Notes: generated from the letters alone by a model not told the origin. Counted from the first letter of the stretch, positions 1-64,000 are shown. The stretch: 64,000 bases of DNA from Candidatus Methanimicrococcus odontotermitis (GCA_031286065.1 JAITUZ010000059.1:1-64000), one strand, 5' to 3'. Translations and numbers: made by a program.

Positions 1-88
1 GATAAGCCCGCCGGCGTTCCCTGCTGTACTGAAGTGTGCGAGCCTTCGGGAAACTTGGATCGCTGCCAGGAGTCTTTCTTTATTATTC
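1..88 (+). ncRNA. Possible 3' end of a structured RNA (SRP 7S RNA?)
   Basis: The first ~80 bases are GC-rich, contain no credible coding frame and run into a long pyrimidine tract (about 78-115) such as often ends archaeal non-coding RNAs. They form no closed local hairpin, as expected if the strand pairs with sequence left of the window. The GGATCGCTGCCAGG stretch (57-70) resembles the 3' terminal part of SRP RNA, but this is recognition from memory. The GGAAG-type SRP54-binding loop is not in the window. A tRNA gene follows on the same strand. Confidence 0.3.
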
Positions 89-154
89 TTACTTTTTGTG
101 TTGTTTTAAATTGGAAGAGTTGACGGCATGTCTGCCGGCTACTTTTATCAAACA

Positions 155-226
155 GCCAACGTGGCAGAGCGGCTATGCGTTCGCCTGCAGAGCGAATCTA
201 CTCCGGTTCAAATCCGGACGTTGGCT
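155..226 (+). tRNA. tRNA-Cys (GCA)
   Basis: A full cloverleaf can be drawn. The acceptor stem pairs 155-161 with 219-225 (GCCAACG/CGTTGGC). The D stem is 164-166/176-178. The anticodon stem is 180-184/192-196 with loop CTGCAGA, giving anticodon GCA at 187-189. The T stem is 202-206/214-218 with a TTCAAAT loop. The discriminator base is T226, usual for tRNA-Cys. No CCA is encoded, so it must be added after transcription; a CCA enzyme gene lies at 47.7 kb. There is no intron. Confidence 0.95.
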
Positions 227-373
227 TAATTCATGACCGGTATAATGGTTGCCGGCGGTTCCCATAAACCAAAAACAGCAAGAGGTTATTGGTAATTTTT
301 GAAAAACGTTCTTCTGCTGTTCTATTTTTTGCAGTTTTTTAACAAAATGATTTTGTCATTTGTATAACGAATC

Positions 374-430
374 CTGTATTCAACGGAGAAGTGCATAATT
401 TCTGTTGAATGCAGTTTTCTTTTTTATTTT
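374..430 (+). terminator. Hairpin plus T tract after tRNA-Cys
   Basis: Bases 374-387 pair with 401-414 in a 14-bp stem with two G-T wobbles, followed by a T-rich run to 430. It lies between the tRNA and the convergent lipoprotein gene ending at 475, so it may serve both strands. The rest of 227-473 holds another inverted repeat (AACAGCA near 273 against TGCTGTT near 315) and no gene. Confidence 0.5.
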
Positions 431-474
431 CATTTTTTTGAAAATAATATTTTTAGAAATAAGAATATGAAATA

Positions 475-906
475 TTATGCAGGAATAAATTCTCCTGCCG
501 GAAAACCAATCTCCGGATCATCATTGATTGAACTGAATACCAATACGTTTCCTTTGACGCTTCCGAAAGAAACATCATCCGTTCCGGTATACTCTTTCGG
601 ATTCTGATCATAATCCCATACATCCATTTTTAAAATTAAAGACGTGTTATTTTCTATTCTCCATGTTCCGTCATAATAACCGCTGTCACTTATCCATTTG
701 AATGAGCAATTGTTCAAAAAGACCAGTTTGCTGTTTGTTTCTTCTTGGACCCATGTTCCGATAATGGTATTATCATCAATTACCGCTCGGTTTATAATGA
801 CTGTTTTGTCATTCAGTTCTATAAATGAGTCTGTACCGATACATCCGGAAAATACTGAACCGGCCAATGCCAAGAACATTAATATTGTCAACGATTTGAA
901 TTTCAT
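475..906 (-). CDS. Lipoprotein with one GTWRIENNT-type domain
   Basis: A 143-residue exported lipoprotein of unknown function. The start at 906 is chosen over an upstream ATG at 960 because GAGGGG lies 12 bases before it and the signal peptide begins directly with MKFKSL. A hydrophobic core is followed by the lipobox-like FSGC with the lipidated Cys at residue 22. The mature part is one domain of about 95 residues with the order I-x-G-x-W, a hydrophobic strand, GTWRIENNT, L-I-L-K-M, D-V-S-F-G, and a closing S-I-N-D-D-P with G-F-P-A-G-x-F. The divergent neighbour at 1058 carries two copies of this domain, so the two are paralogues. The pattern suggests a small beta barrel, but I assign no ligand. 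Confidence 0.8.
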   Translation of the reverse strand: MKFKSLTILMFLALAGSVFSGCIGTDSFIELNDKTVIINRAVIDDNTIIGTWVQEETNSKLVFLNNCSFKWISDSGYYDGTWRIENNTSLILKMDVWDYDQNPKEYTGTDDVSFGSVKGNVLVFSSINDDPEIGFPAGEFIPA

Positions 907-1057
907 TTTGATTCCGCCCCTCTCTAAAACCTTCTTTAGTATGATTTGAACACAGCGCATTTTTCAAATTCGATTCTTTTTTATTTATGCAAAACCGTTT
1001 TATTTTTGAAAATGTATTTTTAATGAAAACGTTTTCATAAATTTCAGGGGGAAAATT
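907..1057. promoter_or_regulatory. Divergent promoter region of two lipoprotein genes
   Basis: These 151 bases separate two divergent paralogous lipoprotein genes. TATA-like AT tracts are at 976-987 (for the left gene, read on the minus strand) and 1010-1022 (for the right gene). GGGGG at 1048-1052 is the ribosome-binding site of the right gene. Box positions are judged by eye only. Confidence 0.4.
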
Positions 1058-1843
1058 ATGGGTTTTAAATTTAAAAGAGTTGGCGTTTTGGTTCTTTTAA
1101 TCATTTCTGCTTTTTCAGGCTGCATCGGAAACGGCATTGATTCCGATGTTACAGATATTGATGATAAAAATCCCGTTGTTATTGAACGGGGTATCATTAC
1201 CGATGATATGATTCTTGGCGGCTGGATTCAGACAGAATATAATTATAAATTGGCTTTTTTAGAAAATTCCACATTCGGAGAAATCCACGATAATGGTTCT
1301 TATTATTCGGGAACATGGCGGATTGAAAATAATACGACATTGATTTTGACCATGGAAACTTATGATTACAGTTCTAATCTTTCAGGCGAATCTCTCGGAA
1401 AAGAGGATGTTTCTTTCGGCTCAATAAAGAACGGGGTTTTATCTCTCACTTCTATTAACGAAGATCCCCTCTCAGGTTTTCCTGCCGGAGATTTTGTTCA
1501 AGAAACACAAGTTGCTGATACAGATGTTATTACCACGCTTAATGCAGCGGCCGTCTCGGGAAAATGGGACAGCACCGGTACAAATGCGGAGTTGGAATTT
1601 TTCTCTCATTCGAATAATACCTTTGTTTTTTATGCAAATGGTGATACTCTGAACGGTACATGGAGAATTGAATATGACAATGTGCTGATTTTAACGATGG
1701 GAACTTACAACAGAGATGTATACATCGGCAAAGATGATGTTTCTTACGGCGTTCTCAAAGGCGATGTTTTATCTTTTGTGTCTTTCAATGAGGATTTCAT
1801 AAGAGGTTTCCCCTCCGGAAATTTCACGCGCGTATCAAGTTGA
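1058..1843 (+). CDS. Lipoprotein with two tandem GTWRIE-type domains
   Basis: A 261-residue exported lipoprotein. The ATG follows GGGGG by 5 bases. The signal peptide ends in FSGC with Cys22. Two homologous domains follow, about 50-145 and 160-255. Each has a G-x-W strand, an N-S-T-F or N-N-T-F strand, GTWRIE, L-I-L-T-M, a D-V-S-F/Y-G turn, and a final N-E-D with G-F-P-A/S-G-x-F. The divergent gene at 475-906 has one such domain, so this gene looks like an internal duplication of it. The function is unknown; exposure on the outer face of the membrane is inferred from the lipobox. Confidence 0.8.
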   Translation: MGFKFKRVGVLVLLIISAFSGCIGNGIDSDVTDIDDKNPVVIERGIITDDMILGGWIQTEYNYKLAFLENSTFGEIHDNGSYYSGTWRIENNTTLILTMETYDYSSNLSGESLGKEDVSFGSIKNGVLSLTSINEDPLSGFPAGDFVQETQVADTDVITTLNAAAVSGKWDSTGTNAELEFFSHSNNTFVFYANGDTLNGTWRIEYDNVLILTMGTYNRDVYIGKDDVSYGVLKGDVLSFVSFNEDFIRGFPSGNFTRVSS

Positions 1844-1868
1844 TTTGCGTAATTTTTCAATAACCCGC

Positions 1869-1896
1869 AACTTCGCTTTTGGCGAAGTTTTTTTTA
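1869..1896 (+). terminator. Hairpin terminator of the two-domain lipoprotein gene
   Basis: A perfect 8-bp stem (AACTTCGC at 1869-1876, GCGAAGTT at 1882-1889) is followed directly by a run of T, 26 bases after the stop codon of the upstream gene. Confidence 0.75.
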
Positions 1897-1999
1897 TTTT
1901 TATTGAATTTTATTCGATTTCTTTCTGAAAACCTTTAAAATCTTTCATTTCCTTTTAAGTTTCACGTTTATTTATTTTTTAAAATAGGGGAGTGAAAAT

Positions 2000-2683
2000 A
2001 TGAAATATGAAATCAAAGGAACACCGTTTCCGATCGTTACTTGCTATTTAGAAAAAGGCGAAGCTATGGTCTCTGAAAAAGGCGCGATGTCTTGGATGAC
2101 CGATAAATTAAAAATGGAAACCAGTACGCGCGGCGGTTTCATGAAAGGTCTCGGACGTATGCTCTCCGGCGATTCCTTTTTCTTGAATACTTATACGGCC
2201 GAAGGCGATAATCAATTCATTACATTCGGTTCGTCTTTTCCGGGCCGTATCTTGGATTTTGACCTCAGCGGCGGCAAAACGATTATCGCTCAAAAAAGTG
2301 CGCTTCTTGCAATGGAGCCGACGATTGAGGCGGCAACTCATTTCAAGAAAAAAATCGGTGCCGGCTTCTTTGGAGGCGAAGGCTTTATCATGCAAAAGTT
2401 TTCCGGCGAAGGCTTTGTCTTTTTGGAAATTGACGGAGACATCATTGAATACGATTTAAAAGCGGGCGAACGTCTTTTGATTGACCAGGGCAATTTGGCG
2501 GCGATGGAAGATACGGTTCAGTTTGACGTTACAACCGTTTCCGGTGCCAAAAATATTCTTTTCGGCGGCGAAGGGCTGTTTCTCGGAACCTTGACCGGTC
2601 CCGGAAAAGTTTGGATTCAAACCATGCCTGTCGCGGGTTTGGTCAATTTGGTTCTTTCAAAAATCCCGCTGAACAGCAGATGA
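2000..2683 (+). CDS. AIM24 / TIGR00266 family protein
   Basis: A 227-residue soluble protein with the features of the AIM24 family (formerly DUF124), a double-stranded beta-helix of unknown biochemical role. It has no signal peptide. Typical features are a Gly-rich segment near residue 45 (T-R-G-G-F-M-K-G-L-G-R-M), the T-Y-T-A-E-G strand, two G-G-E-G-F/L-F repeats (about 125 and 190) and the ending L-T-G-P-G-K-V-W-I-Q-T. GGGGAGTG 5 bases before the ATG supports the start. The gene is convergent with mtxX; only five bases separate the two stop codons. Members occur in all domains of life, and yeast Aim24 is mitochondrial, but no enzyme activity is established. Confidence 0.9.
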   Translation: MKYEIKGTPFPIVTCYLEKGEAMVSEKGAMSWMTDKLKMETSTRGGFMKGLGRMLSGDSFFLNTYTAEGDNQFITFGSSFPGRILDFDLSGGKTIIAQKSALLAMEPTIEAATHFKKKIGAGFFGGEGFIMQKFSGEGFVFLEIDGDIIEYDLKAGERLLIDQGNLAAMEDTVQFDVTTVSGAKNILFGGEGLFLGTLTGPGKVWIQTMPVAGLVNLVLSKIPLNSR

Positions 2684-2688
2684 AGATT

Positions 2689-3564
2689 TTATTCTTCGTT
2701 TTTTTTCTTTTTTGAAAGCGCGCTTGCAACCATGATCGCTTTTGTATAATGTCCCGCTGATCGGGACGTGTCGACAAAGACATGCCGGTCCATCAATATC
2801 GGCGCGCCGAGTCCGTCGCCGCCGCCCAAGAATGTCAGCGCTCTGAAAATCAGGTTTCCGGTAATTCCGTTCGGCGCTAAAATATAATTGGAATGTTCAA
2901 ACGCTTCTTCTAAATCCAATTTATAATCGACGGCATGAAGCTTTTTTTCTTCCGTAATAATGCGCAATATTTCAGCCGCTTCTGCTTTTCCTGCTTCGTC
3001 CGGCGTTGAAATCAGTCCGACATGCGGCGCGACGCCGAGACGCTTCAGCAAATGCGTTCCGAGACAAATAAATTCCACTTTATCTTCGAGCGTTGTTCCT
3101 TCATCAATACCGACAGGCGCAAAAAAGTGCGGATTTTCATCCTTTGCCAGCAAAATCGCGATTCGGTGGATTTTATTTATGTGGCAGGCCTTTTTTAAAT
3201 TTGAAAGCGAATCCGAAGCTTTTGCTGTTCCGCGGATGGCGGCATCCACTTTTCCGGAAACCAGCAGCGAAACGAGTTCGTCTTCCGGCGTCTCGGTATC
3301 GATTATTTGAAACGGAAGTGCCGGCATTTCATCGTCCTTAATATTATAATGTATTCGGGCGGCTTTCTCGATCTCTGATTTGTTCCCGACCAAAATCACA
3401 TCGGCGTATTTCCTCTCAACGGCAGCGGCGGCGCATCTCACCGTCTCGGGGTCGGGATCCCGAATGCCCATCGCAATCACGGCGCATTTTGAAACGGCGA
3501 TCTTTTCAATCAAACCGATCAATTTTTCCATTTCAACTTCCGTTTCTTTGCCGATTTCTTCCAT
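2689..3564 (-). CDS. mtxX: Methanogenesis marker protein 4 (MtxX)
   Basis: A 291-residue cytoplasmic protein recognised as the methanogen-restricted marker 4/MtxX family. It is related to phosphate acetyl/butyryl transferases and named from an old link to tetrahydromethanopterin S-methyltransferase; its exact role is not established. It shows the R-D-P-D-P-E-T segment near 38, a C-H-I-N-K-I-H-R-I-A-I-L-L-A stretch near 147, a conserved G-I-D-E-G-T-T loop near 174, and the phosphotransacetylase-like end A-P-N-G-I-T-G-N-L-I-F-R-A-L. It is the last gene of an aro operon, 9 bases after aroE stops. The GAGCGG site overlaps the end of aroE, so translation is probably coupled. MEKLIG at 3531 is an alternative start. 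This gene is the clearest sign in the window that the organism is a methanogen. Confidence 0.88.
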   Translation of the reverse strand: MEEIGKETEVEMEKLIGLIEKIAVSKCAVIAMGIRDPDPETVRCAAAAVERKYADVILVGNKSEIEKAARIHYNIKDDEMPALPFQIIDTETPEDELVSLLVSGKVDAAIRGTAKASDSLSNLKKACHINKIHRIAILLAKDENPHFFAPVGIDEGTTLEDKVEFICLGTHLLKRLGVAPHVGLISTPDEAGKAEAAEILRIITEEKKLHAVDYKLDLEEAFEHSNYILAPNGITGNLIFRALTFLGGGDGLGAPILMDRHVFVDTSRSAGHYTKAIMVASALSKKKKNEE

Positions 3565-3573
3565 TTTTCCCGC

Positions 3574-4479
3574 TCATTGATTCTCTTTTTCCTTTGAAAG
3601 CGCTTCTGTGACCGCTTCTTTCATCACGGAAATATCCGGCTTTTTTCCCGTCCAAATTTCAAAAGCCAAAGCGCCCTGACAAACAAGCATCATAACGCCG
3701 TTAAGCGTTTTTACATCCTCTGAAATCTTTGATTCTTTTAAAAATTTTGTTTCTTCCGGATTGTAAACCACATCAAAAACGGTTTTGCCGCCTCTCAGAC
3801 AGTCTCGGATCATTTCTTCTTTCTTTTTTCCTTTTTCTAAAGGCAGCCGGTCGTAAACGGAAACATTTTCATATTTTCCCATGCCGAGTTCTGTTGTTTG
3901 AATAATCATATCCGCCTTTTTCAAATCCGCCCATCCCGTCTCAAAACCGCCGCCGAAAACATTTCGATTTCCTGTCTTCTCACTGATCTCTTCCGCCAGT
4001 TTTTTTGATTTTTCATCTGTTCTGTTAATGATTTTGACCGGGTTGCCGCGTTTTGCGAAAAACAAAGAAATGGATTTGGACGCGCCGCCCGCGCCGATAA
4101 TTAAAATGTTTTTGCCGTCTGTTGAACATCCGGCCTCTTCTAGCGCTTTAAAAGCGCCTTCGGCGTCCGTGTTATATCCTTTTATTTTTCCGTCTTTAAA
4201 ATGAAGCGTATTGACGGCGCCCGCTTTTTTAGAAAACTCATCCGGTATGATCAATCCTGTTTCAAAGATTTTTTCTTTGAGCGGAATTGTCAGATTCAGT
4301 CCGGTAAATCCGGCCTCTTGCGCTTTCTGCACCTCTTGTTTCAGGTTTTCAGGCGTGACCGCGTACGCTTCGTATTCGCACTTTTCCATGCCGAGCGATT
4401 TAAAAGCGGCCGAATGCATGACGGGCGACAATGAATGGCTGACAGGAAAGCCGAAAACACCGAATCGACATTGTTTCAT
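3574..4479 (-). CDS. aroE: Shikimate dehydrogenase
   Basis: A 301-residue NADP-dependent shikimate dehydrogenase, reducing 3-dehydroshikimate to shikimate. Visible motifs: the substrate site G-F-P-V-S-H-S-L-S-P-V-M-H (residues 10-22); N-L-T-I-P-L-K with the catalytic Lys near residue 68; N-T-D-A-E-G near 104 with the catalytic Asp; the Rossmann loop G-A-G-G-A-S-K near 128; and the C-terminal Q-G-A-L-A-F-E-I-W-T-G. Length is slightly above the usual 270-290. It lies 20 bases after aroD in the aroB'-aroD-aroE-mtxX operon, which supplies consecutive steps of chorismate synthesis. Confidence 0.95.
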   Translation of the reverse strand: MKQCRFGVFGFPVSHSLSPVMHSAAFKSLGMEKCEYEAYAVTPENLKQEVQKAQEAGFTGLNLTIPLKEKIFETGLIIPDEFSKKAGAVNTLHFKDGKIKGYNTDAEGAFKALEEAGCSTDGKNILIIGAGGASKSISLFFAKRGNPVKIINRTDEKSKKLAEEISEKTGNRNVFGGGFETGWADLKKADMIIQTTELGMGKYENVSVYDRLPLEKGKKKEEMIRDCLRGGKTVFDVVYNPEETKFLKESKISEDVKTLNGVMMLVCQGALAFEIWTGKKPDISVMKEAVTEALSKEKENQ

Positions 4480-4499
4480 TTCATTCCTCTAAAAATAAG

Positions 4500-5249
4500 T
4501 TAAAGAAGGCCGAGCAGTTTGAATCCTTCTTTAATTTTTTTGACCGGAAGCTGTCCCGGGGCCGCTTCTTCATCAATATAGCCGTAGGAGAGAATCGACC
4601 CGTAAAACGGCGCCAATATGCGCGTTTGTTTCCCAAGGTCACCCATCGCGATCAGGCAGACTCTTTCGGGCTTTTTGCTTCTGAGTCCGGCTTGATAGAG
4701 GGTTAAAACAGCTTTTTTCGTTTCAGGCATGACAGCGATTTTTGCGATATCCGCGCCTTTTTCAAAAGATTTTTCCAATATTTTTTCAATTTTTTTCAAT
4801 GAAGGCATCTCTTTTTCATCGAAATAGTGAGATGACAAAACGATTTTCGTATTGTATTTTTCAGCGATGCGCCGGCACTCGTAAATGGTTTTCTTGGCGC
4901 TTTTTCGTTCAATGTCAATATAATCCGTGTCCGGAATTATTTTTTTAATCAAATCGAATCGGTCGGCTTCTTTTCCTTCAAAAGCGCCGCCCTCTTTTTT
5001 CGATCTCAATGTTCCGATAACGGGGAGGCCGCTGTCTTTCGCGTCTTTGATCCATTCTTTTATTTGGTCGATCAATGCGTTTTCTTCAAAATCTTTTTTC
5101 AAATATTTTTCAAATCCGGTCGTATTGGTCAGCAGCAAATCAAAACGGAGCTCCAATATGTCCGCGCCGTTTTCCTTGCCGATTTCTGCATTTTCCTTGA
5201 CATTCTTTGTAATCGTTCCGACAACCGCCGGACGAGTGAAGTAAGTCAT
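4500..5249 (-). CDS. aroD: 3-dehydroquinate dehydratase, type I
   Basis: A 249-residue type I (Schiff-base) dehydroquinase, converting 3-dehydroquinate to 3-dehydroshikimate. The TIM-barrel landmarks are present: D-I-L-E-L-R-F-D near 30, G-T-L-R-S-K-K-E-G-G near 80, the general base in S-S-H-Y near 140, and the Schiff-base lysine in I-A-K-I-A-V-M near 170. The C-terminal G-Q-L-P-V-K closes the active site. GGGATAAC precedes the ATG. It sits between aroB' (13-base gap upstream) and aroE. Confidence 0.94.
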   Translation of the reverse strand: MTYFTRPAVVGTITKNVKENAEIGKENGADILELRFDLLLTNTTGFEKYLKKDFEENALIDQIKEWIKDAKDSGLPVIGTLRSKKEGGAFEGKEADRFDLIKKIIPDTDYIDIERKSAKKTIYECRRIAEKYNTKIVLSSHYFDEKEMPSLKKIEKILEKSFEKGADIAKIAVMPETKKAVLTLYQAGLRSKKPERVCLIAMGDLGKQTRILAPFYGSILSYGYIDEEAAPGQLPVKKIKEGFKLLGLL

Positions 5250-5262
5250 TTGTTATCCCTTC

Positions 5263-6387
5263 TTAGTTTTCAATGATTTTTTCAGTCACTTTCATTCCGA
5301 AATGACGGCCGGCCTCTTCAATTTTAACCAAAACTTCGTCGCCGACTTCCAATTTTGTAATCGAAATACTTTTGCCGCCGGGCTTTACAAGCTTTACCGT
5401 TTCTGCGTTCTGCAGAATGACTTTCAGCAATTTTCCTTCCGCTTCCGCTTCTAAAAGTATCATTGGCCGTGATTCGATTTTAACGCGCCCGACAATTCCG
5501 GGCCGGGTTTTGCCCTCTGCGTCCACAATCGTTACATCGTCTCCGGCTTTCAATTCTGAAAGGTAGCGGGTGATGTCATTAATTTTCAAATAGGAATAAA
5601 CCGCGCCCGCATTCACTCGGAACGGACGGGACGCGACATACGGGCTGTCATCGACTTCCGAATGAATCAGGAACAATCCGGCGGATTGCGACCCAATCAG
5701 CATGCCTTCGCCCGGGACCATCAGGCTGCAAGTATCGATACAGACGCGGTCTCCCATGCCGAGCTGCTTCACCGTCACGATCTTCGCCGGTATCAAGTTC
5801 TCGCTCGTTCCGCCGCTCATCTTAACGGCAGCCGCGATTCCTTTGATCTCGCTCATGTCATTTGAGTCAATTAAAATACCGTCAACGCCTTTTTCCAGGA
5901 TTTGGAGCGATGTCCGCGCTTCTTCGGCCGATTTCACATCCGTGATAATCTCAACGTCATATTTTTCAAGAGCGGCAATCAGGTTTTCAAGCGGGATGAT
6001 GCGCCAGTCTCCCGCGGTGATGATCAAATAATCCGCTGTTTTGCCGACTTCCGCCGCGAACAATTCCGTTTTTTTATTCCGGATGTCGATATAAGCGGCA
6101 ACGGTTTTTCCGGCCGATTTTTTCTCTTTCATCTGTTTCAATTCCGCCGTTTCACTTTTCTCTTCCTCATTTTCGGAAAGCGGCGGTATGTTCCATACTG
6201 TTACGTCGGCGTCCGGATTTTTCCCGTCAAAAAAACAAGCCGTTTTGATTTTTCCAAGCTTCTTGATCTCGGATAAATCAGCAGCGTCGGCGAGCACAAA
6301 ATCCGCGCCGGATTCCATTGCCGCCGTTATCTCGTTTCTTTTCTGATCCCATGTCCCTTTCAATGCTTTAATCCATACGTTTTTCAT
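5263..6387 (-). CDS. aroB': 3-dehydroquinate synthase II
   Basis: A 374-residue archaeal 3-dehydroquinate synthase (MJ1249 type). In archaea using the alternative early shikimate route it oxidatively deaminates 2-amino-3,7-dideoxy-D-threo-hept-6-ulosonate to 3-dehydroquinate; it is unrelated to classical AroB. Typical features are the short K-N-V-W-I-K-A start, the G-V-D-G-I-L-I-D region near 170, the conserved M-V-P-G-E-G-M-L-I-G-S-Q-S block near 230, and F-R-V-N-A-G-A-V-Y-S-Y near 260. It is the first gene of the operon. The partner enzyme AroA' (ADH synthase) is not in the window. Confidence 0.94.
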   Translation of the reverse strand: MKNVWIKALKGTWDQKRNEITAAMESGADFVLADAADLSEIKKLGKIKTACFFDGKNPDADVTVWNIPPLSENEEEKSETAELKQMKEKKSAGKTVAAYIDIRNKKTELFAAEVGKTADYLIITAGDWRIIPLENLIAALEKYDVEIITDVKSAEEARTSLQILEKGVDGILIDSNDMSEIKGIAAAVKMSGGTSENLIPAKIVTVKQLGMGDRVCIDTCSLMVPGEGMLIGSQSAGLFLIHSEVDDSPYVASRPFRVNAGAVYSYLKINDITRYLSELKAGDDVTIVDAEGKTRPGIVGRVKIESRPMILLEAEAEGKLLKVILQNAETVKLVKPGGKSISITKLEVGDEVLVKIEEAGRHFGMKVTEKIIEN

Positions 6388-6406
6388 CGTATCTCTCTGT
6401 CTCTGA

Positions 6407-9325
6407 TTATTTTCTATTTTGGTCTTTACGTGCCTTTTTTTGGCTGTTCTTCAATTCGGGTGATTTGCGGTTGCTTGAGAATCTGCTTGCCGTCTGCGTT
6501 CTTGAAGGCTTTGGCGAGGGGTTTGAATCGGATTTTGATTTTCTCGCTTTTTCTTTTCTGTCCGAATCGCGGCCGAAGATGCCGCCGATTCCGCCATAAA
6601 CGCTTTTAGATTCGTTTTCTTTTCCTCTTCTTTTTCGCTTCGGATTCTCTTCGCCTTCCCGCTCCTTATAATACATCAAAGCCAAAGCCGCGCCGACAAT
6701 AATTATTAAGATACCGCCGCCGATAAGTATCCATTTCCACGGGATTTCAACTTCAGGTTTTTCCGTCACCGTCAATGAAAATGTTTGGTTTGTGACTTCA
6801 ATTGAAGAATTGCCGATCGTTTCCGGTTTAAAGCGGAATGTCAGATTCTTTGTTCCGTTCGGTTCTAATGTTAGTTTTTTTGTCTCTGTTTTATTTTCCG
6901 CTTGAATGACGACATCTTGCGTGCTCTTCTCTCTGCCGACATTTTCAACCGTCATTATGATTTTGACAGTTTTGCCGGCGGCCGATTCTTCGGGCATTGT
7001 GATGTTTGTCACGACAAAATACGGGCCGAATTCCAAAACTTTCATTTCTTCGGCTCCGGAAATATATCTGGGTTTGCTTGCCGTTAATTGGTAAAGGGCC
7101 GGCGTTGAATCCGCCGTCACATTGATCATGCCGTTGTCGTTTGTCGTTCCAAGGAGTCCGCCGTTTTTGTAAACGGCCGCGCCGGTCATATTTTTATTAT
7201 TTTCATCGGTCACGTACAGGCGGAATGAATCTTCTGAGAAAATGTACGCCGGAATTTTAATTTGGAGTTTGCCGTCGCCTTCTGAAACCGTCTTGGTGAC
7301 CGCCGCCTGCAAATATCCGCCCTTTTCGGCTTTGAATTCGTAAGATCCGGCGTTGCCGGCCGTATACGACAGGACTCCGGACGTGTTTGTCAAACCGACC
7401 GTATTGTTATTGACTCTGATGATTGCGCCTGTAATTTCTTTCCAGCTGCCGCTCTCATTAGACACGACTTTAATTATGATATTCTCATTCGGGTAAATCG
7501 TTTCGGGAACTTCGATCCTTAAGCCGGGCGTAACCGAATTGTTTCCGCCGGACTTGTTGAACGGGAAAAATCTGAGTTCCTCCGAATCCGCAACGTGAAG
7601 CGATAACTTATCCATCAGTGTAATGTTTGACCCGCGGGAGAGGTTCACCGCGTCTTTGTTGACAAACATCAACGCGTTGCTGCCCGTGTATTCCACGCGC
7701 ATGCCGCCGAATGTTGTGCCTGAACCGACATCTGTCGCATTTGTTGAAATCTGGAAAACGCCGCCGATTTTTATGAATTCATTCGTTCCTGAAAACACGC
7801 TTGTTATACGGACAGCGATTATCGGAATGATTGTGTCGCCGACACTTGCTTCATAAACGAAATTCTCTCCCTGCCCGACTCTCGCTTCTTTAACGGTGCT
7901 GCCATCCTTTTTCAAGGCCAAATTCACTTTTGAACCGTTCTCCGTCAGATTGACGACCTGAAGCGTATATCCTTCTTCCAGCGTGATGTTTGAATTTCTG
8001 TTGTATTGTTTATCTGTTTCGTTGTTGATTAAGACTTTTGAAACTTTTCCATCTTTTAAAATGCTGTCATTGCTGTCGGTAAAGTTGGTCGTGTTGTTTT
8101 TGTCGGATGAGCTGTAGCGCAGATATCCCGCAAAATAATTCTCGCCGCCGAGATTGATTGCTTGGTAGCTTCCCCAGCCCGAATAATTGAAAGATTCATT
8201 GTACGCGTTTGTCGAATATACGATCTGCTTTGCGGAAACAGAACGCTGAAGTGCGCCGCTGACATCAAAAGACAAGTTTTCCGTCTCTGTGCTGTTGACG
8301 GCATCATAAGTGAACCCCGGGAAATTCATGCCGTTCCAGGTTTTGTTTGTATTGGAACTGTCATACACCATTCCTCTGTCAGGATATGTTTTTTCCATAT
8401 TCGTTTCCGGGTCGGAAACAAGCTCGAATTTTAATTTTGACGCGTCTTTGACATCGATTTTAATATGCCCCGTCAATGTGACGGTACTGTCGGCATTTAA
8501 TCGAATGCGGTCGGGGTTTTTCATTGTGATGCGCGTGTCATTGACCGTTTTAATTTCCATCGCGCCGATTTTTCTGCCTTCGTTTACGTCCGCCGCGCTT
8601 TCAGAAATTTGGAAAATGCCGTCAATGACGGCTTTTGACCCGTCGAGGCCTTTGACGTGAACGGCGATTACCGGAACTGTTCCGATATTGTCCAAAGATC
8701 TCTCGTAAACGAATGTCGTGTTGTTTGAAACGATTTCATTTTTGACGCTGTCGCCATTCTTTTCAAGGATCAGCCGGAATTGTCTGCCGCTTTCATTGAT
8801 GTCGCTGATTGTCAATTTGTAGCCGTTTTCAAGAGTGTAATTGTCTCCGAAACTCAGACTTTTTTCATTTTTGCTGTCCAGCAGAACCGGATAGATTTTT
8901 TCATCGGATAATGTGCTGATATTGCTGTTCACAAATTGAGTTGTTGACATGTTGCCGGAATTTGAGCGTGTATAGCCCGCAAAATACGGTTCTCCCTGCC
9001 AGCCGATGACGCGGCAACTGCCCCAGTCGCCGTAAGCGAATCGGATGTTTTTGTATTCCGTCATGTATTCGGCATCTTCTGCGTTGATCTGCCTGTCTCC
9101 CGCGGCAATTTTCAGCGTGATATTTTCGGTGTAAACGCCTTTGTCTAAATCATACCACAGACCGGAATAGGTAGCGGGTGTCCACGTGTATGTTGAGGGC
9201 ATATTTTGTTCCTGATCCCATAAACCGCTGCCTTTAATGGCGGCGGCAGAGGCGGGAACAGCAAAGCAAGCGATAATCAGACCTAACAGCACAAAAAAGC
9301 TCAAGCATTTCATTTTTTTAATCAT
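6407..9325 (-). CDS. Surface protein with two S-layer-related duplication domains
   Basis: A large exported, membrane-anchored surface protein (about 972 residues), recognised by the Methanosarcina-type S-layer duplication domain (Y-S-G-x-W-Y-D-L-D with conserved G-Y-T-L/L-E-x-G-Y). Two copies are visible, about 45-275 and 330-590. The first has T-Y-S-G-L-W-Y-D-L-D; the second has a diverged opening (M-N-F-P-G-F-T-Y-D). Ig-like/CARDB-type beta domains fill about 610-870. A transmembrane helix W-K-W-I-L-I-G-G-G-I-L near 880-905 leads into a basic, Ser/Lys-rich tail of about 75 residues. I chose ATG at 9325 over GTG at 9334 because GAGTG lies 7 bases before it. Many N-x-S/T sites fit glycosylation by AglB. 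It could be the main S-layer protein or a minor relative; the long basic tail is unusual. Confidence 0.85.
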   Translation of the reverse strand: MIKKMKCLSFFVLLGLIIACFAVPASAAAIKGSGLWDQEQNMPSTYTWTPATYSGLWYDLDKGVYTENITLKIAAGDRQINAEDAEYMTEYKNIRFAYGDWGSCRVIGWQGEPYFAGYTRSNSGNMSTTQFVNSNISTLSDEKIYPVLLDSKNEKSLSFGDNYTLENGYKLTISDINESGRQFRLILEKNGDSVKNEIVSNNTTFVYERSLDNIGTVPVIAVHVKGLDGSKAVIDGIFQISESAADVNEGRKIGAMEIKTVNDTRITMKNPDRIRLNADSTVTLTGHIKIDVKDASKLKFELVSDPETNMEKTYPDRGMVYDSSNTNKTWNGMNFPGFTYDAVNSTETENLSFDVSGALQRSVSAKQIVYSTNAYNESFNYSGWGSYQAINLGGENYFAGYLRYSSSDKNNTTNFTDSNDSILKDGKVSKVLINNETDKQYNRNSNITLEEGYTLQVVNLTENGSKVNLALKKDGSTVKEARVGQGENFVYEASVGDTIIPIIAVRITSVFSGTNEFIKIGGVFQISTNATDVGSGTTFGGMRVEYTGSNALMFVNKDAVNLSRGSNITLMDKLSLHVADSEELRFFPFNKSGGNNSVTPGLRIEVPETIYPNENIIIKVVSNESGSWKEITGAIIRVNNNTVGLTNTSGVLSYTAGNAGSYEFKAEKGGYLQAAVTKTVSEGDGKLQIKIPAYIFSEDSFRLYVTDENNKNMTGAAVYKNGGLLGTTNDNGMINVTADSTPALYQLTASKPRYISGAEEMKVLEFGPYFVVTNITMPEESAAGKTVKIIMTVENVGREKSTQDVVIQAENKTETKKLTLEPNGTKNLTFRFKPETIGNSSIEVTNQTFSLTVTEKPEVEIPWKWILIGGGILIIIVGAALALMYYKEREGEENPKRKRRGKENESKSVYGGIGGIFGRDSDRKEKARKSKSDSNPSPKPSRTQTASRFSSNRKSPELKNSQKKARKDQNRK

Positions 9326-9558
9326 ATAGGGCACTCGTATGTATTTGTAATCAGATGTGTGAAATCTCTCTTTTTTAATTCTCTCTTCTCAATCAGCAAA
9401 ACATTTTTTTTGACATTTTATTTTTATTCTGATATCTTTTATATGCCGATTCAATCATTTGTTTTTAATATGCGTTAATGGTTTATTTATATTATTGCTT
9501 CTATCCCTTTTGAAAAAATTAAAAAACGGTTTAATTCTGCCCTGTTTTTGTCTCCGCT

Positions 9559-10449
9559 ATGTTCGTCAAATTTCTGAAAAGAATGATTCGGGACGGATCC
9601 GGCGTTTCCTCGATTTTCGGCGCCTCGCTGCTTTTGGCGATTTTGGTCGTTTTCCTTTCTGCCTTTTTAATCACGGCGGTTCCGGCAAAAATCATGGCTG
9701 AAGAATCCGAATACAATAATCGTTTGGTCTCTGATCTGCTCCGATTCTCTGAACAAAAACATTTCGGCGGCAGCTTTTTTTTGAAAACAGATTACACTTC
9801 GGTTACGGCGGATGAAATATCTGATCAGATCATTTTTACGGCGGATTTGACGCTGCTGCCCGAAACAAAAACATTTTTAAAAACGGAGGGTGATTTTTCT
9901 TCTTTTGACAGCGACCTTCTCTCACAAGAAACGTTTTGTTTGAGCTCCGGCGCACTCTTATTTTCTAATTCTTATTCTCAAATCCCGGATTCGGTTTATT
10001 CTCTCGGCGCGTCTTCAATTTTACAGATTCAAGACGACGGCTTTTCTTTTTTAAAAACGCCCGATATTTTCTTCCGCCGCGGAAAAAACGGTCAAATTCT
10101 TTTAATCATGTCCGGCGATTTTGTCAAATTAAAATCGTCTCCCGTTTTCGGAGATCGAATCTGTATCCGTTCTTTTACGATACAGTCGGCCGAGGTCTAT
10201 GATTCCGTTTCTGCGGTTGCTTTTCAGTATATTCCTTCTCATCATTCAAAAATAAGTTTTGAAACGATGCGGCCGAAAGCGGAAGCTTTTAAAAAATGGG
10301 CCGCTCAATTTGAAAATGAACTGGCGCGGGATTTTCCCGAGCTGAAAATCGAAAACGACGCGGAAAATTTAATTTTGATCATTTCATCTGAAACGCCGTT
10401 TGATATAGACCTGACCGTTCGGGAAATCGAATTCGATTTTTCTTCTTGA
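9559..10449 (+). CDS. Pilin-like membrane-anchored protein, unknown function
   Basis: A 296-residue protein with one N-terminal hydrophobic helix preceded by a short basic segment and the motif D-G-S-G-V-S-S-I-F-G-A-S-L-L-L-A. This is a degenerate form of the archaeal type IV pilin/archaellin N-terminus (R-A-V-S-P-V-I-G-V-I-L-M-V-A). The remainder is beta-rich and extracellular by prediction, with no cysteine motif except two isolated residues. ATG at 9559 has no clear ribosome-binding site; ATG at 9583 (M-I-R-D-G-S) is an equally weak alternative. It lies divergent from the S-layer gene with about 230 AT-rich bases between. It may be a pseudopilin or a secreted pilin-domain protein. Confidence 0.7.
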   Translation: MFVKFLKRMIRDGSGVSSIFGASLLLAILVVFLSAFLITAVPAKIMAEESEYNNRLVSDLLRFSEQKHFGGSFFLKTDYTSVTADEISDQIIFTADLTLLPETKTFLKTEGDFSSFDSDLLSQETFCLSSGALLFSNSYSQIPDSVYSLGASSILQIQDDGFSFLKTPDIFFRRGKNGQILLIMSGDFVKLKSSPVFGDRICIRSFTIQSAEVYDSVSAVAFQYIPSHHSKISFETMRPKAEAFKKWAAQFENELARDFPELKIENDAENLILIISSETPFDIDLTVREIEFDFSS

Positions 10450-10509
10450 TTTTAATTTTTTCAAAAAAAGGAATGTCATCGCGGTCCAAAAAATCAGATT
10501 GAAAAAAAG

Positions 10510-10584
10510 CGGGCCCGGGAGGATTCGAACCCCCGGCATTCGGGTTAGAAGCCCGACGCTATATCCTGGCTAAGCCACGAGCCC
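10510..10584 (-). tRNA. tRNA-Arg (TCT)
   Basis: A full cloverleaf reads on the minus strand. Acceptor GGGCTCG (10584-10578) pairs with CGGGCCC (10517-10511) with one G-T pair, and the discriminator is G. The anticodon loop is CTTCTAA with TCT at 10549-10547, closed by a TCGGG/CCCGA stem. The T arm has the invariant TTCGAAT loop. No intron and no encoded CCA are seen. Confidence 0.95.
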
Positions 10585-10616
10585 TGAAAGGGTAAGGTTG
10601 CAATGAAAGCTTTTTT

Positions 10617-10630
10617 CTCATATATACCTT
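10617..10630 (-). promoter_or_regulatory. TATA box of tRNA-Arg
   Basis: Read on the minus strand this is AAAGGTATATATGAG, about 38 bases upstream of the mature tRNA 5' end. That is the right distance for a TATA box at -26 with a short 5' leader. Confidence 0.55.
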
Positions 10631-10980
10631 TTGTTTCGACACGTCTTTTCGGCTGATGCGGTATCTGTTCCGCCTGTTTTTCAATTTGTTCCTCCTGTTT
10701 CTCACATCGGATCTGTTAAAAACAAGATTCTTTTCTCTTTATTATGCAGAATCGTTTCACCATAAGTTTAAGCTTCAAATTTTAAACTTCAAAATCCGTT
10801 TTTAAATGTCACCCTGAAAAGACTTCAGGAAAAAGGTTTAAATGGATTGGGAAATTGACACCTAATATTTATGAGGTTTCTGCTTTGAACCGGCAGGCGA
10901 AAATTCCTAAAGCGATGCCGGCAGCACGCAATATCTTTACATTTTAACATTATGTTTGTATTATATCGGGTGATTCATAA
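10631..10980 (+). other. ilvE upstream region with possible leader hairpins
   Basis: 350 bases without a gene. A candidate TATA (GGTTTAAATGG near 10835-10845) would start transcription about 120 bases before ilvE, giving a longer leader than most genes here. The leader contains CCGGCA (10893-10898) opposite TGCCGG (10917-10922), a 6-bp stem with an 18-base loop. A smaller CCTGAA/TTCAGG stem lies at 10813-10829. GGGTGAT before 10981 is the ribosome-binding site. No known riboswitch class is recognised. Confidence 0.35.
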
Positions 10981-11907
10981 ATGAGCGAGAATTTAATGTA
11001 TGTCAACGGCAAGTTCGTTCCTGAAAACCAGCCTGTCATTTCCGTCTTTGATCACGGTTTCCTTTACGGCGACGGCGTTTTTGAAGGAATCCGCGCTTAC
11101 GGCGGCCGCGTCTTTAAATTAAGAGAACATGTTGACCGTTTGTTTGACTCGGCGAAAGCGATCGATTTGGATATCGGAATGTCTAAAGAGCAAATGGAAG
11201 AAGCGATTCTTGAGACGCTTCGGAAGAACAATTTAAAAGACGCTTATATCCGCCCTATCGTTTCCCGCGGCAACGGCGACTTAGGCCTTGACCCGCTGAA
11301 ATGCAGCAAGCCGAATGTTTTCATCGTTGTTAAGACCATGTCTTCTCTGTACGATTCGACGGAACTCAAAGCAATCACCGTTGGCGTCCGCCGCAACGCT
11401 CCGGATGCGCTGTCTCCGAACATCAAATCTTTGAATTATTTGAACAACATCCTGGCGAAAATCGAAGCTAACGCCAAAGGCGGACAAGAAGCGATTTTCC
11501 TTGACCAAAACGGCTTCGTCGCGGAAGGCTCAGGCGATAATATTTTCATCATCAAAAACGGCGCCGTTTACACCCCGCCGACAATCAACAACTTAAAAGG
11601 AATCACGCGGGCGACAGCAATCGAACTGCTTGAAAAGAACAAAATTCCGATCCGTGTTGAAAACCTCAGTCTTTTTGACGTTTACACCGCCGATGAGATT
11701 TTTGTTACCGGGACCGCGGCTGAAGCGGCCGCCGTTGTTTGGGTTGACGGCAGAACCATCGGCACAGGAAAAACAGGTCCGGTTACCGCTCTCATGCTCA
11801 AAGAATTTGAGAAAATCACGAGCACGACCGGAACGGAAATTTACGCGGCAAAGAAACCGGCTGTAAAGAAACCGGCCGCAAAAAAGCCGGCTGCAAAAAA
11901 GCAATAA
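10981..11907 (+). CDS. ilvE: Branched-chain amino acid aminotransferase
   Basis: A 308-residue fold-type IV PLP enzyme that transaminates valine, leucine and isoleucine with 2-oxoglutarate. Landmarks: [14 protein letters not shown] near 22; R-P-I-V-S-R-G near 100; the [11 protein letters not shown] region with the PLP lysine near 150-161; and E-G-S-G-D-N-I-F near 180. The body ends near residue 286. It is followed by a 22-residue tail of Lys, Pro and Ala in K-K-P-A repeats that the family does not normally have. GGGTGAT 8 bases before the ATG supports the start. A promoter lies immediately downstream for the next gene, so it is probably monocistronic. Confidence 0.93.
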
Positions 11908-11987
11908 ATTGAATTTAAAACGCCGGTTCGCCGGCACTTTCTTTTCTTTCTTTTTTTATTTATTTTTCGGCGGCGCTTGCGTTTCAT

Positions 11988-12000
11988 TAATTATATATAC
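11988..12000 (+). promoter_or_regulatory. TATA box of the DRG GTPase gene
   Basis: TAATTATATATAC, about 70 bases before the ATG at 12067, gives an expected transcript start near 12022. It is the strongest TATA-like stretch between ilvE and the GTPase gene. Confidence 0.5.
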
Positions 12001-12066
12001 TGAAAAACAGGTTATTGTTCACCGCGACCCGCGTTTATTATTAACTCAATTTTATTTCGGTACACC

Positions 12067-13164
12067 ATGGCAACATTACAGGAACAGATTCGGGAAGTCG
12101 AAGAAGAAATTAAAAAAACGACTTACAACAAGGCCACTTCTTTTCATATCGGCCGGCTGAAAGCGAAGCTTGCGAAACTTCATGATGAAGTTGAGAAAAA
12201 AAGCTCTTCCGCCGGACCCGGCGAAGGGTACAGCGTTAAAAAATCGGGAGATGCGACCGTGACGCTTGTCGGTTTTCCGTCTGTCGGCAAATCTACGCTT
12301 CTGAATAAATTGACGGACGCGAATTCTGAAGTCGGCGCTTACGCGTTTACAACGCTTACCGTCGTTCCCGGCGTCATGGAATATAAAGGTGCCATTATTC
12401 AAATTTTAGACGTTCCGGGTCTTGTCAAGGGTGCCGCTTCCGGCCGCGGCCGCGGCAAAGAAGTCATTGCCGTTATCCGCAGTTCCGACTTGGTTATTTT
12501 CCTGCTTGACGTTTTCCAGCCGACGCACTATCAGGTTTTGATGGAAGAATTGTATGAAGCGGGGATCCGTGTTGATCAGGTGCCGCCGGACGTTGTCATT
12601 AAAAAAGTTGACCGCGGCGGTATCCGCGTCAACTCCACCGTTGATTTGGAATATTTAGATGAAGACACCATCAAATCCATTATGGATGAATATAAAATCC
12701 ACAACGCGACCGTCCTTTTCAGAGAAAACATTACGGTTGACCAGTTTATTGATGTTGTCGCGGGCAACCGCAGTTATGTTTCATCCATGATCGTTGTCAA
12801 CAAAGTCGATTTGGCGAATCGGCAGACATTGGACGATAATCAAAAAAGATATCCTGAAGCCGTCTTGATCTCGGCGCACAACAGCCAAAACTTGGATATG
12901 CTCCGTGAAGTTCTTTATGACCGCCTCGGCTTTATCCGCGTTTATATGAAACCTCAAGGCGAAGTGGCTGACTTGGAAGAGCCGATGATCGTCTTGCGCG
13001 GCACCGATATCGGTCAAATCTGCGACCGGCTTCACAAAGATTTCAGAAAAAAATTCCGATTCGCTTATGTTTGGGGCGCTTCCGCGAAACATCCGGGGCA
13101 GCGTGTCGGGCTGGAACATAAATTGACGGACAAAGACATTGTTTCGATTGTCATTCAGAAATAA
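12067..13164 (+). CDS. DRG-family GTPase with TGS domain
   Basis: A 365-residue homologue of eukaryotic DRG (developmentally regulated GTP-binding protein), an Obg-superfamily GTPase that acts on ribosomes. An N-terminal helical segment (1-60) precedes the G domain: G1 G-F-P-S-V-G-K-S-T near 67, G3 D-V-P-G-L near 113, the DRG-typical G-A-A-S-G-R-G-R-G-K-E-V, and G4 N-K-V-D near 246. The last 75 residues are a TGS domain ending V-W-G-A-S-A-K-H-P-G-Q-R-V-G-L-E-H. This is the standard archaeal length and order. No strong ribosome-binding site precedes the ATG. Confidence 0.95.
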   Translation: MATLQEQIREVEEEIKKTTYNKATSFHIGRLKAKLAKLHDEVEKKSSSAGPGEGYSVKKSGDATVTLVGFPSVGKSTLLNKLTDANSEVGAYAFTTLTVVPGVMEYKGAIIQILDVPGLVKGAASGRGRGKEVIAVIRSSDLVIFLLDVFQPTHYQVLMEELYEAGIRVDQVPPDVVIKKVDRGGIRVNSTVDLEYLDEDTIKSIMDEYKIHNATVLFRENITVDQFIDVVAGNRSYVSSMIVVNKVDLANRQTLDDNQKRYPEAVLISAHNSQNLDMLREVLYDRLGFIRVYMKPQGEVADLEEPMIVLRGTDIGQICDRLHKDFRKKFRFAYVWGASAKHPGQRVGLEHKLTDKDIVSIVIQK

Positions 13165-13259
13165 ACCGTTCCATCATAATATTTTTAATTTATTCCGCCC
13201 TTAACTTTTTATTCACCGTTTTTTAATTCATTCTTTTTATGACTTTTAGAGGAACTAAA

Positions 13260-13688
13260 ATGACATTCAGCGCTTACATCAATTTTGGCGGCAATTGCCG
13301 CGAAGCGGTTACGTTTTACGCTCAAGTTTTCGGCAAGGACGCGCCGCATTTTTCAGTCTACGGCGACATGCCGCCTGACCCGTCTTCTCCGATTTCGGAG
13401 GACTCGGCGGATTTGGTGGTGTATTCCTCTATGGAAATCGGCGGCACGAATGTTATGTTCGGCGATGTGCCGTCGGGATTTGAACTTACTGCCGGGAACA
13501 ATATTTCTTTGGTTTTCGGAAGCAAAAGCAAAGAGGAAATTCAAACCGTTTATGACCGCTTAAGCGACGGCGGAACAGTCACTTGTTCCCTTCAGGAAAC
13601 ATTTTACGCCGCTCTTTACGGAATGATTGTCGACAAGTACGGAATCATATGGCAGCTCATTTGGGAAGACGGCATTCAATGGAAATAA
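13260..13688 (+). CDS. VOC-superfamily (PhnB/glyoxalase-like) protein
   Basis: A 142-residue protein of the PhnB-like branch of the vicinal-oxygen-chelate superfamily. It shows the typical F[11 protein letters not shown] opening, the G-G-T-N-V-M-F-G-D centre and the ending Y-G-I-I-W-Q-L. GAGG lies 7 bases before ATG 13260, so I prefer it to ATG 13239. Relatives are often called 3-demethylubiquinone methyltransferase-like or PhnB, but the substrate is unknown. It lies 31 bases before hisS and may be cotranscribed with it. Confidence 0.87.
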
Positions 13689-13719
13689 TTTCATATTTCT
13701 GTTATTCGAGAGTTTTATT

Positions 13720-14967
13720 ATGACAATTTCAAAACCGAGAGGAACACGTGATTTTCTGCCGGAAGAAACGGCCCGCAGAAGAAACGTTGAATTCAAGCTG
13801 CGCGAAGTCATTCAAAAATGGGGTTACGGAGAAGTGATCACGCCGATATTTGAGGAACTCGAACTCTTTACCCTCAAATCCGGTCAGGGCGTCATCGGCG
13901 AGCTTTACAATTTTACCGATAAAGGCGGCCGCGAAATGACGCTTCGGCCCGAGCTGACCGCTCCTGTCATGCGCGCTTACGTTAACGAAATGCAATCCTT
14001 TCCAAGGCCGATAAAACTTTTTTATTTTGAAAATTGTTTCCGCTACGAGCGTCCCCAAAAAGGCCGCTACAGGGAATTCTGGCAGTTCGGCGCCGAATTG
14101 ATCGGCAGCAGCAAGCCGGAAGCGGATGCTGAAACGATTGCGCTTGCGATGAAGATGATTTCCGCTGTCGGAATTGCCGGCGACCTGAACATCGGAAATC
14201 TGTCCGTTCTCAGATATCTGCTTGCTCAAATCACAACCGAGTCAGCGGTTTCAGATCAAATCATGCGTTATATTGACAAAAAAGAGTATGAGAATTTGGA
14301 CATTTATCTCGGTGAACTTTTTGTTTCCGCCGATTTGATTGATAAAATTCATCAGATCATTTCTCTCTCCGGCAAAGACGGTTTTGAAGCGGTGAAACGC
14401 GCCCGCAGCGTTGTCGGGGACTTGCCCGAATTGGACACTTTTGAAAAAACGCTTACGTTCCTCTCCGCTTACGGCGTTACCGATTACACCGTTGATTTCG
14501 GCGTTGCCCGCGGTTTGGATTATTACACCGGAATCGTTTTTGAAGTTTATGCCGACGGACTCGGCGCCCAAAAACAAATCTGCGGCGGGGGGTCTTATAA
14601 ATTGATTTCTCTGTTTGGCGGCGGCGATGTCGTCTCAACGGGATTCGGGATCGGTTTTGACAGAATTATGGAAATCTGCGATCTTCCTGCTGAAAAACCG
14701 GAATCTGTCGTTTTGATCACAAAACCCCAAACCCAAATAAACGGCATTGAAATCGCGGAGAGGCTTCGTCCTTTCATCGCGGTTTTAACGGACGTGATGG
14801 GGCGCAATTTCAAAGCGCAGATGGAATACGCCAACACGGTTCAAGCCGATTACGTTTTGATTGTCGGTGAAAAAGAATTGGAATCGGGACTTTTGTCGCT
14901 GAAGGATATGAAAAGCGGCGAACAAGTTTCGCTGAGTTTGGAAGACTTGATTCTCAAGTTTTCCTGA
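13720..14967 (+). CDS. hisS: Histidyl-tRNA synthetase
   Basis: A 415-residue class II synthetase that charges tRNA-His. The start at 13720 ([12 protein letters not shown]) is fixed by the conserved N-terminus; the reading frame opens earlier without homology. Seen: motif 1 around 45-60; motif 2 [14 protein letters not shown] near 110-125; the histidine-specific R-G-L-D-Y-Y-T-G near 262; motif 3 G-F-G-I-G-F-D-R near 312; and a C-terminal anticodon-binding domain. This is the archaeal length. Confidence 0.95.
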
Positions 14968-15089
14968 TTTTTTAAAAACGGCGGCAGGTGTTCGCATCTC
15001 TCTGCAAATCAGCGGATTTCAAACGCTGTTTCCTGCGTTTTGAAAAATGAAAAGACGGCGTCTTTCCGATTTAAATAAATAAAAAAGAG

Positions 15090-15130
15090 CGGCGGCCGAA
15101 AAAAGCTGCCGGACAATAATTTTAATTTTT
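15090..15130. terminator. Bidirectional terminator between hisS and rps15
   Basis: CGGCGGC (15090-15096) pairs with GCTGCCG (15105-15111) with one G-T wobble. On the plus strand T-rich sequence follows (15117-15132). On the minus strand a T run (complement of 15071-15088) follows. It therefore suits both convergent genes. Confidence 0.55.
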
Positions 15131-15158
15131 TTACAAAACAAAAAATAATGAACAGAAA

Positions 15159-15617
15159 TTATCTGCTCAGCATCATTTCCGCGGTTTCGGGCTTGTAAGT
15201 CCAGTCCATCGGCAGAACTTTTGAGTTGTGGTAGTATTTCACGAGTCTTCTGATCTTGGATTCAGTCAGCTGAAGAGATCTTTTGTTATGAAGGTCATGT
15301 TTGTTGGCCGCCAAGTGCTTTCTGAGTCTGAGCGCTTTGACGATCAGGTTGGTCAAGTCTTCCGGAATGTGGGGCGCGACTTCGTTGTCTTTTAAGATCT
15401 GCGTGATCTTTTTGCCGGTAAGCAATTTGACATCGCCGACACCGTGCTGGTCTCTTAAAATCATGCCGATCTGACTTGTCGGAACGCCCTGTTTCCACAT
15501 ATCAAGAACGAGTGTCGTCGCGTCTTCGGCGGTAACATTTGACCATTCGGGAACTTCGGTTCTGAGCGGCTTTTTTGAGCCGGACTTGCCTTTTCTTTTC
15601 GTGTGCATTTTTGCCAT
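15159..15617 (-). CDS. rps15: Ribosomal protein uS15
   Basis: 152 residues, the long archaeal/eukaryotic form of S15 that binds 16S rRNA helices 20-22. The N-terminal [14 protein letters not shown] is the typical archaeal extension. The core contains [15 protein letters not shown] and the signature [16 protein letters not shown] near 110-130. It ends W-x-Y-K-P-E-T-A-E. GAGGTTGAT precedes the ATG. Confidence 0.97.
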
Positions 15618-16072
15618 AATATCAACCTCAAAATAACCGCTACTTCAAAATACCGTTTCCGGAGCTTCTAATTTTCGGCTCCCGATATCTCTTCGCGTGT
15701 TATTGTGTCGAAAATAACTCAAGAATCGGATTTTAAAATAAAATCAACATGTTCGTTGAATCAAAATTCGCACCACTCAAAACAGCGATATGGTATATAT
15801 ATTTTAGGCAGTGCCAAGTTTTTCTTTTTTAAACTTTTTTTCAATTTTTCTTTCGGCGGCGTATGGCCTTTCTGTTATTCCCCGCCGTGAAAAACGCGCC
15901 TGTAAATCCATTTTTGCGCTCGGCTCGAGGCTTTTTGTATTTTGTTTGGGAACAAATATCGTATCAGCAAAATTTATAATTGTTCAGATATATGTTGCAG
16001 AATGATGCCTGAATCGGTCAAATCTTGCGCCTCAGTCCATTCATTTTTAATTATTTTACGGGATTTTATTTT
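15618..16072. other. Intergenic region between rps15 and the MATE gene
   Basis: 455 bases without a gene, between divergent genes. GGTATATATATTTTAGG at 15792-15808 is a strong TATA-like element, usable on either strand. It is far from both start codons (175 and 270 bases), so one of the transcripts may have a long leader or a small RNA may start here. GGGAT at 16060-16064 serves the MATE start. I see no conserved RNA structure. Confidence 0.35.
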
Positions 16073-17584
16073 ATGATAACTCAAAACATTCATTCTCAAG
16101 AGGACGAAACAGTTGACTCGGATAATTCCGGTCAAAGACTTTCTTCGCCGCGAACGGACTCGGCGGTTTCAAATCGTTCCGAGCCGGAAGGATCCGATTC
16201 CAATAAAATGACGAAAGGCGTTTCTGCCCTTCTCGGAAATCCGAAGAAAGCCATGATCAAAGTTTCTCTTCCGGTCATGATCGCGCTCTTCTTTGAATCC
16301 ATTTACAATCTTGTCGACACGTTTTGGGTATCCGGTCTCGGCTCTGAAGCGCTGGCCGCTGTCGGCTTAGCTTTTCCGTTTTTCATTGCTTTGATGGCGG
16401 TCGCAACCGGTATCGGTGTCGGCGCGGGGTCGGCCGTTTCCAGAGCCATCGGATCCAAAGACAAGAAAAGCGCGGACAAATTCGCGGCGCACGCTGTCAT
16501 TTTTGCAGTTATCATGAGTTTTATTTCATGGCTGGCCGTTCCGTTCATGGAGCCGATTTTCATAATCATGGGCGCAGACGCGTCATTGGCAGCCACGGCA
16601 GCCGGATATATGAATCCGTTTATTTTCTGCTCCTTTTCCATCTTCCTTCTTAACATCGGCAATTCACTCCTCAACAGTGAAGGGAACAGCCGCAAAACAA
16701 TGTTCGCGACAATCGTCGGCGCCGTTTTAAATATGATTCTTGACCCGATTTTCATTTATGATTGGGGTCTCGGGCTTGGTGTCAACGGCGCGTCTTACGC
16801 CAGCGTTCTGTCATTCAGCGTGTCGACAGTGATGATTTTGTACTGGTTTTTGATTCAAAAGAAAACATATGTTACGATCCGGTTTAAGGGATTCAGATTC
16901 GAATGGCCGATCATTCGCGACATCATTATTGTCGGGATTCCGGCGGCCGTCTCTCAGTTGACAATGTCCATTTCAACCGTTTTGCTGAACGTGCTTGTCC
17001 TAAACGTCGGCGGGACCGACGGCGCCGCAGTTTACACGACAGGATGGCGCATTATATCAATCGGCGTTATGCCGCTTTTGGGTCTTGCGACCGGAATGAC
17101 AACAATGGCCGGCGTTTCTTTCGGTGGGCGTGATATCAAAAAGCTGAAATCCGTTTATTATTTCGGCATAAAAATCGGCTTGGCGATCGAATTGATTATG
17201 ACGATTTTTGTTTTCATTTTCGCCGACCAAATCGCCGGTATTTTCGCGACAGGCGACTCCGCTTATCTTCAGACCGACATCGGAGGATTTCTGCGTGTCA
17301 TGTGTCTGATTTTCATGTTCCTGCCGGCAAACATCCTGACATCTTCCATGCTGCAGGGTTTGAAAATGGGACCGTCGGCCTTGGTTTTGACTTTGATCCG
17401 CGCTTTCATCTTCGAAGTTCCGCTCGCTTATCTCTTAAGCATATACCTGGGACTCGGATTGTCCGGCGTTTGGACCGGCGCGCTTGCCGGAGATTTCTTG
17501 GTGATGTTAATCAGTTTCACCTTCGGCAATTATGTCATATGGGATCTGCTTAAAATTTATCACAAGCGGGCGAATACGACCTAA
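16073..17584 (+). CDS. MATE-family multidrug/toxin exporter
   Basis: A 503-residue integral membrane protein with about 12 helices in two similar halves, as in MATE (multi antimicrobial extrusion) transporters that expel cationic compounds in exchange for Na+ or H+. Signatures: L-P-V-M-I-A-L-F-F-E-S-I-Y-N-L-V-D-T-F-W-V near 68; A-V-G-L-A-F-P near 100; N-S-E-G-N-S near 203; and G-A-V-L-N-M-I-L-D-P-I-F near 217. An unusual hydrophilic Ser/Asp-rich N-terminus of about 55 residues precedes helix 1. I start at 16073, where GGGAT precedes; an upstream in-frame ATG at 16025 lacks a site. The substrate cannot be read from sequence. Confidence 0.93.
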   Translation: MITQNIHSQEDETVDSDNSGQRLSSPRTDSAVSNRSEPEGSDSNKMTKGVSALLGNPKKAMIKVSLPVMIALFFESIYNLVDTFWVSGLGSEALAAVGLAFPFFIALMAVATGIGVGAGSAVSRAIGSKDKKSADKFAAHAVIFAVIMSFISWLAVPFMEPIFIIMGADASLAATAAGYMNPFIFCSFSIFLLNIGNSLLNSEGNSRKTMFATIVGAVLNMILDPIFIYDWGLGLGVNGASYASVLSFSVSTVMILYWFLIQKKTYVTIRFKGFRFEWPIIRDIIIVGIPAAVSQLTMSISTVLLNVLVLNVGGTDGAAVYTTGWRIISIGVMPLLGLATGMTTMAGVSFGGRDIKKLKSVYYFGIKIGLAIELIMTIFVFIFADQIAGIFATGDSAYLQTDIGGFLRVMCLIFMFLPANILTSSMLQGLKMGPSALVLTLIRAFIFEVPLAYLLSIYLGLGLSGVWTGALAGDFLVMLISFTFGNYVIWDLLKIYHKRANTT

Positions 17585-17670
17585 AACTTGACGGCGCCGC
17601 AGGTTTTTCAAATCACGGCGCTTGTTCAAATTGAATGCAGATGATTTTTACATAAAAAAAGCGTCCGGAA

Positions 17671-18798
17671 TCAGTATTCCGGATCCATGCCGTCAATCGT
17701 CATAAATGACGATTCCATTTCTTTTTTCTTTCTGACGCGGTCCTTTTTATCTTTTTCCATGCTGATCGCCTGAATCGCGCCTTCATACAGAGATTCCAGT
17801 TCTTCGGCGGAGTTGAGCGTCAAAACGCAAAGCGCTTCCGGCAGGCTGCCGTTTTCAACAATAACGCCTTTGAAAACATGACCGATCGCGCCTGAAAGCT
17901 TTTCAACTTCGTTTGAAACTTCTTCCATGCTCAAATATTTTTTATCTCCTTTCAGAATAATCATCGCGCGGCCGCCTTCTTTGTAAACGTCGGTGGAGAA
18001 CAGCAATCCGCGGGGAGATAAACAATTTTGAATGACGGTCCGAATCGGCATATCGTTTTCAGCTTTGAAATAGCCGACGGTGGCCAAACCCGCGCCGCCG
18101 CTCATAACGGTCTTAAAGTCACCCAAGTCGGTGACCATCATCATTTCACTGTCCAGCGAGTCCAACAAGAATAAAAGGCGCTTCGCAATCATGCTGTTGA
18201 TGCCGTCGTACGCTTCCTGGACATTGCCGCCGATAGATTTCAAATATTGGTTGTCGGCTAAAATAATGCCGTCGCACGGCCCTTCTCTGAGTTCTTTCAG
18301 CATAAAAGCGGCATTTTGAAGGTAAAGCGTTCCTTCTTCTCTGAACGGCAAAATGATGAGCGCGTAAACCGGAAAATTGTGAGATTTTTTGAGTTCCTCA
18401 ATCAGCGGCGGCGTAAATGAAGAGCCTGTTCCGCCGGAAGCGGAAGTGACGATGAAAGCGACATCGAAACTGCCTCTTTCTTCGATGGTCCTCAAAATTT
18501 GAGCTTTATGCGTTTCAAACACGTCTTTGCCGATATTGCGGTTTGCGCCGACGCCGTGAAGGTTTTTGATATGAACTCTGTCTTTGGCTTTGGTAAACTT
18601 CATTTCTTTCAAATCATTAATCGCCGTGTTGATCGCAATGGTTTGAACATTGCTTTGGTAATTATGTTTTGAAAAATATTTTGAAATGCCGCCGCCGGCT
18701 TCTTTGACATTGGAGCCGCGGTTCATGGCGTGTTTGTTGACAGCGTCTAAAATCCTGTTGCCGCATTGACCGTTTCCGATAAGTAAAACATTAAGCAA
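17671..18798 (-). CDS. CetZ-type tubulin/FtsZ-superfamily GTPase
   Basis: A 375-residue cytoskeletal GTPase. The N-terminal L-L-I-G-N-G-Q-C-G-N-R-I is the tubulin-like nucleotide loop. The tubulin signature reads S-A-S-G-G-T-G-S-S near 115-123, and an acidic T7-loop helix follows around 200. The order and length fit the archaeal CetZ (FtsZ3) family, which controls cell shape in haloarchaea. The start codon is TTG at 18798, supported by GGAGGG 7 bases upstream; no ATG fits. The tail is short and basic, then ends D-P-E-Y. The role in this organism is inferred. Confidence 0.9.
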   Translation of the reverse strand: MLNVLLIGNGQCGNRILDAVNKHAMNRGSNVKEAGGGISKYFSKHNYQSNVQTIAINTAINDLKEMKFTKAKDRVHIKNLHGVGANRNIGKDVFETHKAQILRTIEERGSFDVAFIVTSASGGTGSSFTPPLIEELKKSHNFPVYALIILPFREEGTLYLQNAAFMLKELREGPCDGIILADNQYLKSIGGNVQEAYDGINSMIAKRLLFLLDSLDSEMMMVTDLGDFKTVMSGGAGLATVGYFKAENDMPIRTVIQNCLSPRGLLFSTDVYKEGGRAMIILKGDKKYLSMEEVSNEVEKLSGAIGHVFKGVIVENGSLPEALCVLTLNSAEELESLYEGAIQAISMEKDKKDRVRKKKEMESSFMTIDGMDPEY

Positions 18799-19192
18799 AA
18801 TAGAACCCTCCGATCCGAATTCAAAATTATCTTTGTGAATTTTATGTTATTATCACTGATTAACTGATTTGTTTCATTATCAATTTTCGTATATATATCT
18901 GTTCTTCTGTCTTTATATCTCTCTCATCCCTGTTTTTTCTATTATCCGGACCGTCCGCCGTTGTTCGCCCGTTCCGATAATGTCGGCAAACGACGACATA
19001 TATCATTCTTCCGTTATGCTGCTCTCCTTATTCCTGTGAACATCTTAAAAATCAATATGATCAACTCAAAACACTGAATAAAAATTAATAAAAATCAGAG
19101 ATGTTTTATAACTGATTTAAATAAAAACCCTGAAAAATCTATGAAATAAAACAGAATAAAAGACTAAAATCCAATTAAAATTAAATGAAATA
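18799..19192. other. cetZ promoter and gene-free AT-rich stretch
   Basis: 394 bases without a gene. On the minus strand a TATA element (complement of 18889-18900, GATATATATAC) sits about 95 bases before cetZ. The rest is AT-rich. Bases 19060-19192 form the T-rich tail (minus strand) after the terminator of the gene at 19219. A short GC-rich patch at 18945-18995 contains no frame or repeat that I recognise. Confidence 0.4.
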
Positions 19193-19227
19193 AAATTCTG
19201 AGTTTCAATGAAACGAACTCAGAATTT
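19193..19227 (-). terminator. Strong hairpin terminator overlapping a stop codon
   Basis: A perfect 12-bp inverted repeat (AAATTCTGAGTT 19193-19204; AACTCAGAATTT 19216-19227) includes the TGA stop of the gene at 19219. Read on the minus strand it is followed by long T-rich sequence. Confidence 0.75.
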
Positions 19228-20478
19228 GTATTCTCTGTGCCGCCTCCAAATAAATAACGCGGCGCCGGCAATCAAAATCACCGGAATGAACAGGAAATAC
19301 CAGTATTCTAAAAGAGTGCCGACCATATTATTTCCGACAGCGCTGTATGAGACGGATTGTATTGCGCCGGTCTTCGCGCTGCCGTTGTAATTATAGCTGT
19401 AAGCGATCGAAACGTCATAAACGCCTCCCGATTTCGCCGAAAGGGAATATTCAATCACTCTTTGGTTGTTCGGCGTCAGCGAATCCATGTAGTAAGTCGC
19501 CGTGTTGCCGTTTACGGTGATATTGTCACCGCTGATGGCTGCGCCGTCCGGAAGTGAAAAATCAATGCTGACATATTGGGCCGGCATCGTTCCCGTATTT
19601 CGGATTGTGATATTTCCGTCAATCTTTGAACGCGTGTGGTAATCCACCGTATTTCCGTTCGGGCCGGCCGCCGCAAACGTCAAAGCGGCCAAATCCGCAA
19701 CAGTTATTCTTGCGGTATTGTTTTGAGTATAATTGTATTTTCCGCCCAGCTCGTTTTCAGCGTCGGCCGTTGCCTTCCCCAACTCATAATTTCCGGGCTC
19801 AACCGCTTTCAATTGATACACATAATATGTGTTGTTTGTGTTTTTGTTAATTGTTTGATTAACGGTATTGTCCGTTATCACGCCCGACATCATAAATCCC
19901 AGCGGAGCGTTCGGTTTGTGAATCGTAACGTTTTTCGCGTCATATCCGCCCGAATTATTGACATAAACGGAAACTGTGATTAAATCGTCAACGGATACAT
20001 TTTCTGACGGCGTAACCACCTGCGTGATCACCAAATTCGGTCTTCCCGCTCCGGACGCGTTGCTGTGGCCGCCTTCAATGACTCCCGAATTCGTCACATT
20101 GGCGTTGCTCCAAATTTCCAATTTCACTTCGTTAAATCTGCCGACTTCTCTGAAATCAACCGCGTGGACCGTATAGTTTCCGTCTGCCGCGGCAAAACGC
20201 ATCGTTTGATCTAATGATAATTTTGTCCCGTTTACTCTCGACCAGTTATCATTTTTCCATTCGTAAACGGAAATCGAAGCATTTCCTGTCGTGTTGCTGC
20301 TGTTGTCTTCATCTTTGGTGACGCCGACTGACCCGACATCAATGATAATATTATTTACCATAAAACCGTCGCCGCCTTCAATCCATTCCGTTGATTCCCA
20401 CGCGGCGGCCGGCGTTACGGCAGCAATTATTACGGCCGAGAGAAATATTAATCCGATGCAGTATTTTCTCAATTTCAA
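19219..20478 (-). CDS. Secreted beta-rich protein with C-terminal membrane anchor
   Basis: A 419-residue exported protein. The signal peptide (K-L-R-K then about 20 hydrophobic residues, A-A-A-W) has its cleavage site near 26. About 350 extracellular residues follow, rich in Asn, Thr and N-x-S/T sites. A C-terminal helix Y-W-Y-F-L-F-I-P-V-I-L-I-A-G-A-A-L-F-I-W has a short basic end. Two CARDB/DUF11-like beta-sandwich domains are visible by pattern (P-N-L-V-I-T-Q-V-V near 147 and the N-T-G-T-M-P-A-Q-Y-V region near 295), as in cell-surface proteins of Methanosarcina. It is probably heavily N-glycosylated and part of the cell envelope. I assign no activity. Confidence 0.75.
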   Translation of the reverse strand: MKLRKYCIGLIFLSAVIIAAVTPAAAWESTEWIEGGDGFMVNNIIIDVGSVGVTKDEDNSSNTTGNASISVYEWKNDNWSRVNGTKLSLDQTMRFAAADGNYTVHAVDFREVGRFNEVKLEIWSNANVTNSGVIEGGHSNASGAGRPNLVITQVVTPSENVSVDDLITVSVYVNNSGGYDAKNVTIHKPNAPLGFMMSGVITDNTVNQTINKNTNNTYYVYQLKAVEPGNYELGKATADAENELGGKYNYTQNNTARITVADLAALTFAAAGPNGNTVDYHTRSKIDGNITIRNTGTMPAQYVSIDFSLPDGAAISGDNITVNGNTATYYMDSLTPNNQRVIEYSLSAKSGGVYDVSIAYSYNYNGSAKTGAIQSVSYSAVGNNMVGTLLEYWYFLFIPVILIAGAALFIWRRHREYKF

Positions 20479-20599
20479 AGTATTCCTCTTTTTTGATTTT
20501 TTTAAAATATTTTCCGCTTTTATTTATGAATTGTTTAAATATCATTCTTCTTATTTTTAGTATTTTTGGTTCTTCAGCCGTCGCAGAGTTCGGCAGCGT

Positions 20600-21436
20600 T
20601 TACTTGACAATATCGAGTCCGACGTCAATCCATTGCGCGTCATTTGTCACCGCGCTGAGAGAAATGACGTCTATGCCCGTGACGGCGTATTCTTTTAAAT
20701 TTTCCTTGCGGATATTTCCGGAAGCTTCCAGTAACACACGCGCCCGCAGATTTTTCTGTTCTAAAAGAGAGACGACTTCACGGATTTGGCCCGGCGTCAT
20801 ATTGTCTAAAAGAATGATGTCGGAACCGAGTTCGGCCGCTTTAAGCGCCTGCTCTTTCGTATCCGCTTCGACTTCTATTTTTTTTGAAAAAGATGTCAGG
20901 CGTTTTGCTTCATTAAACGCTTGTTCCATTCCCATGATTTCGATATGATTGTCCTTAATCATGACCAAGTCTGAAAGATTTTGACGGTGCGGATCGCCGC
21001 CGCCGTCTAAGACGGCTTTCTTTTCATATTTCCGAATCCCGGGTGTCGTTTTGCGCGTCGCCGCGATTTTGGGCGCGTTTTTGCCGGCGGCGTCCGTTAC
21101 TATTTTTACATAGCCGGCTGTGTTGGTCGCAATTCCCGATAAATGCGATATAAAATTCAGGACAAGCCGTTCGGCTCGCAGAATTGAAACGGAGTCGCCG
21201 CGGAGTTCGTACAAAATATCTCCGGCCTGAGCGGTTTCTCCCGGATTTTTTCTTTGCTGATACGTTATTTTCATATAATCTAAAATCGAGGACGCGATTT
21301 CAAGGCCTGAGACAACACAGTTTTCTTTGACAAAAATAATTGCCCGAACGTTCTGATTTTTGACAAGCGTGCAGGAAATATCATCGTCTTTCAAATCTTC
21401 TTCAAGAAACTGTTCAATTTCTTTCTGCAATATCAT
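20600..21436 (-). CDS. nadC: Nicotinate-nucleotide pyrophosphorylase (quinolinate PRTase)
   Basis: A 278-residue quinolinate phosphoribosyltransferase, forming nicotinate mononucleotide, CO2 and PPi. Motifs: R-A-E-R-L-V-L-N-F near 89; A-A-T-R-K-T-T-P-G near 127; the G-G-D-P-H-R-Q-N-L-S-D loop near 146; K-I-E-V-E-A-D-T near 187; I-I-L-L-D-N-M near 210; and E-A-S-G-N near 237. GGGAAAG precedes the ATG. It is divergent from nadX-nadA across 213 bases, so all three genes of quinolinate formation and use lie together. Confidence 0.96.
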   Translation of the reverse strand: MILQKEIEQFLEEDLKDDDISCTLVKNQNVRAIIFVKENCVVSGLEIASSILDYMKITYQQRKNPGETAQAGDILYELRGDSVSILRAERLVLNFISHLSGIATNTAGYVKIVTDAAGKNAPKIAATRKTTPGIRKYEKKAVLDGGGDPHRQNLSDLVMIKDNHIEIMGMEQAFNEAKRLTSFSKKIEVEADTKEQALKAAELGSDIILLDNMTPGQIREVVSLLEQKNLRARVLLEASGNIRKENLKEYAVTGIDVISLSAVTNDAQWIDVGLDIVK

Positions 21437-21649
21437 TTTCTTTCCCGCCGTTTCTTTTTAATTTAACAGTTTTTTGTTCATAAATCTTAATGAATTGGAT
21501 TTTTAAATTAAATAGATTTGCAGTTAAAGATAATAATTAAATGATTTTCTTTTTTTGTGCGCAGCAAAAGACATAATAATACGAAAATATAAGATGCATC
21601 ATCCGAAAAAGCACTCATATTGTTATTCAAATTCAGGATGTTCTTATTC

Positions 21650-22480
21650 ATGCTTAAGATCGGCATTATCGGCTGCGGTTTCATCGGCACTCAAATATGT
21701 TTAGCGGTAGATTCGGGCGTAATTCCCGCTGAAATATTCGGCGTTTTTGATTTTTCTGATGAAAAAGCCGACACTGTTTTGAAACTTCTGAAAAAAAGCG
21801 GTTCATCAAATCGTTTGCCGAAAAAATATACGCCTGAAGAAATGATCGGCTCATGCGATTTAATCATTGAATGTGCTTCTCAAGAAGCTGTTTTGAAATA
21901 CGCTCTTCCCGCTTTGGAAAAAGGCACCGATTTTATGGTTCTCAGTGTCGGCGCGTTCAAAAATCCGGATTTTTTTCTCAAAGTCCGAGAAACCGCGGCC
22001 GCACACGGCTCAAAGATCTATGTCCCTTCCGGCGCGATTGCCGGAACAGATGGCTTGAACTCGGCGGCCGTTGCCGGTCTGGATTCCGTGTCCGTCACGA
22101 CGAGAAAACCGATTTCAGGTCTTGCCGGCTCTCCTTATCTCATTGAAAATAACATTGATCTCTCTGAAATCCGTGAGCCGACAACCGTTTTTGAAGGGAC
22201 GGCGGCTGAAGCGGTTATCGGTTTCCCCAAAAATGTGAATGTCTGCGCAACCGTCAGCTTGTGCGGGATCGGATTTGATAAAACAGCTGTCCGGATTATC
22301 GCCGACCCGACGATTTCTGAAAATATTCATGAGTTGGAGGTTTGCGGTGATTTCGGCCGTATGAAAATGATGATTGAGAATCATCCGTCTCCGCAAAATC
22401 CGAAAACAAGCTATCTGGCAGCGCTCTCCGCCGTTTCGGCTTTGAAACGAATTACCGACCCGATACAAATCGGCTTTTGA
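21650..22480 (+). CDS. nadX: L-aspartate dehydrogenase
   Basis: A 276-residue NAD(P)-dependent aspartate dehydrogenase giving iminoaspartate, the archaeal and Thermotoga substitute for flavin-dependent NadB. The Rossmann motif G-I-I-G-C-G-F-I-G is at residues 4-12. I-E-C-A-S-Q-E-A-V near 76, the active-site P-S-G-A-I-A-G-T-D-G near 122, and the C-terminal N-H-P-S-P-Q-N-P-K-T-S motif are typical. AGGATG 9 bases upstream selects ATG 21650 among several Met codons. It is followed after 146 T-rich bases by nadA. Confidence 0.95.
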   Translation: MLKIGIIGCGFIGTQICLAVDSGVIPAEIFGVFDFSDEKADTVLKLLKKSGSSNRLPKKYTPEEMIGSCDLIIECASQEAVLKYALPALEKGTDFMVLSVGAFKNPDFFLKVRETAAAHGSKIYVPSGAIAGTDGLNSAAVAGLDSVSVTTRKPISGLAGSPYLIENNIDLSEIREPTTVFEGTAAEAVIGFPKNVNVCATVSLCGIGFDKTAVRIIADPTISENIHELEVCGDFGRMKMMIENHPSPQNPKTSYLAALSAVSALKRITDPIQIGF

Positions 22481-22626
22481 TTTTTTGTTTCTCTTATTCT
22501 CGTTTTTCCATTTTTCGTTTTTCCATTTTTCGTTTTCGTTTTTTTTCATTTTTCTTCCGTCCGATTTCCGAAATCGTTTAATAGGACGATACATTTGATT
22601 ATTTATTTTTAAAGAATGGGATTATT

Positions 22627-23541
22627 ATGGACAATAATGAAATTTTACGGCGTCTTTCCGAGTTGAAAGAAGAAAAAAACGCCGTCATTTTGGCGCATAA
22701 TTACGCCCGCGCCGAAGTTCAGGACGCGGCTGATTTGGTCGGCGATTCCTTTACGCTCAGTCAAGCCGCCGTTGACTTAGACGCGGATGTGATTGTTTTT
22801 GCGGGCGTCCATTTCATGGCGGAAAGCGCTTATATTCTTTCGCCTCAGAAAACAATTCTTCTGCCGGACGCTGATGCCGGCTGTCCGATGGCGGATATGG
22901 TCTCCGCCGAAGCGCTTTGCGAAGCGAAAAAAAAGTATCCGAACGCGGCGGTTGTTTGTTATGTCAACAGTTCGGCGGCGGTCAAAGCCGAATCTGATGT
23001 CTGTTGCACCTCCGCAAACGCCAAAGAGGTGATTTCGGCAATTGAAGAAGATGAAATTTTATTTGTTCCCGATAAAAATCTCGGTCATTACGTTTCGACC
23101 CTGACGGACAAGAAAGTGCATCTATGGGACGGTTTTTGTCCGATTCACCAGCAAATCACCGCCCATGATGTCCTGGCGGCAAAATCACGGCACCCGGATG
23201 CTGTTTTTCTGGCGCATCCCGAGTGCCGCCCGGAAGTTTTAAAGTTCGCGGACGGCATTTTCAGCACGGCCGGAATCATTAAATACGCTGCCGCATCTTC
23301 CGATGCGGAATTCTTAATCGGCACGGAACAGGAAATGATGCATAAACTCAAAAAGGACAGCCCCGAAAAATCATTTTACCCCGTTTCCAAATACGCTTAC
23401 TGCGCCAATATGAAAATGGCGGCGCTGCCTTCAATACTGAACGCTCTTGAAACCGAAACGACGAAAATCACCGTTCCCGAAGAAATCCGCGTCAAAGCGA
23501 AAAAATCACTGGATCGGATGCTTGAAGCCGTTCCGAAATAA
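22627..23541 (+). CDS. nadA: Quinolinate synthase A
   Basis: A 304-residue [4Fe-4S] enzyme condensing iminoaspartate with dihydroxyacetone phosphate to quinolinate. Visible: H-N-Y-A-R-A-E-V-Q-D near 23, D-S-F-T-L-S near 38, F-A-G-V-H-F-M-A-E near 60, and the three cluster cysteines in D-A-G-C-P-M-A near 84, the V-C-C-T-S region or A-H-P-E-C-R-P-E (about 122 and 200), and the G-F-C-P-I-H region near 175. It acts directly after NadX and before NadC. Confidence 0.96.
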   Translation: MDNNEILRRLSELKEEKNAVILAHNYARAEVQDAADLVGDSFTLSQAAVDLDADVIVFAGVHFMAESAYILSPQKTILLPDADAGCPMADMVSAEALCEAKKKYPNAAVVCYVNSSAAVKAESDVCCTSANAKEVISAIEEDEILFVPDKNLGHYVSTLTDKKVHLWDGFCPIHQQITAHDVLAAKSRHPDAVFLAHPECRPEVLKFADGIFSTAGIIKYAAASSDAEFLIGTEQEMMHKLKKDSPEKSFYPVSKYAYCANMKMAALPSILNALETETTKITVPEEIRVKAKKSLDRMLEAVPK

Positions 23542-23578
23542 TTGACGCGCAATTGACGCGCCGCAAACGGATGAAATT

Positions 23579-24448
23579 ATGACTCTGATTCGAAAAATTT
23601 TGATATATCTGGAATTTATGAGATATAAAAACGCCGCCATGGCAGGTTTTTCATCAGTTGTCGCCGTTTTTGCCGCCGCTTCTATTTTAGAATATTCGAT
23701 GGAAGGCACTTGGCTGTATAATCTTCTCCATCTCTGCTATATTTTCCTGATGGTTTTTTTGGCAACAGGCGCGGGCAACATGCTCAATGATTATTATGAC
23801 ATTGACATTGACCGCGTGAATAAGCCGAATCGTCCGCTACCGTCCGGCCGTATCGGATTAAAAGAAGCCGTTTATCTGACGTTTATTTGTTTCTCCGCCG
23901 CGCTTTTGATTTCATTTTTGATCAATCCGGTTTCCGGAATAATTGGCTTCATTAATATTTTTATTCTGATTTGGTACGCTAAGACGCTGAAGCGGACCAT
24001 TCTCCTCGGCAACTTGTCCATTGCTTATCTGACCGGATCGACTTTCCTCTTCGGCGCCTCTTTCTTCGGGCCGGACGGCGTCATTGTGTTGCTGCCGCTT
24101 TTCCTTTTGGCTTTTCCGGCAACGGCCGCGCGCGAAATCGTCAAAGACATTGAGGACATTAAAGGGGATTCGGAAGACGGCGCCATTACTTTTCCGATCC
24201 GGTTCGGAGAAAAAGCATCCGCTGCGCTGGCATCCGGATTTGGGTTTTCAGCGGTTCTGCTCAGTCCGCTTCCGTATTTTATGGGGATTCTGACGGTTCA
24301 TTATCTTTACGCGCTTGTTTTCGGAATTTTGTGTTTCATCTTCGCCATTTACGTTTTGGCGGCCAAAAGAGATTACGCTGAATCTTCCAAATTTTTTAAA
24401 ATCGCGATGTTTTTGGCTTTGGCAGCTTTCCTCATCGGTCTCTTCTAA
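23579..24448 (+). CDS. UbiA-family prenyltransferase (DGGGP synthase-like)
   Basis: A 289-residue membrane protein with about eight helices. The first Asp-rich motif N-D-Y-Y-D-I-D-I-D-R-V-N-K-P-N-R-P-L-P-S-G (about 74-94) and the second, D-I-E-D-I-K-G-D near 192, bind Mg-prenyl diphosphate. Length and motifs fit digeranylgeranylglyceryl phosphate synthase, which adds the second geranylgeranyl chain of archaeal lipids. Members of the same family also prenylate aromatic rings. The next genes are a polyprenyl diphosphate synthase and a radical SAM protein, so a role in methanophenazine synthesis is an alternative. Confidence 0.88.
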   Translation: MTLIRKILIYLEFMRYKNAAMAGFSSVVAVFAAASILEYSMEGTWLYNLLHLCYIFLMVFLATGAGNMLNDYYDIDIDRVNKPNRPLPSGRIGLKEAVYLTFICFSAALLISFLINPVSGIIGFINIFILIWYAKTLKRTILLGNLSIAYLTGSTFLFGASFFGPDGVIVLLPLFLLAFPATAAREIVKDIEDIKGDSEDGAITFPIRFGEKASAALASGFGFSAVLLSPLPYFMGILTVHYLYALVFGILCFIFAIYVLAAKRDYAESSKFFKIAMFLALAAFLIGLF

Positions 24449-24494
24449 TTTTTCTTCTTCTTCTTTTTCTGATTCTCGTGTCTGATTCAAAATC

Positions 24495-24508
24495 AATATA
24501 TACTATTG
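24495..24508 (+). promoter_or_regulatory. TATA box of the prenyl synthase gene
   Basis: AATATATACTATTG lies about 70 bases before the ATG at 24573, so the prenyl synthase has its own promoter separate from the UbiA gene. GGGGTTGACCC just before the ATG supplies the ribosome-binding site. Confidence 0.45.
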
Positions 24509-24572
24509 AAGCGGATTGACTACGTATTCTACATCACTCACTTAAATTCGGTTACACGGGGTTGACCCTTGC

Positions 24573-25454
24573 ATGAAAATTGAAGAATGGGACGAATATC
24601 ATGCATTTATAAATGCGATTACTGAGGCGGTTTCAAATATCTCTGAGTTTCCGTCTTTGACAAAAATAACGGAGTATGTGTTTAATGCAAGCGGTAAAAA
24701 ACTTCGTCCAATGGTCATCACACTTTCCTGCGGCGCCTGCGGCGGCGATTATCATGACTCGATAAACGCGTGTCTCGCAATCGAAGGCATTCACACGGCT
24801 TCTTTGGTCCACGACGATATCCTGGACGAAGGACTGATGCGCCGCAACCGGCAAACGCTTCATACGCTGTACGGTCCGGCAGCCGCCATTCTGTGCGGCG
24901 ATTTTTTGATTGCCAAAGCGATCGAATGGATTTCTGTTTACGAAAAACAAATTGTATGGGATTTCGGTCACTCCGGCGCGCTGCTTTCCGAAGGCGAGGT
25001 GCTGGACGCCGGCATCAAGCGCGGCGAAATGACGATGGACGAATATATTGAATGCATTTATAAAAAAACAGCCGCCCTTTTCGAAATCAGCGCAAAAATC
25101 GGTTCTCGGATCGCTGTTCCGGGCAATGAGGAAATGATCGGAAAATTCGGCCGTTTCGGGTATGAACTCGGCATGGCTTATCAAATCGTTGATGATCTGC
25201 TTGAGGATTTCGGCGTTTACGAAGACAAAGAATCCGGCGTTCTTTCCGACAGCCTTTTTTCGATTTATCTGCGTTCTATGGACGCAGGCGCCGCGGCAAA
25301 GGAAACGGTCGGCGTCGCTGAAGCTTATCTGCTTCGCGCCAAAGAAGCTTTATCCGGTGTCGCCGAGTCGCCGTCCAAAGAGAAATTATTTGCGCTTGCC
25401 GATTACGTAAACGGTCTGATGGACAGCGTCAGATCCGTGCCGTCTCGGCGCTGA
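24573..25454 (+). CDS. Polyprenyl diphosphate synthase
   Basis: A 293-residue trans-isoprenyl diphosphate synthase, adding isopentenyl diphosphate units to allylic primers. G-K-K-L-R-P-M near 41 and the first Asp-rich motif H-D-D-I-L-D-E near 80 are intact, followed by R-R-N-R-Q-T near 89. The second Asp-rich motif reads D-D-L-L-E-D rather than the usual D-D-x-x-D, and the region after it (G-V-Y-E-D-K-E-S-G-V-L) is shorter than in typical GGPP synthases. Chain length is not readable by eye. It could be geranylgeranyl or a longer (C25) synthase, as used for methanophenazine in Methanosarcina. The divergent C-terminal third makes a specialised or partner subunit possible. Confidence 0.87.
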   Translation: MKIEEWDEYHAFINAITEAVSNISEFPSLTKITEYVFNASGKKLRPMVITLSCGACGGDYHDSINACLAIEGIHTASLVHDDILDEGLMRRNRQTLHTLYGPAAAILCGDFLIAKAIEWISVYEKQIVWDFGHSGALLSEGEVLDAGIKRGEMTMDEYIECIYKKTAALFEISAKIGSRIAVPGNEEMIGKFGRFGYELGMAYQIVDDLLEDFGVYEDKESGVLSDSLFSIYLRSMDAGAAAKETVGVAEAYLLRAKEALSGVAESPSKEKLFALADYVNGLMDSVRSVPSRR

Positions 25455-25566
25455 TTCGTCGGTTCTTTTCTCTTCTTCTTTTTTTCGGCCGGCGTTTCTC
25501 ACTCTGAATCGGAAATTTTTATATCCGTCTTTCTCTAATCTACTTTTCAAAAAGAGGTTTATTCTA

Positions 25567-26763
25567 ATGCAAATTTATGATTATAAGGTTGTCAAAATCA
25601 ACGCTGATATCGTTGACGGCAAAGTCGTTTTAGAATCCGCGGGGCCGCTTTCAATCGCGGTGAAACCGATGATTCAGAAAATCAACACGGTTTTTCAGGA
25701 AGAAAAGCCGATTTCAGTTACGGATGACAAAATCATTTTTTCGACGTGGATTCCTGAAATCCCCGGTCCCGTTTTTAATCGGATGATTCATTCTCAAATC
25801 GGTTTTTCGCTTTTGAATAAAAGAACGCCGGACCAGTTATCTGTCGGTGTCACCCCGCGCTGCCCGAATAAATGCATTCACTGCGGCGCAGCCGACATGA
25901 TGGCGCCGAATAATGAAATGACTGTCGAAGAAATTAAAAGCACAATCAATCAGGCGCTGGATTTGGGGACCTATCTCATTACGATCGACGGCGGCGAACC
26001 GATGGTTCGAAATGATCTGTCTGAAATCGTCGGAAACATTGATAAAACCAAAACAACGGTTTCCATGTTCACCTCCGGTTTCCGTCTGAACGGCGAGCGC
26101 GCGGAAGCGCTCAAAAACGCAGGTCTCAATTCCGTTAAAATCAGTTTCGACAGCGCTGACCCCGAAGTTCATGATAAATTCCGCGGAAGAAAAGGCGCTT
26201 TCGAAGGCGCGGTCGGTGCCGTTAAAGCCGCCAAAGACGCAGGCATTATGACGGATATGTATCTGACGATTTCACCGTACAACATTGACAATATTGATGA
26301 TTTGTACCAAACGGCAGCCGATCTCGGCATGGATGAAATGTCCATGACCGGCATTATCGCGGTCGGCAATTGGAAAGAGCATGAAGATGAAGTGCTCACC
26401 CGCGCGGACGCCAAGCGGCTGGAAGCGTTTCACAAAAACAAAAATTCCGTCTCTGAAGGTCCGCGCGTAACGGCGCTGCCTTATCTTATGGGTCCCGACA
26501 TGTTCGGCTGTTTCGCCGGCAGCCGCTGGATGCACATCGCGTCCACGGGAGACGCTCTGCCGTGTCCGTACACGCCGTTGTCTTTCGGAAACATCCGTAC
26601 GGCACCGCTTTCCAAAATCTGGTCTGATATCGGCAAGCATCCCGCTTATAAAAAACAATCGTCGGTGTGCCTGATGAGAGACCCCGAATTCCGTCAAAAA
26701 TACATTCATACAATTCCTAAAGACGCTGTACTGCCTTATTATTCCGGGCCGAAACAGTCTTGA
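25567..26763 (+). CDS. Radical SAM / SPASM-like protein
   Basis: A 398-residue radical S-adenosylmethionine protein. The cluster motif is C99-x3-C103-x2-C106 (P-R-C-P-N-K-C-I-H-C), followed by the G-G-E-P motif near 145. The C-terminal part (about 320-385) has G-C-F-A-G, D-A-L-P-C-P, G-N-I-R and a further Cys, resembling a SPASM/twitch domain for an extra Fe-S cluster. An extra N-terminal domain of about 90 residues precedes the barrel. GAGGT precedes the ATG. Upstream are a prenyl synthase and a UbiA prenyltransferase. The substrate is unknown. Confidence 0.85.
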   Translation: MQIYDYKVVKINADIVDGKVVLESAGPLSIAVKPMIQKINTVFQEEKPISVTDDKIIFSTWIPEIPGPVFNRMIHSQIGFSLLNKRTPDQLSVGVTPRCPNKCIHCGAADMMAPNNEMTVEEIKSTINQALDLGTYLITIDGGEPMVRNDLSEIVGNIDKTKTTVSMFTSGFRLNGERAEALKNAGLNSVKISFDSADPEVHDKFRGRKGAFEGAVGAVKAAKDAGIMTDMYLTISPYNIDNIDDLYQTAADLGMDEMSMTGIIAVGNWKEHEDEVLTRADAKRLEAFHKNKNSVSEGPRVTALPYLMGPDMFGCFAGSRWMHIASTGDALPCPYTPLSFGNIRTAPLSKIWSDIGKHPAYKKQSSVCLMRDPEFRQKYIHTIPKDAVLPYYSGPKQS

Positions 26764-26846
26764 TGGAATCCGTTTTTAAGATTCACCTCTTTTATTTTTT
26801 AAAACCGTTTCGCTTTCCTCATTTTTTTAGATTCGTTTTCCATTTT

Positions 26847-26984
26847 TCACTTTTTTAAGGTTCGCTTCCCTATCTTCATTTCTTTTTTAAGGTCCTCTTG
26901 ACGATTTTGAGAGAACGGAAATATTTTCGGTGTCTTGAATTTATCACGATTCCGCGTGATGGTTTCGGACGTTTTCATTTTCAT
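26847..26984 (-). CDS. Candidate small basic protein (45 residues)
   Basis: An ATG at 26984 is preceded by AAAAAAAGGAGCGAACG, a near-perfect Shine-Dalgarno site 7 bases from the start. A TATA-like CTATATTAAAAAG lies a further 40 bases upstream. The product is 45 residues, about one third Lys/Arg, with no hydrophobic segment, ending in TGA. I do not recognise a family. The signals for initiation are better than for several real genes in the window, but a short Lys-rich frame in AT-rich DNA can be chance. Confidence 0.4.
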   Translation of the reverse strand: MKMKTSETITRNRDKFKTPKIFPFSQNRQEDLKKEMKIGKRTLKK

Positions 26985-27111
26985 CGTTCGCTCCTTTTTT
27001 TGAAAAAACGGCAAAACCTTTTTAATATAGTCTTTCTTTATTCGTTTTGCATTTTGGAGCTTTTTGCTTAAAACATGCATTGGGGGCACAATTTCTGCCG
27101 CGGGATTCTGT

Positions 27112-27125
27112 CATGAACGTTCATG
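27112..27125. promoter_or_regulatory. Perfect 14-base palindrome upstream of the ATPase promoter
   Basis: CATGAACGTTCATG is a perfect palindrome about 70 bases before the TATA box of the ATPase operon. A near copy, ATGAACATTCGT, lies at 27250-27261 in the leader. It could be an operator for a dimeric regulator of either flanking transcript. Confidence 0.3.
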
Positions 27126-27182
27126 GCTGACGCCGAAGGCGGTTCAATAAATCATTGAAAACGAATTGTTTTAACCAATTTG

Positions 27183-27191
27183 CTTATATAT
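27183..27191 (+). promoter_or_regulatory. TATA box of the A-ATPase operon
   Basis: CTTATATAT at 27183-27191 predicts a transcript start near 27213 and a leader of about 70 bases before ahaH. GGGGTAA (27192-27198) and TTTACCC (27211-27217) flank the predicted start as a short inverted repeat. Confidence 0.5.
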
Positions 27192-27285
27192 GGGGTAATG
27201 AATTGACTACTTTACCCTTTATCTGACGCAATGTTCTTTCATATTCGTGATGAACATTCGTTAAAAATATAGAGACGGTATTCGC

Positions 27286-27612
27286 ATGGCTAATAATGAA
27301 ATCTTATCTGAAATTAAAAAGGCAGAAGAAGATGCAAAAAAAGCGGTAAGCGAGGCCACCGAAGCTAAAAACCAGACAATTGCGAAAGCACGCGCGGAAG
27401 CGCGCCGAATTGTCGAAGACGGCGAAGAAGACGCGGTGAAAACCGCTCAGGACGCCCTTCGTTCCGGCGAGGCTGAAATTGATGCCAAACGCAATGAGAT
27501 TGTTGAAGCAGGTGTTCGCGAAGCTGAATCTGTAGCTGTGAAATCCCAATCAAATATTCCAAAAGCGGTTGATTTTTTACTTGAGGAATTTGAAAGGGAG
27601 ATACGCGTATGA
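27286..27612 (+). CDS. ahaH: A-type ATP synthase subunit H
   Basis: A 108-residue, almost wholly helical coiled-coil protein rich in Ala, Glu and Lys, the peripheral-stalk subunit that pairs with subunit E. There are no membrane segments. It is the first gene of the aha operon and overlaps ahaI by 4 bases (the end of H, GTATGA, contains the start of I), so translation is coupled. The identification rests on position and composition, as this subunit diverges quickly. Confidence 0.88.
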   Translation: MANNEILSEIKKAEEDAKKAVSEATEAKNQTIAKARAEARRIVEDGEEDAVKTAQDALRSGEAEIDAKRNEIVEAGVREAESVAVKSQSNIPKAVDFLLEEFEREIRV

Positions 27613-29582
27613 GTTACCCGAAACGAATGTCTAAAGTTTTGATTGCCGGTCACAAGAAACATCTTGAAGCGGCGGTCGATGCCTTGTATGAAGCGGATTT
27701 GCTTCATGTAGAGGACTTTGTCGAAGGCGACGACTCTGATTTTGAAATCGGCATGCCGATAAAATATGGCGAAGAAGTCTCAAGAAAGCTTGTTAAAGTC
27801 CGTTCGATTGCCAGCACTTTAAGCGTCAGGTCGACTGATGAAACCGTCCCGCTGACGGAATCAGATGTTTCCAAACAGCTTGATGCGACGCTGGAAGAGA
27901 TGGACACAGAAATCGGCCGCAACGCAGAGGAATTATCCCGTCTGGATGCCCGCGTCAAAGACATCGAATCCGCAGAAAAAGAACTTGTTCCTTTTCTCGG
28001 TTATGATATTGGCTTGGAGTATTATGGCGGCTATGGTAATTTAGCTGTTTTTTCAGGTACGGTTTCTTCTCTTAACGAATCGCGCCTTCTTGAAATTACT
28101 GACGCCTATCAGCTTTTCACTGACTCCGGCTCCAAATTCTTCGTTCTTTTTGTTTCGAAGAGATTTGAAAAGGATATCCAATCCGTCCTTGCCGACATGG
28201 GTTACAAAGAAATGAGAGCGCCTGATAAATCCGGACGCCCGTCCGATATTTATGCAGGCCTTGAAGCTGAAAAATCAGAAATACAAGCACAGATTGAATC
28301 TTTAATTGCAAAGCGTGCGGCTCTTAACGAAAAATACGGAAATTTCATCCTTGCAAGCGATGAGTATCTCAGTATTTTGAGTGAAAAAGCCGAACTGCCT
28401 TTAAGAATTGCCACGTCCGAACATACGTTTGTCATTGAGGGGTGGGTCCCGACGAACAACTTTGATGAATTCACCGAAGCGGTTTCCAATAAAACCAATA
28501 ACGGTGTTCATATCACGACACTTAAAGTCGATATGCATGATGAAAAAGAGATTGCAAAGATTCCGGTGGCGTATGAAAACTCAAAGTTTGTCAGTCCGAT
28601 GGAAGCGGTCGTTGATCTCTATTCAAGACCGAAGTACAATGAAATCGACCCGTCATCTGTTTTGGCTATTTCCTTCCCGTTAATCTACGGTATGATTCTC
28701 GGCGATATCGGTTATGCCCTTGTTTTGATGACCTTGGCTTTCCTCGTGATGAAATTCATGAAATCGGACGCTGTTAAACAATTGATGTACGTCCTTATCT
28801 ATTGTCAAATCTTCGCTTTGTTCTTCGGTATTATTTACGGTGAGTTTATGGGATTCCCGCTTGCGGGTTTGCTGTCTCACGGCGAATATATTCCGGGGCT
28901 GATTCCGGGTCTTGAAACAATCGTTTTTGATTTCGGTATTGTTCCCGGCGAGAGTTTTATGCTCCCGATCCACAGAACGCATATGATTATGACATTTTTA
29001 GTCGCTACGGCTGCTTTCGGATTCCTGCATCTTAACGCCGGCTTTATCCTCGGTTTTTTCGATCTCAAAGGCCAGCACGGTATTAAGCATGCGGTTTTAG
29101 AAAAACTCAGCTGGATCGTACTTGAAATCGGTGCCATCGCGGCAATCGCTGCGTGGTATCTTGGAATCGGCGTCGCCGGCATTGCCGTCGGTGCTATTAT
29201 TGCAGTTATCGGTGTCGGTATGCTCGCGAAGGGCGAAGGTATCAAAGGACCGATTGAAATTCCGGGTCTTCTCGGAAACATGCTGTCCTATACGCGTATT
29301 ATCGCGGTTGGTCTTTCTTCTATCTACATCGCATCAACTGTCAACGACATCGCCTTCGGCGGTCTTATTTGGACCCCTGCGGACGGTTTTAGTGTTCTGA
29401 TGTTTGTATCTATTTTGATCTTTATCCTCGGACACTCATTAAACACTGTTCTGAGTATCATCGCTCCCGGTTTACACGCGCTCAGATTGCAGTATGTCGA
29501 ATTTTTCGGCAAATTCTATGCCAGCGGGGGCAAAGCTTACAAACCGTTTGGTCACTTAAAGAAGTATATTTTGGAGGAATAA
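27609..29582 (+). CDS. ahaI: A-type ATP synthase subunit I
   Basis: 657 residues. The N-terminal cytoplasmic half (1-340) is helical with two coiled-coil arms and binds the peripheral stalks. The C-terminal half has about 8 membrane helices and forms the ion half-channels next to the K ring. The conserved segment G-L-L-G-N-M-L-S-Y-T-R-I-I-A-V-G (about 560-575) contains the essential Arg, and H-x-L-N near 614 (G-H-S-L-N) is also conserved. The length is the archaeal norm. Confidence 0.96.
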   Translation: MSYPKRMSKVLIAGHKKHLEAAVDALYEADLLHVEDFVEGDDSDFEIGMPIKYGEEVSRKLVKVRSIASTLSVRSTDETVPLTESDVSKQLDATLEEMDTEIGRNAEELSRLDARVKDIESAEKELVPFLGYDIGLEYYGGYGNLAVFSGTVSSLNESRLLEITDAYQLFTDSGSKFFVLFVSKRFEKDIQSVLADMGYKEMRAPDKSGRPSDIYAGLEAEKSEIQAQIESLIAKRAALNEKYGNFILASDEYLSILSEKAELPLRIATSEHTFVIEGWVPTNNFDEFTEAVSNKTNNGVHITTLKVDMHDEKEIAKIPVAYENSKFVSPMEAVVDLYSRPKYNEIDPSSVLAISFPLIYGMILGDIGYALVLMTLAFLVMKFMKSDAVKQLMYVLIYCQIFALFFGIIYGEFMGFPLAGLLSHGEYIPGLIPGLETIVFDFGIVPGESFMLPIHRTHMIMTFLVATAAFGFLHLNAGFILGFFDLKGQHGIKHAVLEKLSWIVLEIGAIAAIAAWYLGIGVAGIAVGAIIAVIGVGMLAKGEGIKGPIEIPGLLGNMLSYTRIIAVGLSSIYIASTVNDIAFGGLIWTPADGFSVLMFVSILIFILGHSLNTVLSIIAPGLHALRLQYVEFFGKFYASGGKAYKPFGHLKKYILEE

Positions 29583-29586
29583 AATT

Positions 29587-29802
29587 ATGGTTGAACTTAC
29601 AACAGAAGGTCTCGCAGCATTATCAAAAGCAATCGCAATCGTCGGTACCGGCATCGCGTCCGCATGGGCTGAAAAAGTCATCGGTGCAGCAGCAGTCGGC
29701 GCAATGGTTGAAAACGAATCTCTTTTCGGTAAGGCGCTCGTTTTGACCGTTCTCCCGGAAACCATCGTCATCTTCGGTCTTGTCGTTGCAATTCTTATCT
29801 AA
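29587..29802 (+). CDS. ahaK: A-type ATP synthase subunit K (proteolipid)
   Basis: A 71-residue hairpin of two membrane helices, the rotor-ring subunit. The ion-binding carboxylate is the Glu of L-P-E-T-I-V-I-F-G in helix 2 (near residue 58). The loop between the helices contains E-N-E-S-L-F-G. A single hairpin per subunit is the usual Methanosarcina form, in contrast to fused multi-hairpin K subunits of some methanogens. Na+ or H+ specificity cannot be settled by eye. Confidence 0.96.
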   Translation: MVELTTEGLAALSKAIAIVGTGIASAWAEKVIGAAAVGAMVENESLFGKALVLTVLPETIVIFGLVVAILI

Positions 29803-29812
29803 ATTCAAAATT

Positions 29813-29850
29813 TTAAGAGCGGGGCGGCTTTTTTCCGTTTCCGCTCTTAA
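29813..29850 (+). promoter_or_regulatory. Hairpin between ahaK and ahaE
   Basis: TTAAGAGCGG (29813-29822) and CCGCTCTTAA (29841-29850) form a perfect 10-bp stem with an 18-base loop containing TTTTTT, in the only sizeable gap (64 bases) inside the operon. It lies right after the gene for the subunit needed in most copies. It may act as an mRNA-end stabiliser, processing site or partial terminator. Confidence 0.5.
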
Positions 29851-29866
29851 TTTCACAGGTGTCAGC

Positions 29867-30418
29867 ATGGGACTGGAAATCGTATTAAATGATATTACTG
29901 AGGGCGCCAAGGCAGATGTCCAACGTATCAACGAGGAAGCGAAATCGGCTTCTGACTTGATCATCGAAGAGGCACGCCAGGCTTCCAAAGAAGCACTGGG
30001 GTCCCGTCTTGCCGAGGTTGAAGAAAAACTCGAACAACAGCGCCAGCAGGTATTATCAAGCGCCAATTTAGAGGTGAAGCGTATTGCTTTAAACAAGCGC
30101 AAAACCTTATTGGATCAAGTCTATGATCAAGCCCTTGAGAGAATTGCGGATTTGCCTGCAGTCAAAGATGAGGAATACCTCAAAGCGCTGATTGAAGCGA
30201 ATGAAAAAGACGGTCACCGGATTTACTCTAATAAAAAATCCGAAAAACTCGTCAAAAAACTCTCTTCCTTGGAATACGGCGGAAACATCAACTGTATCGG
30301 CGGTATTGTTATTGAAAACAAGGAAGGAACAGTTCGATTGGATTTTACGTATGATTTGATTATCAAGAGTGCTTACGACCGTTCACTGAAATCTATCTCT
30401 GATATTCTCAACGGGTGA
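29867..30418 (+). CDS. ahaE: A-type ATP synthase subunit E
   Basis: 183 residues. The N-terminal two thirds (1-100) is a long helix rich in Glu, Ala and Lys that pairs with H in the peripheral stalk. The C-terminal globular part ends G-G-I-V-I-E-N-K-E-G-T-V-R-L-D-F-T-Y-D, the family signature. AGGTG 6 bases before ATG 29867 fixes the start; the frame is open upstream through the ahaK-ahaE gap without homology. Confidence 0.95.
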   Translation: MGLEIVLNDITEGAKADVQRINEEAKSASDLIIEEARQASKEALGSRLAEVEEKLEQQRQQVLSSANLEVKRIALNKRKTLLDQVYDQALERIADLPAVKDEEYLKALIEANEKDGHRIYSNKKSEKLVKKLSSLEYGGNINCIGGIVIENKEGTVRLDFTYDLIIKSAYDRSLKSISDILNG

Positions 30419-30424
30419 TTACAA

Positions 30425-31585
30425 ATGCTGAATACGCAAAAGAGCAGGAAAAATTCGAAATCCGCGCAGGATTTTCTGCCGAATTCCGTCTTCAAAAACA
30501 TTCCTTCCCGTCTGCCGGCATTTGGAAAAGGGTCATCCAATTATCCGTATGCGGTTACCCGTATTCGTGCAATGAGAGTCAAACTTTTCCCCCGCGACGC
30601 GTATCCCAGATTCTTGAACATGAGTTTGGATGAAATAACGCGTAAAATCGGGGAATCCGAGTACAAGCAAGACATCGATGAGCTCTCCAGGGAGTACAGC
30701 GGCGTCAACTTGATTGAACACGCATTAAACAGAAACATGGCGGAATCTTTCCAAAAAGTTTTACGAATTACGGAAGGCGAACCGCATGAACTTGTTCTGG
30801 AATACCTTCGTGTTTTCGACATCGAGGACATTAAGACAATTCTCAGAGGCAAGCTGCACAGCATCCCCGAAGATCAAATTTTACAATCTTTGGTCACGGG
30901 CGGCGAACTTCGCTATACATTCTTGTCCGGCTTGGTGACCAAGTCCGTTGATGAGATCATTGCCTCATTCAGTGACTCTCCGTACGGTCCGATTTTAAAA
31001 AGATTTGACGGAAACAATCTTCCTGAAATCGAAAATGAATTGGGCAAGTTTTATTACGAGAATCTTTTTGAAGCAATCGGCTGGCCGGGCTCTGCAGACC
31101 GTAAACAGTTTGATCAGTTCGTCCGCAGAGAAATCGATATCAAAAATTTAAGTTTGCTTCTGCGCGTTAAAAAATATGAAGCTCTCGAAAATGAAGAAAG
31201 AGAAGGCACGCCGTGCATTATTGAAGATCTCTCTTCTATGATGATTCCGCACGGACTTTCATTGAATACGGAGAAACTGAAGACTTTATGTTATGATGAT
31301 TTCATTGAAGCGCTTCGTTTGACGCCTTACTGGGATGTTATCAGTCCCGTTCTTGAAAATTCGGATTTGAAATCCGTTTCTTTGACAGAAGTTGAAGCGC
31401 GTCTTACAAGGTACAACTTGACGAAAGTGACCCAAAATTCTCGTCTTTTCTTGATTTCGATTATTCCGATTTTGGAATTCATCATCTATAAAACCAATGA
31501 AGTCCGCAATTTAAGAATTATCGTTCGCGGAAAATCGGCTGGTATGGACAATGAATTAATCAAAAACCGGTTGGTGATTCTTTAA
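30425..31585 (+). CDS. ahaC: A-type ATP synthase subunit C
   Basis: A 386-residue central-stalk socket subunit linking the D/F rotor shaft to the K ring (homologue of V-ATPase d). The family body begins at [13 protein letters not shown] (residue 38) and shows [13 protein letters not shown] near 68 and the ending [10 protein letters not shown]. The first ~35 residues are longer than in Methanosarcina and may be partly untranslated, but no later Met with a good site precedes the conserved part. It starts 6 bases after ahaE. Confidence 0.93.
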
Positions 31586-31887
31586 TGGAAATATCAGTAG
31601 TTGGAAACAGTGATTTCGTTACGGGTTTTAGGCTTGCCGGTATCCGTAAAGTTTATGAAACAGATCTCAGCGGCGTTGAACCGGTTGTTCGCACCGTTTT
31701 AGAAGACAAAGACATCGGCATTCTTGTGATGCACAACGATGATGTTTCAAAGCTGCCGGAATCACTCAAAGAGTCACTGAACGCTTCCGTTCAGCCGACC
31801 GTTGTTACGCTTGGCGGTTCGGGTGAAGGCTCGACGAATTTAAGGGATAAAATAAAACAGGCGGTAGGTGTTGATCTTTGGAAGTAA
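31585..31887 (+). CDS. ahaF: A-type ATP synthase subunit F
   Basis: A 100-residue small Rossmann-like subunit of the central rotor. [19 protein letters not shown] is the standard start. It ends in the helix [15 protein letters not shown]. It overlaps both neighbours: its ATG shares a base with the ahaC stop, and its last 10 bases contain the TTG start of ahaA. Confidence 0.96.
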
Positions 31888-33623
31888 AAGGTAAAGTTTA
31901 TCGAGTGGCGGGACCCGTGGTTACTGTGGTCGGCTTAGACACAAAAATGTATGATGTGGTTAAAGTCGGTCACGAAGGCCTTATGGGCGAAGTCATTAAA
32001 ATTGTTGGAAACAAATCCATCATCCAGGTTTACGAGGAAACCTCCGGCATTAAACCCGGAGAACCTGTCGAGAACACAGGTCTTCCTCTCTCTGTTGAAC
32101 TCGGACCGGGTTTGCTTGAAAGTATCTATGACGGTATTCAAAGACCTCTCAGCGTCTTGAAAGATGAAATGGGCAACTTCATTAAAAGAGGAGTGTCCGC
32201 AGACGGTCTGAACCACGACAAATTTTGGGAATTTAACGCATGCGTCAAGAAAGGCGACGCTGTGAAGCCCGGAGATGTCATCGGTACCGTTCAGGAAACC
32301 GAAAACATTGAACATCGCATCATGGTGCCCCCGAATACGCAAGGCGGCGAAATCGCCGAGATCAAGAGCGGCAAATATACGGTTGACGATGTTATTTGTA
32401 AATTGAAAGACGGAACGGAGCTGAAAATGGCTCACAAGTGGCCGGTCAGAGTGCCCAGACCCGTTTCCAAAAAATTGGCTCCGAAAATCCCCTTGATTAC
32501 CGGACAGCGTGTTCTTGACGCATTGTTCCCGGTCGCAAAAGGCGGTACCGCAGCTATCCCCGGACCTTTCGGTTCCGGAAAAACCGTGACGCAGCAGCAG
32601 CTTGCAAAATGGTCTGACGCAAACATCGTCGTCTACATCGGCTGCGGTGAACGCGGCAATGAAATGGCGGAAGTTTTGAACGAGTTCCCTGAACTTGAAG
32701 ACCCGCAAACCGGACGTCCGCTCATGGAACGTACAGTTTTGATCGCGAACACGTCCAACATGCCCGTGGCTGCCCGTGAAGCGTCCGTTTACACCGGCAT
32801 CACCATTGCCGAGTATTTCCGTGACATGGGTTACGACATCGCTTTGATGGCCGACTCAACATCCCGCTGGGCGGAAGCGATGAGAGAAATTTCATCCCGT
32901 CTTGAAGAAATGCCCGGTGAAGAAGGTTATCCGGCTTACTTGTCCGCGCGTTTGGCAGAATTCTACGAGCGCGCCGGCGTGGCTCAGTCTCTCAACAACG
33001 CTACAGGGTCCATCACCGTTATCGGCGCGGTTTCTCCGGCCGGCGGCGACTTCTCAGAACCTGTGACTCAAAACACGCTTCGTATCGTGAAAGTGTTCTG
33101 GGCGCTGGACGCAAAGCTTTCTCAGAAGAGGCACTTCCCCGCGATTAACTGGCTGAACAGTTATACGCTTTATAAAGACACCTTGTCTTCCTGGTACACT
33201 GAAAACGTGGCGCCGGACTGGAACGACCTCCGCGGAAAAGCTATGGAAATCCTCCAGCTTGAAGCGGAATTGAACGAAATCGTTCAGTTGGTCGGTTCTG
33301 ACGCGCTTCCGGAATCTCAGCAGGTTTCAATGGAAGCCGCCCGTATGATTCGTGAAATCTTCCTTCAGCAAAACTCTTTCCACCCCGTTGACACTTACTG
33401 TTCATTTGACAAACAGTACAAGCTTCTCAAGAGCATCATGAGATGGAATGAACTTGCCGAGAAGTATTTGACAGACGGCGCGTCTATTAAGGCGCTGGTC
33501 ACCATGGATTCTAAAGCGGAATTGGGTAAAATCAAATATGAAGAAAACTTCGATTCGATGCTCACCGATGTCATGAACAAGATGGAAGCGGAATTCGCAG
33601 AAATCGGCAGCGGAGGTTATTAA
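31878..33623 (+). CDS. ahaA: A-type ATP synthase catalytic subunit A
   Basis: A 581-residue catalytic nucleotide-binding subunit. The Walker A loop is [10 protein letters not shown] near 235, characteristic of A/V types. The ~90-residue non-homologous region is present at about 115-200, with G-E-R-G-N-E-M near 262 and S-R-W-A-E-A-M-R-E near 335. Translation begins at TTG 31878 inside the end of ahaF (M-E-V-K-G-K-V-Y-R); no ATG fits. It is followed one base later by ahaB. Confidence 0.97.
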
Positions 33624-33624
33624 A

Positions 33625-35004
33625 ATGGTCAAAGAATATAAAACGATTACACAAGTCGCGGGCCCGTTGATTTTCGTTGAGAAAACAGAACCTGTCGGTT
33701 ACGGTGAATTCGTGAACATTCGCTTGGCGGACGGCACCATCAAAAGAGGAGAAGTTTTGGATACCTCTGAAGATATCGTCGTTGTTCAGGTTTATGAAGG
33801 AACGGGCGGTCTTAACAAGGACTGCGCTGTGACCTTTACGGGTGACAGTTTGAAACTTCCGGCATCTATCGACCTTCTCGGAAGAATTTTGTCCGGCTCC
33901 GGCCTTCCCAGAGACGGCGGTCCGCAGATCGTTCCCGAGAAAATGATGGACATTTACGGCGCCGCGATGAACCCGTATTCCCGCGCGCAGCCGGAAGAGT
34001 TCATTCAAACCGGTATTTCGACCATTGACGGTACCAATACACTGGTCCGCGGTCAGAAACTTCCGATTTTCTCCGGTTCAGGTCTTCCGCACATGGAAAT
34101 CGCTCTTCAGATCGCCAGACAGGCTCAAGTTCCGGGATCTTCCGAAAAGTTCGCCGTCGTTTTCGCCGCAATGGGCATTACCAACGAAGAAGCGCAGCAC
34201 GCGATGGCAGATTTTGAGAAAACAGGCGCTCTCGAGCGCGCGGTCGTTTTCCTCAACCTTGCCGATGACCCTGCCGTCGAGCGTTTGATTACGCCGAAAA
34301 TGGCATTGACGACCGCCGAATATTTGGCTTATGAGCATGACATGCACGTTCTCGTTATTTTAACGGACGTGACGAACTATTGTGAAGCTCTCCGCCAGAT
34401 GGGCGCCGCCCGTGAAGAAGTTCCGGCAAGACGCGGTTATCCGGGTTACATGTACACCGACTTGGCCGGTATCTATGAACGCGCCGGCGTTATTAAAGGC
34501 AACAAAGGCTCCGTTACTCAGATCCCGATTTTGACCATGCCGGGCGACGACATCACGCACCCGATTCCTGACTTGTCCGGTTACATTACCGAAGGTCAGA
34601 TCGTGGTTTCGCAGGAACTGCACAGAAAAGGCATTTATCCGCCGATCAACGTTTTACCGTCTCTTTCCCGTTTGATGAACTCGGGTATCGGTAACGGCAA
34701 GACTCGCGAAGACCACAAAGCGGTTTCTGACCAGCTTTATGCCGGTTACGCCGAAGGCCGCGACCTCAGAGGTCTCGTCGCAATCGTCGGTAAAGAGGCT
34801 TTGTCTGACCGCGATAAGAAGATTTTGGAATTCGCGGACTTGTTCGAAGATAAATTCGTTCGTCAGGGACGTTCTGAAAACAGGTCCATTGAAGACACTC
34901 TGGCAGTCGGCTGGAATATTCTTTCCAGTTTGCCCAAAGCGTATCTCGGAAGAATTGACAATAAATATATTGACAAGTATTATCCGGAAAACAAAGCTGA
35001 GTGA
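33625..35004 (+). CDS. ahaB: A-type ATP synthase subunit B
   Basis: A 459-residue non-catalytic partner of A in the A3B3 head. It keeps the fold but lacks a P-loop ([14 protein letters not shown] near 147). [17 protein letters not shown] near 270 and [13 protein letters not shown] near 315 are typical. GGAGG lies in the last codons of ahaA, and the stop TGA overlaps the start region of ahaD. Confidence 0.97.
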
Positions 35005-35009
35005 TGGCA

Positions 35010-35648
35010 ATGGCAGTTCAAGACGTAAAGCCGACGCGTTCCGAGCTTCAGGATCTTCAAAAAAGGATCAAACTCTCTCAAAACGGTTACAAACTGTTGA
35101 AAATGAAGAGAGACGGTTTGATTTTGGAGTTCTTTAAAATCCTGAATCAGGCGCGAGGGGTTAGAGAAGAGTTGGATGCGGCGTACGCGAACGCCGTTGA
35201 AAAAGTCAACTTGGCCTCAGCCGTAGACGGGTCATTTGCCCTCAAATCGGCCTCTTTCGCTGTCGATGCTGTTCCGACCATCGAACTCAAAAGCACCAAC
35301 ATTATGGGTGTCGTGGTTCCGAAAATCGAAGGATCCGATGTCCACAAGCCTCTTCACCAGCGCGGTTACGGTCTTGTCGGCACCGATGCCTATATTGACG
35401 ATGTGGCGGACGCTTATGAAATTCTCGTTGAGAAAATTATTGTCGCCGCCGAACTTGAAACAACCATGAAAAGACTTCTTGACGACATCGAAAAAACCAA
35501 GCGCCGTGTCAATGCGCTGGAATTCAAAGTCATCCCGGAGTTTCAGGAACAGGTCAAGTTCATCCGTCTCCGCCTTGAGGAAATGGAAAGAGAAAGCATG
35601 TCAAGTTTAAAGAAAATTAAAAAGAAAAAAGCTGCTTTGCAGTCTTGA
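35010..35648 (+). CDS. ahaD: A-type ATP synthase subunit D
   Basis: 212 residues forming the central rotor shaft, mostly two long antiparallel helices. D-V-K-P-T-R-S-E-L near the N-terminus and L-L-K-M-K-R-D-G-L-I-L-E-F are the family signature; the C-terminal helix is strongly basic. I choose ATG 35010 (M-A-V-Q-D-V-K-P-T) with GAGTG 6 bases upstream over GTG 35001 and ATG 35004. It is the last gene of the operon; no ahaG follows. Confidence 0.95.
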   Translation: MAVQDVKPTRSELQDLQKRIKLSQNGYKLLKMKRDGLILEFFKILNQARGVREELDAAYANAVEKVNLASAVDGSFALKSASFAVDAVPTIELKSTNIMGVVVPKIEGSDVHKPLHQRGYGLVGTDAYIDDVADAYEILVEKIIVAAELETTMKRLLDDIEKTKRRVNALEFKVIPEFQEQVKFIRLRLEEMERESMSSLKKIKKKKAALQS

Positions 35649-35654
35649 TTTCGG

Positions 35655-35690
35655 CAGAAGAGTCTTTTGACTTTTCTGTTTTTTTACTTT
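35655..35690 (+). terminator. Terminator of the A-ATPase operon
   Basis: CAGAAGAGTC (35655-35664) and GACTTTTCTG (35669-35678) form a 10-bp stem with a TTTT loop, then TTTTTTT. The 35-base stretch from CTTGATTT through this stem is almost the same as the terminator of the cassette genes at 59 and 60.7 kb. Confidence 0.75.
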
Positions 35691-35760
35691 TTTGTATCTG
35701 TATGTTTTTAAACTCAAATTATGGTATTATTCATTAAATACTTTAAATTATTAAATTTAA

Positions 35761-35967
35761 TGTGCATATTTTTACGACAGTCCTATTATAAGTACTTCAG
35801 GTGTCACTCATAAAGTTGTAAACTTGGAAGGTGCAGAATCGGTTGTCGGTGGCTATTTTTCGAATGCAAATTGGCAAGTACAATCAAATTATATTAGGTT
35901 ATTCAACTCCGGTACCTTTGGTCAAAATGCATCAAATAATGGCAATGCAACACAAATCACAAGATAA
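35761..35967 (+). pseudogene. Orphan 3' fragment of a gene
   Basis: A frame of 68 codons with coding-like composition, ending in TAA, has no start codon and is closed upstream by two stops (TAA at 35752 and 35758). The product is rich in Gly, Asn and Ser (S-G-V-T-H-K-V-V-N-L-E-G-A-E, then N-S-G-T-F-G-Q-N), as in secreted surface proteins. I read it as the leftover C-terminus of a decayed gene. The rest of 35691-36318 is AT-rich, has no gene, and ends with the GGTGA site of the next gene. Confidence 0.4.
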
Positions 35968-36318
35968 CGGGGTAAAATATGTTTCAGAATCAACAAAAAG
36001 AAGTGTTATGTAACTTTTTTACTCAGCCGCTGCTGTTTGTATTGTCGCGCCTGCGATTTTCCTCTCCGGATATTAATTAACTTTTGTACCTTCATTTCCA
36101 TCCTTTCCGGAAAAAGTTCGGAATTACTTGTTCAAATAAATATATAATTGAAGTCTTTGTATATTTACAAAATCTGACTTTCAAAAAAGAAATTCTGCGG
36201 GTTTTATTCGGATTATTTCGAAATTTTGCAGATTTTTGAAATTATGCCGGTTTAATGGCAATTCATTTCTGTAAATCCTTTTTATCCGAAATCTTAATTT
36301 ATGAATCGGTGACGTCTG

Positions 36319-37251
36319 ATGTCCGAAAATCAAAATGAATCTGTTCCTCTTCAGCAAACAAAAACGGAAAGAATCACAAATATTCTGTCTTTTTTCGTTT
36401 CTGCTTTTTTAACTCTCAGTTTTATCATTTTTTATCCGAAATCCAATACTGAATATTTGATGTTCGCGCGGCTTTTCTTTTTCTTTTTTGCCTGCGGTTC
36501 AGGTTTTATCGGCGGCGTGTCTCTCATTCGTCTCATCAGCAACAGAAAATATATTGTCCAAAAATATATCCGCATTCAGATCGCGTCCGTTCTTATCGTT
36601 TTATTGCAGTGGGGAATTCTTATTCTCGCATCGGGCGTGACAACTGATCTTTCTCTCACGGGTGCAATTCCTCGTGAATCGTTTTTGGTTTTATCAGCGT
36701 CAGCATTTGCTGCAGGCGTTTTTATTCAGATTTTGATGGTTTATACAGATGATATTGCTGAAAAGTTTCAAGGTGTCAAAAGCGGTGAAAATGCAAAAAG
36801 CCGGGCGAGGATGCCGGATAAGAAAACGAAATGGCTGAATTCTTTTCAGTTTGCGGGGGCTCTGTTTATTTTATTTTTCTTTTCTATTTTTTGTTCTGAG
36901 CCTGATGAAGAATTTTTAAAAATAGCACGGCATTTCGGTTACATGTTTCCGGGCATTCTCGGGGTGAGTGTCGGCGCCTCTTTATTCGATTCGATCAGCG
37001 GCCGAAAACAAACAAAACCGAGAAATGAAGGGGAACTTGTCATTTTTATGATTGTTCTTATCATCATCGTTCTCGCTCTTATTTTCGGTCTTGGCATCTA
37101 CAATTATTATGAATTTGTCCGCTCCGGCATTATTCTTCCGCCTCTGCTGAAATTTTCGGGAATTCTGTTTCTTGCCGGCATTTGTGTACGCTGGGCCGCT
37201 CTTTATTTGGATGATTTTGTTGAAAAACGCCGATCGAAAAAGGAATTATAA
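36319..37251 (+). CDS. Integral membrane protein, internally duplicated, unknown function
   Basis: 310 residues with about eight membrane helices in two similar halves (about 20-155 and 172-305). Matching elements are F-A-R-L-F-F-F-F with G-G-V-S-L-I-R-L-I-S-N-R-K in the first half against I-A-R-H-F-G-Y-M with G-A-S-L-F-D-S-I-S-G-R-K in the second. Each half ends in a helix followed by T/L-D-D-I/F-A/V-E-K. A charged linker of about 30 residues joins them. GGTGACG precedes the ATG. I recognise no family. Confidence 0.75.
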   Translation: MSENQNESVPLQQTKTERITNILSFFVSAFLTLSFIIFYPKSNTEYLMFARLFFFFFACGSGFIGGVSLIRLISNRKYIVQKYIRIQIASVLIVLLQWGILILASGVTTDLSLTGAIPRESFLVLSASAFAAGVFIQILMVYTDDIAEKFQGVKSGENAKSRARMPDKKTKWLNSFQFAGALFILFFFSIFCSEPDEEFLKIARHFGYMFPGILGVSVGASLFDSISGRKQTKPRNEGELVIFMIVLIIIVLALIFGLGIYNYYEFVRSGIILPPLLKFSGILFLAGICVRWAALYLDDFVEKRRSKKEL

Positions 37252-37276
37252 TTCTGACAGATTTCACTGTCAGAAT
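37251..37276 (+). terminator. Hairpin after the duplicated membrane protein
   Basis: ATTCTGACAG (37251-37260) and CTGTCAGAAT (37267-37276) form a perfect 10-bp stem with a 6-base loop directly at the stop codon. The following 310 bases to 37585 hold no gene; TTTATTTATATG near 37458-37469 may be the TATA region of the next gene and AGGGAG at 37574 its ribosome-binding site. Confidence 0.6.
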
Positions 37277-37585
37277 CGTTGGAGCTTCAATGAAGTCAAA
37301 TTTATTTCAGTTCATTTTTTATTTTTTGAATCATCTTATATGAAAATTAACACCGTCCTTTTTTGATCTTTTATGTTTTTGTTTTTTTATCTTCCATTTT
37401 CGGTGATTCTCAGATTTCAATTTATTTTTTTAATTTATCGGGTTATGAAAATTAAAAATTTATTTATATGTGCCGCCCGTCTCTTTTTTGACCTCATTTC
37501 GGGAAATCCGTTCATCTGAATCTGATCACCTGAATCATGGCAGTTGTCAGACGATTGATATTTTACAAATATTTAGGGAGATATA

Positions 37586-38221
37586 ATGGTAAAATTTACA
37601 AAAAAACAGTTTGCTTTATTTTCGGTTGCTTTAATTGCCCTTATTGCAGGAACGGCCTCAATTTTAATATTTTGCGAAAAAGGATTATTCCCCTCTTTCA
37701 ACGGAGATGATGATATTTTACGGATTCATTTATCTTATGCTGTTGATGTTTCCAATCCGTATGAACTTGTCGGCGACGCTGATTACGTCTTTGCTGCCAA
37801 AGTCGATAAAATGGTCGGCAATACGTATAATAATCCGTTCGTGTATTCGCATACGAATTATATGATTACAGTTCTTGACAATATCAAGGGAGAACTCGTT
37901 GCCGATGAATCTATTCCGATTGAAAAGTCAGGCGGTCTCGGTAAAGACGGAAAAACGATAACGCTTCATTAAAACGATTCCCTTCCTGAAGTCGGAAAAG
38001 TTTATGTTTTCCTGGCTTATGCGCAGCCTGACGGGACGCTTCTCATCGCGGGGCCGAATTCAAACATTGAAATCGGTTCGGTTGACTCTTTTGAGGCGGA
38101 TTCGGTATTTTCAATCCGTGAATCGCCCGAGTATTTGAAAATGATCGACGCTTATGAAAATCAAATCGTTCGCGAGCGCGGCAGAATGGTTTCGATATAC
38201 GACGCAAACGCCGAAAATTAA
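37586..38221 (+). pseudogene. Cassette partner gene broken by one in-frame TAA
   Basis: A paralogue of the partner genes at 59190 and 60876. The frame runs intact from ATG 37586 to TAA 38221 (211 codon positions) except for one TAA at 37970-37972, where the copy at 60876 has the Glu of L-H-E-N-D-S-L-P. A single GAA to TAA change explains it. After it, N-D-S-L-P-E-V-G-K-V-Y-V-F-L-A-Y-A-Q-P-D continues in the same frame to a normal C-terminus (S-I-Y-D). Signal/membrane helix 8-31, core 55-165. TAA is not a pyrrolysine or selenocysteine codon. There is no protease gene beside it. The 128-residue N-terminal product could still be made. Confidence 0.88.
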
Positions 38222-38235
38222 GAAAAAGATATCGG

Positions 38236-38277
38236 TTTTGATTTTGGCAGAAGAGTTTTTTCTTCTGTTTCTTTTTT
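38236..38277 (+). terminator. Terminator of the broken partner gene
   Basis: TTTTGATTTTGGCAGAAGAG leads into CAGAAGA (38248-38254)/TCTTCTG (38261-38267) and a T-rich tail. It is a shorter version of the terminator seen at 35655, 59027 and 60713. Confidence 0.6.
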
Positions 38278-38433
38278 GATACGAATCTACTTTTTTAGCG
38301 TTTCGAATTGAGGCGGCTTCAAGCCTGAGTAAGCCGAACGCCGTAAATCTCAAATGTTCATTGTACGGCGGAGAGGAATGCATATATACAATGAACACTT
38401 TTGCACATACTAGAACAAAATAGGACATCAATT

Positions 38434-39936
38434 ATGCTGAATATCACCACATTTTTAGACGCGAATATGCGCCGCCTCTCAAAAAATGTTTTTTATTGCC
38501 CGGAGCGGGAGGCGTATTACACCTCCGCCGAAATCCTTTCAATTTCTTCGGGACTCGCCGAAAAATTGAGGGAGAAGGGAATCGGAAAAGGCGATCGCGT
38601 TTTAATTTATTTGAATAATTCTCCCGAATACTTATTTTCTTATTTTGCGATTTGGAGAATCGGCGCCGTTGCCGTTCCGACAAACCGCGTCTATACAAAA
38701 TCCGAATTGGATTACATGATCCGAAATTCCGGCGCCTGTTTGGTAATCACTGATGAAGCCGGCGCGGGTTTATTTGATGAAAATCCGAGTTTTTCCGTTT
38801 TCATTCCGGCGGGAATCGAAGAGATGAGAACTTATCCGATTCTGCCGCCGACGCCGACAGAGCCCGAAGATTTGTGCCAGATTCAATACACTTCCGGGAC
38901 AACCGGTCAACCCAAAGGCGCGATGCTGACGCACGGCAACTGGCTGGCCGCCGTCTCTAATGAGACAGACGTCATGGAATTTACGGAGTCGGACGTTTAT
39001 TTGGGTATCTATCCGATGGGACATGTCGGCCTCAGCTGGGGCATTTCCGCTTTGCGGGCAGGGTCGCTTTACATCATGATGGAACGCTATGATTTGGAAA
39101 ATTATCTGCGCTTGATAGAAACGCACGGCGTGACCGCCCTTTCCGGAATGCCGCCGGTGATCCATTCATTCGTCAGCTGCCCGCCGGAAACCGAAGAGCG
39201 CGTCAAGACCGTTCGTGAAATCATTTCAGGCGGCGGTCCGCTTCACCACGAAATTTGGAAAGCGTTTCACTGCCGGTACAATATCCCTGTCGTCAACGCT
39301 TACGGCCTTTCCGAAACAATCGTCATCGGGACCGGAACCGTCATTCGCCCTGTTGATTACGCGGCCGCCGACAAATTCCAAAGCGTCGGACATCCCGTCT
39401 GCTTCTCGGAAGTCAAAATCGTTGATGAAAACGATGCGGTCCGAGAGCTTGAGCAGGGCGGAATCGGTGAAATCGCACTTCGAGGACCGGCTGTCGCGAA
39501 AGGATACTACGGACTTCCGGAAGAATCAAAAAAAGTATTTTTGGAAGACGGATGGTTTTTGACGGGCGACATCGGCTATCTGGACAAAGATCTGCGCCTC
39601 TGCTTAACGGACCGGAAAAAAGATATGATTGTCATGTCGGGATGGAAAATTTACCCGACAGAAGTCGAAGACGTTTTGCTCCGGCACCCGTCGGTCGCAG
39701 ACATTGCGGTCTTTGGCGTCGCGCACCCGCACCGCGGCGAAATTCCCATCGCCGCTGTTATATGGCGCGCGGGTTGTGAGAACCCTGCAGAGCTTTCTGA
39801 CTTTGCAAAAAAACATTTGGCCGGTTATAAAGTCCCGAGACATATTTTGACGGCGGAGGAGCTGCCGCGTGTCAGCGGATGGAAATTGCTCCGCCGGGAA
39901 CTGCGCGAAAAATATGAACTGATGTTTTCGGAATAA
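38434..39936 (+). CDS. AMP-forming acyl-CoA ligase family protein
   Basis: 500 residues of the adenylate-forming ANL superfamily. The P-loop Y-T-S-G-T-T-G-Q-P-K-G is near 148. N-A-Y-G-L-S-E-T near 287, L-T-G-D-I-G-Y near 371, D-R-K-K-D-M-I near 388 and the hinge G-W-K-I-Y-P-T-E-V-E follow. The catalytic Lys is in V-S-G-W-K-L-L-R-R near 484, where the residue before Lys is Trp instead of Gly. It activates a carboxylic acid to acyl-AMP and then acyl-CoA; the acid (fatty or aromatic) is unknown. AGGA before ATG 38434 supports the start. The ECF transporter follows after 95 bases. Confidence 0.88.
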   Translation: MLNITTFLDANMRRLSKNVFYCPEREAYYTSAEILSISSGLAEKLREKGIGKGDRVLIYLNNSPEYLFSYFAIWRIGAVAVPTNRVYTKSELDYMIRNSGACLVITDEAGAGLFDENPSFSVFIPAGIEEMRTYPILPPTPTEPEDLCQIQYTSGTTGQPKGAMLTHGNWLAAVSNETDVMEFTESDVYLGIYPMGHVGLSWGISALRAGSLYIMMERYDLENYLRLIETHGVTALSGMPPVIHSFVSCPPETEERVKTVREIISGGGPLHHEIWKAFHCRYNIPVVNAYGLSETIVIGTGTVIRPVDYAAADKFQSVGHPVCFSEVKIVDENDAVRELEQGGIGEIALRGPAVAKGYYGLPEESKKVFLEDGWFLTGDIGYLDKDLRLCLTDRKKDMIVMSGWKIYPTEVEDVLLRHPSVADIAVFGVAHPHRGEIPIAAVIWRAGCENPAELSDFAKKHLAGYKVPRHILTAEELPRVSGWKLLRRELREKYELMFSE

Positions 39937-40031
39937 TTTTCTCATGCGCCCGCTTTGCAAAACCGGAATGCGCCGCCGATAAAATAACATATCAGAATGA
40001 AGAAGCATTTAGGAATCAGAACAGATCATCT

Positions 40032-42056
40032 ATGAAATCAAGAGATATCGCGCTTGTCGGCATACTGCTTGCCGCGGGCGCCATTGCCAGATACATTTCA
40101 TTATTTATACCGGGCGCGATTGTCGCCAACTTAACAATCGCATTTTACTGCCTGGCCATTATTTTAGTTGTCCCGAAATACAAAGAAGCGCTCGGTATCG
40201 GCTTGGTCGCGGGCATCATTTGTGCCGTGTTCAGCCACTCCGTGTTTCCGCTCGGAAATTTGATTTCCGAGCCAATCGGAGCGGTCGTTTGCCTTTTCGT
40301 TTATAAGCTTATCCGAAACAAAGCCGGAATGATGTCTCCGATCGCGGCTGCGTCCATTGCAACGCCCGCGAGCGGTTTGTCGTTCATCGTCGTCATGTTT
40401 TTAGCAACGATTGCGCCGACAGGAGCGACAGCGGCCACCCTGATTTCAATGATGGGGACGCTTTCTGTCATCGTTCTCGGCGCAACCATCGCAAACGCCA
40501 TTATCGTTCAAGTGATTGCCGTTCCGGCAATGCTTGTGATGCAGAATGCGAAGCCGATACAAAGAACGATTCATGAAACGCCTGCCGATAAAGAAACCGT
40601 CATCCGGCTCAGCGGTGTCAGCTATGCTTACGGCGGCGAAGACGATCGAAAAGTGTTGGAAAATATAACGCTGGACATCGGAAAAGGCGAATTTGTCGTT
40701 GTGACCGGACCTTCCGGATCCGGAAAAACGACATTCTGCCGAACCGTAACAGGCGTTATTCTGCATTCGTACGGCGGCTCCGCGGAAGGAGAAATTACCA
40801 TTATGGGAAAATACGCCGATGAATACAAAGACATGGAAGAGCTCAGCTTTGAAGTCGGCATGGTTTTTGACGACGCGGACGCTCAATTGATATTCACGAC
40901 CGTCGAAGAAGAAATCAAAACGGGACTTGAAACGCGCAAGCTGAAAGAAAATGAAATCAGCAGGAAACTGAATTATTTGTATCATCTCACCAATACCGGC
41001 AGCATCAAAGACCGTGCGCCGCATACGCTTTCCGGAGGACAGAAGCAGCGTGTCGCGTTTGCGGCCGCTCTCTCTAAAGAAACGCCGATATTGGTGCTGG
41101 ATGAAGCGACTTCCGAACTGGATAAAGAAGCCCGGAAACAAGTCTATTCGGTTTTGAAATCATTGACGGATTCCGGAAAAACAGTGATTTTGGTGGAACA
41201 TATGGTTGACGAGACCGAAGAATACGCGACTCGCCGGATTCATTTGGAAAACGGAAAAATCGTCTACGACGGCGTTCCGGTCAAAGATTCGGCAGTTATC
41301 CCCGAATTTGAACGGCTTCCGGCCGAGAGGAAAAACGCCGCCGTTTCCGCAAAAAATTTGGTTCATGTTTACGGCAATGGCCTGAAAGCCTTAGATGATG
41401 TGTCAATGACGCTTTACGCCGGCGAAATTGTCGCCGTTGTCGGTGAAAACGGATCCGGCAAAACGACGCTTATCAAACACTTAAACGGTCTCTTGCGCCC
41501 GACAGCCGGAACCGTTGAAATTTTTGAAAAGGATATTGCAGGAATGCGCGTTCCCGAAATTTCAAGCCGGGCCGGATTGGTTTTTCAGAATCCCGATACC
41601 ATGCTTTTTGAAAATACTTGTTTCAAAGAGATTTTGTTCGGCTTGAAAAACATCGGTAAAGAAAACGATAAAATCGCTTTGAAAGCGCTGGAAGAAGCCG
41701 GTCTTTCGGAAAAGAAAGACATCAATCCGCGCCGTCTCAGCCGCGGAGAACGGCAGCGATTGGCTTTGGCTTGTGTTTTGGCGATGGGGCAGCCGATCAT
41801 TATTCTGGACGAGCCGACAACGGGATTGAATTTGGAAGAATCTTTTGAGATTATGGAACTTTTGATGAAAATCCGAAACGACGGAAAAACGATTTTGATG
41901 GTCACGCACAGCCCGAAAATCGCGGAAATCGCCGCCGACAGAATTATTGAAATGAGCGGCGGAAAAATTCTCCGTGTCGTTGACGGGAATGCCGGAAGCC
42001 GAATCGCCGGTGAGCTCCTCAAAAGCACGGATATTGAAATCGCCGGAGGTGTCTGA
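40032..42056 (+). CDS. ECF transporter: S component fused to two ABC ATPases
   Basis: 674 residues joining three parts of an energy-coupling-factor vitamin/metal importer. Residues 1-180 are a membrane S component with about six helices (I-L-L-A-A-G-A-I-A-R near 12). Residues 195-420 are ATPase 1: Walker A G-P-S-G-S-G-K-T near 230, L-S-G-G-Q-K-Q-R near 335, V-L-D-E-A-T. Residues 440-665 are ATPase 2: G-E-N-G-S-G-K-T near 475, L-S-R-G-E-R-Q-R, I-L-D-E-P-T. The T component follows one base later. Normally S, A and A' are separate chains. The N-terminal part resembles S components of the TrpP/thiamine-type group, but substrate is not certain. Confidence 0.92.
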   Translation: MKSRDIALVGILLAAGAIARYISLFIPGAIVANLTIAFYCLAIILVVPKYKEALGIGLVAGIICAVFSHSVFPLGNLISEPIGAVVCLFVYKLIRNKAGMMSPIAAASIATPASGLSFIVVMFLATIAPTGATAATLISMMGTLSVIVLGATIANAIIVQVIAVPAMLVMQNAKPIQRTIHETPADKETVIRLSGVSYAYGGEDDRKVLENITLDIGKGEFVVVTGPSGSGKTTFCRTVTGVILHSYGGSAEGEITIMGKYADEYKDMEELSFEVGMVFDDADAQLIFTTVEEEIKTGLETRKLKENEISRKLNYLYHLTNTGSIKDRAPHTLSGGQKQRVAFAAALSKETPILVLDEATSELDKEARKQVYSVLKSLTDSGKTVILVEHMVDETEEYATRRIHLENGKIVYDGVPVKDSAVIPEFERLPAERKNAAVSAKNLVHVYGNGLKALDDVSMTLYAGEIVAVVGENGSGKTTLIKHLNGLLRPTAGTVEIFEKDIAGMRVPEISSRAGLVFQNPDTMLFENTCFKEILFGLKNIGKENDKIALKALEEAGLSEKKDINPRRLSRGERQRLALACVLAMGQPIIILDEPTTGLNLEESFEIMELLMKIRNDGKTILMVTHSPKIAEIAADRIIEMSGGKILRVVDGNAGSRIAGELLKSTDIEIAGGV

Positions 42057-42057
42057 A

Positions 42058-42846
42058 ATGGACGACATCATGCAATTTGTTCCCGGAAACGGCTTATTCC
42101 ACCGTTTGAATGCGATGACGAAAATCATCTTCGCCGTCTGCATGCTGTTTGCCGCAGTCCTTACGGATAATTTGTACCTGCTGGCGGCGATTATTTCTGT
42201 AATTGCCGTGCTTGCGCTGGTCTCGGGACTCGGGAAAGCACTTGTGCAACAGCTTCCGATTCTGATCATCCTCAGCGTTCTTTTAATTCTGCTGACGGTT
42301 TTGACGATGAAAGAAGGAGATTTGCTGTTCTGTTTGATTCCAATCGGCATCGGCTATCTTCCTGTAACATCCGGCGCCGTTTTATTCGCCGTCGCAATGA
42401 GTCTTCGATTCGTTGTTCTGATTTCTTCATTCCAGATGCTTGTGATTTCAACAAAGCCGAGTGAATTGGTGAACACGCTTTATGTTCTGCGCGTGCCGAG
42501 CGATTACGCGCTGATGTTTTTAATTGCGATTCGCTTTATTCCGACATTGCAGCGTGAAGGCGTCCGAATCAACGAAGCCCAGCTTTCCAGAGGATACAAT
42601 CCGGGAGGCGGTTTTATCGGGAAAATGAAACAAGTCGGTCCTGTTATGCTTCCTTTGATGCTGAACTCGCTTTCGAAAGCGGATACGCTCGGCTTGACGA
42701 TCGACATGCGCGGATATCGGAAAGCGTCGGAGAACCGAAGAAAAATAAAATACAAAGCGGCCGATTTGGTTTTGATTTTACTGGCGACGGCAATATTCGG
42801 GCTGACGATTTTGATCCGTTTCGGAATCCTCGGCATTCCTTTGTAA
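42058..42846 (+). CDS. ecfT: ECF transporter T component
   Basis: A 262-residue membrane protein (about six helices) that couples the S component to the ATPases. R-F-I-P-T-L near 161 and the two basic coupling motifs, L-S-R-G near 177 and M-R-G-Y-R near 219 (Ala-Arg-Gly type), are in place. GGAGGTG lies in the last codons of the preceding gene and ATG 42058 follows its TGA by one base, so the two are cotranslated. Confidence 0.93.
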   Translation: MDDIMQFVPGNGLFHRLNAMTKIIFAVCMLFAAVLTDNLYLLAAIISVIAVLALVSGLGKALVQQLPILIILSVLLILLTVLTMKEGDLLFCLIPIGIGYLPVTSGAVLFAVAMSLRFVVLISSFQMLVISTKPSELVNTLYVLRVPSDYALMFLIAIRFIPTLQREGVRINEAQLSRGYNPGGGFIGKMKQVGPVMLPLMLNSLSKADTLGLTIDMRGYRKASENRRKIKYKAADLVLILLATAIFGLTILIRFGILGIPL

Positions 42847-42892
42847 AAAATGAGGATGAAGCACTGAAAAATTCGATGAATCGGCGGATTTT

Positions 42893-45070
42893 TCAGTCCG
42901 TTTTTTTAAATTTTTGCTTCAATTTTTCATAAAAAGAACGCTCGGCTCCTATTGATGTTAAAAACAATTTTTCAACGATCAATTCGGGCGTGCTTTTCGC
43001 GATATGATTTTTAATCGGATTTCGGTTCACGATCAAATTCAAATCGTCATCCAAGCCGCCGGCCTCAATGCCGTCGACGCGAATCGGAATGCTGCAGTTT
43101 TCTAAAATGGATTCGGCCAGATGAGAGACGAAAAGAGAAAGCGTTTTGCCGTTTTCACAAAAAGTTTCCAGAAGGCCGGCGATGATTTTGGCCGACGCGC
43201 CCGGTTCGGTGATGGACTCCAGCTCGTCGGCGAAAACCGCGCGCTCCGTCCCGCCGTTTTCTGACACGATTGAGAAATTCCGAAGCGTTGTCTCAAACGC
43301 GCCGGCTCCCAGCGTTCCTTTGGATTTTCCGAAATAATAAAATTCCTCGATCGGCGAGAACTCAAACAACTCGGCCGGAACTGGAAATCCCATATGCGCT
43401 AAAATCAAACATTGCCCGATAAGTTCCAAAATCGTCGTTTTGCCGCCTGAGTTGACGCCGCTCAAAAGGACTGTGTTTTCGACATCATAAGAAACGGGCG
43501 TCACCGCGTCAAAACCGTATTTTGAAGAGAGGAAAAGATTGCGGCCGCCGGCAAGATTGAAAAAAACGTTTCCGGTCCGGGAAGCGGGCGTATCAAAACC
43601 CGGATCCGATTCGGCGTCGGACGAAATCTCGGCAAAAACAGGAAACGTCATTTGATAAGCGTGCGCAAACGAAGCCGCCGAATACCAGCCGTCAAATTCA
43701 AGACAATCGCTGACCAAAAGAGAGACCGCTTCTTTTCGGCCGGCCAATTCTTTTGAAAGCTGTTTTTTTTGTTTTTGTTCAAGTTCGGCCGACTTCCCGT
43801 TAATTTCTTTTTTAAAGCGTGTCAGCGAATCCAAGTTGAGCTTTACCGGACAGACGATTTCATCTCCGTAAATGTCGGATAAAATGAGTTCTTCCTCACG
43901 CTTCAATGACAGAGTCTCGGTAATTTCGGCCAGCGTTTCCTTTAAAATCTCACGGTACGGTTTGGACACATTCGCCGTGACGATCTGTTTTAAATCCGCG
44001 CCGGAAAGAATATGCATGAGCTGTTCGCCGTCAAGCGTCATCGTATTTCCCGAAAGGGCGCATTTCAACTTTTCAGAGAGCTCAGCCGCTTTTTTAAGAA
44101 AAATTTCATCACATGTGCCGGAAATATTTTTCAGCCGATCGGCTTCGGGATTTGTTCCCGAGTTTATGCTGCCGTCCGCATTCAATTTTTTCAAAAGAGA
44201 CCGAAGTTCAAGCGCTTCCTCCGCGGTAAATCGGGAGAAAACGCCGTTCATGGAGCCGGCCGCCAATATCTCCGCCAAACGAAGAGAAGCGTCAAAACTT
44301 TTCAAATTTTTAACAAAATAAGAAAGCGCCAGTTCCGGAACAAGCTGTTCGATTTCAACTGAATCGATGTCGCGGAAATAGTCATATCCCGATTCCGGCA
44401 AATCGAATTCCGGAAAATCAAAGAGGATAACGGCGCGGTAGGAGAGAAAAAAATCCGCGCATTCCTGCGGCTCCGTCACGAGATGGACAGGCAGAACCGC
44501 GCCGAATTTTTCACGCGCTTCAAGATAAACGGCTTCGGAAAATGATAAGACGGCGCGATCGCGGATTTTTTGAGCAGCGTCTTCTTTGGCGGGAGAAATT
44601 TGGGAGAGCAGCGAACGCATCATTTCACGCTCATCGGGAGAAAAGGATTGTAATATCGAGAGATGGCTTTGTATTTTTTCCCGAACGTTCAAAGCCAGGT
44701 CCAGCCTTCTTTTCGGGTAAGGGACCAAACGGTCAGTGAAATCGGCGGAATACGGGGTACAGCAGTGTTTTTTCATTATTTTTAATACGCCGGCGTAAAG
44801 CGCTTCCGCTTCTTTTGTTTTTAAAAAATCTTCCGATGAGACACCGTCGCATTCTTTTGAAATATTTAAAATCAATGATTGGGCGGATTTACGTGTCATG
44901 CCTTCCACGCGGCACAATTCATGAACGTCGCCTTTGAAGAGCGTTTCAAGAGCTTTTTCTTCGCTGCCGAAACAGGTAATTAAACGCTTTTCCAAAATCG
45001 ATCCGATTCCCGAAATATCTCTGAGGCGTATGCCGGTTTCAATTGCCGCTCTTTCTCTATCCGAAATCAT
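42893..45070 (-). CDS. MutS-family ATPase with N-terminal helix-hairpin-helix
   Basis: 725 residues. The N-terminal HhH pair (about 14-75: I-S-G-I-G-S-I-L-E-K-R and V-E-G-M-T-R-K-S-A) is followed by long helical core/clamp segments. The C-terminal MutS ATPase domain has Walker A G-V-N-S-G-G-K-T-T near 545 and Walker B A-V-F-A-D-E-L-E-S near 630. It lacks the mismatch-recognition domain I of MutS and the Smr nuclease of MutS2. It belongs to the archaeal MutS2-like/MutS5 group of unknown exact function, perhaps in recombination or branched-DNA handling. Confidence 0.88.
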   Translation of the reverse strand: MISDRERAAIETGIRLRDISGIGSILEKRLITCFGSEEKALETLFKGDVHELCRVEGMTRKSAQSLILNISKECDGVSSEDFLKTKEAEALYAGVLKIMKKHCCTPYSADFTDRLVPYPKRRLDLALNVREKIQSHLSILQSFSPDEREMMRSLLSQISPAKEDAAQKIRDRAVLSFSEAVYLEAREKFGAVLPVHLVTEPQECADFFLSYRAVILFDFPEFDLPESGYDYFRDIDSVEIEQLVPELALSYFVKNLKSFDASLRLAEILAAGSMNGVFSRFTAEEALELRSLLKKLNADGSINSGTNPEADRLKNISGTCDEIFLKKAAELSEKLKCALSGNTMTLDGEQLMHILSGADLKQIVTANVSKPYREILKETLAEITETLSLKREEELILSDIYGDEIVCPVKLNLDSLTRFKKEINGKSAELEQKQKKQLSKELAGRKEAVSLLVSDCLEFDGWYSAASFAHAYQMTFPVFAEISSDAESDPGFDTPASRTGNVFFNLAGGRNLFLSSKYGFDAVTPVSYDVENTVLLSGVNSGGKTTILELIGQCLILAHMGFPVPAELFEFSPIEEFYYFGKSKGTLGAGAFETTLRNFSIVSENGGTERAVFADELESITEPGASAKIIAGLLETFCENGKTLSLFVSHLAESILENCSIPIRVDGIEAGGLDDDLNLIVNRNPIKNHIAKSTPELIVEKLFLTSIGAERSFYEKLKQKFKKTD

Positions 45071-45174
45071 AGAAGAAGAATCGGCAAAGTTTCATATAAA
45101 ATTCAAGAGAGCGGAGTGAAAGTATAGGCGAATTTAAAAAAAAGCGGATAAAAAATAAAAGAAGAAAAAAGCGA

Positions 45175-45978
45175 TCAAGCTTTTTCTTCAACGAATTGAA
45201 CGTTTGACAAGTCCGTTTTGCCGAGGATGCGCTTGTAAAGAACGAACCACGGCGTGTCAGCCGCTCCGATAATGACTTTAACGGCCAGCTGGCCGACAAT
45301 TAATCCTGAGACGACTTCCCAAGGCATGCCGCCGACAAAATAAAAGGCGATGATGACGAAAATTACAGAGTCAACCGCCAAGCTGAAAACGTCCGTGACA
45401 AGCGAGCGGATCCAAATATAGGGGTTCAGGAAAGTATCTCCTTTGAACGCCAGTTCTTTCGGGCGCAGTTTTTGCTTGATATAAGAAAACATGAAGGTGT
45501 CCAGCAAAGAGCACGCCAAAAACGAAACCCAGCTGGCGAAAGTCACGCCGACGCTGAGCGCGAAAATCGCTGTCCATTCGCTGTCCAGCTCATAGAAAGC
45601 CGCCGCCGGAATTTTAACAGCCATCGCGATAAACATGACGAAAAGAACCTGTGTCGCAAGCGCGATCAAAACCGCGGCGACCGCTCTTCTTTTGCCGTAA
45701 ACTTCATTGATCATGTCCAGTACCTGCGCGATGAACGGGTAAAGAAGCGCGGCGGCGGGCGTTGATAAAACAATGCTGAAGCCGAACCATGTTCCAAAAT
45801 CAAATGTTGCCAGTTTTGTCGCAATCACCTGAGAGCTGAGCAAATAAGCGACGTAGAAAGCCGTCAGTGCGGCAAAGCCGTAAGCCGGATATTTTTGAAC
45901 GATCCGAACGGAAGAAATTGTCACAATCGTCATCGCGGCCATCCAAAAAATAAGAATAAACAAAAGATCGTAATTCAT
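45175..45978 (-). CDS. Queuosine/archaeosine precursor transporter (VUT family)
   Basis: A 267-residue membrane protein of the YhhQ/VUT (DUF165) family with about seven helices. It shows the typical segment V-L-D-M-I-N-E-V-Y-G-K-R-R-A near 88-101, conserved polar residues in later helices, and W-I-R-S-L-V-T-D-V-F-S near 187. In bacteria the family imports preQ0/preQ1; in archaea the same base is the precursor of archaeosine in tRNA. Another 104 bases downstream, mutS-like starts on the same strand. Confidence 0.9.
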   Translation of the reverse strand: MNYDLLFILIFWMAAMTIVTISSVRIVQKYPAYGFAALTAFYVAYLLSSQVIATKLATFDFGTWFGFSIVLSTPAAALLYPFIAQVLDMINEVYGKRRAVAAVLIALATQVLFVMFIAMAVKIPAAAFYELDSEWTAIFALSVGVTFASWVSFLACSLLDTFMFSYIKQKLRPKELAFKGDTFLNPYIWIRSLVTDVFSLAVDSVIFVIIAFYFVGGMPWEVVSGLIVGQLAVKVIIGAADTPWFVLYKRILGKTDLSNVQFVEEKA

Positions 45979-46127
45979 ATGTAAACCTCGGTTGACTAAA
46001 ACGGCTGATTCTATAAAAGCGTTTCAAAGGAAGGTTTGGATTTATGTTTATAACTTTTTTATTGCAATATCAATGGTAAGTCTATATGATTCTATTAACT
46101 CTTTATAAAAATCTTCCCAGTTTCAGC

Positions 46128-46142
46128 ATAACTTATATATTC
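46128..46142 (+). promoter_or_regulatory. TATA box of the first protease/partner pair
   Basis: ACTTATATATTCTTATATATG (46130-46150) has two overlapping TATA-like units, 50-65 bases upstream of the protease start. It shows no similarity to the promoter shared by the three right-hand cassettes. Confidence 0.45.
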
Positions 46143-46196
46143 TTATATATGTCATGTTTAATTTAATATATTAATCGCCGAATTTATTTAAAATGC

Positions 46197-46817
46197 GTGG
46201 TGACCGAATTGAAATCAAAAATATTAACTCGTTTGATTATGCTCTGTATTATACTTTGTATTATACTCGCATTAGCAGGTACAATGGCTGCATATAATTT
46301 GACTGACAGTTACGGCTCATATTATAAATGGAACAAAAATTACAGTAATCCTATTTATGTCGATTCCTCAAATTTAAACAGTTCTTGGAAATCTGCAACC
46401 GTAAATGCAATAAACATGTGGAATACAGGTTCGAATGATGCGAATATCAGTCTTGTTAATCAATCCGGAAGAATTGAGTGTATGATGTCTGCAGTACCTA
46501 TTACAGATAGGCATGCGTTAGCTTTTGTAAACTATTCCACCTATACGTATTATCCTTCAAATCAAACATTTGTGATTTCAGGTATAATTTTGCGTGTAAA
46601 CACTTCATACACAAATTGGTATACAGGCACAGGAACTTCATCGAATAATTACAGTTTACAGTCCGTTATTGCTCATGAGCTTGGTCACGTTCTCGGATTG
46701 CATCATGACGATTCTTACACAAACGGCTTAATGAGAACAACTATCGGAATGGGTGTTGCTCGAACAGTCGGAAGTGACGAGATTGCTGGTCTCCGAGCAA
46801 TTTATGGAAGGCGATAA
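46197..46817 (+). CDS. Secreted matrixin-like zinc metalloprotease (pair 1)
   Basis: 206 residues from GTG 46197. TTG 46209, with GGTGA 5 bases upstream, is an attractive alternative start. A signal peptide/helix covers 8-32. The zinc motif is H160-E161-L-G-H164-V-L-G-L-H-H170, the complete HExxHxxGxxH of metzincins, and M179 (N-G-L-M-R) is the Met-turn. A matrixin-like fold with a short propeptide-free N-terminus is inferred; there is no Cys-switch. The substrate is unknown. The protein acts outside the cell. Its partner gene starts one base after its stop. Confidence 0.88.
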   Translation: MVTELKSKILTRLIMLCIILCIILALAGTMAAYNLTDSYGSYYKWNKNYSNPIYVDSSNLNSSWKSATVNAINMWNTGSNDANISLVNQSGRIECMMSAVPITDRHALAFVNYSTYTYYPSNQTFVISGIILRVNTSYTNWYTGTGTSSNNYSLQSVIAHELGHVLGLHHDDSYTNGLMRTTIGMGVARTVGSDEIAGLRAIYGRR

Positions 46818-46818
46818 T

Positions 46819-47457
46819 ATGAGAAACATACTTTTTGCAGCAATCGGCATATTAATAATATGCAGTCTTGGATTTTTTACAGCAGATGATTTGAGTTCAG
46901 ATTCCAACTTTAATGGGAGTGAGATTTTTCCGATTCCTTCAGAAGAAGGTCTCTACCCTGAATATACATATAAAGAACTGACTGAGATTAGTGATCTGAT
47001 TGTAATGGGTCAATTTATTTCCTTTGAAGAAGCGAAATGGACGACTTCGGATGGGAAACAGCCGGATGGTGTAAAAATTACAAAAAACGTAGATTCAGAA
47101 GGTTATGAATATATTGATTTTATTTTAGATACGAGTGAATCAATATATACTGATTCAGTTTTTCAAATTAATGAATATTTTAAAGGCAAAGCAGATTCAG
47201 ATAAAATCGTCATTCGTTTTTATTCCGGAATAGTTGGGATGCTTCAAGCCGGTGATAATAAAGGATTGAATGCAGATGAATATACAGAGAATAAACCTGT
47301 CGTTTTTTATCTCACAAAATCTGAAAGTAAAACTGAAGATGGGATTAATTACTATGTTATTGTAACACCAAAGGGTGCATTGTCTGTTGAGGGTAATGCT
47401 CTTGTAAATCCCTATGGCGAAAAAATAACTTTTGAAGAAATAAAATCCTTAAATTAA
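46819..47457 (+). CDS. Exported partner protein of protease pair 1
   Basis: 212 residues. AAGGCG at the end of the protease gene serves ATG 46819, so the two are translationally coupled. A signal/membrane helix spans 5-22. The core (about 50-195) has the partner-family order: I-S-D-L-I-V-M-G strand, a long loop, Y-T-D-S-V-F-Q-I-N-E-Y-F-K-G, I-V-I-R-F-Y-S-G, P-V-V-F-Y-L and Y-Y-V-I-V-T-P-K-G-A-L. It is the most diverged of the five family members in the window. The order resembles NTR/TIMP domains, but cysteines are absent. Function is inferred only from the pairing. Confidence 0.75.
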   Translation: MRNILFAAIGILIICSLGFFTADDLSSDSNFNGSEIFPIPSEEGLYPEYTYKELTEISDLIVMGQFISFEEAKWTTSDGKQPDGVKITKNVDSEGYEYIDFILDTSESIYTDSVFQINEYFKGKADSDKIVIRFYSGIVGMLQAGDNKGLNADEYTENKPVVFYLTKSESKTEDGINYYVIVTPKGALSVEGNALVNPYGEKITFEEIKSLN

Positions 47458-47585
47458 TGATTTTTTTCTTTTTTTTATCTTCAATCAAGATGTGCATAAT
47501 TTCATAATTCCAATCCAAGTCATGAGATTAAGCATTTTCTTGGTCTTTTATCAGTTTATTTCTAACTTTTTTACAATTTATACCA

Positions 47586-47601
47586 TGTTTGCCGGCAAAC
47601 A
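47586..47601. promoter_or_regulatory. Perfect 16-base palindrome upstream of cca
   Basis: TGTTTGCCGGCAAACA reads the same on both strands. It lies about 45 bases upstream of a TATA-like box (TAGTTATAAATATTT, 47636-47650) and 107 bases before the cca start, a plausible operator position. The only other sequence between 47458 and 47707 is a T-rich run after the partner gene, probably its terminator. Confidence 0.4.
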
Positions 47602-47707
47602 CAATTGATATCTTTTAAAAATCACCGCCGACAACTAGTTATAAATATTTTTCAAACACAATTGAAAAGTGATTTTTAAAAAACACGGGAAACAAAGGAT
47701 CAAAAGC

Positions 47708-49102
47708 ATGACTGCCGACTCTAAATTGGAAAAAATCGCTGAAATCAAAGGCGAGATTTTAAAACGTGTTCGTCCGACAGCCGAAGAAAAAATAAAACTC
47801 GAATCGGTTCGAAAAAGCATTATGGACGATATTGTCAGAATTTCTCAAGAACAAGGGCAGCACGGCATTCTTCCGCTTTCTGTCGGTTCCGCTGAAAGAG
47901 ACACATGGCTTTCCGGCAGCCACGATATCGATGTTTTCATTTCATATCCGGAAGACATACCGTTTGATGAATTTCACCGCAAAAGCCGGAAAATTTTAAC
48001 GGAAATGGCAAAAACAGGAGATTCTTGGGAAGACCGTCATTCTGAACACCCTTACATCCATATCCGAAAAGAAGGATTCGAAGTCGATTTGGTCCCGTGT
48101 TTCCGCGTGAAAAGCGGCGCCTGCATCAAATCTTCTGTTGACAGGACGCCGTTTCACTGCGCTTACATCAAAGAAAATATCCGCGGGCTGGAAGAAGATG
48201 TTTTGCTTCTGAAACAGTTCATGAAAGGGGTCGGCGTTTACGGCTCCGAAGTTCGGACCGGCGGTTTTTCCGGATATTTGACGGAAATTTTGGTCATCTG
48301 TTACGGCGGGTTTGAAAGCGTTTTGGAACACGCCGCTTTGTGGAAATACGGCGTTGTCATTGATTTGGCGGCTCATCAGTCTTTAAAACATGAGCATCCG
48401 CTTGTCGTTGTCGATCCGACAGACCCGAAACGGAATGTGGCCGCCGCTTTATCGCTGACGAAATTCGCGCGTTTTATTGACCGCACCCGCTCATTCATGA
48501 AATATCCGAGCGCGGATTATTTCAAACATAAAGAATACGCGCCGATGTCCGCCGATGAATTTGAGAAACAAATGGCGGCACGGGGAACGGAAATGATCGG
48601 CGTTTCATTTCAAACGCCTTCCGCTGCGGAAGATACGCTTTATCCGCAGCTTTTCAGAATGGAACTGTCATTGGAAGAATTGTTTTTGCGAAACGAATTT
48701 ACGGCCGTCAACACTTTTTCATGGTCAGAGGAAAGCGGAGAAAGTATCGTTTTTATTGAGCTTTTGAGCGCCGAGCTTCCGCCGCTTCAAAAAAGATTCG
48801 GGCCGCCCGTTTGGAATGCGAATAACGCTGAAACGTTTTGCAGGAAATACAAAACCAGTCCGGATACCTTTTCTTTTGCGATTGAAAATGAGAAATATGT
48901 CGCTGAAGTCCCGAGAAAATATAAAACGGCCGAATCTTTAATTGACGATTTGATTCTCAAAGAAACGGCGTTGGGGCGGCATATCCGCGATTCCGTGAAA
49001 AACGGCTACCGTATTCTTCGAAAAGAAGATATTATGAAAATCCAAAATGAAAACTTTTGGAAATTTATAAACGAAAAACTGACGGCTCAAATCGAGCCTT
49101 AA
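47708..49102 (+). CDS. cca: CCA-adding tRNA nucleotidyltransferase (archaeal class I)
   Basis: 464 residues. The class I nucleotidyltransferase motif G-S-A-E-R-D-T-W-L-S-G-S-H-D-I-D-V-F (near 56-73) contains the two metal-binding Asp residues, and the third is in E-V-D-L-V-P near 118. A central domain (R-T-G-G-F-S-G-Y-L) and an RNA-binding tail follow, as in the A. fulgidus enzyme. AAAGG lies 9 bases before ATG 47708. The tRNA genes in this window encode no CCA, so the enzyme is needed for all of them. Confidence 0.95.
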   Translation: MTADSKLEKIAEIKGEILKRVRPTAEEKIKLESVRKSIMDDIVRISQEQGQHGILPLSVGSAERDTWLSGSHDIDVFISYPEDIPFDEFHRKSRKILTEMAKTGDSWEDRHSEHPYIHIRKEGFEVDLVPCFRVKSGACIKSSVDRTPFHCAYIKENIRGLEEDVLLLKQFMKGVGVYGSEVRTGGFSGYLTEILVICYGGFESVLEHAALWKYGVVIDLAAHQSLKHEHPLVVVDPTDPKRNVAAALSLTKFARFIDRTRSFMKYPSADYFKHKEYAPMSADEFEKQMAARGTEMIGVSFQTPSAAEDTLYPQLFRMELSLEELFLRNEFTAVNTFSWSEESGESIVFIELLSAELPPLQKRFGPPVWNANNAETFCRKYKTSPDTFSFAIENEKYVAEVPRKYKTAESLIDDLILKETALGRHIRDSVKNGYRILRKEDIMKIQNENFWKFINEKLTAQIEP

Positions 49103-49173
49103 TTCGACTTAAAAAAGAAAAGGGAAACGGAATAATTCCGTTTCAACTCTGTTTTTATTTTTCATTTTCTGAT

Positions 49174-52100
49174 TCAGGCAACTGAAACGGTATTTCCGTT
49201 CAAAACGTCCTCTTCGCTGACATCGATTTTTTCTTCAACGCCGCCGTATTTTACAGTGTAGTTTCCAATCGGTTTTACCGCGAAATTGGTTTCACCGTCA
49301 ACAGGGCCGGTTGTCGAATACGGAACTCTGAAAGAGAAACTGCCGTTTTCATCCGCCCGAACCGTTTGGTTATAGTTGAAGATACGGTTTTGGTTGGTTT
49401 GAATCGTCAACGTCAATTCAACCGTTTCATTCGCGGAAGCGGTGCCGGTGAGGACAGCGCCCGGTACATATTCAAAGACCTTGACATAGCCGGTGTTTGA
49501 TTCCAAAATGTTCCTCGAATAAAGCTGATTGAACAACTGCTTGTAGAAGGTTTCCTGCGATGCCATTGTGCTGTTGGAATTGTAAATCAGAGATTCGTAA
49601 ACCATGCGGTATTGTTCTAAACCGGCAGCGTCCAGCATGTGCAGGCGGTAAACCATGGAATTGAAATACCTGTCACCGCCGATGAATGTTTGATTCGCGC
49701 CGTTAATATTGTACGTGTTGTAATAACCAACCGTATCAAGCGTCCACGCCGCCATCGCGTAGAATTTGCTCATGCCCGAAGCCATTTCAATGTCCGTGAC
49801 AATGTAGCGGGCACCGTTTTTGTCTTCGCGCGGGTCGATGTCGATTAAATATTTCGTCGCGTCTTTTTCGGTTTCGGCGACAAAGAACGGCGACGCTCCC
49901 GGAATCATGGCATCCGTTTCATTTCCGCGGCGTCCGCCGACACCGAACTGGAACGGGTTGGCATTCACAGGGCGTTCGCCGATGACTTCTATCCAGTGGC
50001 CGTAGTCCCACCATGATAAAATACCGTATGCGGTCCCCGGATACTCAAACGGAATTATACTCGCCTGATTTTCAAAATGCTCAATGCCGATGCCGGAGAC
50101 AGTATCTTCAATGCCGTCACCGTCTGCGTCTTGAAGCGGCTCGTCATATCCGCCGTATTTTTCCAGTCCGATTTCGGGCGTATTCTCACGAATCCACAAG
50201 GTTGTGTCAATCCAAGCGTCATTCGGACCGCCTGTGCCCGAATTAACGTATTGGGACGTCATAAAGTAAGTCGGAGCTAAAATGAAGAGGGCCGCGACAG
50301 CTAAAATGACCGCAGCGGTTGCGATTTTTTCATTGCCGTTGTCCGCTTGTTTGGCTTTTATTTTTGAAGAGTCGCGGTGAGACTGTGCCCGTTCTTGTTT
50401 GGAAGACAGGATTGGGGCAGATTCGTCTTTCTTGGAACAGGTCTTTTTGGAAAGATAATTTTTCTTGAAGAGGACCCAAGCCTCATCCGCTTTAACAGCG
50501 CGGGCGAGTTCCATAAATGTCCATGATGTTAAAATGATGACCGGGACCGCAAAGTAATAACTGAATCTGTTCTGCTGTACCAAAGCCCAAAGCAAGATAA
50601 CTGTCCAAATCACAAGCAGCGTTTTTTCCATACTGTTGTTTTTGACAGTAATATAAGCCATGATCGGCAGCACGGCAATCCAAATGAATCCCATGACGGA
50701 GAAAGTGGTGAACAGACTAATCGCGTTTCCGGATGCCAGAACCAGCAGGAAGAACAGGATTGCCCAGCCGGCTAATAATCCTTTTTTGGTATTCGGTTTA
50801 TTGATGTAAGGCGTTGCCATGAACGGCAAAAGAATCAGGAAACCGGCAATCAAAATCGTAAACAGCAGCGGATTAACGTCGCCTCCGAAATACGGGGACG
50901 CTTCTCCGATCGTCGTCGCTCCGCCCGTTCTTGTAAAGAAGCTGACAACACCGAGCAGCGCGTCTCTGACAGTCGCCGAAAACAAACTGCCGGCAGCCGC
51001 GCCGGCAACGGCAAGACCGGCTAAAATGCCCGGATAATAAAGTTTGTTTAAATTCTTTTTCGCAAGCGTATAAGACAAAGCGGCCATAAAGAGCATTGCG
51101 ATGATACCCGCGCCAAGCGCCATCATATGAAGTGATTTATACTCGCCGATCTGCGGCGTGATGAAAACCATCAGGAAGTCAATGACAAAAATGATGATGC
51201 CGGTCGCCGCGATGAAAACCGTCCCTTCTCCTTTGAGATGGTTGATCAGCATTTGAACGGTGATGAAAACGCCGATGATAAACGCGAAAAGAAGCGCGCC
51301 TTCCCAAACAAGCGTATACGCCGCCATTGCGATACCGGTCAACACGGCGTAAGGCAGAATGGATTTAAACGCGGAAAGATGACCTTTAGAAATGTCTTCA
51401 AAAGTAATGTTTTTGTCACGGGCTTTTACGAGTGTGAAAATCAAAAACAGAATGACAAGAGAACTGAAAAGAACTTCGGCGACATGGTGGTCATTGAATC
51501 CGATGATGCTTCTTGACAAGAATTGACCCGGGGCGACCGCCAAAAGGAAAGCGGACATAAGACCGGCATTTCGGCTGTCAAAAAGTTTCTTCGCGACAAA
51601 GTAAACGACAATAACACAAACGGCCGCCAATACACACGGCCAATAAGCGGCGACAGTCATCGCGTAAGCTTCGGTCGTATTTCCCGTGACGGCCTGCAGA
51701 ATTTTAATGGCGCCCGCCAATATGTAATCGTATAACGGAGCGAATGCCTGCGGCGTACCGTAAGGATAAGTTGTCGCGGGGTCGAACCATAAGAAATCCG
51801 GGAAATTGTGAAGCAGGTAATCTACGTTTCTCCAGTGATACCAAGGGTCATTTTCACCAAAGCGGATGAAACCGCTCTGTAAGAAAACGCCCTCTTGCGG
51901 AAGGATACGGATATAAAAAGCAAGCAGCGCGGACAAAATAACGCCGATGCCGTAAAGAGCGATTTTAATCAGATTGTTTTTGTCTTTATATTCGTCCGAG
52001 AAACTTTTCTTTTCAGATTTCTTCTCATTTTCCGGCGGCTTCGCCGCTTCGCCGACACCGGCGTCATGCGTTCCGGATACCGCGGCCGTATCTGCGCCTG

Positions 52101-52200
52101 CGGATTCTTCAGCGGCATATTCCCCCGAAATCGCGGCGGTATCCGACTCATCAGAAGCGCGGCGTTGGGAAGTTTGTTTGCGGATAGTTCTTTTCGCCAA
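49174..52200 (-). CDS. aglB: Oligosaccharyltransferase AglB (STT3 family)
   Basis: 1008 residues, transferring lipid-linked glycans to Asn of N-x-S/T in surface proteins. A hydrophilic N-terminus of about 75 residues precedes 13 membrane helices. The first DxD-type motif is G-E-N-D-P-W-Y-H near 118. The catalytic motif W-W-D-Y-G is near 735, in the extracellular domain. A cytoplasmic loop rich in Lys and Ser (about 600-640) and a C-terminal beta domain follow. The start is TTG 52200 with GAGGT 7 bases upstream; the frame runs on for 38 more codons to an ATG with no site. Targets probably include the S-layer-like protein at 6.4 kb and the many-sequon protein at 19.2 kb. Confidence 0.94.
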   Translation of the reverse strand: MAKRTIRKQTSQRRASDESDTAAISGEYAAEESAGADTAAVSGTHDAGVGEAAKPPENEKKSEKKSFSDEYKDKNNLIKIALYGIGVILSALLAFYIRILPQEGVFLQSGFIRFGENDPWYHWRNVDYLLHNFPDFLWFDPATTYPYGTPQAFAPLYDYILAGAIKILQAVTGNTTEAYAMTVAAYWPCVLAAVCVIVVYFVAKKLFDSRNAGLMSAFLLAVAPGQFLSRSIIGFNDHHVAEVLFSSLVILFLIFTLVKARDKNITFEDISKGHLSAFKSILPYAVLTGIAMAAYTLVWEGALLFAFIIGVFITVQMLINHLKGEGTVFIAATGIIIFVIDFLMVFITPQIGEYKSLHMMALGAGIIAMLFMAALSYTLAKKNLNKLYYPGILAGLAVAGAAAGSLFSATVRDALLGVVSFFTRTGGATTIGEASPYFGGDVNPLLFTILIAGFLILLPFMATPYINKPNTKKGLLAGWAILFFLLVLASGNAISLFTTFSVMGFIWIAVLPIMAYITVKNNSMEKTLLVIWTVILLWALVQQNRFSYYFAVPVIILTSWTFMELARAVKADEAWVLFKKNYLSKKTCSKKDESAPILSSKQERAQSHRDSSKIKAKQADNGNEKIATAAVILAVAALFILAPTYFMTSQYVNSGTGGPNDAWIDTTLWIRENTPEIGLEKYGGYDEPLQDADGDGIEDTVSGIGIEHFENQASIIPFEYPGTAYGILSWWDYGHWIEVIGERPVNANPFQFGVGGRRGNETDAMIPGASPFFVAETEKDATKYLIDIDPREDKNGARYIVTDIEMASGMSKFYAMAAWTLDTVGYYNTYNINGANQTFIGGDRYFNSMVYRLHMLDAAGLEQYRMVYESLIYNSNSTMASQETFYKQLFNQLYSRNILESNTGYVKVFEYVPGAVLTGTASANETVELTLTIQTNQNRIFNYNQTVRADENGSFSFRVPYSTTGPVDGETNFAVKPIGNYTVKYGGVEEKIDVSEEDVLNGNTVSVA

Positions 52201-52394
52201 GATGATAACCTCAATGATATAATAATTATAAAATATATAAAAAGCATTGATTCTGACAGTTTTGAAAAACGCATTCGTCAAATGTGAATCAAACGCCGTA
52301 AATAAATACAACATTAATTCTATGCAAGCTATTTAATTTTAACCTGTATCGCCGCCTCTTTGAGCTCTTCGTATTTGGAAAAAGAGTAAAGTTT

Positions 52395-53708
52395 ATGAAA
52401 GTTCAGGCGATTGTTTTAAGTATGATTTTTAAAAGGTTATCTGAACTTTCCGACTCGGAACTAAATAAACTGCTGTCACGCGGCAGGGGTCTTTCGGATG
52501 TCAGCGCGACGGTTGACGCGATTTTGGAAAATGTTCAAAAAAACGGAGACACGGCGATTTTGGAATACGCGAAACAATTCGACAAAGCGGATTTGAAATC
52601 ATTGCAGGTGACACCGGCGGAAATCGAAGAGGCTGTCGCGTCTCTATCTCTTGATTTGCTGGGACATCTGCGCCAAGCGGCTGAAAATATCCGCCGGTTC
52701 CACGCCGCCCAGCTTCCCAAAGAGATTTGGTATCTCGAAGAGACGCCCGGAATCGTTCTGGGGCAAAAAACGATTCCGCTCTCCAGAGTCGGCTGCTATG
52801 TGCCCGGCGGCCGCGCAAGCTACCCGTCAACCGTACTGATGACGGCGCTGCCTGCCAAAGTCGCCGGCGTTCCCGAGGTCATCGTGTGCACGCCGCCGCT
52901 TGCTGACGGGACGGTTCACCCCCTGACGCTTGCCGCCTGCAAGATTGCCGGCGTTGATAAAATTTTCAAAACCGGCGGCGCTCAGGCGATTGCCGGAATG
53001 GCGTACGGAACAAAAAGTATTCCGCGCGCGGATAAAATCGTCGGGCCGGGAAATATTTATGTCACATACGCGAAAATGAAAATTCGGGAGCATGCGGAAA
53101 TCGATTTTCCGGCAGGCCCGAGTGAAGTTTTAATTATCGCTGATGACTGCGCTGATCCGAAAATGACCGCAGCCGACATATTGGCTCAGGCGGAGCACGA
53201 CCCGAATTCGGTTTCCGTTTTGGTGACGCCCTCTGAAACTCTGGCGAAAGCAGTATCGGCCGAAGTTGAAAAACAGACAGGAAATGCGAAACGCAAGGAA
53301 ATCATTGAAGCGTCATTGAAGAATTCTGCGATTCTGATTACCGAAAATACGGACGAATGCATTTCATTTTCAAACGAATTCGGACCTGAACATTTGCAAA
53401 TCATGACGGCTCCGGAGATGGAAGACACGATTTTGAACCGGATCCAAAACGCAGGGTCCGTGTTTGTCGGAAACTACGCGCCGGTTCCGGCAGGGGACTA
53501 CGCGTCCGGAACAAATCACGTTCTTCCGACATCCGGTTATGTCCGCATGTATTCCGGATTGAATACGGCTCACTTTCTAAAATCATTCACGATTCAGCGG
53601 ATCAGCAAAAAAGGACTGGAAGAAATCAAAGATGCTGTGATTGATTTGGCTGAAACGGAAGGACTTTTTGAACATGCGGAAGCGATTCGGAAACGTTTTG
53701 AAGAATGA
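52395..53708 (+). CDS. hisD: Histidinol dehydrogenase
   Basis: 437 residues (428 from the alternative ATG 52422, M-I-F-K-R-L-S-E, which matches the usual family start better). It oxidises L-histidinol to L-histidine in two NAD-dependent steps with a zinc ion. Signatures: [10 protein letters not shown] near 137; G-P-G-N-x-Y-V near 216; the [10 protein letters not shown] strand; zinc ligands in A-Q-A-E-H-D-P near 270; E-F-G-P-E-H-L near 330; and S-G-T-N-H-V-L-P-T near 373. No other his gene is nearby apart from hisS 38 kb away. Confidence 0.95.
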
Positions 53709-53768
53709 GATTTATAATACCGGACAAATATTAAAATCGGAGTTTAAAACGTAATCGGAGAAATAGAT

Positions 53769-54500
53769 ATGGTGACGCATCCCGACTATTCAAAAGTTTC
53801 AACCAAGCATAGTACCCGAAAAATCGGGGATATGAAAGACGTGCTGATGGATCAGGAACAAGTGACTTATCCGGATAAAATCCTTTATGATATGTACCGC
53901 GAGGTGCATCTCTCAGAAGACGAGCTTCAAAAAATGAAAGAAGCGCGTCTCCGTTACGATATTACGGTGATTCCGCCGGCGATTCTCGGATCCGAATACG
54001 TCAAAACCGCCGGCCATTATCATCCCTGTCCCGAATACTGCGGCGCAGAACTGCTTTCCTATCCTGAAGTCTATCAAGTGATCCGCGGAACGGCGACGTA
54101 TCTGCTTCAAAAGAGAGACCTGTCGGACTTCATTATTGTCGAAGCCGGCGAAGGCGACGTCGTGCTGATCCCGCCGAATTACGGACACGTGACCGTGAAT
54201 GCCGGCGGCGAAGAACTGGTTATGGCGAACTGGGTCTCAGACGCTTTTGCCTCGGAATATGAACCCGTCCGCTGCAAAGCGGGTTTGGCTTACTATGTCA
54301 CGGAAAACGGGATCATTCAAAACAATAACTATGACCGGATGCCGCCGCTGTCTTTTTGTAAACCGAAAAGCTATCCGAAAATCAATTTATATTCCGGCGT
54401 TGACATGTACGGCTTAGTCAATGATTTAGAAAAACTGGACTTTTTGGTCAATCCTCAAAACCATCAGGATTTGTTTAAAAAACCGTTTTATGATATCTGA
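53769..54500 (+). CDS. pgiA: Glucose-6-phosphate isomerase, archaeal cupin type
   Basis: 243 residues of the cupin-fold phosphoglucose isomerase (PF06560), interconverting glucose-6-P and fructose-6-P; unrelated to classical Pgi. The metal-binding cupin motif is visible as K-T-A-G-H-Y-H-P-C-P then E-L-L-S-Y-P-E-V-Y-Q-V-I-R-G (about 77-112), with the last His in Y-G-H-V-T-V-N near 140. It is about 50 residues longer than the Pyrococcus enzyme at its ends. No good ribosome-binding site is seen. Confidence 0.92.
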   Translation: MVTHPDYSKVSTKHSTRKIGDMKDVLMDQEQVTYPDKILYDMYREVHLSEDELQKMKEARLRYDITVIPPAILGSEYVKTAGHYHPCPEYCGAELLSYPEVYQVIRGTATYLLQKRDLSDFIIVEAGEGDVVLIPPNYGHVTVNAGGEELVMANWVSDAFASEYEPVRCKAGLAYYVTENGIIQNNNYDRMPPLSFCKPKSYPKINLYSGVDMYGLVNDLEKLDFLVNPQNHQDLFKKPFYDI

Positions 54501-54569
54501 CCCGCCAATTTCATTCTTCTCTTATTTTTATTCAGTCAGTTTTTAATACCGACGGCGCTTTTAAGGAGT

Positions 54570-56081
54570 ATGGCTCAAACGGCGGATATTTTTTCAACTA
54601 TCGGAAAAAAGAAAGGGGGCGAGGATTCCGGCGGTCAAAAGACGGTTCATTCTCAAACACTTGTTTCCCTTATTTCTCAATTCGGATTGACCGCCGTCGG
54701 TTTTTTGAGTACGATTTATTTTACGCGCGTTGTTGACCCTTCTGTTGTCGGCGTTTATTTTTTATTTTTCTCGTATTGCGCTCTCTTCCTTCTGTTTTCA
54801 GAAAGCGGCATCGGGGAGGCAAGCGTCAAACTCATCAGCGAAGGGAAAAACCGGAACGAATATTATACGGCTTCTATGACGCTTCGTACGGTTTATCTGA
54901 TTTCGTGCGTCGCAGGACTTCTCCTTTCCGCCGTGATTTTTCCGACCTCGACTGTCATGGAAACCGGAATCTTTTGGTGGATCATCGCGGCGTTATTTAT
55001 CGATTATTTTTACAACAGCCGGATTTATGCCGCTTACGCTGACGGGAAAATTAATGTTTTTCAAGTCTCGCTGTTCTTAAACACCGCTGTTCGGTCGCTC
55101 TTTCAAATCGGCGTCGTTTATCTCGGTTATCATTCATTCGGCTTGGAAGGCGGTTTTTTTGCCGGCATGATTTTTGCCGCTGTGTTCGCTCACCGTTACA
55201 ATCAGCTGAAATTAGCAGCGTTTTCAAAGGAAAATTTTAAGCGCGTTTTGATGTATGCCGTTCTGATATTTTTGGTGATGAGCTGCTATCTGATTTATCA
55301 AAACATCGATGTTGTTTTCATCGGCAGATATATGACGGAAGCTGACGCCGGAATCTATCGGATCGTTTATCAGTTTTCAATGTTGGGCGGGCTTGCCGCG
55401 ACATCCGTCAAAGCCGTGTTATATCCGAAATTCAGCGCCTGGAATGAAACGAAACAATTTAAAAACATCACGGAAGGGCTGCGCGGCGGAACATCGATTT
55501 CGCTGATGCTGGCGATTCCGATTTTTTTTAGTTTTCTGATTTTAGGATATGATTTCATTTCTCTTTTTTACGGCGAAGCTTACATTTCGGGCGTTCCCGC
55601 GTTATTTATACTTTCATTTATCCAAATCGTCACTGTTTTTCTGTATCTGCAAAGCATTTGCTTAAACGCGGTCAGCCATCCGAAATACGCTTTTCTTTCA
55701 ATCGCCGCCGGTATTGCCGCCAACATTCTTTTGAATACGCTCCTGATTCCGGTTTACGGCATGGAAGGCGCAGCCTTAGCAACGGTGATTGCGATGCTTT
55801 TAAACTCGGGCTTGGCCTATCTGCTGCTTAAAAAAGTGATTCCTGTCCGCTACAATTGGAAATCGATTTTAAAAATGGTCATCGCGTCGCTTTTGATGTG
55901 CGCTTTTCTCCTGGGATTCAAATACGTTCTGCCGATTACGAATGTCATTTATCTTCTAGCCGCCTTCGTCGCCGGCGGTTTGTTTTACGGTTTGATTATG
56001 TTCGGAGCCGACAAAACGATCCGCGATGAAATTGCGGAAACGGCGGCGATGTTCGGCGTGAAGTGGCCGAAGCGGCTTTAA
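54570..56081 (+). CDS. Polysaccharide/oligosaccharide flippase (Wzx-like)
   Basis: A 503-residue membrane protein with about 14 helices of the MOP (multidrug/oligosaccharide/polysaccharide) superfamily. L-I-S-Q-F-G-L-T-A-V-G-F near 37, the internal repeat of six-helix halves, and the late Y-G-M-E-G-A-A-L-A-T-V motif near 395 are typical. It moves lipid-linked sugars across the membrane. Lying 2.4 kb from aglB, it may provide the glycan donor for N-glycosylation; that link is inference. GGAG before ATG 54570 supports the start. Confidence 0.87.
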   Translation: MAQTADIFSTIGKKKGGEDSGGQKTVHSQTLVSLISQFGLTAVGFLSTIYFTRVVDPSVVGVYFLFFSYCALFLLFSESGIGEASVKLISEGKNRNEYYTASMTLRTVYLISCVAGLLLSAVIFPTSTVMETGIFWWIIAALFIDYFYNSRIYAAYADGKINVFQVSLFLNTAVRSLFQIGVVYLGYHSFGLEGGFFAGMIFAAVFAHRYNQLKLAAFSKENFKRVLMYAVLIFLVMSCYLIYQNIDVVFIGRYMTEADAGIYRIVYQFSMLGGLAATSVKAVLYPKFSAWNETKQFKNITEGLRGGTSISLMLAIPIFFSFLILGYDFISLFYGEAYISGVPALFILSFIQIVTVFLYLQSICLNAVSHPKYAFLSIAAGIAANILLNTLLIPVYGMEGAALATVIAMLLNSGLAYLLLKKVIPVRYNWKSILKMVIASLLMCAFLLGFKYVLPITNVIYLLAAFVAGGLFYGLIMFGADKTIRDEIAETAAMFGVKWPKRL

Positions 56082-56155
56082 ATCCGTTGACACGGCGAAA
56101 CGGTTTAATTTCAAAAAAGCGATTTAAGATTAAGTCAAATGAACGGAAATCTCCC

Positions 56156-56935
56156 ATGACCGTCTTCAATCCCTCTCTCCGAGTTTCGGACATCTTTCCG
56201 AAGTATGAACAAATTGTGTTTATCGATGTTGAAACGACCGGCTTGTCGGTTGAAAAGAATCAAATCATTGAACTCGCCGCCGCGCGCATTTATGAATACG
56301 GCGCGGATTTTGCCGATGAGAAAGAAATCAATTTTTTAATCAAATTACCTGCCGGTGAAAAAGTTCCCGATGAAATCGTTGAGCTGACGCGCATTACCGA
56401 TGAGATGCTGGCGTCAGAAGGCATTGAGAAAAAAGAAGCGGCGGAGAAATTTTCAGATCTGTTTTATCCGGCGGAGAAAACATTGATCATCGCCCACAAC
56501 GCCCAGTTTGATCTGTCTTTTGTTTTGGATTTGATGAAAAAACAAGGTAAAACCATTCCCGTATCCTTTGATATTCTGGATACGTTTACGGTTTTAAAAG
56601 ACCGGAAAGCTTATCCGCATTCGCTGAAGGACGCGATTGACTATTACAAAATCGAAGGTGCTGAAAATACGCACCGCGCCGCTGACGATGTCAAAGCGCT
56701 GTGCGAAGTTGTCAAGTGCATGAAAGCCGAACAAGACAATTTAGAGGATTATATTAATTTAATCGGTGTTCACCGCGTTCACGGGTTGTGGGGTGAAAGA
56801 ATCGAAGGCGTGATGTACTGCATTCAGCTCCTCGGGTCAAAAAACAAGCGGCTGCCTGACTTTTTAAAAGAGGGAAAGCGGATTTACGAACCTGAAAAAG
56901 TAAAAGAAACACGGCCGCTTATTTTTAAAGAGTAA
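56156..56935 (+). CDS. DnaQ-type DEDDh 3'-5' exonuclease
   Basis: 259 residues. Exo I F-I-D-V-E-T-T-G-L near 22 gives D and E; Exo II I-I-A-H-N-A-Q-F-D near 112 gives D; Exo III H-R-A-A-D-D near 168 gives H and D. All five catalytic residues are present. The extra C-terminal 70 residues are unassigned. The start M-T-V-F-N-P-S is chosen because it begins the homologous part; the frame stays open into the flippase gene. It may be a proofreading-like or RNA/DNA processing nuclease. The overlap region suggests cotranscription with the flippase gene. Confidence 0.88.
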   Translation: MTVFNPSLRVSDIFPKYEQIVFIDVETTGLSVEKNQIIELAAARIYEYGADFADEKEINFLIKLPAGEKVPDEIVELTRITDEMLASEGIEKKEAAEKFSDLFYPAEKTLIIAHNAQFDLSFVLDLMKKQGKTIPVSFDILDTFTVLKDRKAYPHSLKDAIDYYKIEGAENTHRAADDVKALCEVVKCMKAEQDNLEDYINLIGVHRVHGLWGERIEGVMYCIQLLGSKNKRLPDFLKEGKRIYEPEKVKETRPLIFKE

Positions 56936-57464
56936 GTGAATAAAAAACAGTTTTATATAAAAATAAAACCTGAATTAACCGCCCGCTTATTTTCGATTCC
57001 GAATGAAATGAGGAATCGGGAATAAGCGGATTCGTACTCAGCCGATACAGCAAAAACGAATCAGCCTTTTAAGTTCATTTTGTTGCGTGCGTCTCTTTAA
57101 TTGCATCTGCCCCAATACGCATTTTCCTCCCAAAATGTATCTGCTCATTTTCATGGCAGCCGGGGCGCAGCTGCCTTTCCATTTTTCTGTTTCTGCCGCC
57201 GGCTCACCGTCTTTTGACCGCCGCTGTGCACAAGCTGCGAACACGCCGTTGCGCGTGCCGCTGCTGTGCGCGAGCCGCCGCAATTCAAAAAAGAATAAAA
57301 TCGCCCCGTATTTTACAGAAATTGAAAAAAAGCAATGAAATAGAAAAAAACTTACTTTCAATTCAAAATGAATCAAAAATGATTCGTTGAATTATTTGAA
57401 ATTTGAAAAACGAACCGGAAAATAAAGATTTCCGGCTCGTATTTTTTTGGAATTATTATTTATT
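56936..57464. other. Gene-free region with a long hairpin and a GC-rich patch
   Basis: 529 bases. GTTTTAT/ATAAAAC near 56949-56969 is a small hairpin. Bases 56983-57000 pair with 57012-57029 in an 18-bp stem (two G-T pairs) with an 11-base loop. A GC-rich stretch at 57150-57290 carries open frames on both strands (57087-57338 plus, 57038-57376 minus), but neither has a ribosome-binding site, ATG start or recognisable family. I do not call a gene here. The right end holds the gdhA terminator. Confidence 0.4.
57403..57439 (-). terminator. gdhA terminator
   Basis: CGAACCGGAAA (57411-57421) and TTTCCGGCTCG (57429-57439) form an 11-bp stem with one G-T pair. Read on the minus strand it is followed by TTTTTC. 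Confidence 0.7.
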
Positions 57465-59026
<1,562 letters not shown>

Positions 59027-59220
59027 AACAGAAAAGTCAAAAGACTTTTCTGCCAAAATCAAGCTTTTTCACTTTTTAGCTTCCAAATCATTATTCAAAG
59101 AGGAATTACTCTCTTCTATGAATTTGATTTGGCAACTCGAATCGTCAAAGTAAACAGTAAAGTTTTCAGGCTTTTGGTGATACTTTGATTCATTGTTTTG
59201 AAACATCGTAAATCGAAACA
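59027..59220. repeat. 194-base direct repeat, copy 1
   Basis: Matches 60713-60906 with a single difference (GAGGAATT here, GAGGGATT there). It covers the 3' end of the partner gene (last 10 codons), a conserved 45-codon frame and the terminator hairpin CAGAAAAGTC/GACTTTTCTG. The partner coding sequences beyond it differ widely, so the flank is far better preserved than the gene. Confidence 0.92.
59069..59206 (-). other. 45-codon frame in the repeat, copy 1
   Basis: An ATG overlaps the last codons of the partner gene in another frame (MFQNNE... read from 59206) and runs 45 codons to TGA just before the terminator. The product is acidic, and the copy at 60755-60892 differs by one Pro/Ser. It has no Shine-Dalgarno site of its own, but could be reached by coupled translation. 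It may equally be a chance frame kept only because the whole repeat is nearly identical. Confidence 0.25.
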
Positions 59221-59876
59221 GAATGTTCACGATCTCTTAAAATTTGATTTTCATAAGCTTTTTGAAAAGTCAAAATTTGAGAATCACTGCGGAGCCGGTC
59301 GTAATTCTTTTGAATCATTTCAGAATCGGTGTCTTTGTCCAATTCAATGACGGAATTGCGCCCGGAAACCACAAGGGAGCCGTCGTCCTGAGCGTAAGCG
59401 AGGAATATGTAAACGGTTCCTTCTTTCGGTAAAAAATCACCGGCAGGGATAGTATACGTTTTATTATCTTTGCTGATGCCGCCTTTCTTTTGAAGAGGAA
59501 TGGTCTGATTTAAAACAAGGTCGCCTTTTATATTCTGAATGACTGAAACCTGATACTCCGTAAATGGCGTTGTTGCTTCAATCTCTTTTCCGTCTTCGTC
59601 CAGAATCATCACAGGGAAGCGGTAGGCTGTTCCTGTTAACTTCTCAATTTCGGCGACAAAAACATAATCCGCGTCACCGACCAATTCGGCGGGGTTTTCA
59701 ACATCAATCACGTATGAATTTTGGAGATAATTGACCCGTATGCCGTCAATCATTGCACTTTGCGTCTCGCCGGATGAAGCGTTTTCAGGATTTACTATGC
59801 CGGGAAAAGCAATAACTGCCGCCGCGAATAAGCCGATTAATAAAATGGAGCCGAGAATATATTTGTTAAATTTCAT
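59190..59876 (-). CDS. Exported partner protein of protease pair 2
   Basis: 228 residues. The N-terminal helix 6-24 is a signal or anchor. The core (55-178) runs L-V-G-D-A-D-Y-V-F-V-A-E (66-76), G-T-A-Y-R-F-P, T-E-Y-Q-V-S-V-I-Q-N-I-K-G (106-118), I-P-L-Q-K-K-G-G-I, and G-T-V-Y-I-F-L-A-Y-A-Q-D-D-G (153-166). A helical C-terminus ends S-I-Y-D-V-S-K-Q. There are no cysteines. The strand order recalls NTR/TIMP domains (A-D-x-V then V-x-x-x-x-K-G then Y-L-x-A-G/Y-A), which suggests, but does not prove, that it binds the protease encoded 12 bases upstream. GAGGTGA precedes the ATG. Confidence 0.8.
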   Translation of the reverse strand: MKFNKYILGSILLIGLFAAAVIAFPGIVNPENASSGETQSAMIDGIRVNYLQNSYVIDVENPAELVGDADYVFVAEIEKLTGTAYRFPVMILDEDGKEIEATTPFTEYQVSVIQNIKGDLVLNQTIPLQKKGGISKDNKTYTIPAGDFLPKEGTVYIFLAYAQDDGSLVVSGRNSVIELDKDTDSEMIQKNYDRLRSDSQILTFQKAYENQILRDREHSVSIYDVSKQ

Positions 59877-59888
59877 ATTTTCACCTCA

Positions 59889-60389
59889 TTACCAATTCAA
59901 GACGGCCGCATTGTAAGAATCCTTATCATCCCGAGACAACGTGTATGTATCAGAGGATTTATAGTACATCGTGTTGCCTGTATTTGGATTTTCATTCAAA
60001 CCAAGAGCATGTCCAAGTTCATGTGCACACACATTTCTTCTTCTTGTCGTGTTCATGGGATCTATGTTGAAAGTATTGAATTTGATCGTTTTATTATCTC
60101 CATCTGTTTCACCGGCGTCATTATTTTTGAGGGTGATGTCTGAAATTGTGACATCTTTAAGATAGATGATGCTGTCTTTTCGAATGACACCTGATTTATA
60201 ATTATTCCAGGTGTTTACAGAATAATTAAAATCATTTTGGTATTTTGTACTGCCGCCCCAATCCAAATGCTTTCCCGAATCAACCAAGTCCCACCCCAAA
60301 GTATAGGCTGTTCCCAAGGCGGGGTTTATCATGGAAAACAATAAAGACAGCATAAAAAGAATTGCTATCGGCTTTATTAAATGTTTCAT
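59889..60389 (-). CDS. Secreted matrixin-like zinc metalloprotease (pair 2)
   Basis: 166 residues from ATG 60389 (AGAGGT 8 bases upstream; the frame extends further without a site). Signal peptide 1-27. A conserved block, V-D-S-G-K-H-L-D-W-G-G-S-T-K-Y with S-V-N-T-W-N, covers 36-62. The zinc motif is H123-E124-L-G-H127-A-L-G-L-N-E133: the third ligand position carries Glu instead of His. The Met-turn is M141 in G-N-T-M-Y-Y. Its closest relative is the protease at 61558, which has His at that position. It is predicted to be extracellular. Confidence 0.87.
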   Translation of the reverse strand: MKHLIKPIAILFMLSLLFSMINPALGTAYTLGWDLVDSGKHLDWGGSTKYQNDFNYSVNTWNNYKSGVIRKDSIIYLKDVTISDITLKNNDAGETDGDNKTIKFNTFNIDPMNTTRRRNVCAHELGHALGLNENPNTGNTMYYKSSDTYTLSRDDKDSYNAAVLNW

Positions 60390-60712
60390 TTTATTACCTC
60401 TAATTTTTAATTTGAATGCTTTTAAATACTTAAAAATCAAAGATAGAATTAAATTCAATAAGCAACTGCTGAGTTTATTCATATCTAAGTATTTGATTCG
60501 GCAGCTGTAAATTGTCAAATCAAATGGTGAGGCTTTTTTCAAAAGATTTCACATCGTCAGTTATAGTCGGTTATTATCTGTACATTTTTAAATATTTTGA
60601 AAAATAAAATTGTAAAAATAATTACGGCATAAGATGGGAATTAAAGATCTGATAAATTAAATTGAATAAATACAGATAAATCTGCCAAGAATTTAATCAA
60701 AAAAGAAGAAAA
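60390..60712 (-). promoter_or_regulatory. Shared upstream region of cassette 2
   Basis: 323 bases without a gene. The core promoter, read on the minus strand, is TTTTTAAGTATTTAAAAGC (complement of 60418-60436), about 30-45 bases before the ATG, so the leader is very short. Further upstream, GTATTTGATT near 60490 faces AATCAAATGG near 60525, a long imperfect hairpin. About 250 bases here are similar to 62085-62370, and the proximal ~65 bases also match 63935-64000. Confidence 0.6.
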
Positions 60713-60906
60713 AACAGAAAAGTCAAAAGACTTTTCTGCCAAAATCAAGCTTTTTCACTTTTTAGCTTCCAAATCATTATTCAAAGAGGGATTACTCTCT
60801 TCTATGAATTTGATTTGGCAACTCGAATCGTCAAAGTAAACAGTAAAGTTTTCAGGCTTTTGGTGATACTTTGATTCATTGTTTTGAAACATCGTAAATC
60901 GAAACA
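60713..60906. repeat. 194-base direct repeat, copy 2
   Basis: Second copy of the sequence at 59027-59220, in the same orientation and the same position relative to its partner gene. It contains the terminator (CAGAAAAGTC/GACTTTTCTG around 60716-60740) and the 45-codon frame at 60755-60892. Confidence 0.92.
60755..60892 (-). other. 45-codon frame in the repeat, copy 2
   Basis: Same short frame as at 59069-59206 with one residue changed (Pro for Ser). It starts at an ATG inside the last codons of the partner gene and ends before the terminator. Confidence 0.25.
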
Positions 60907-61544
60907 AAACGTTCGCGATCACTGACTTTTTGAGTTTCAAAAACTTTAACCGCTTCAGAGTATTCAAACGAATCTTTCACTGAGCCTGTTGAATTTTTCT
61001 TCAAGAGATCAATGGATGTTATCTCAATGTTTGAATTCGGTCCTGAGATTTGAAGTGTTCCGTCGGGCTGCGCGTAAGCAAGGAAAATATAAACTTTTCC
61101 GACTTCCGGCAGTGAATCGTTTTCATGCAATACCAACTTTCCGTTGTACTGGCTGATGCCGCCTGCTTTTTCAATCGGTATGGATTCCCCCGTTATGAGT
61201 TTTCCCTTAATATTTTCGAGAACGGTTACATAATAATTTGTGTGAGGACTTCCAACTTCAACTTCATTTCCTTTTTCATCTTCAATTAAGACCGGAAATT
61301 TGTATGTATTCCCTGCAAATTTATCAACTTTTGCAGCAAAAACGTAATCAACATCGCCGACAAGTTCAGACGGATCGTATACATCGATAATATAAGATGC
61401 CCGGATTCGTGAAATATTTCCATCTCCGCTGAATGAGGGTGATTCATTGCTGTAAAACACTGAAGTTGCGGCTACCCCTGCAATAAGGGCAACTAAAACA
61501 GCAGAAAACAAAGCAAAATGTTTTCTTGTAAATTGATTCTTCAT
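60876..61544 (-). CDS. Exported partner protein of protease pair 3
   Basis: 222 residues from ATG 61544, preceded by GGGGG; the open frame extends upstream into the protease gene without a site. Membrane/signal helix 8-30. The core 58-175 contains L-V-G-D-V-D-Y-V-F-A-A-K, G-N-T-Y-K-F-P, T-N-Y-Y-V-T-V-L-E-N-I-K-G, E-K-A-G-G-I, L-P-E-V-G-K-V-Y-I-F-L-A-Y-A-Q and G-P-N-S-N-I-E-I. It ends S-I-Y-D-V-S-K-Q. It is the closest relative of the broken gene at 37586, sharing K-H/Q-F-A-L-F-S near the start and L-H-x-N-D-S-L-P in the core. It follows its protease by 13 bases. Confidence 0.82.
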   Translation of the reverse strand: MKNQFTRKHFALFSAVLVALIAGVAATSVFYSNESPSFSGDGNISRIRASYIIDVYDPSELVGDVDYVFAAKVDKFAGNTYKFPVLIEDEKGNEVEVGSPHTNYYVTVLENIKGKLITGESIPIEKAGGISQYNGKLVLHENDSLPEVGKVYIFLAYAQPDGTLQISGPNSNIEITSIDLLKKNSTGSVKDSFEYSEAVKVFETQKVSDRERFVSIYDVSKQ

Positions 61545-61557
61545 ATTATTTGCCCCC

Positions 61558-62070
61558 TTAATATCTATTGTAAGATGTGTCGTATGAAGCTTTATCATTT
61601 GCTGATAATGAATAAACACTTGAAGATATGTAATACATAACATCGCCCACTTGATTGTGGTCAAGTCCTAATGCATGCCCCAGTTCATGTGTGTAAAGAT
61701 TACGGCGTTGATTTTGGTTCATTGTATCCATTTTATTCAAATTGAACTTGATTGTTTTATCATTTCCATTTGTTTCGCCAGCTGTTCCATTTATCCATCT
61801 TTCATCTGAAATTGTAGCATCTTTAACATATAAGATGCTGTCTTTTCTGATAACGCCGGATTTATAGGCATTCCATGTTGAAACAGAAGAATTGAAATCG
61901 CTTTGATACTTTGTGCTGCCGGCCCAATCCAAATGTTTTCCGGAATCCACCATATGCCACCACTGAACACTGGATATTGCGCCCAGTGCCGGAATTACAA
62001 GGGTCATTAATAGCAAACACACCAATAAAACGGCAACTATTCGGTTGAAATTTTTAGATTTCTTTTTCAT
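61558..62070 (-). CDS. Secreted matrixin-like zinc metalloprotease (pair 3)
   Basis: 170 residues, signal peptide about 1-30, AGGAGATAA before the ATG. V-D-S-G-K-H-L-D-W-A-G-S-T-K-Y (41-55) and S-V-S-T-W-N match pair 2. The zinc site is complete: H128-E129-L-G-H132-A-L-G-L-D-H138, with Met-turn M145 in G-D-V-M-Y-Y. It is the most canonical protease of the right-hand array. The catalytic domain is short, about 140 residues, close to the lower limit of matrixins. Confidence 0.9.
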   Translation of the reverse strand: MKKKSKNFNRIVAVLLVCLLLMTLVIPALGAISSVQWWHMVDSGKHLDWAGSTKYQSDFNSSVSTWNAYKSGVIRKDSILYVKDATISDERWINGTAGETNGNDKTIKFNLNKMDTMNQNQRRNLYTHELGHALGLDHNQVGDVMYYISSSVYSLSANDKASYDTSYNRY

Positions 62071-62657
62071 TTTGTTATCTCCTATTCTTGATTTGCATAG
62101 TTATAAATACTTAAAATCAAAGATAGGAGTGAATTCAATAAGCAATTGCTGAGTTCACTCACATCTAAGCATTTGATTTGGCAACTGTAAATTGTCAAAT
62201 CAAATGGTGAGTCCTATTTTCTTCAAATATTTTTCACATCGTCAACTATAGCTGGCGATTATTTATACGTTTTTAAATATTTTGAAAAATAAAATTATAA
62301 AAATAATTAAAATATAAGATGGGAATTAAAGGTCTGATAAATTAAATTGAATAAATACAGATAGGACCAAGATAAGAACAGATGTTAATAATAAACTTTT
62401 AATTCACTGCTTGTATCTGAAATTCATCTTAATATTTCGTTTAAACATTTTTAAAGTTGAATTTATTAAATATATTGGATCGAATTAAATTCAATATAAA
62501 TTAGGGGGGATTAAGCTTACTGGGATTGTTGTAACGGAAGGTGTTAAAACCCCCTCTGTTTTATCTCATCCATTGTATAACTTAGATTGAATGAAAAGAC
62601 AAAACATAAAAATAAATGAAAACAGAAGAATAATTCTTCTGTATGCCATCAAATGAC
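62071..62657 (-). promoter_or_regulatory. Shared upstream region of cassette 3 and spacer
   Basis: 587 bases without a gene. Bases 62085-62370 repeat the upstream region of cassette 2, with the same TATA-like core (complement of 62099-62116). CATTTGATTTGGCAA (62169-62183) and TTGTCAAATCAAATG (62191-62205) form an almost perfect 15-bp hairpin. Bases 62371-62600 are unique and AT-rich, with AGGGGGG near 62505 facing CCCCCT near 62551. ACAGAAGA/TCTTCTGT (62622-62642), followed on the minus strand by T-rich sequence, is the terminator of the gene at 62658. Confidence 0.55.
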
Positions 62658-63437
62658 TTAAATCTCCTCGTTTGCAATGCATCGGATCCGGTCAAAATTT
62701 TTAATCTCCGATGTGAGTTTCTTGTAGTATCTGACTTCATCGAAAGCTTCGATGCCTTTTTCATCAAAATCTTCCAAAAGAATCCGGTCTTCTTGAGTGA
62801 AAATTGTACCTCGTCCATCCAATTGGGAAACTGTTATGAAAAGATAAACTTCGCCAACTTCAATCAAAGAATCACCGTATTCCATGAATCCGTAGTATCC
62901 TTGATCATACTTTTCATAATCTTCCAAACGAGTGTCGCTTTCGCGAATAAATTCTTTCGTAACATAATCAGCTGTGTAATAGCCGCCGATTTGCTTTAAT
63001 TCAATTTCCCTTTTCAGAGCCGGTCCTTTTATCAATTCAATGATTTCGACATCAAAAAGATTGTACGGATTTCGTAGTTCATTTGGCTGAGCTTGATAGT
63101 TCCCTTTGTGTTCGACAACTCTGCCGATGAAAATATGGTCGGAATAAGCAACATTGAACTCATCAGAAGTTTTGCTGTATTTTTCCATGTCCAATTCATA
63201 GGCATCTAGCATTTTGGATGTTCCTTCTCTTAATCGGAGATAATCGTCCTTCGTAACATTTTGATGATAGGTCTCAGCCATGCTTTTTTTAAACATTTGG
63301 AAATCATATTCAGCCTGCTCTGCTTCAGACATCTCTGAATATGGGACAAAATCCCCGATTGTTGCAAAAGATAAAGCCAAAAGGGAAAGGATTGCAAGCG
63401 AAAAAACTAATATCAGCTTGCCTTTTTTTGAAATCAT
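62658..63437 (-). CDS. Exported partner protein of protease pair 4
   Basis: 259 residues, the longest partner. Signal/anchor helix 7-27 and a charged helical insert (about 35-95: E-M-S-E-A-E-Q-A-E-Y and following) precede the core. The core has A-Y-S-D-H-I-F-I-G-R-V near 97, P-Y-N-L-F-D-V-E-I-I-E-L-I-K-G near 124-138, I-E-L-K-Q-I-G-G-Y, and I-E-V-G-E-V-Y-L-F-I-T-V near 190-202. The order is the same as in the other partners, though sequence identity is low. GGGGG 9 bases before the ATG lies in the end of the protease gene; the genes are 5 bases apart. Confidence 0.78.
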   Translation of the reverse strand: MISKKGKLILVFSLAILSLLALSFATIGDFVPYSEMSEAEQAEYDFQMFKKSMAETYHQNVTKDDYLRLREGTSKMLDAYELDMEKYSKTSDEFNVAYSDHIFIGRVVEHKGNYQAQPNELRNPYNLFDVEIIELIKGPALKREIELKQIGGYYTADYVTKEFIRESDTRLEDYEKYDQGYYGFMEYGDSLIEVGEVYLFITVSQLDGRGTIFTQEDRILLEDFDEKGIEAFDEVRYYKKLTSEIKNFDRIRCIANEEI

Positions 63438-63442
63438 TTATT

Positions 63443-63922
63443 TTACCCCCACAAACAATTATACACTTCTTTGTCTTTCGTTCCCAAATAAGTTTGACTG
63501 GATTTCCCTTGTTTCATAACGTTTCCTGAAATACCGATCTCATTAATCCCTAAAGCATGTCCAAGCTCATGGGTCAATGTTTTTTGTTTTTCAGCGGGAG
63601 TGAATGGAGTGTTGTTTCCACTCGTGGTACTATTCATGTATCCTGCATGGATATGCTTTGCATTCGGAGAATAAACATCAACGATATAGAGATCTTCAAG
63701 GGTAAGAAGTGTATCCTTGCTAATGTTTACTTTTTTCATAGCGTTCCATGTTGAGATTGAAGCATTCCATTCACTGGAATATTTGGTTGAACCAGTCCAT
63801 TGGATGCCTTTTCCCCAATCGACAGCATCATCTCCCGCCGGCAGATGATAACTGCAAGCAGATGCGAGTGGACTAATCAAAAAGATGCATAACACACCTA
63901 ATATTATTAGTTTAAATTGCAT
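63443..63922 (-). CDS. Secreted matrixin-like zinc metalloprotease (pair 4)
   Basis: 159 residues from ATG 63922 (AGGAGATAA upstream; the open frame extends further without a site). Signal peptide 1-21 with a Cys at 23 directly after (S-A-C), so lipid attachment is possible. I-Q-W-T-G-S-T-K-Y and S-I-S-T-W-N match the other copies. The zinc motif is H118-E119-L-G-H122-A-L-G-I-N-E128, again with Glu at the third-ligand position as in pair 2. The Met-turn is M136 in G-N-V-M-K. It is the most diverged of the right-hand proteases. Confidence 0.85.
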   Translation of the reverse strand: MQFKLIILGVLCIFLISPLASACSYHLPAGDDAVDWGKGIQWTGSTKYSSEWNASISTWNAMKKVNISKDTLLTLEDLYIVDVYSPNAKHIHAGYMNSTTSGNNTPFTPAEKQKTLTHELGHALGINEIGISGNVMKQGKSSQTYLGTKDKEVYNCLWG

Positions 63923-63934
63923 TTTGTTATCTCC

Positions 63935-64000
63935 TATTTTTAATTTGAATACTTTTAAATACTTAAAAATCAAAGATAGGAGTGAATTCAATAGATAACT
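63935..64000 (-). promoter_or_regulatory. Shared promoter of cassette 4, cut by the window end
   Basis: The 66 bases visible match the upstream regions of cassettes 2 and 3, including the TATA-like TTTTTAAGTATTTAAAAG (complement of 63952-63969). The repeat continues beyond the window, so more of the array may lie to the right. Confidence 0.6.

Follow-up and report, generated by a model that had tools for sequence, protein, structure and literature searches.

A tandem array of protease and partner genes

The window that we analysed, a 64,000-nt stretch within a 118,836-base contig of an archaeal genome (1.75 Mb; family Methanosarcinaceae, to which Methanosarcina and Methanolobus also belong), carries three consecutive two-gene cassettes on the minus strand (59190–63922). 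In each, a protease gene is followed, after a gap of 12, 13 or 5 nt (cassettes 1 to 3, respectively), by the gene for a second protein that we term the partner; an older protease–partner pair, in which the gap is a single nucleotide, occupies 46197–47457 on the plus strand. This is the arrangement given in a preliminary description of the same DNA (three tandem cassettes with gaps of 5–13 bases, plus a fourth, older pair), the coordinates and gaps of which were borne out. The individual features are as follows:

37586–38209, plus strand: partner-only pseudogene with one in-frame TAA and no protease upstream
46197–46817, plus strand: protease of the older pair, a matrixin with the motif HELGHVLGLHH
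46819–47457, plus strand: partner of the older pair, of the widespread ‘WNTxDGKxP’ type (partner HMM E~1e-47)
59027–59054, minus strand: terminator-like hairpin after partner 1
59190–59876, minus strand: cassette 1 partner, with a hydrophobic N-terminal segment, a predicted NTR-fold domain and no Cys (partner HMM E~1e-58)
59889–60389, minus strand: cassette 1 protease, a prodomain-less matrixin with an N-terminal signal sequence and the motif HELGHALGLNE (third ligand Glu)
60384–60544, minus strand: leader repeat upstream of cassette 1 (repeat families D1/D2)
60713–60740, minus strand: terminator-like hairpin after partner 2
60876–61544, minus strand: cassette 2 partner, structure predicted (see below)
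61558–62070, minus strand: cassette 2 protease, a matrixin with the motif HELGHALGLDH (the canonical three His)
62064–62245, minus strand: leader repeat upstream of cassette 2 (D1/D2)
62622–62642, minus strand: terminator-like hairpin after partner 3
62658–63437, minus strand: cassette 3 partner, with a longer N-terminal region (partner HMM E~1e-54)
63443–63922, minus strand: cassette 3 protease with the motif HELGHALGINE, assigned by alignment with the other window proteases
63917–64000, minus strand: leader repeat upstream of cassette 3 (D1/D2), which runs beyond the window to contig position 64098

The three cassettes are all present, but the array is larger than the preliminary description had it: besides the pseudogene listed above, the same contig carries beyond the window an intact partner gene (66300–66977) that is preceded by only a C-terminal remnant of a protease, and, further on, a full protease–partner pair (67196–68481). 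Three additional pairs lie on other contigs of this genome (L039, L040 and L041). Each cassette looks like a transcription unit of its own, because the leaders are repeated upstream and every partner gene has a terminator-like hairpin after it. The leader repeats upstream of the protease genes comprise four copies with 72–77% identity to the reference copy, and a 248-nt 3′ block (D5), 94% identical, is common to cassettes 1 and 2; it looks as though tandem duplication has spread the cassettes, each as one transcription unit. Their G+C content is 0.358, versus 0.441 for the window.

The proteases are matrixins without a prodomain

The window proteases are matrixins (Peptidase M10, PF00413) that lack a prodomain. 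Three of the four pass the PF00413 cut-off of 24 bits, namely those of cassette 1 (E=1.8e-5, 25.1 bits), cassette 2 (E=3.1e-6, 27.6 bits) and the older pair (E=1.3e-8, 35.3 bits); the protease of cassette 3 falls below it, at 12.6 bits, but still aligns with the others. The best match of the protease family profile in the PDB is human MMP-8 (E=6e-15). These proteins had at first been read as metzincins with an HExxHxxG motif and a Met-turn. In an alignment of 19 proteases the HExxH motif and the downstream Met are indeed invariant, and the matrixin profile agrees with that reading, but the third zinc ligand calls for a correction: within the window, only the proteases of cassette 2 and the older pair have His there, whereas those of cassettes 1 and 3 have Glu. 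Across the archaeal proteases this position is occupied by His in 26 cases, Asp in 10 and Glu in four.

Animal MMPs are kept latent by a prodomain, and an MMP catalytic domain on its own takes up about 118 residues to the HExxH motif. The cysteine-switch prodomain of animal MMPs is absent from the paired proteases, and there is no room for one, because HExxH is reached only 118–173 residues into the protein, counted from the start codon and thus with the signal sequence (in the cassette 1 protease, at residue 123). The mature proteases comprise little beyond a catalytic domain. A cysteine-switch prodomain is not required of every M10 member.

The partner is predicted to adopt an NTR fold

Partners from both archaea and bacteria matched no family in Pfam or NCBIfam, PF00965 (TIMP) included, and a sequence search of the PDB with partner profiles returned no convincing relative. 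There is no sign of a phage gene, since scans of viral contigs turned up no relative. When the partner profile was aligned with N-TIMP by hhalign, the result was not significant (E=0.08); the TIMP profile is shallow, and the whole domain was aligned in register.

The first structural model, that of the cassette 2 partner, has a mean pLDDT of 57 (65–86 in the core); when it was compared by Foldseek with 350,542 PDB chains, ranks 1–18 were occupied exclusively by NTR domains, TIMPs among them. Bearing in mind the weakness of this model, we chose a better-sampled relative, a Methanosarcina spelaei partner that also adjoins a matrixin, for which AlphaFold2 gave a pLDDT of 90.2 and a pTM of 0.85. 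Among the same 350,542 chains, ranks 1–11 for this second model were the agrin NtA domain, TIMP-2, the PCOLCE and meteorin NTR domains, and TIMP-1 (probability 0.92–1.00; TM-score (target) 0.41–0.60; E-values from 5e-4). Because the top matches of the two models are all NTR domains, structure prediction supports an NTR (OB) fold for the partner, the fold class of TIMPs, in line with the NTR/TIMP order of core strands that had been proposed from sequence. The absence of the N-terminal Cys of TIMPs, also pointed out in the preliminary description, was confirmed by Cys counts: the TIMP Cys1-x-Cys3 element and the disulfides are missing, the partners of cassettes 1 and 2 are Cys-free, and so are 98 of 147 family cores. 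The partners may share descent with TIMPs, or derive from them.

The fold alone does not imply inhibition, because the best Foldseek matches are to the laminin-binding agrin NtA domain and not to a TIMP. The NTR domains of agrin, PCOLCE, meteorin and complement C345C, which are the best structural matches of the partner’s predicted fold, belong to animal proteins that are generally not protease inhibitors, and no sequence relation between them and the partner was found. The partner could then be a non-inhibitory subunit, its NTR domain acting as a protein-binding module that tethers the protease, targets it or recruits its substrate: the protease would be kept at the cell surface, or presented to a matrix substrate, in the manner in which agrin NtA and complement C345C bind proteins. 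The membrane segments or archaeosortase-like tails that partners bear are consistent with such a role, as is the occurrence of stand-alone and multi-domain partner proteins, and fusions on either side of the protease, described below, would also suit a targeting module. We consider this the main rival to the reading that we favour (a restraining role, see below), because the best structural match is a laminin-binding domain and stand-alone partners are common; nonetheless, we judge it unlikely, at a little over one chance in four.

Protease and partner are coupled across archaea and bacteria

The survey covered 186 genomes of Methanosarcinales, 394 of the phylum, 40 of the Brevibacillus order and 247 of Acidobacteriota, together with a named-genome scan, and yielded 152 non-redundant partner domains. 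A matrixin is adjacent or fused to 81 of them (45 with the protease upstream, 19 with the protease downstream and 17 fused), so that pairing is far beyond chance; coupled pairs occur in Methanosarcinales, Methanoperedens, Hydrothermarchaeota, Brevibacillales, Acidobacteriota and Rokubacteria. The gene order is protease then partner in archaea and Brevibacillales. In Acidobacteriota the order is reversed: the partner gene comes first, often with a 4-base overlap of the kind that is typical of translationally coupled genes, or else the partner is fused to the protease as its N-terminal domain. In the fusions of Acidobacteriota and Rokubacteria the partner domain is N-terminal to the protease, that is, where a prodomain would sit; C-terminal partner fusions were found in the window’s own genus (L031, L098 and L213) and in Brevibacillales (L169). 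The fixed coupling noticed in the window is therefore upheld by the survey, fusions in both orders included, and the pair is conserved in archaea and in several bacterial phyla. Partners without a protease neighbour, which the preliminary description had seen as an argument against a joint function, are also widespread, at 68 of the 152, yet coupled ones number 81; the stand-alone cases suggest that the partner domain has other uses or persists by itself.

The coupling is specific to this type of protease, because a second Methanosarcinales matrixin, of about 240 aa and with a C-terminal TM segment, has a partner beside it at none of seven loci. We noted, furthermore, that the distances among proteases and among partners are matched (Mantel r=0.90); this correlation was set aside as evidence of contact, since co-inheritance alone predicts it. 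The same correlation would be expected if the two genes were linked by descent only, as a duplicating and laterally moving cassette whose partner has an unrelated surface role, and the tandem copies with duplicated flanks and the low G+C of the cassettes fit that idea as well. However, this idea does not sit well with gene orders and fusions that are independent of one another in phyla far apart, nor with the lack of partners beside the other matrixin family, and we hold it to be very improbable.

Another key observation to emerge from the survey is that the dependence between the two genes runs one way: the protease depends on the partner more than the partner depends on the protease. A partner accompanies 32 of the 33 archaeal proteases that belong to the paired type and are intact; a broken protease lies beside a retained partner at 11 loci, and a partner is present without a protease at 61. 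No locus combined an intact protease with a broken partner in this comparison of broken and intact genes, for which searches seeded with partners were pooled with searches seeded with proteases. A tethering or recruiting function leaves unexplained why intact proteases nearly always have a partner while partners outlive the protease, and it offers no account of latency in the absence of a prodomain. The dependence of intact proteases on the partner, like the co-transcription and tight spacing, would suit a folding chaperone or an activator that serves export or maturation of the protease; on the other hand, a dedicated chaperone would not be expected to outlast the breakage or loss of its protease, and no NTR fold is known to act as a protease chaperone. 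For these reasons we give the chaperone or activator reading a low probability.

A proposed restraining role for the partner

An exported matrixin without a prodomain would need another form of control, and the co-made NTR-fold protein is the obvious candidate. We hypothesize that the two genes of a cassette form one unit, which encodes a small, exported, prodomain-less matrixin and a co-translated protein of NTR fold. The N-terminal hydrophobic segment of the partner (in relatives, also other tails) would anchor it at the producer’s own surface, where it would bind its cognate protease and restrain it, thereby shielding the producer up to the moment of the protease’s release or use. Such a role would be TIMP-like or potempin-like, exerted by a TIMP-fold domain that does without the cysteine wedge of TIMPs. 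The one-way dependence described above fits an inhibitor or an antidote, and we counted the N-terminal fusions at the position of a prodomain in favour of restraint. We assign a probability of about one half to this reading, in which the partner is a surface-held binder and restrainer of its cognate matrixin, with binding, inhibition, surface location and self-protection all putative.

Several observations point the other way. The zinc wedge that TIMPs form with Cys1 and Cys3 is missing, as are their disulfides, and the fusions at four loci place the partner domain C-terminal to the protease. Moreover, nearly half of the partner domains stand alone, and at the sequence level there is no significant homology to TIMP.

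A broader proposal, to which we give slightly less than an even chance, is that the module represents a widespread microbial counterpart of the MMP–TIMP pair: a prodomain-less matrixin accompanied by a dedicated NTR-fold inhibitor, encoded beside it or fused to it, that would block the active site without cysteines, and that possibly shares ancestry with the animal pair.

Comparison with known systems

The closest functional precedent, by analogy, is the potempin–karilysin system. In Tannerella forsythia, potempins are small lipoproteins the genes of which directly precede those of the KLIKK proteases, including the matrixin karilysin, and they are reported to inhibit the co-expressed protease (PMC7296668, PMC4404884). 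As in that system, the gene for a secreted matrixin lies directly beside that for a small protein; inhibition is reported for the potempin and putative here. Potempins come from one Bacteroidota pathogen, have no sequence similarity to one another and are encoded upstream of the protease; by contrast, the present partners form one family of predicted NTR fold, usually without a lipobox (few of them were flagged with a lipobox-like motif), that spans several phyla and is encoded downstream of the protease in archaea and Brevibacillales. Potempin A is an OB-fold barrel. Karilysin has a short propeptide, for which the present proteases leave no room.

With TIMPs (PF00965), the partner has in common the NTR/OB fold (here predicted), a matrixin as the associated protease and the same order of core strands. 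Unlike a TIMP, it has neither Cys1-x-Cys3, nor the disulfides, nor a C-terminal TIMP domain; its N-terminus is putatively membrane-tethered, it is co-encoded with its protease and it lacks significant sequence homology to TIMPs.

Matrix metalloproteases of Methanosarcinaceae, acquired by gene transfer, are already known (PMC12587646); the proteins in that study are also PF00413 matrixins from the same archaeal family. In its text the words operon, fusion, adjacent and TIMP never occur, and inhibitor occurs four times.

Novelty and implications

In a literature search conducted mostly outside subscription journals, neither the partner family nor its fold nor the module turned up in an earlier report, and we found no description of prokaryotic TIMP/NTR partners. 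Within the literature searched, the partner family and the module are therefore novel, whereas Methanosarcinaceae matrixins and co-encoded protease control proteins are known. The preliminary description had ventured that an archaeal protease with a co-encoded inhibitor-like partner would be new: no earlier instance of this module came to light, but the potempin–karilysin operons are a bacterial precedent for the principle.

TIMPs and matrix metalloproteases are textbook partners in animals, and the same two folds, one of them predicted, recur as a pair in microbes. Such recurrent pairing, whether the genes form operons in either order or are fused, would imply either repeated origin or an age that predates animals, and would make the family a source of small, cysteine-free scaffolds that bind matrixins. 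An unannotated protein family also becomes a testable protease partner.

The results are also relevant to the recent study in which methanogens are dated by means of matrixins (PMC12587646), because there is a second, partner-linked matrixin family in the same archaea, in Methanoperedens and in Hydrothermarchaeota. The partnerless, TM-anchored matrixin of about 240 aa is possibly the one that was dated in that study.

Zinc ligands and base composition

The third zinc ligand of the paired proteases in archaea varies between His (26 proteins), Asp (10) and Glu (4); examples of this variation are found at 59889-60389 and 63443-63922 of the window, and at loci L046 and L043. The cassettes are also clearly lower in G+C than the window: 0.358 for cassettes 1-3 (59190-63922) and 0.347 for the older pair (46197-47457), versus 0.441.

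The array past the window end

Past the window end, there is a fourth copy of the leader repeat, the repeated DNA that lies upstream of the protease genes of cassettes 1-3. The gene downstream of this copy encodes a small predicted membrane protein, not a protease. Between cassettes 3 and 4, the array is broken by a gene on the opposite strand, which we name as aldolase-like from its sequence only.

L008:7868-7985, fourth leader repeat
L008:7456-7761, - strand, predicted membrane protein (101 aa)
L008:6423-7241, + strand, aldolase-like gene (DhnA/FBA type)

Partner variants and matrixin distribution

In Methanosarcina, stand-alone partners (L054, L058, L060, L109, L112, L115 and others) have a C-terminal tail that is archaeosortase-like, PFxSSFW...RRR, which suggests that these proteins are anchored at the surface. 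In a related genus, a single protein (L011:1420-2625) fuses a cassette-type partner domain with one of the 'WNTxDGK' type, and so connects these two subgroups. A partner with 56% identity to the Methanosarcina type lies on a contig titled Bacteroidales bacterium UBA1797 (L117); this contig is probably mis-binned.

Partner-linked matrixins also occur beyond Methanosarcinaceae, in Hydrothermarchaeota and Methanoperedens genomes (L134, L135, L137, L138), and they bear on the use of matrixins as an age constraint on Methanosarcinaceae. Most Methanosarcinales genomes contain a second matrixin family, of ~240 aa and with a C-terminal transmembrane segment; no NTR partner was found near its genes at L203-L209 (seven Methanosarcinales genomes). 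PMC12587646 dates a vertically inherited MMP, and this second family may be the one in question.
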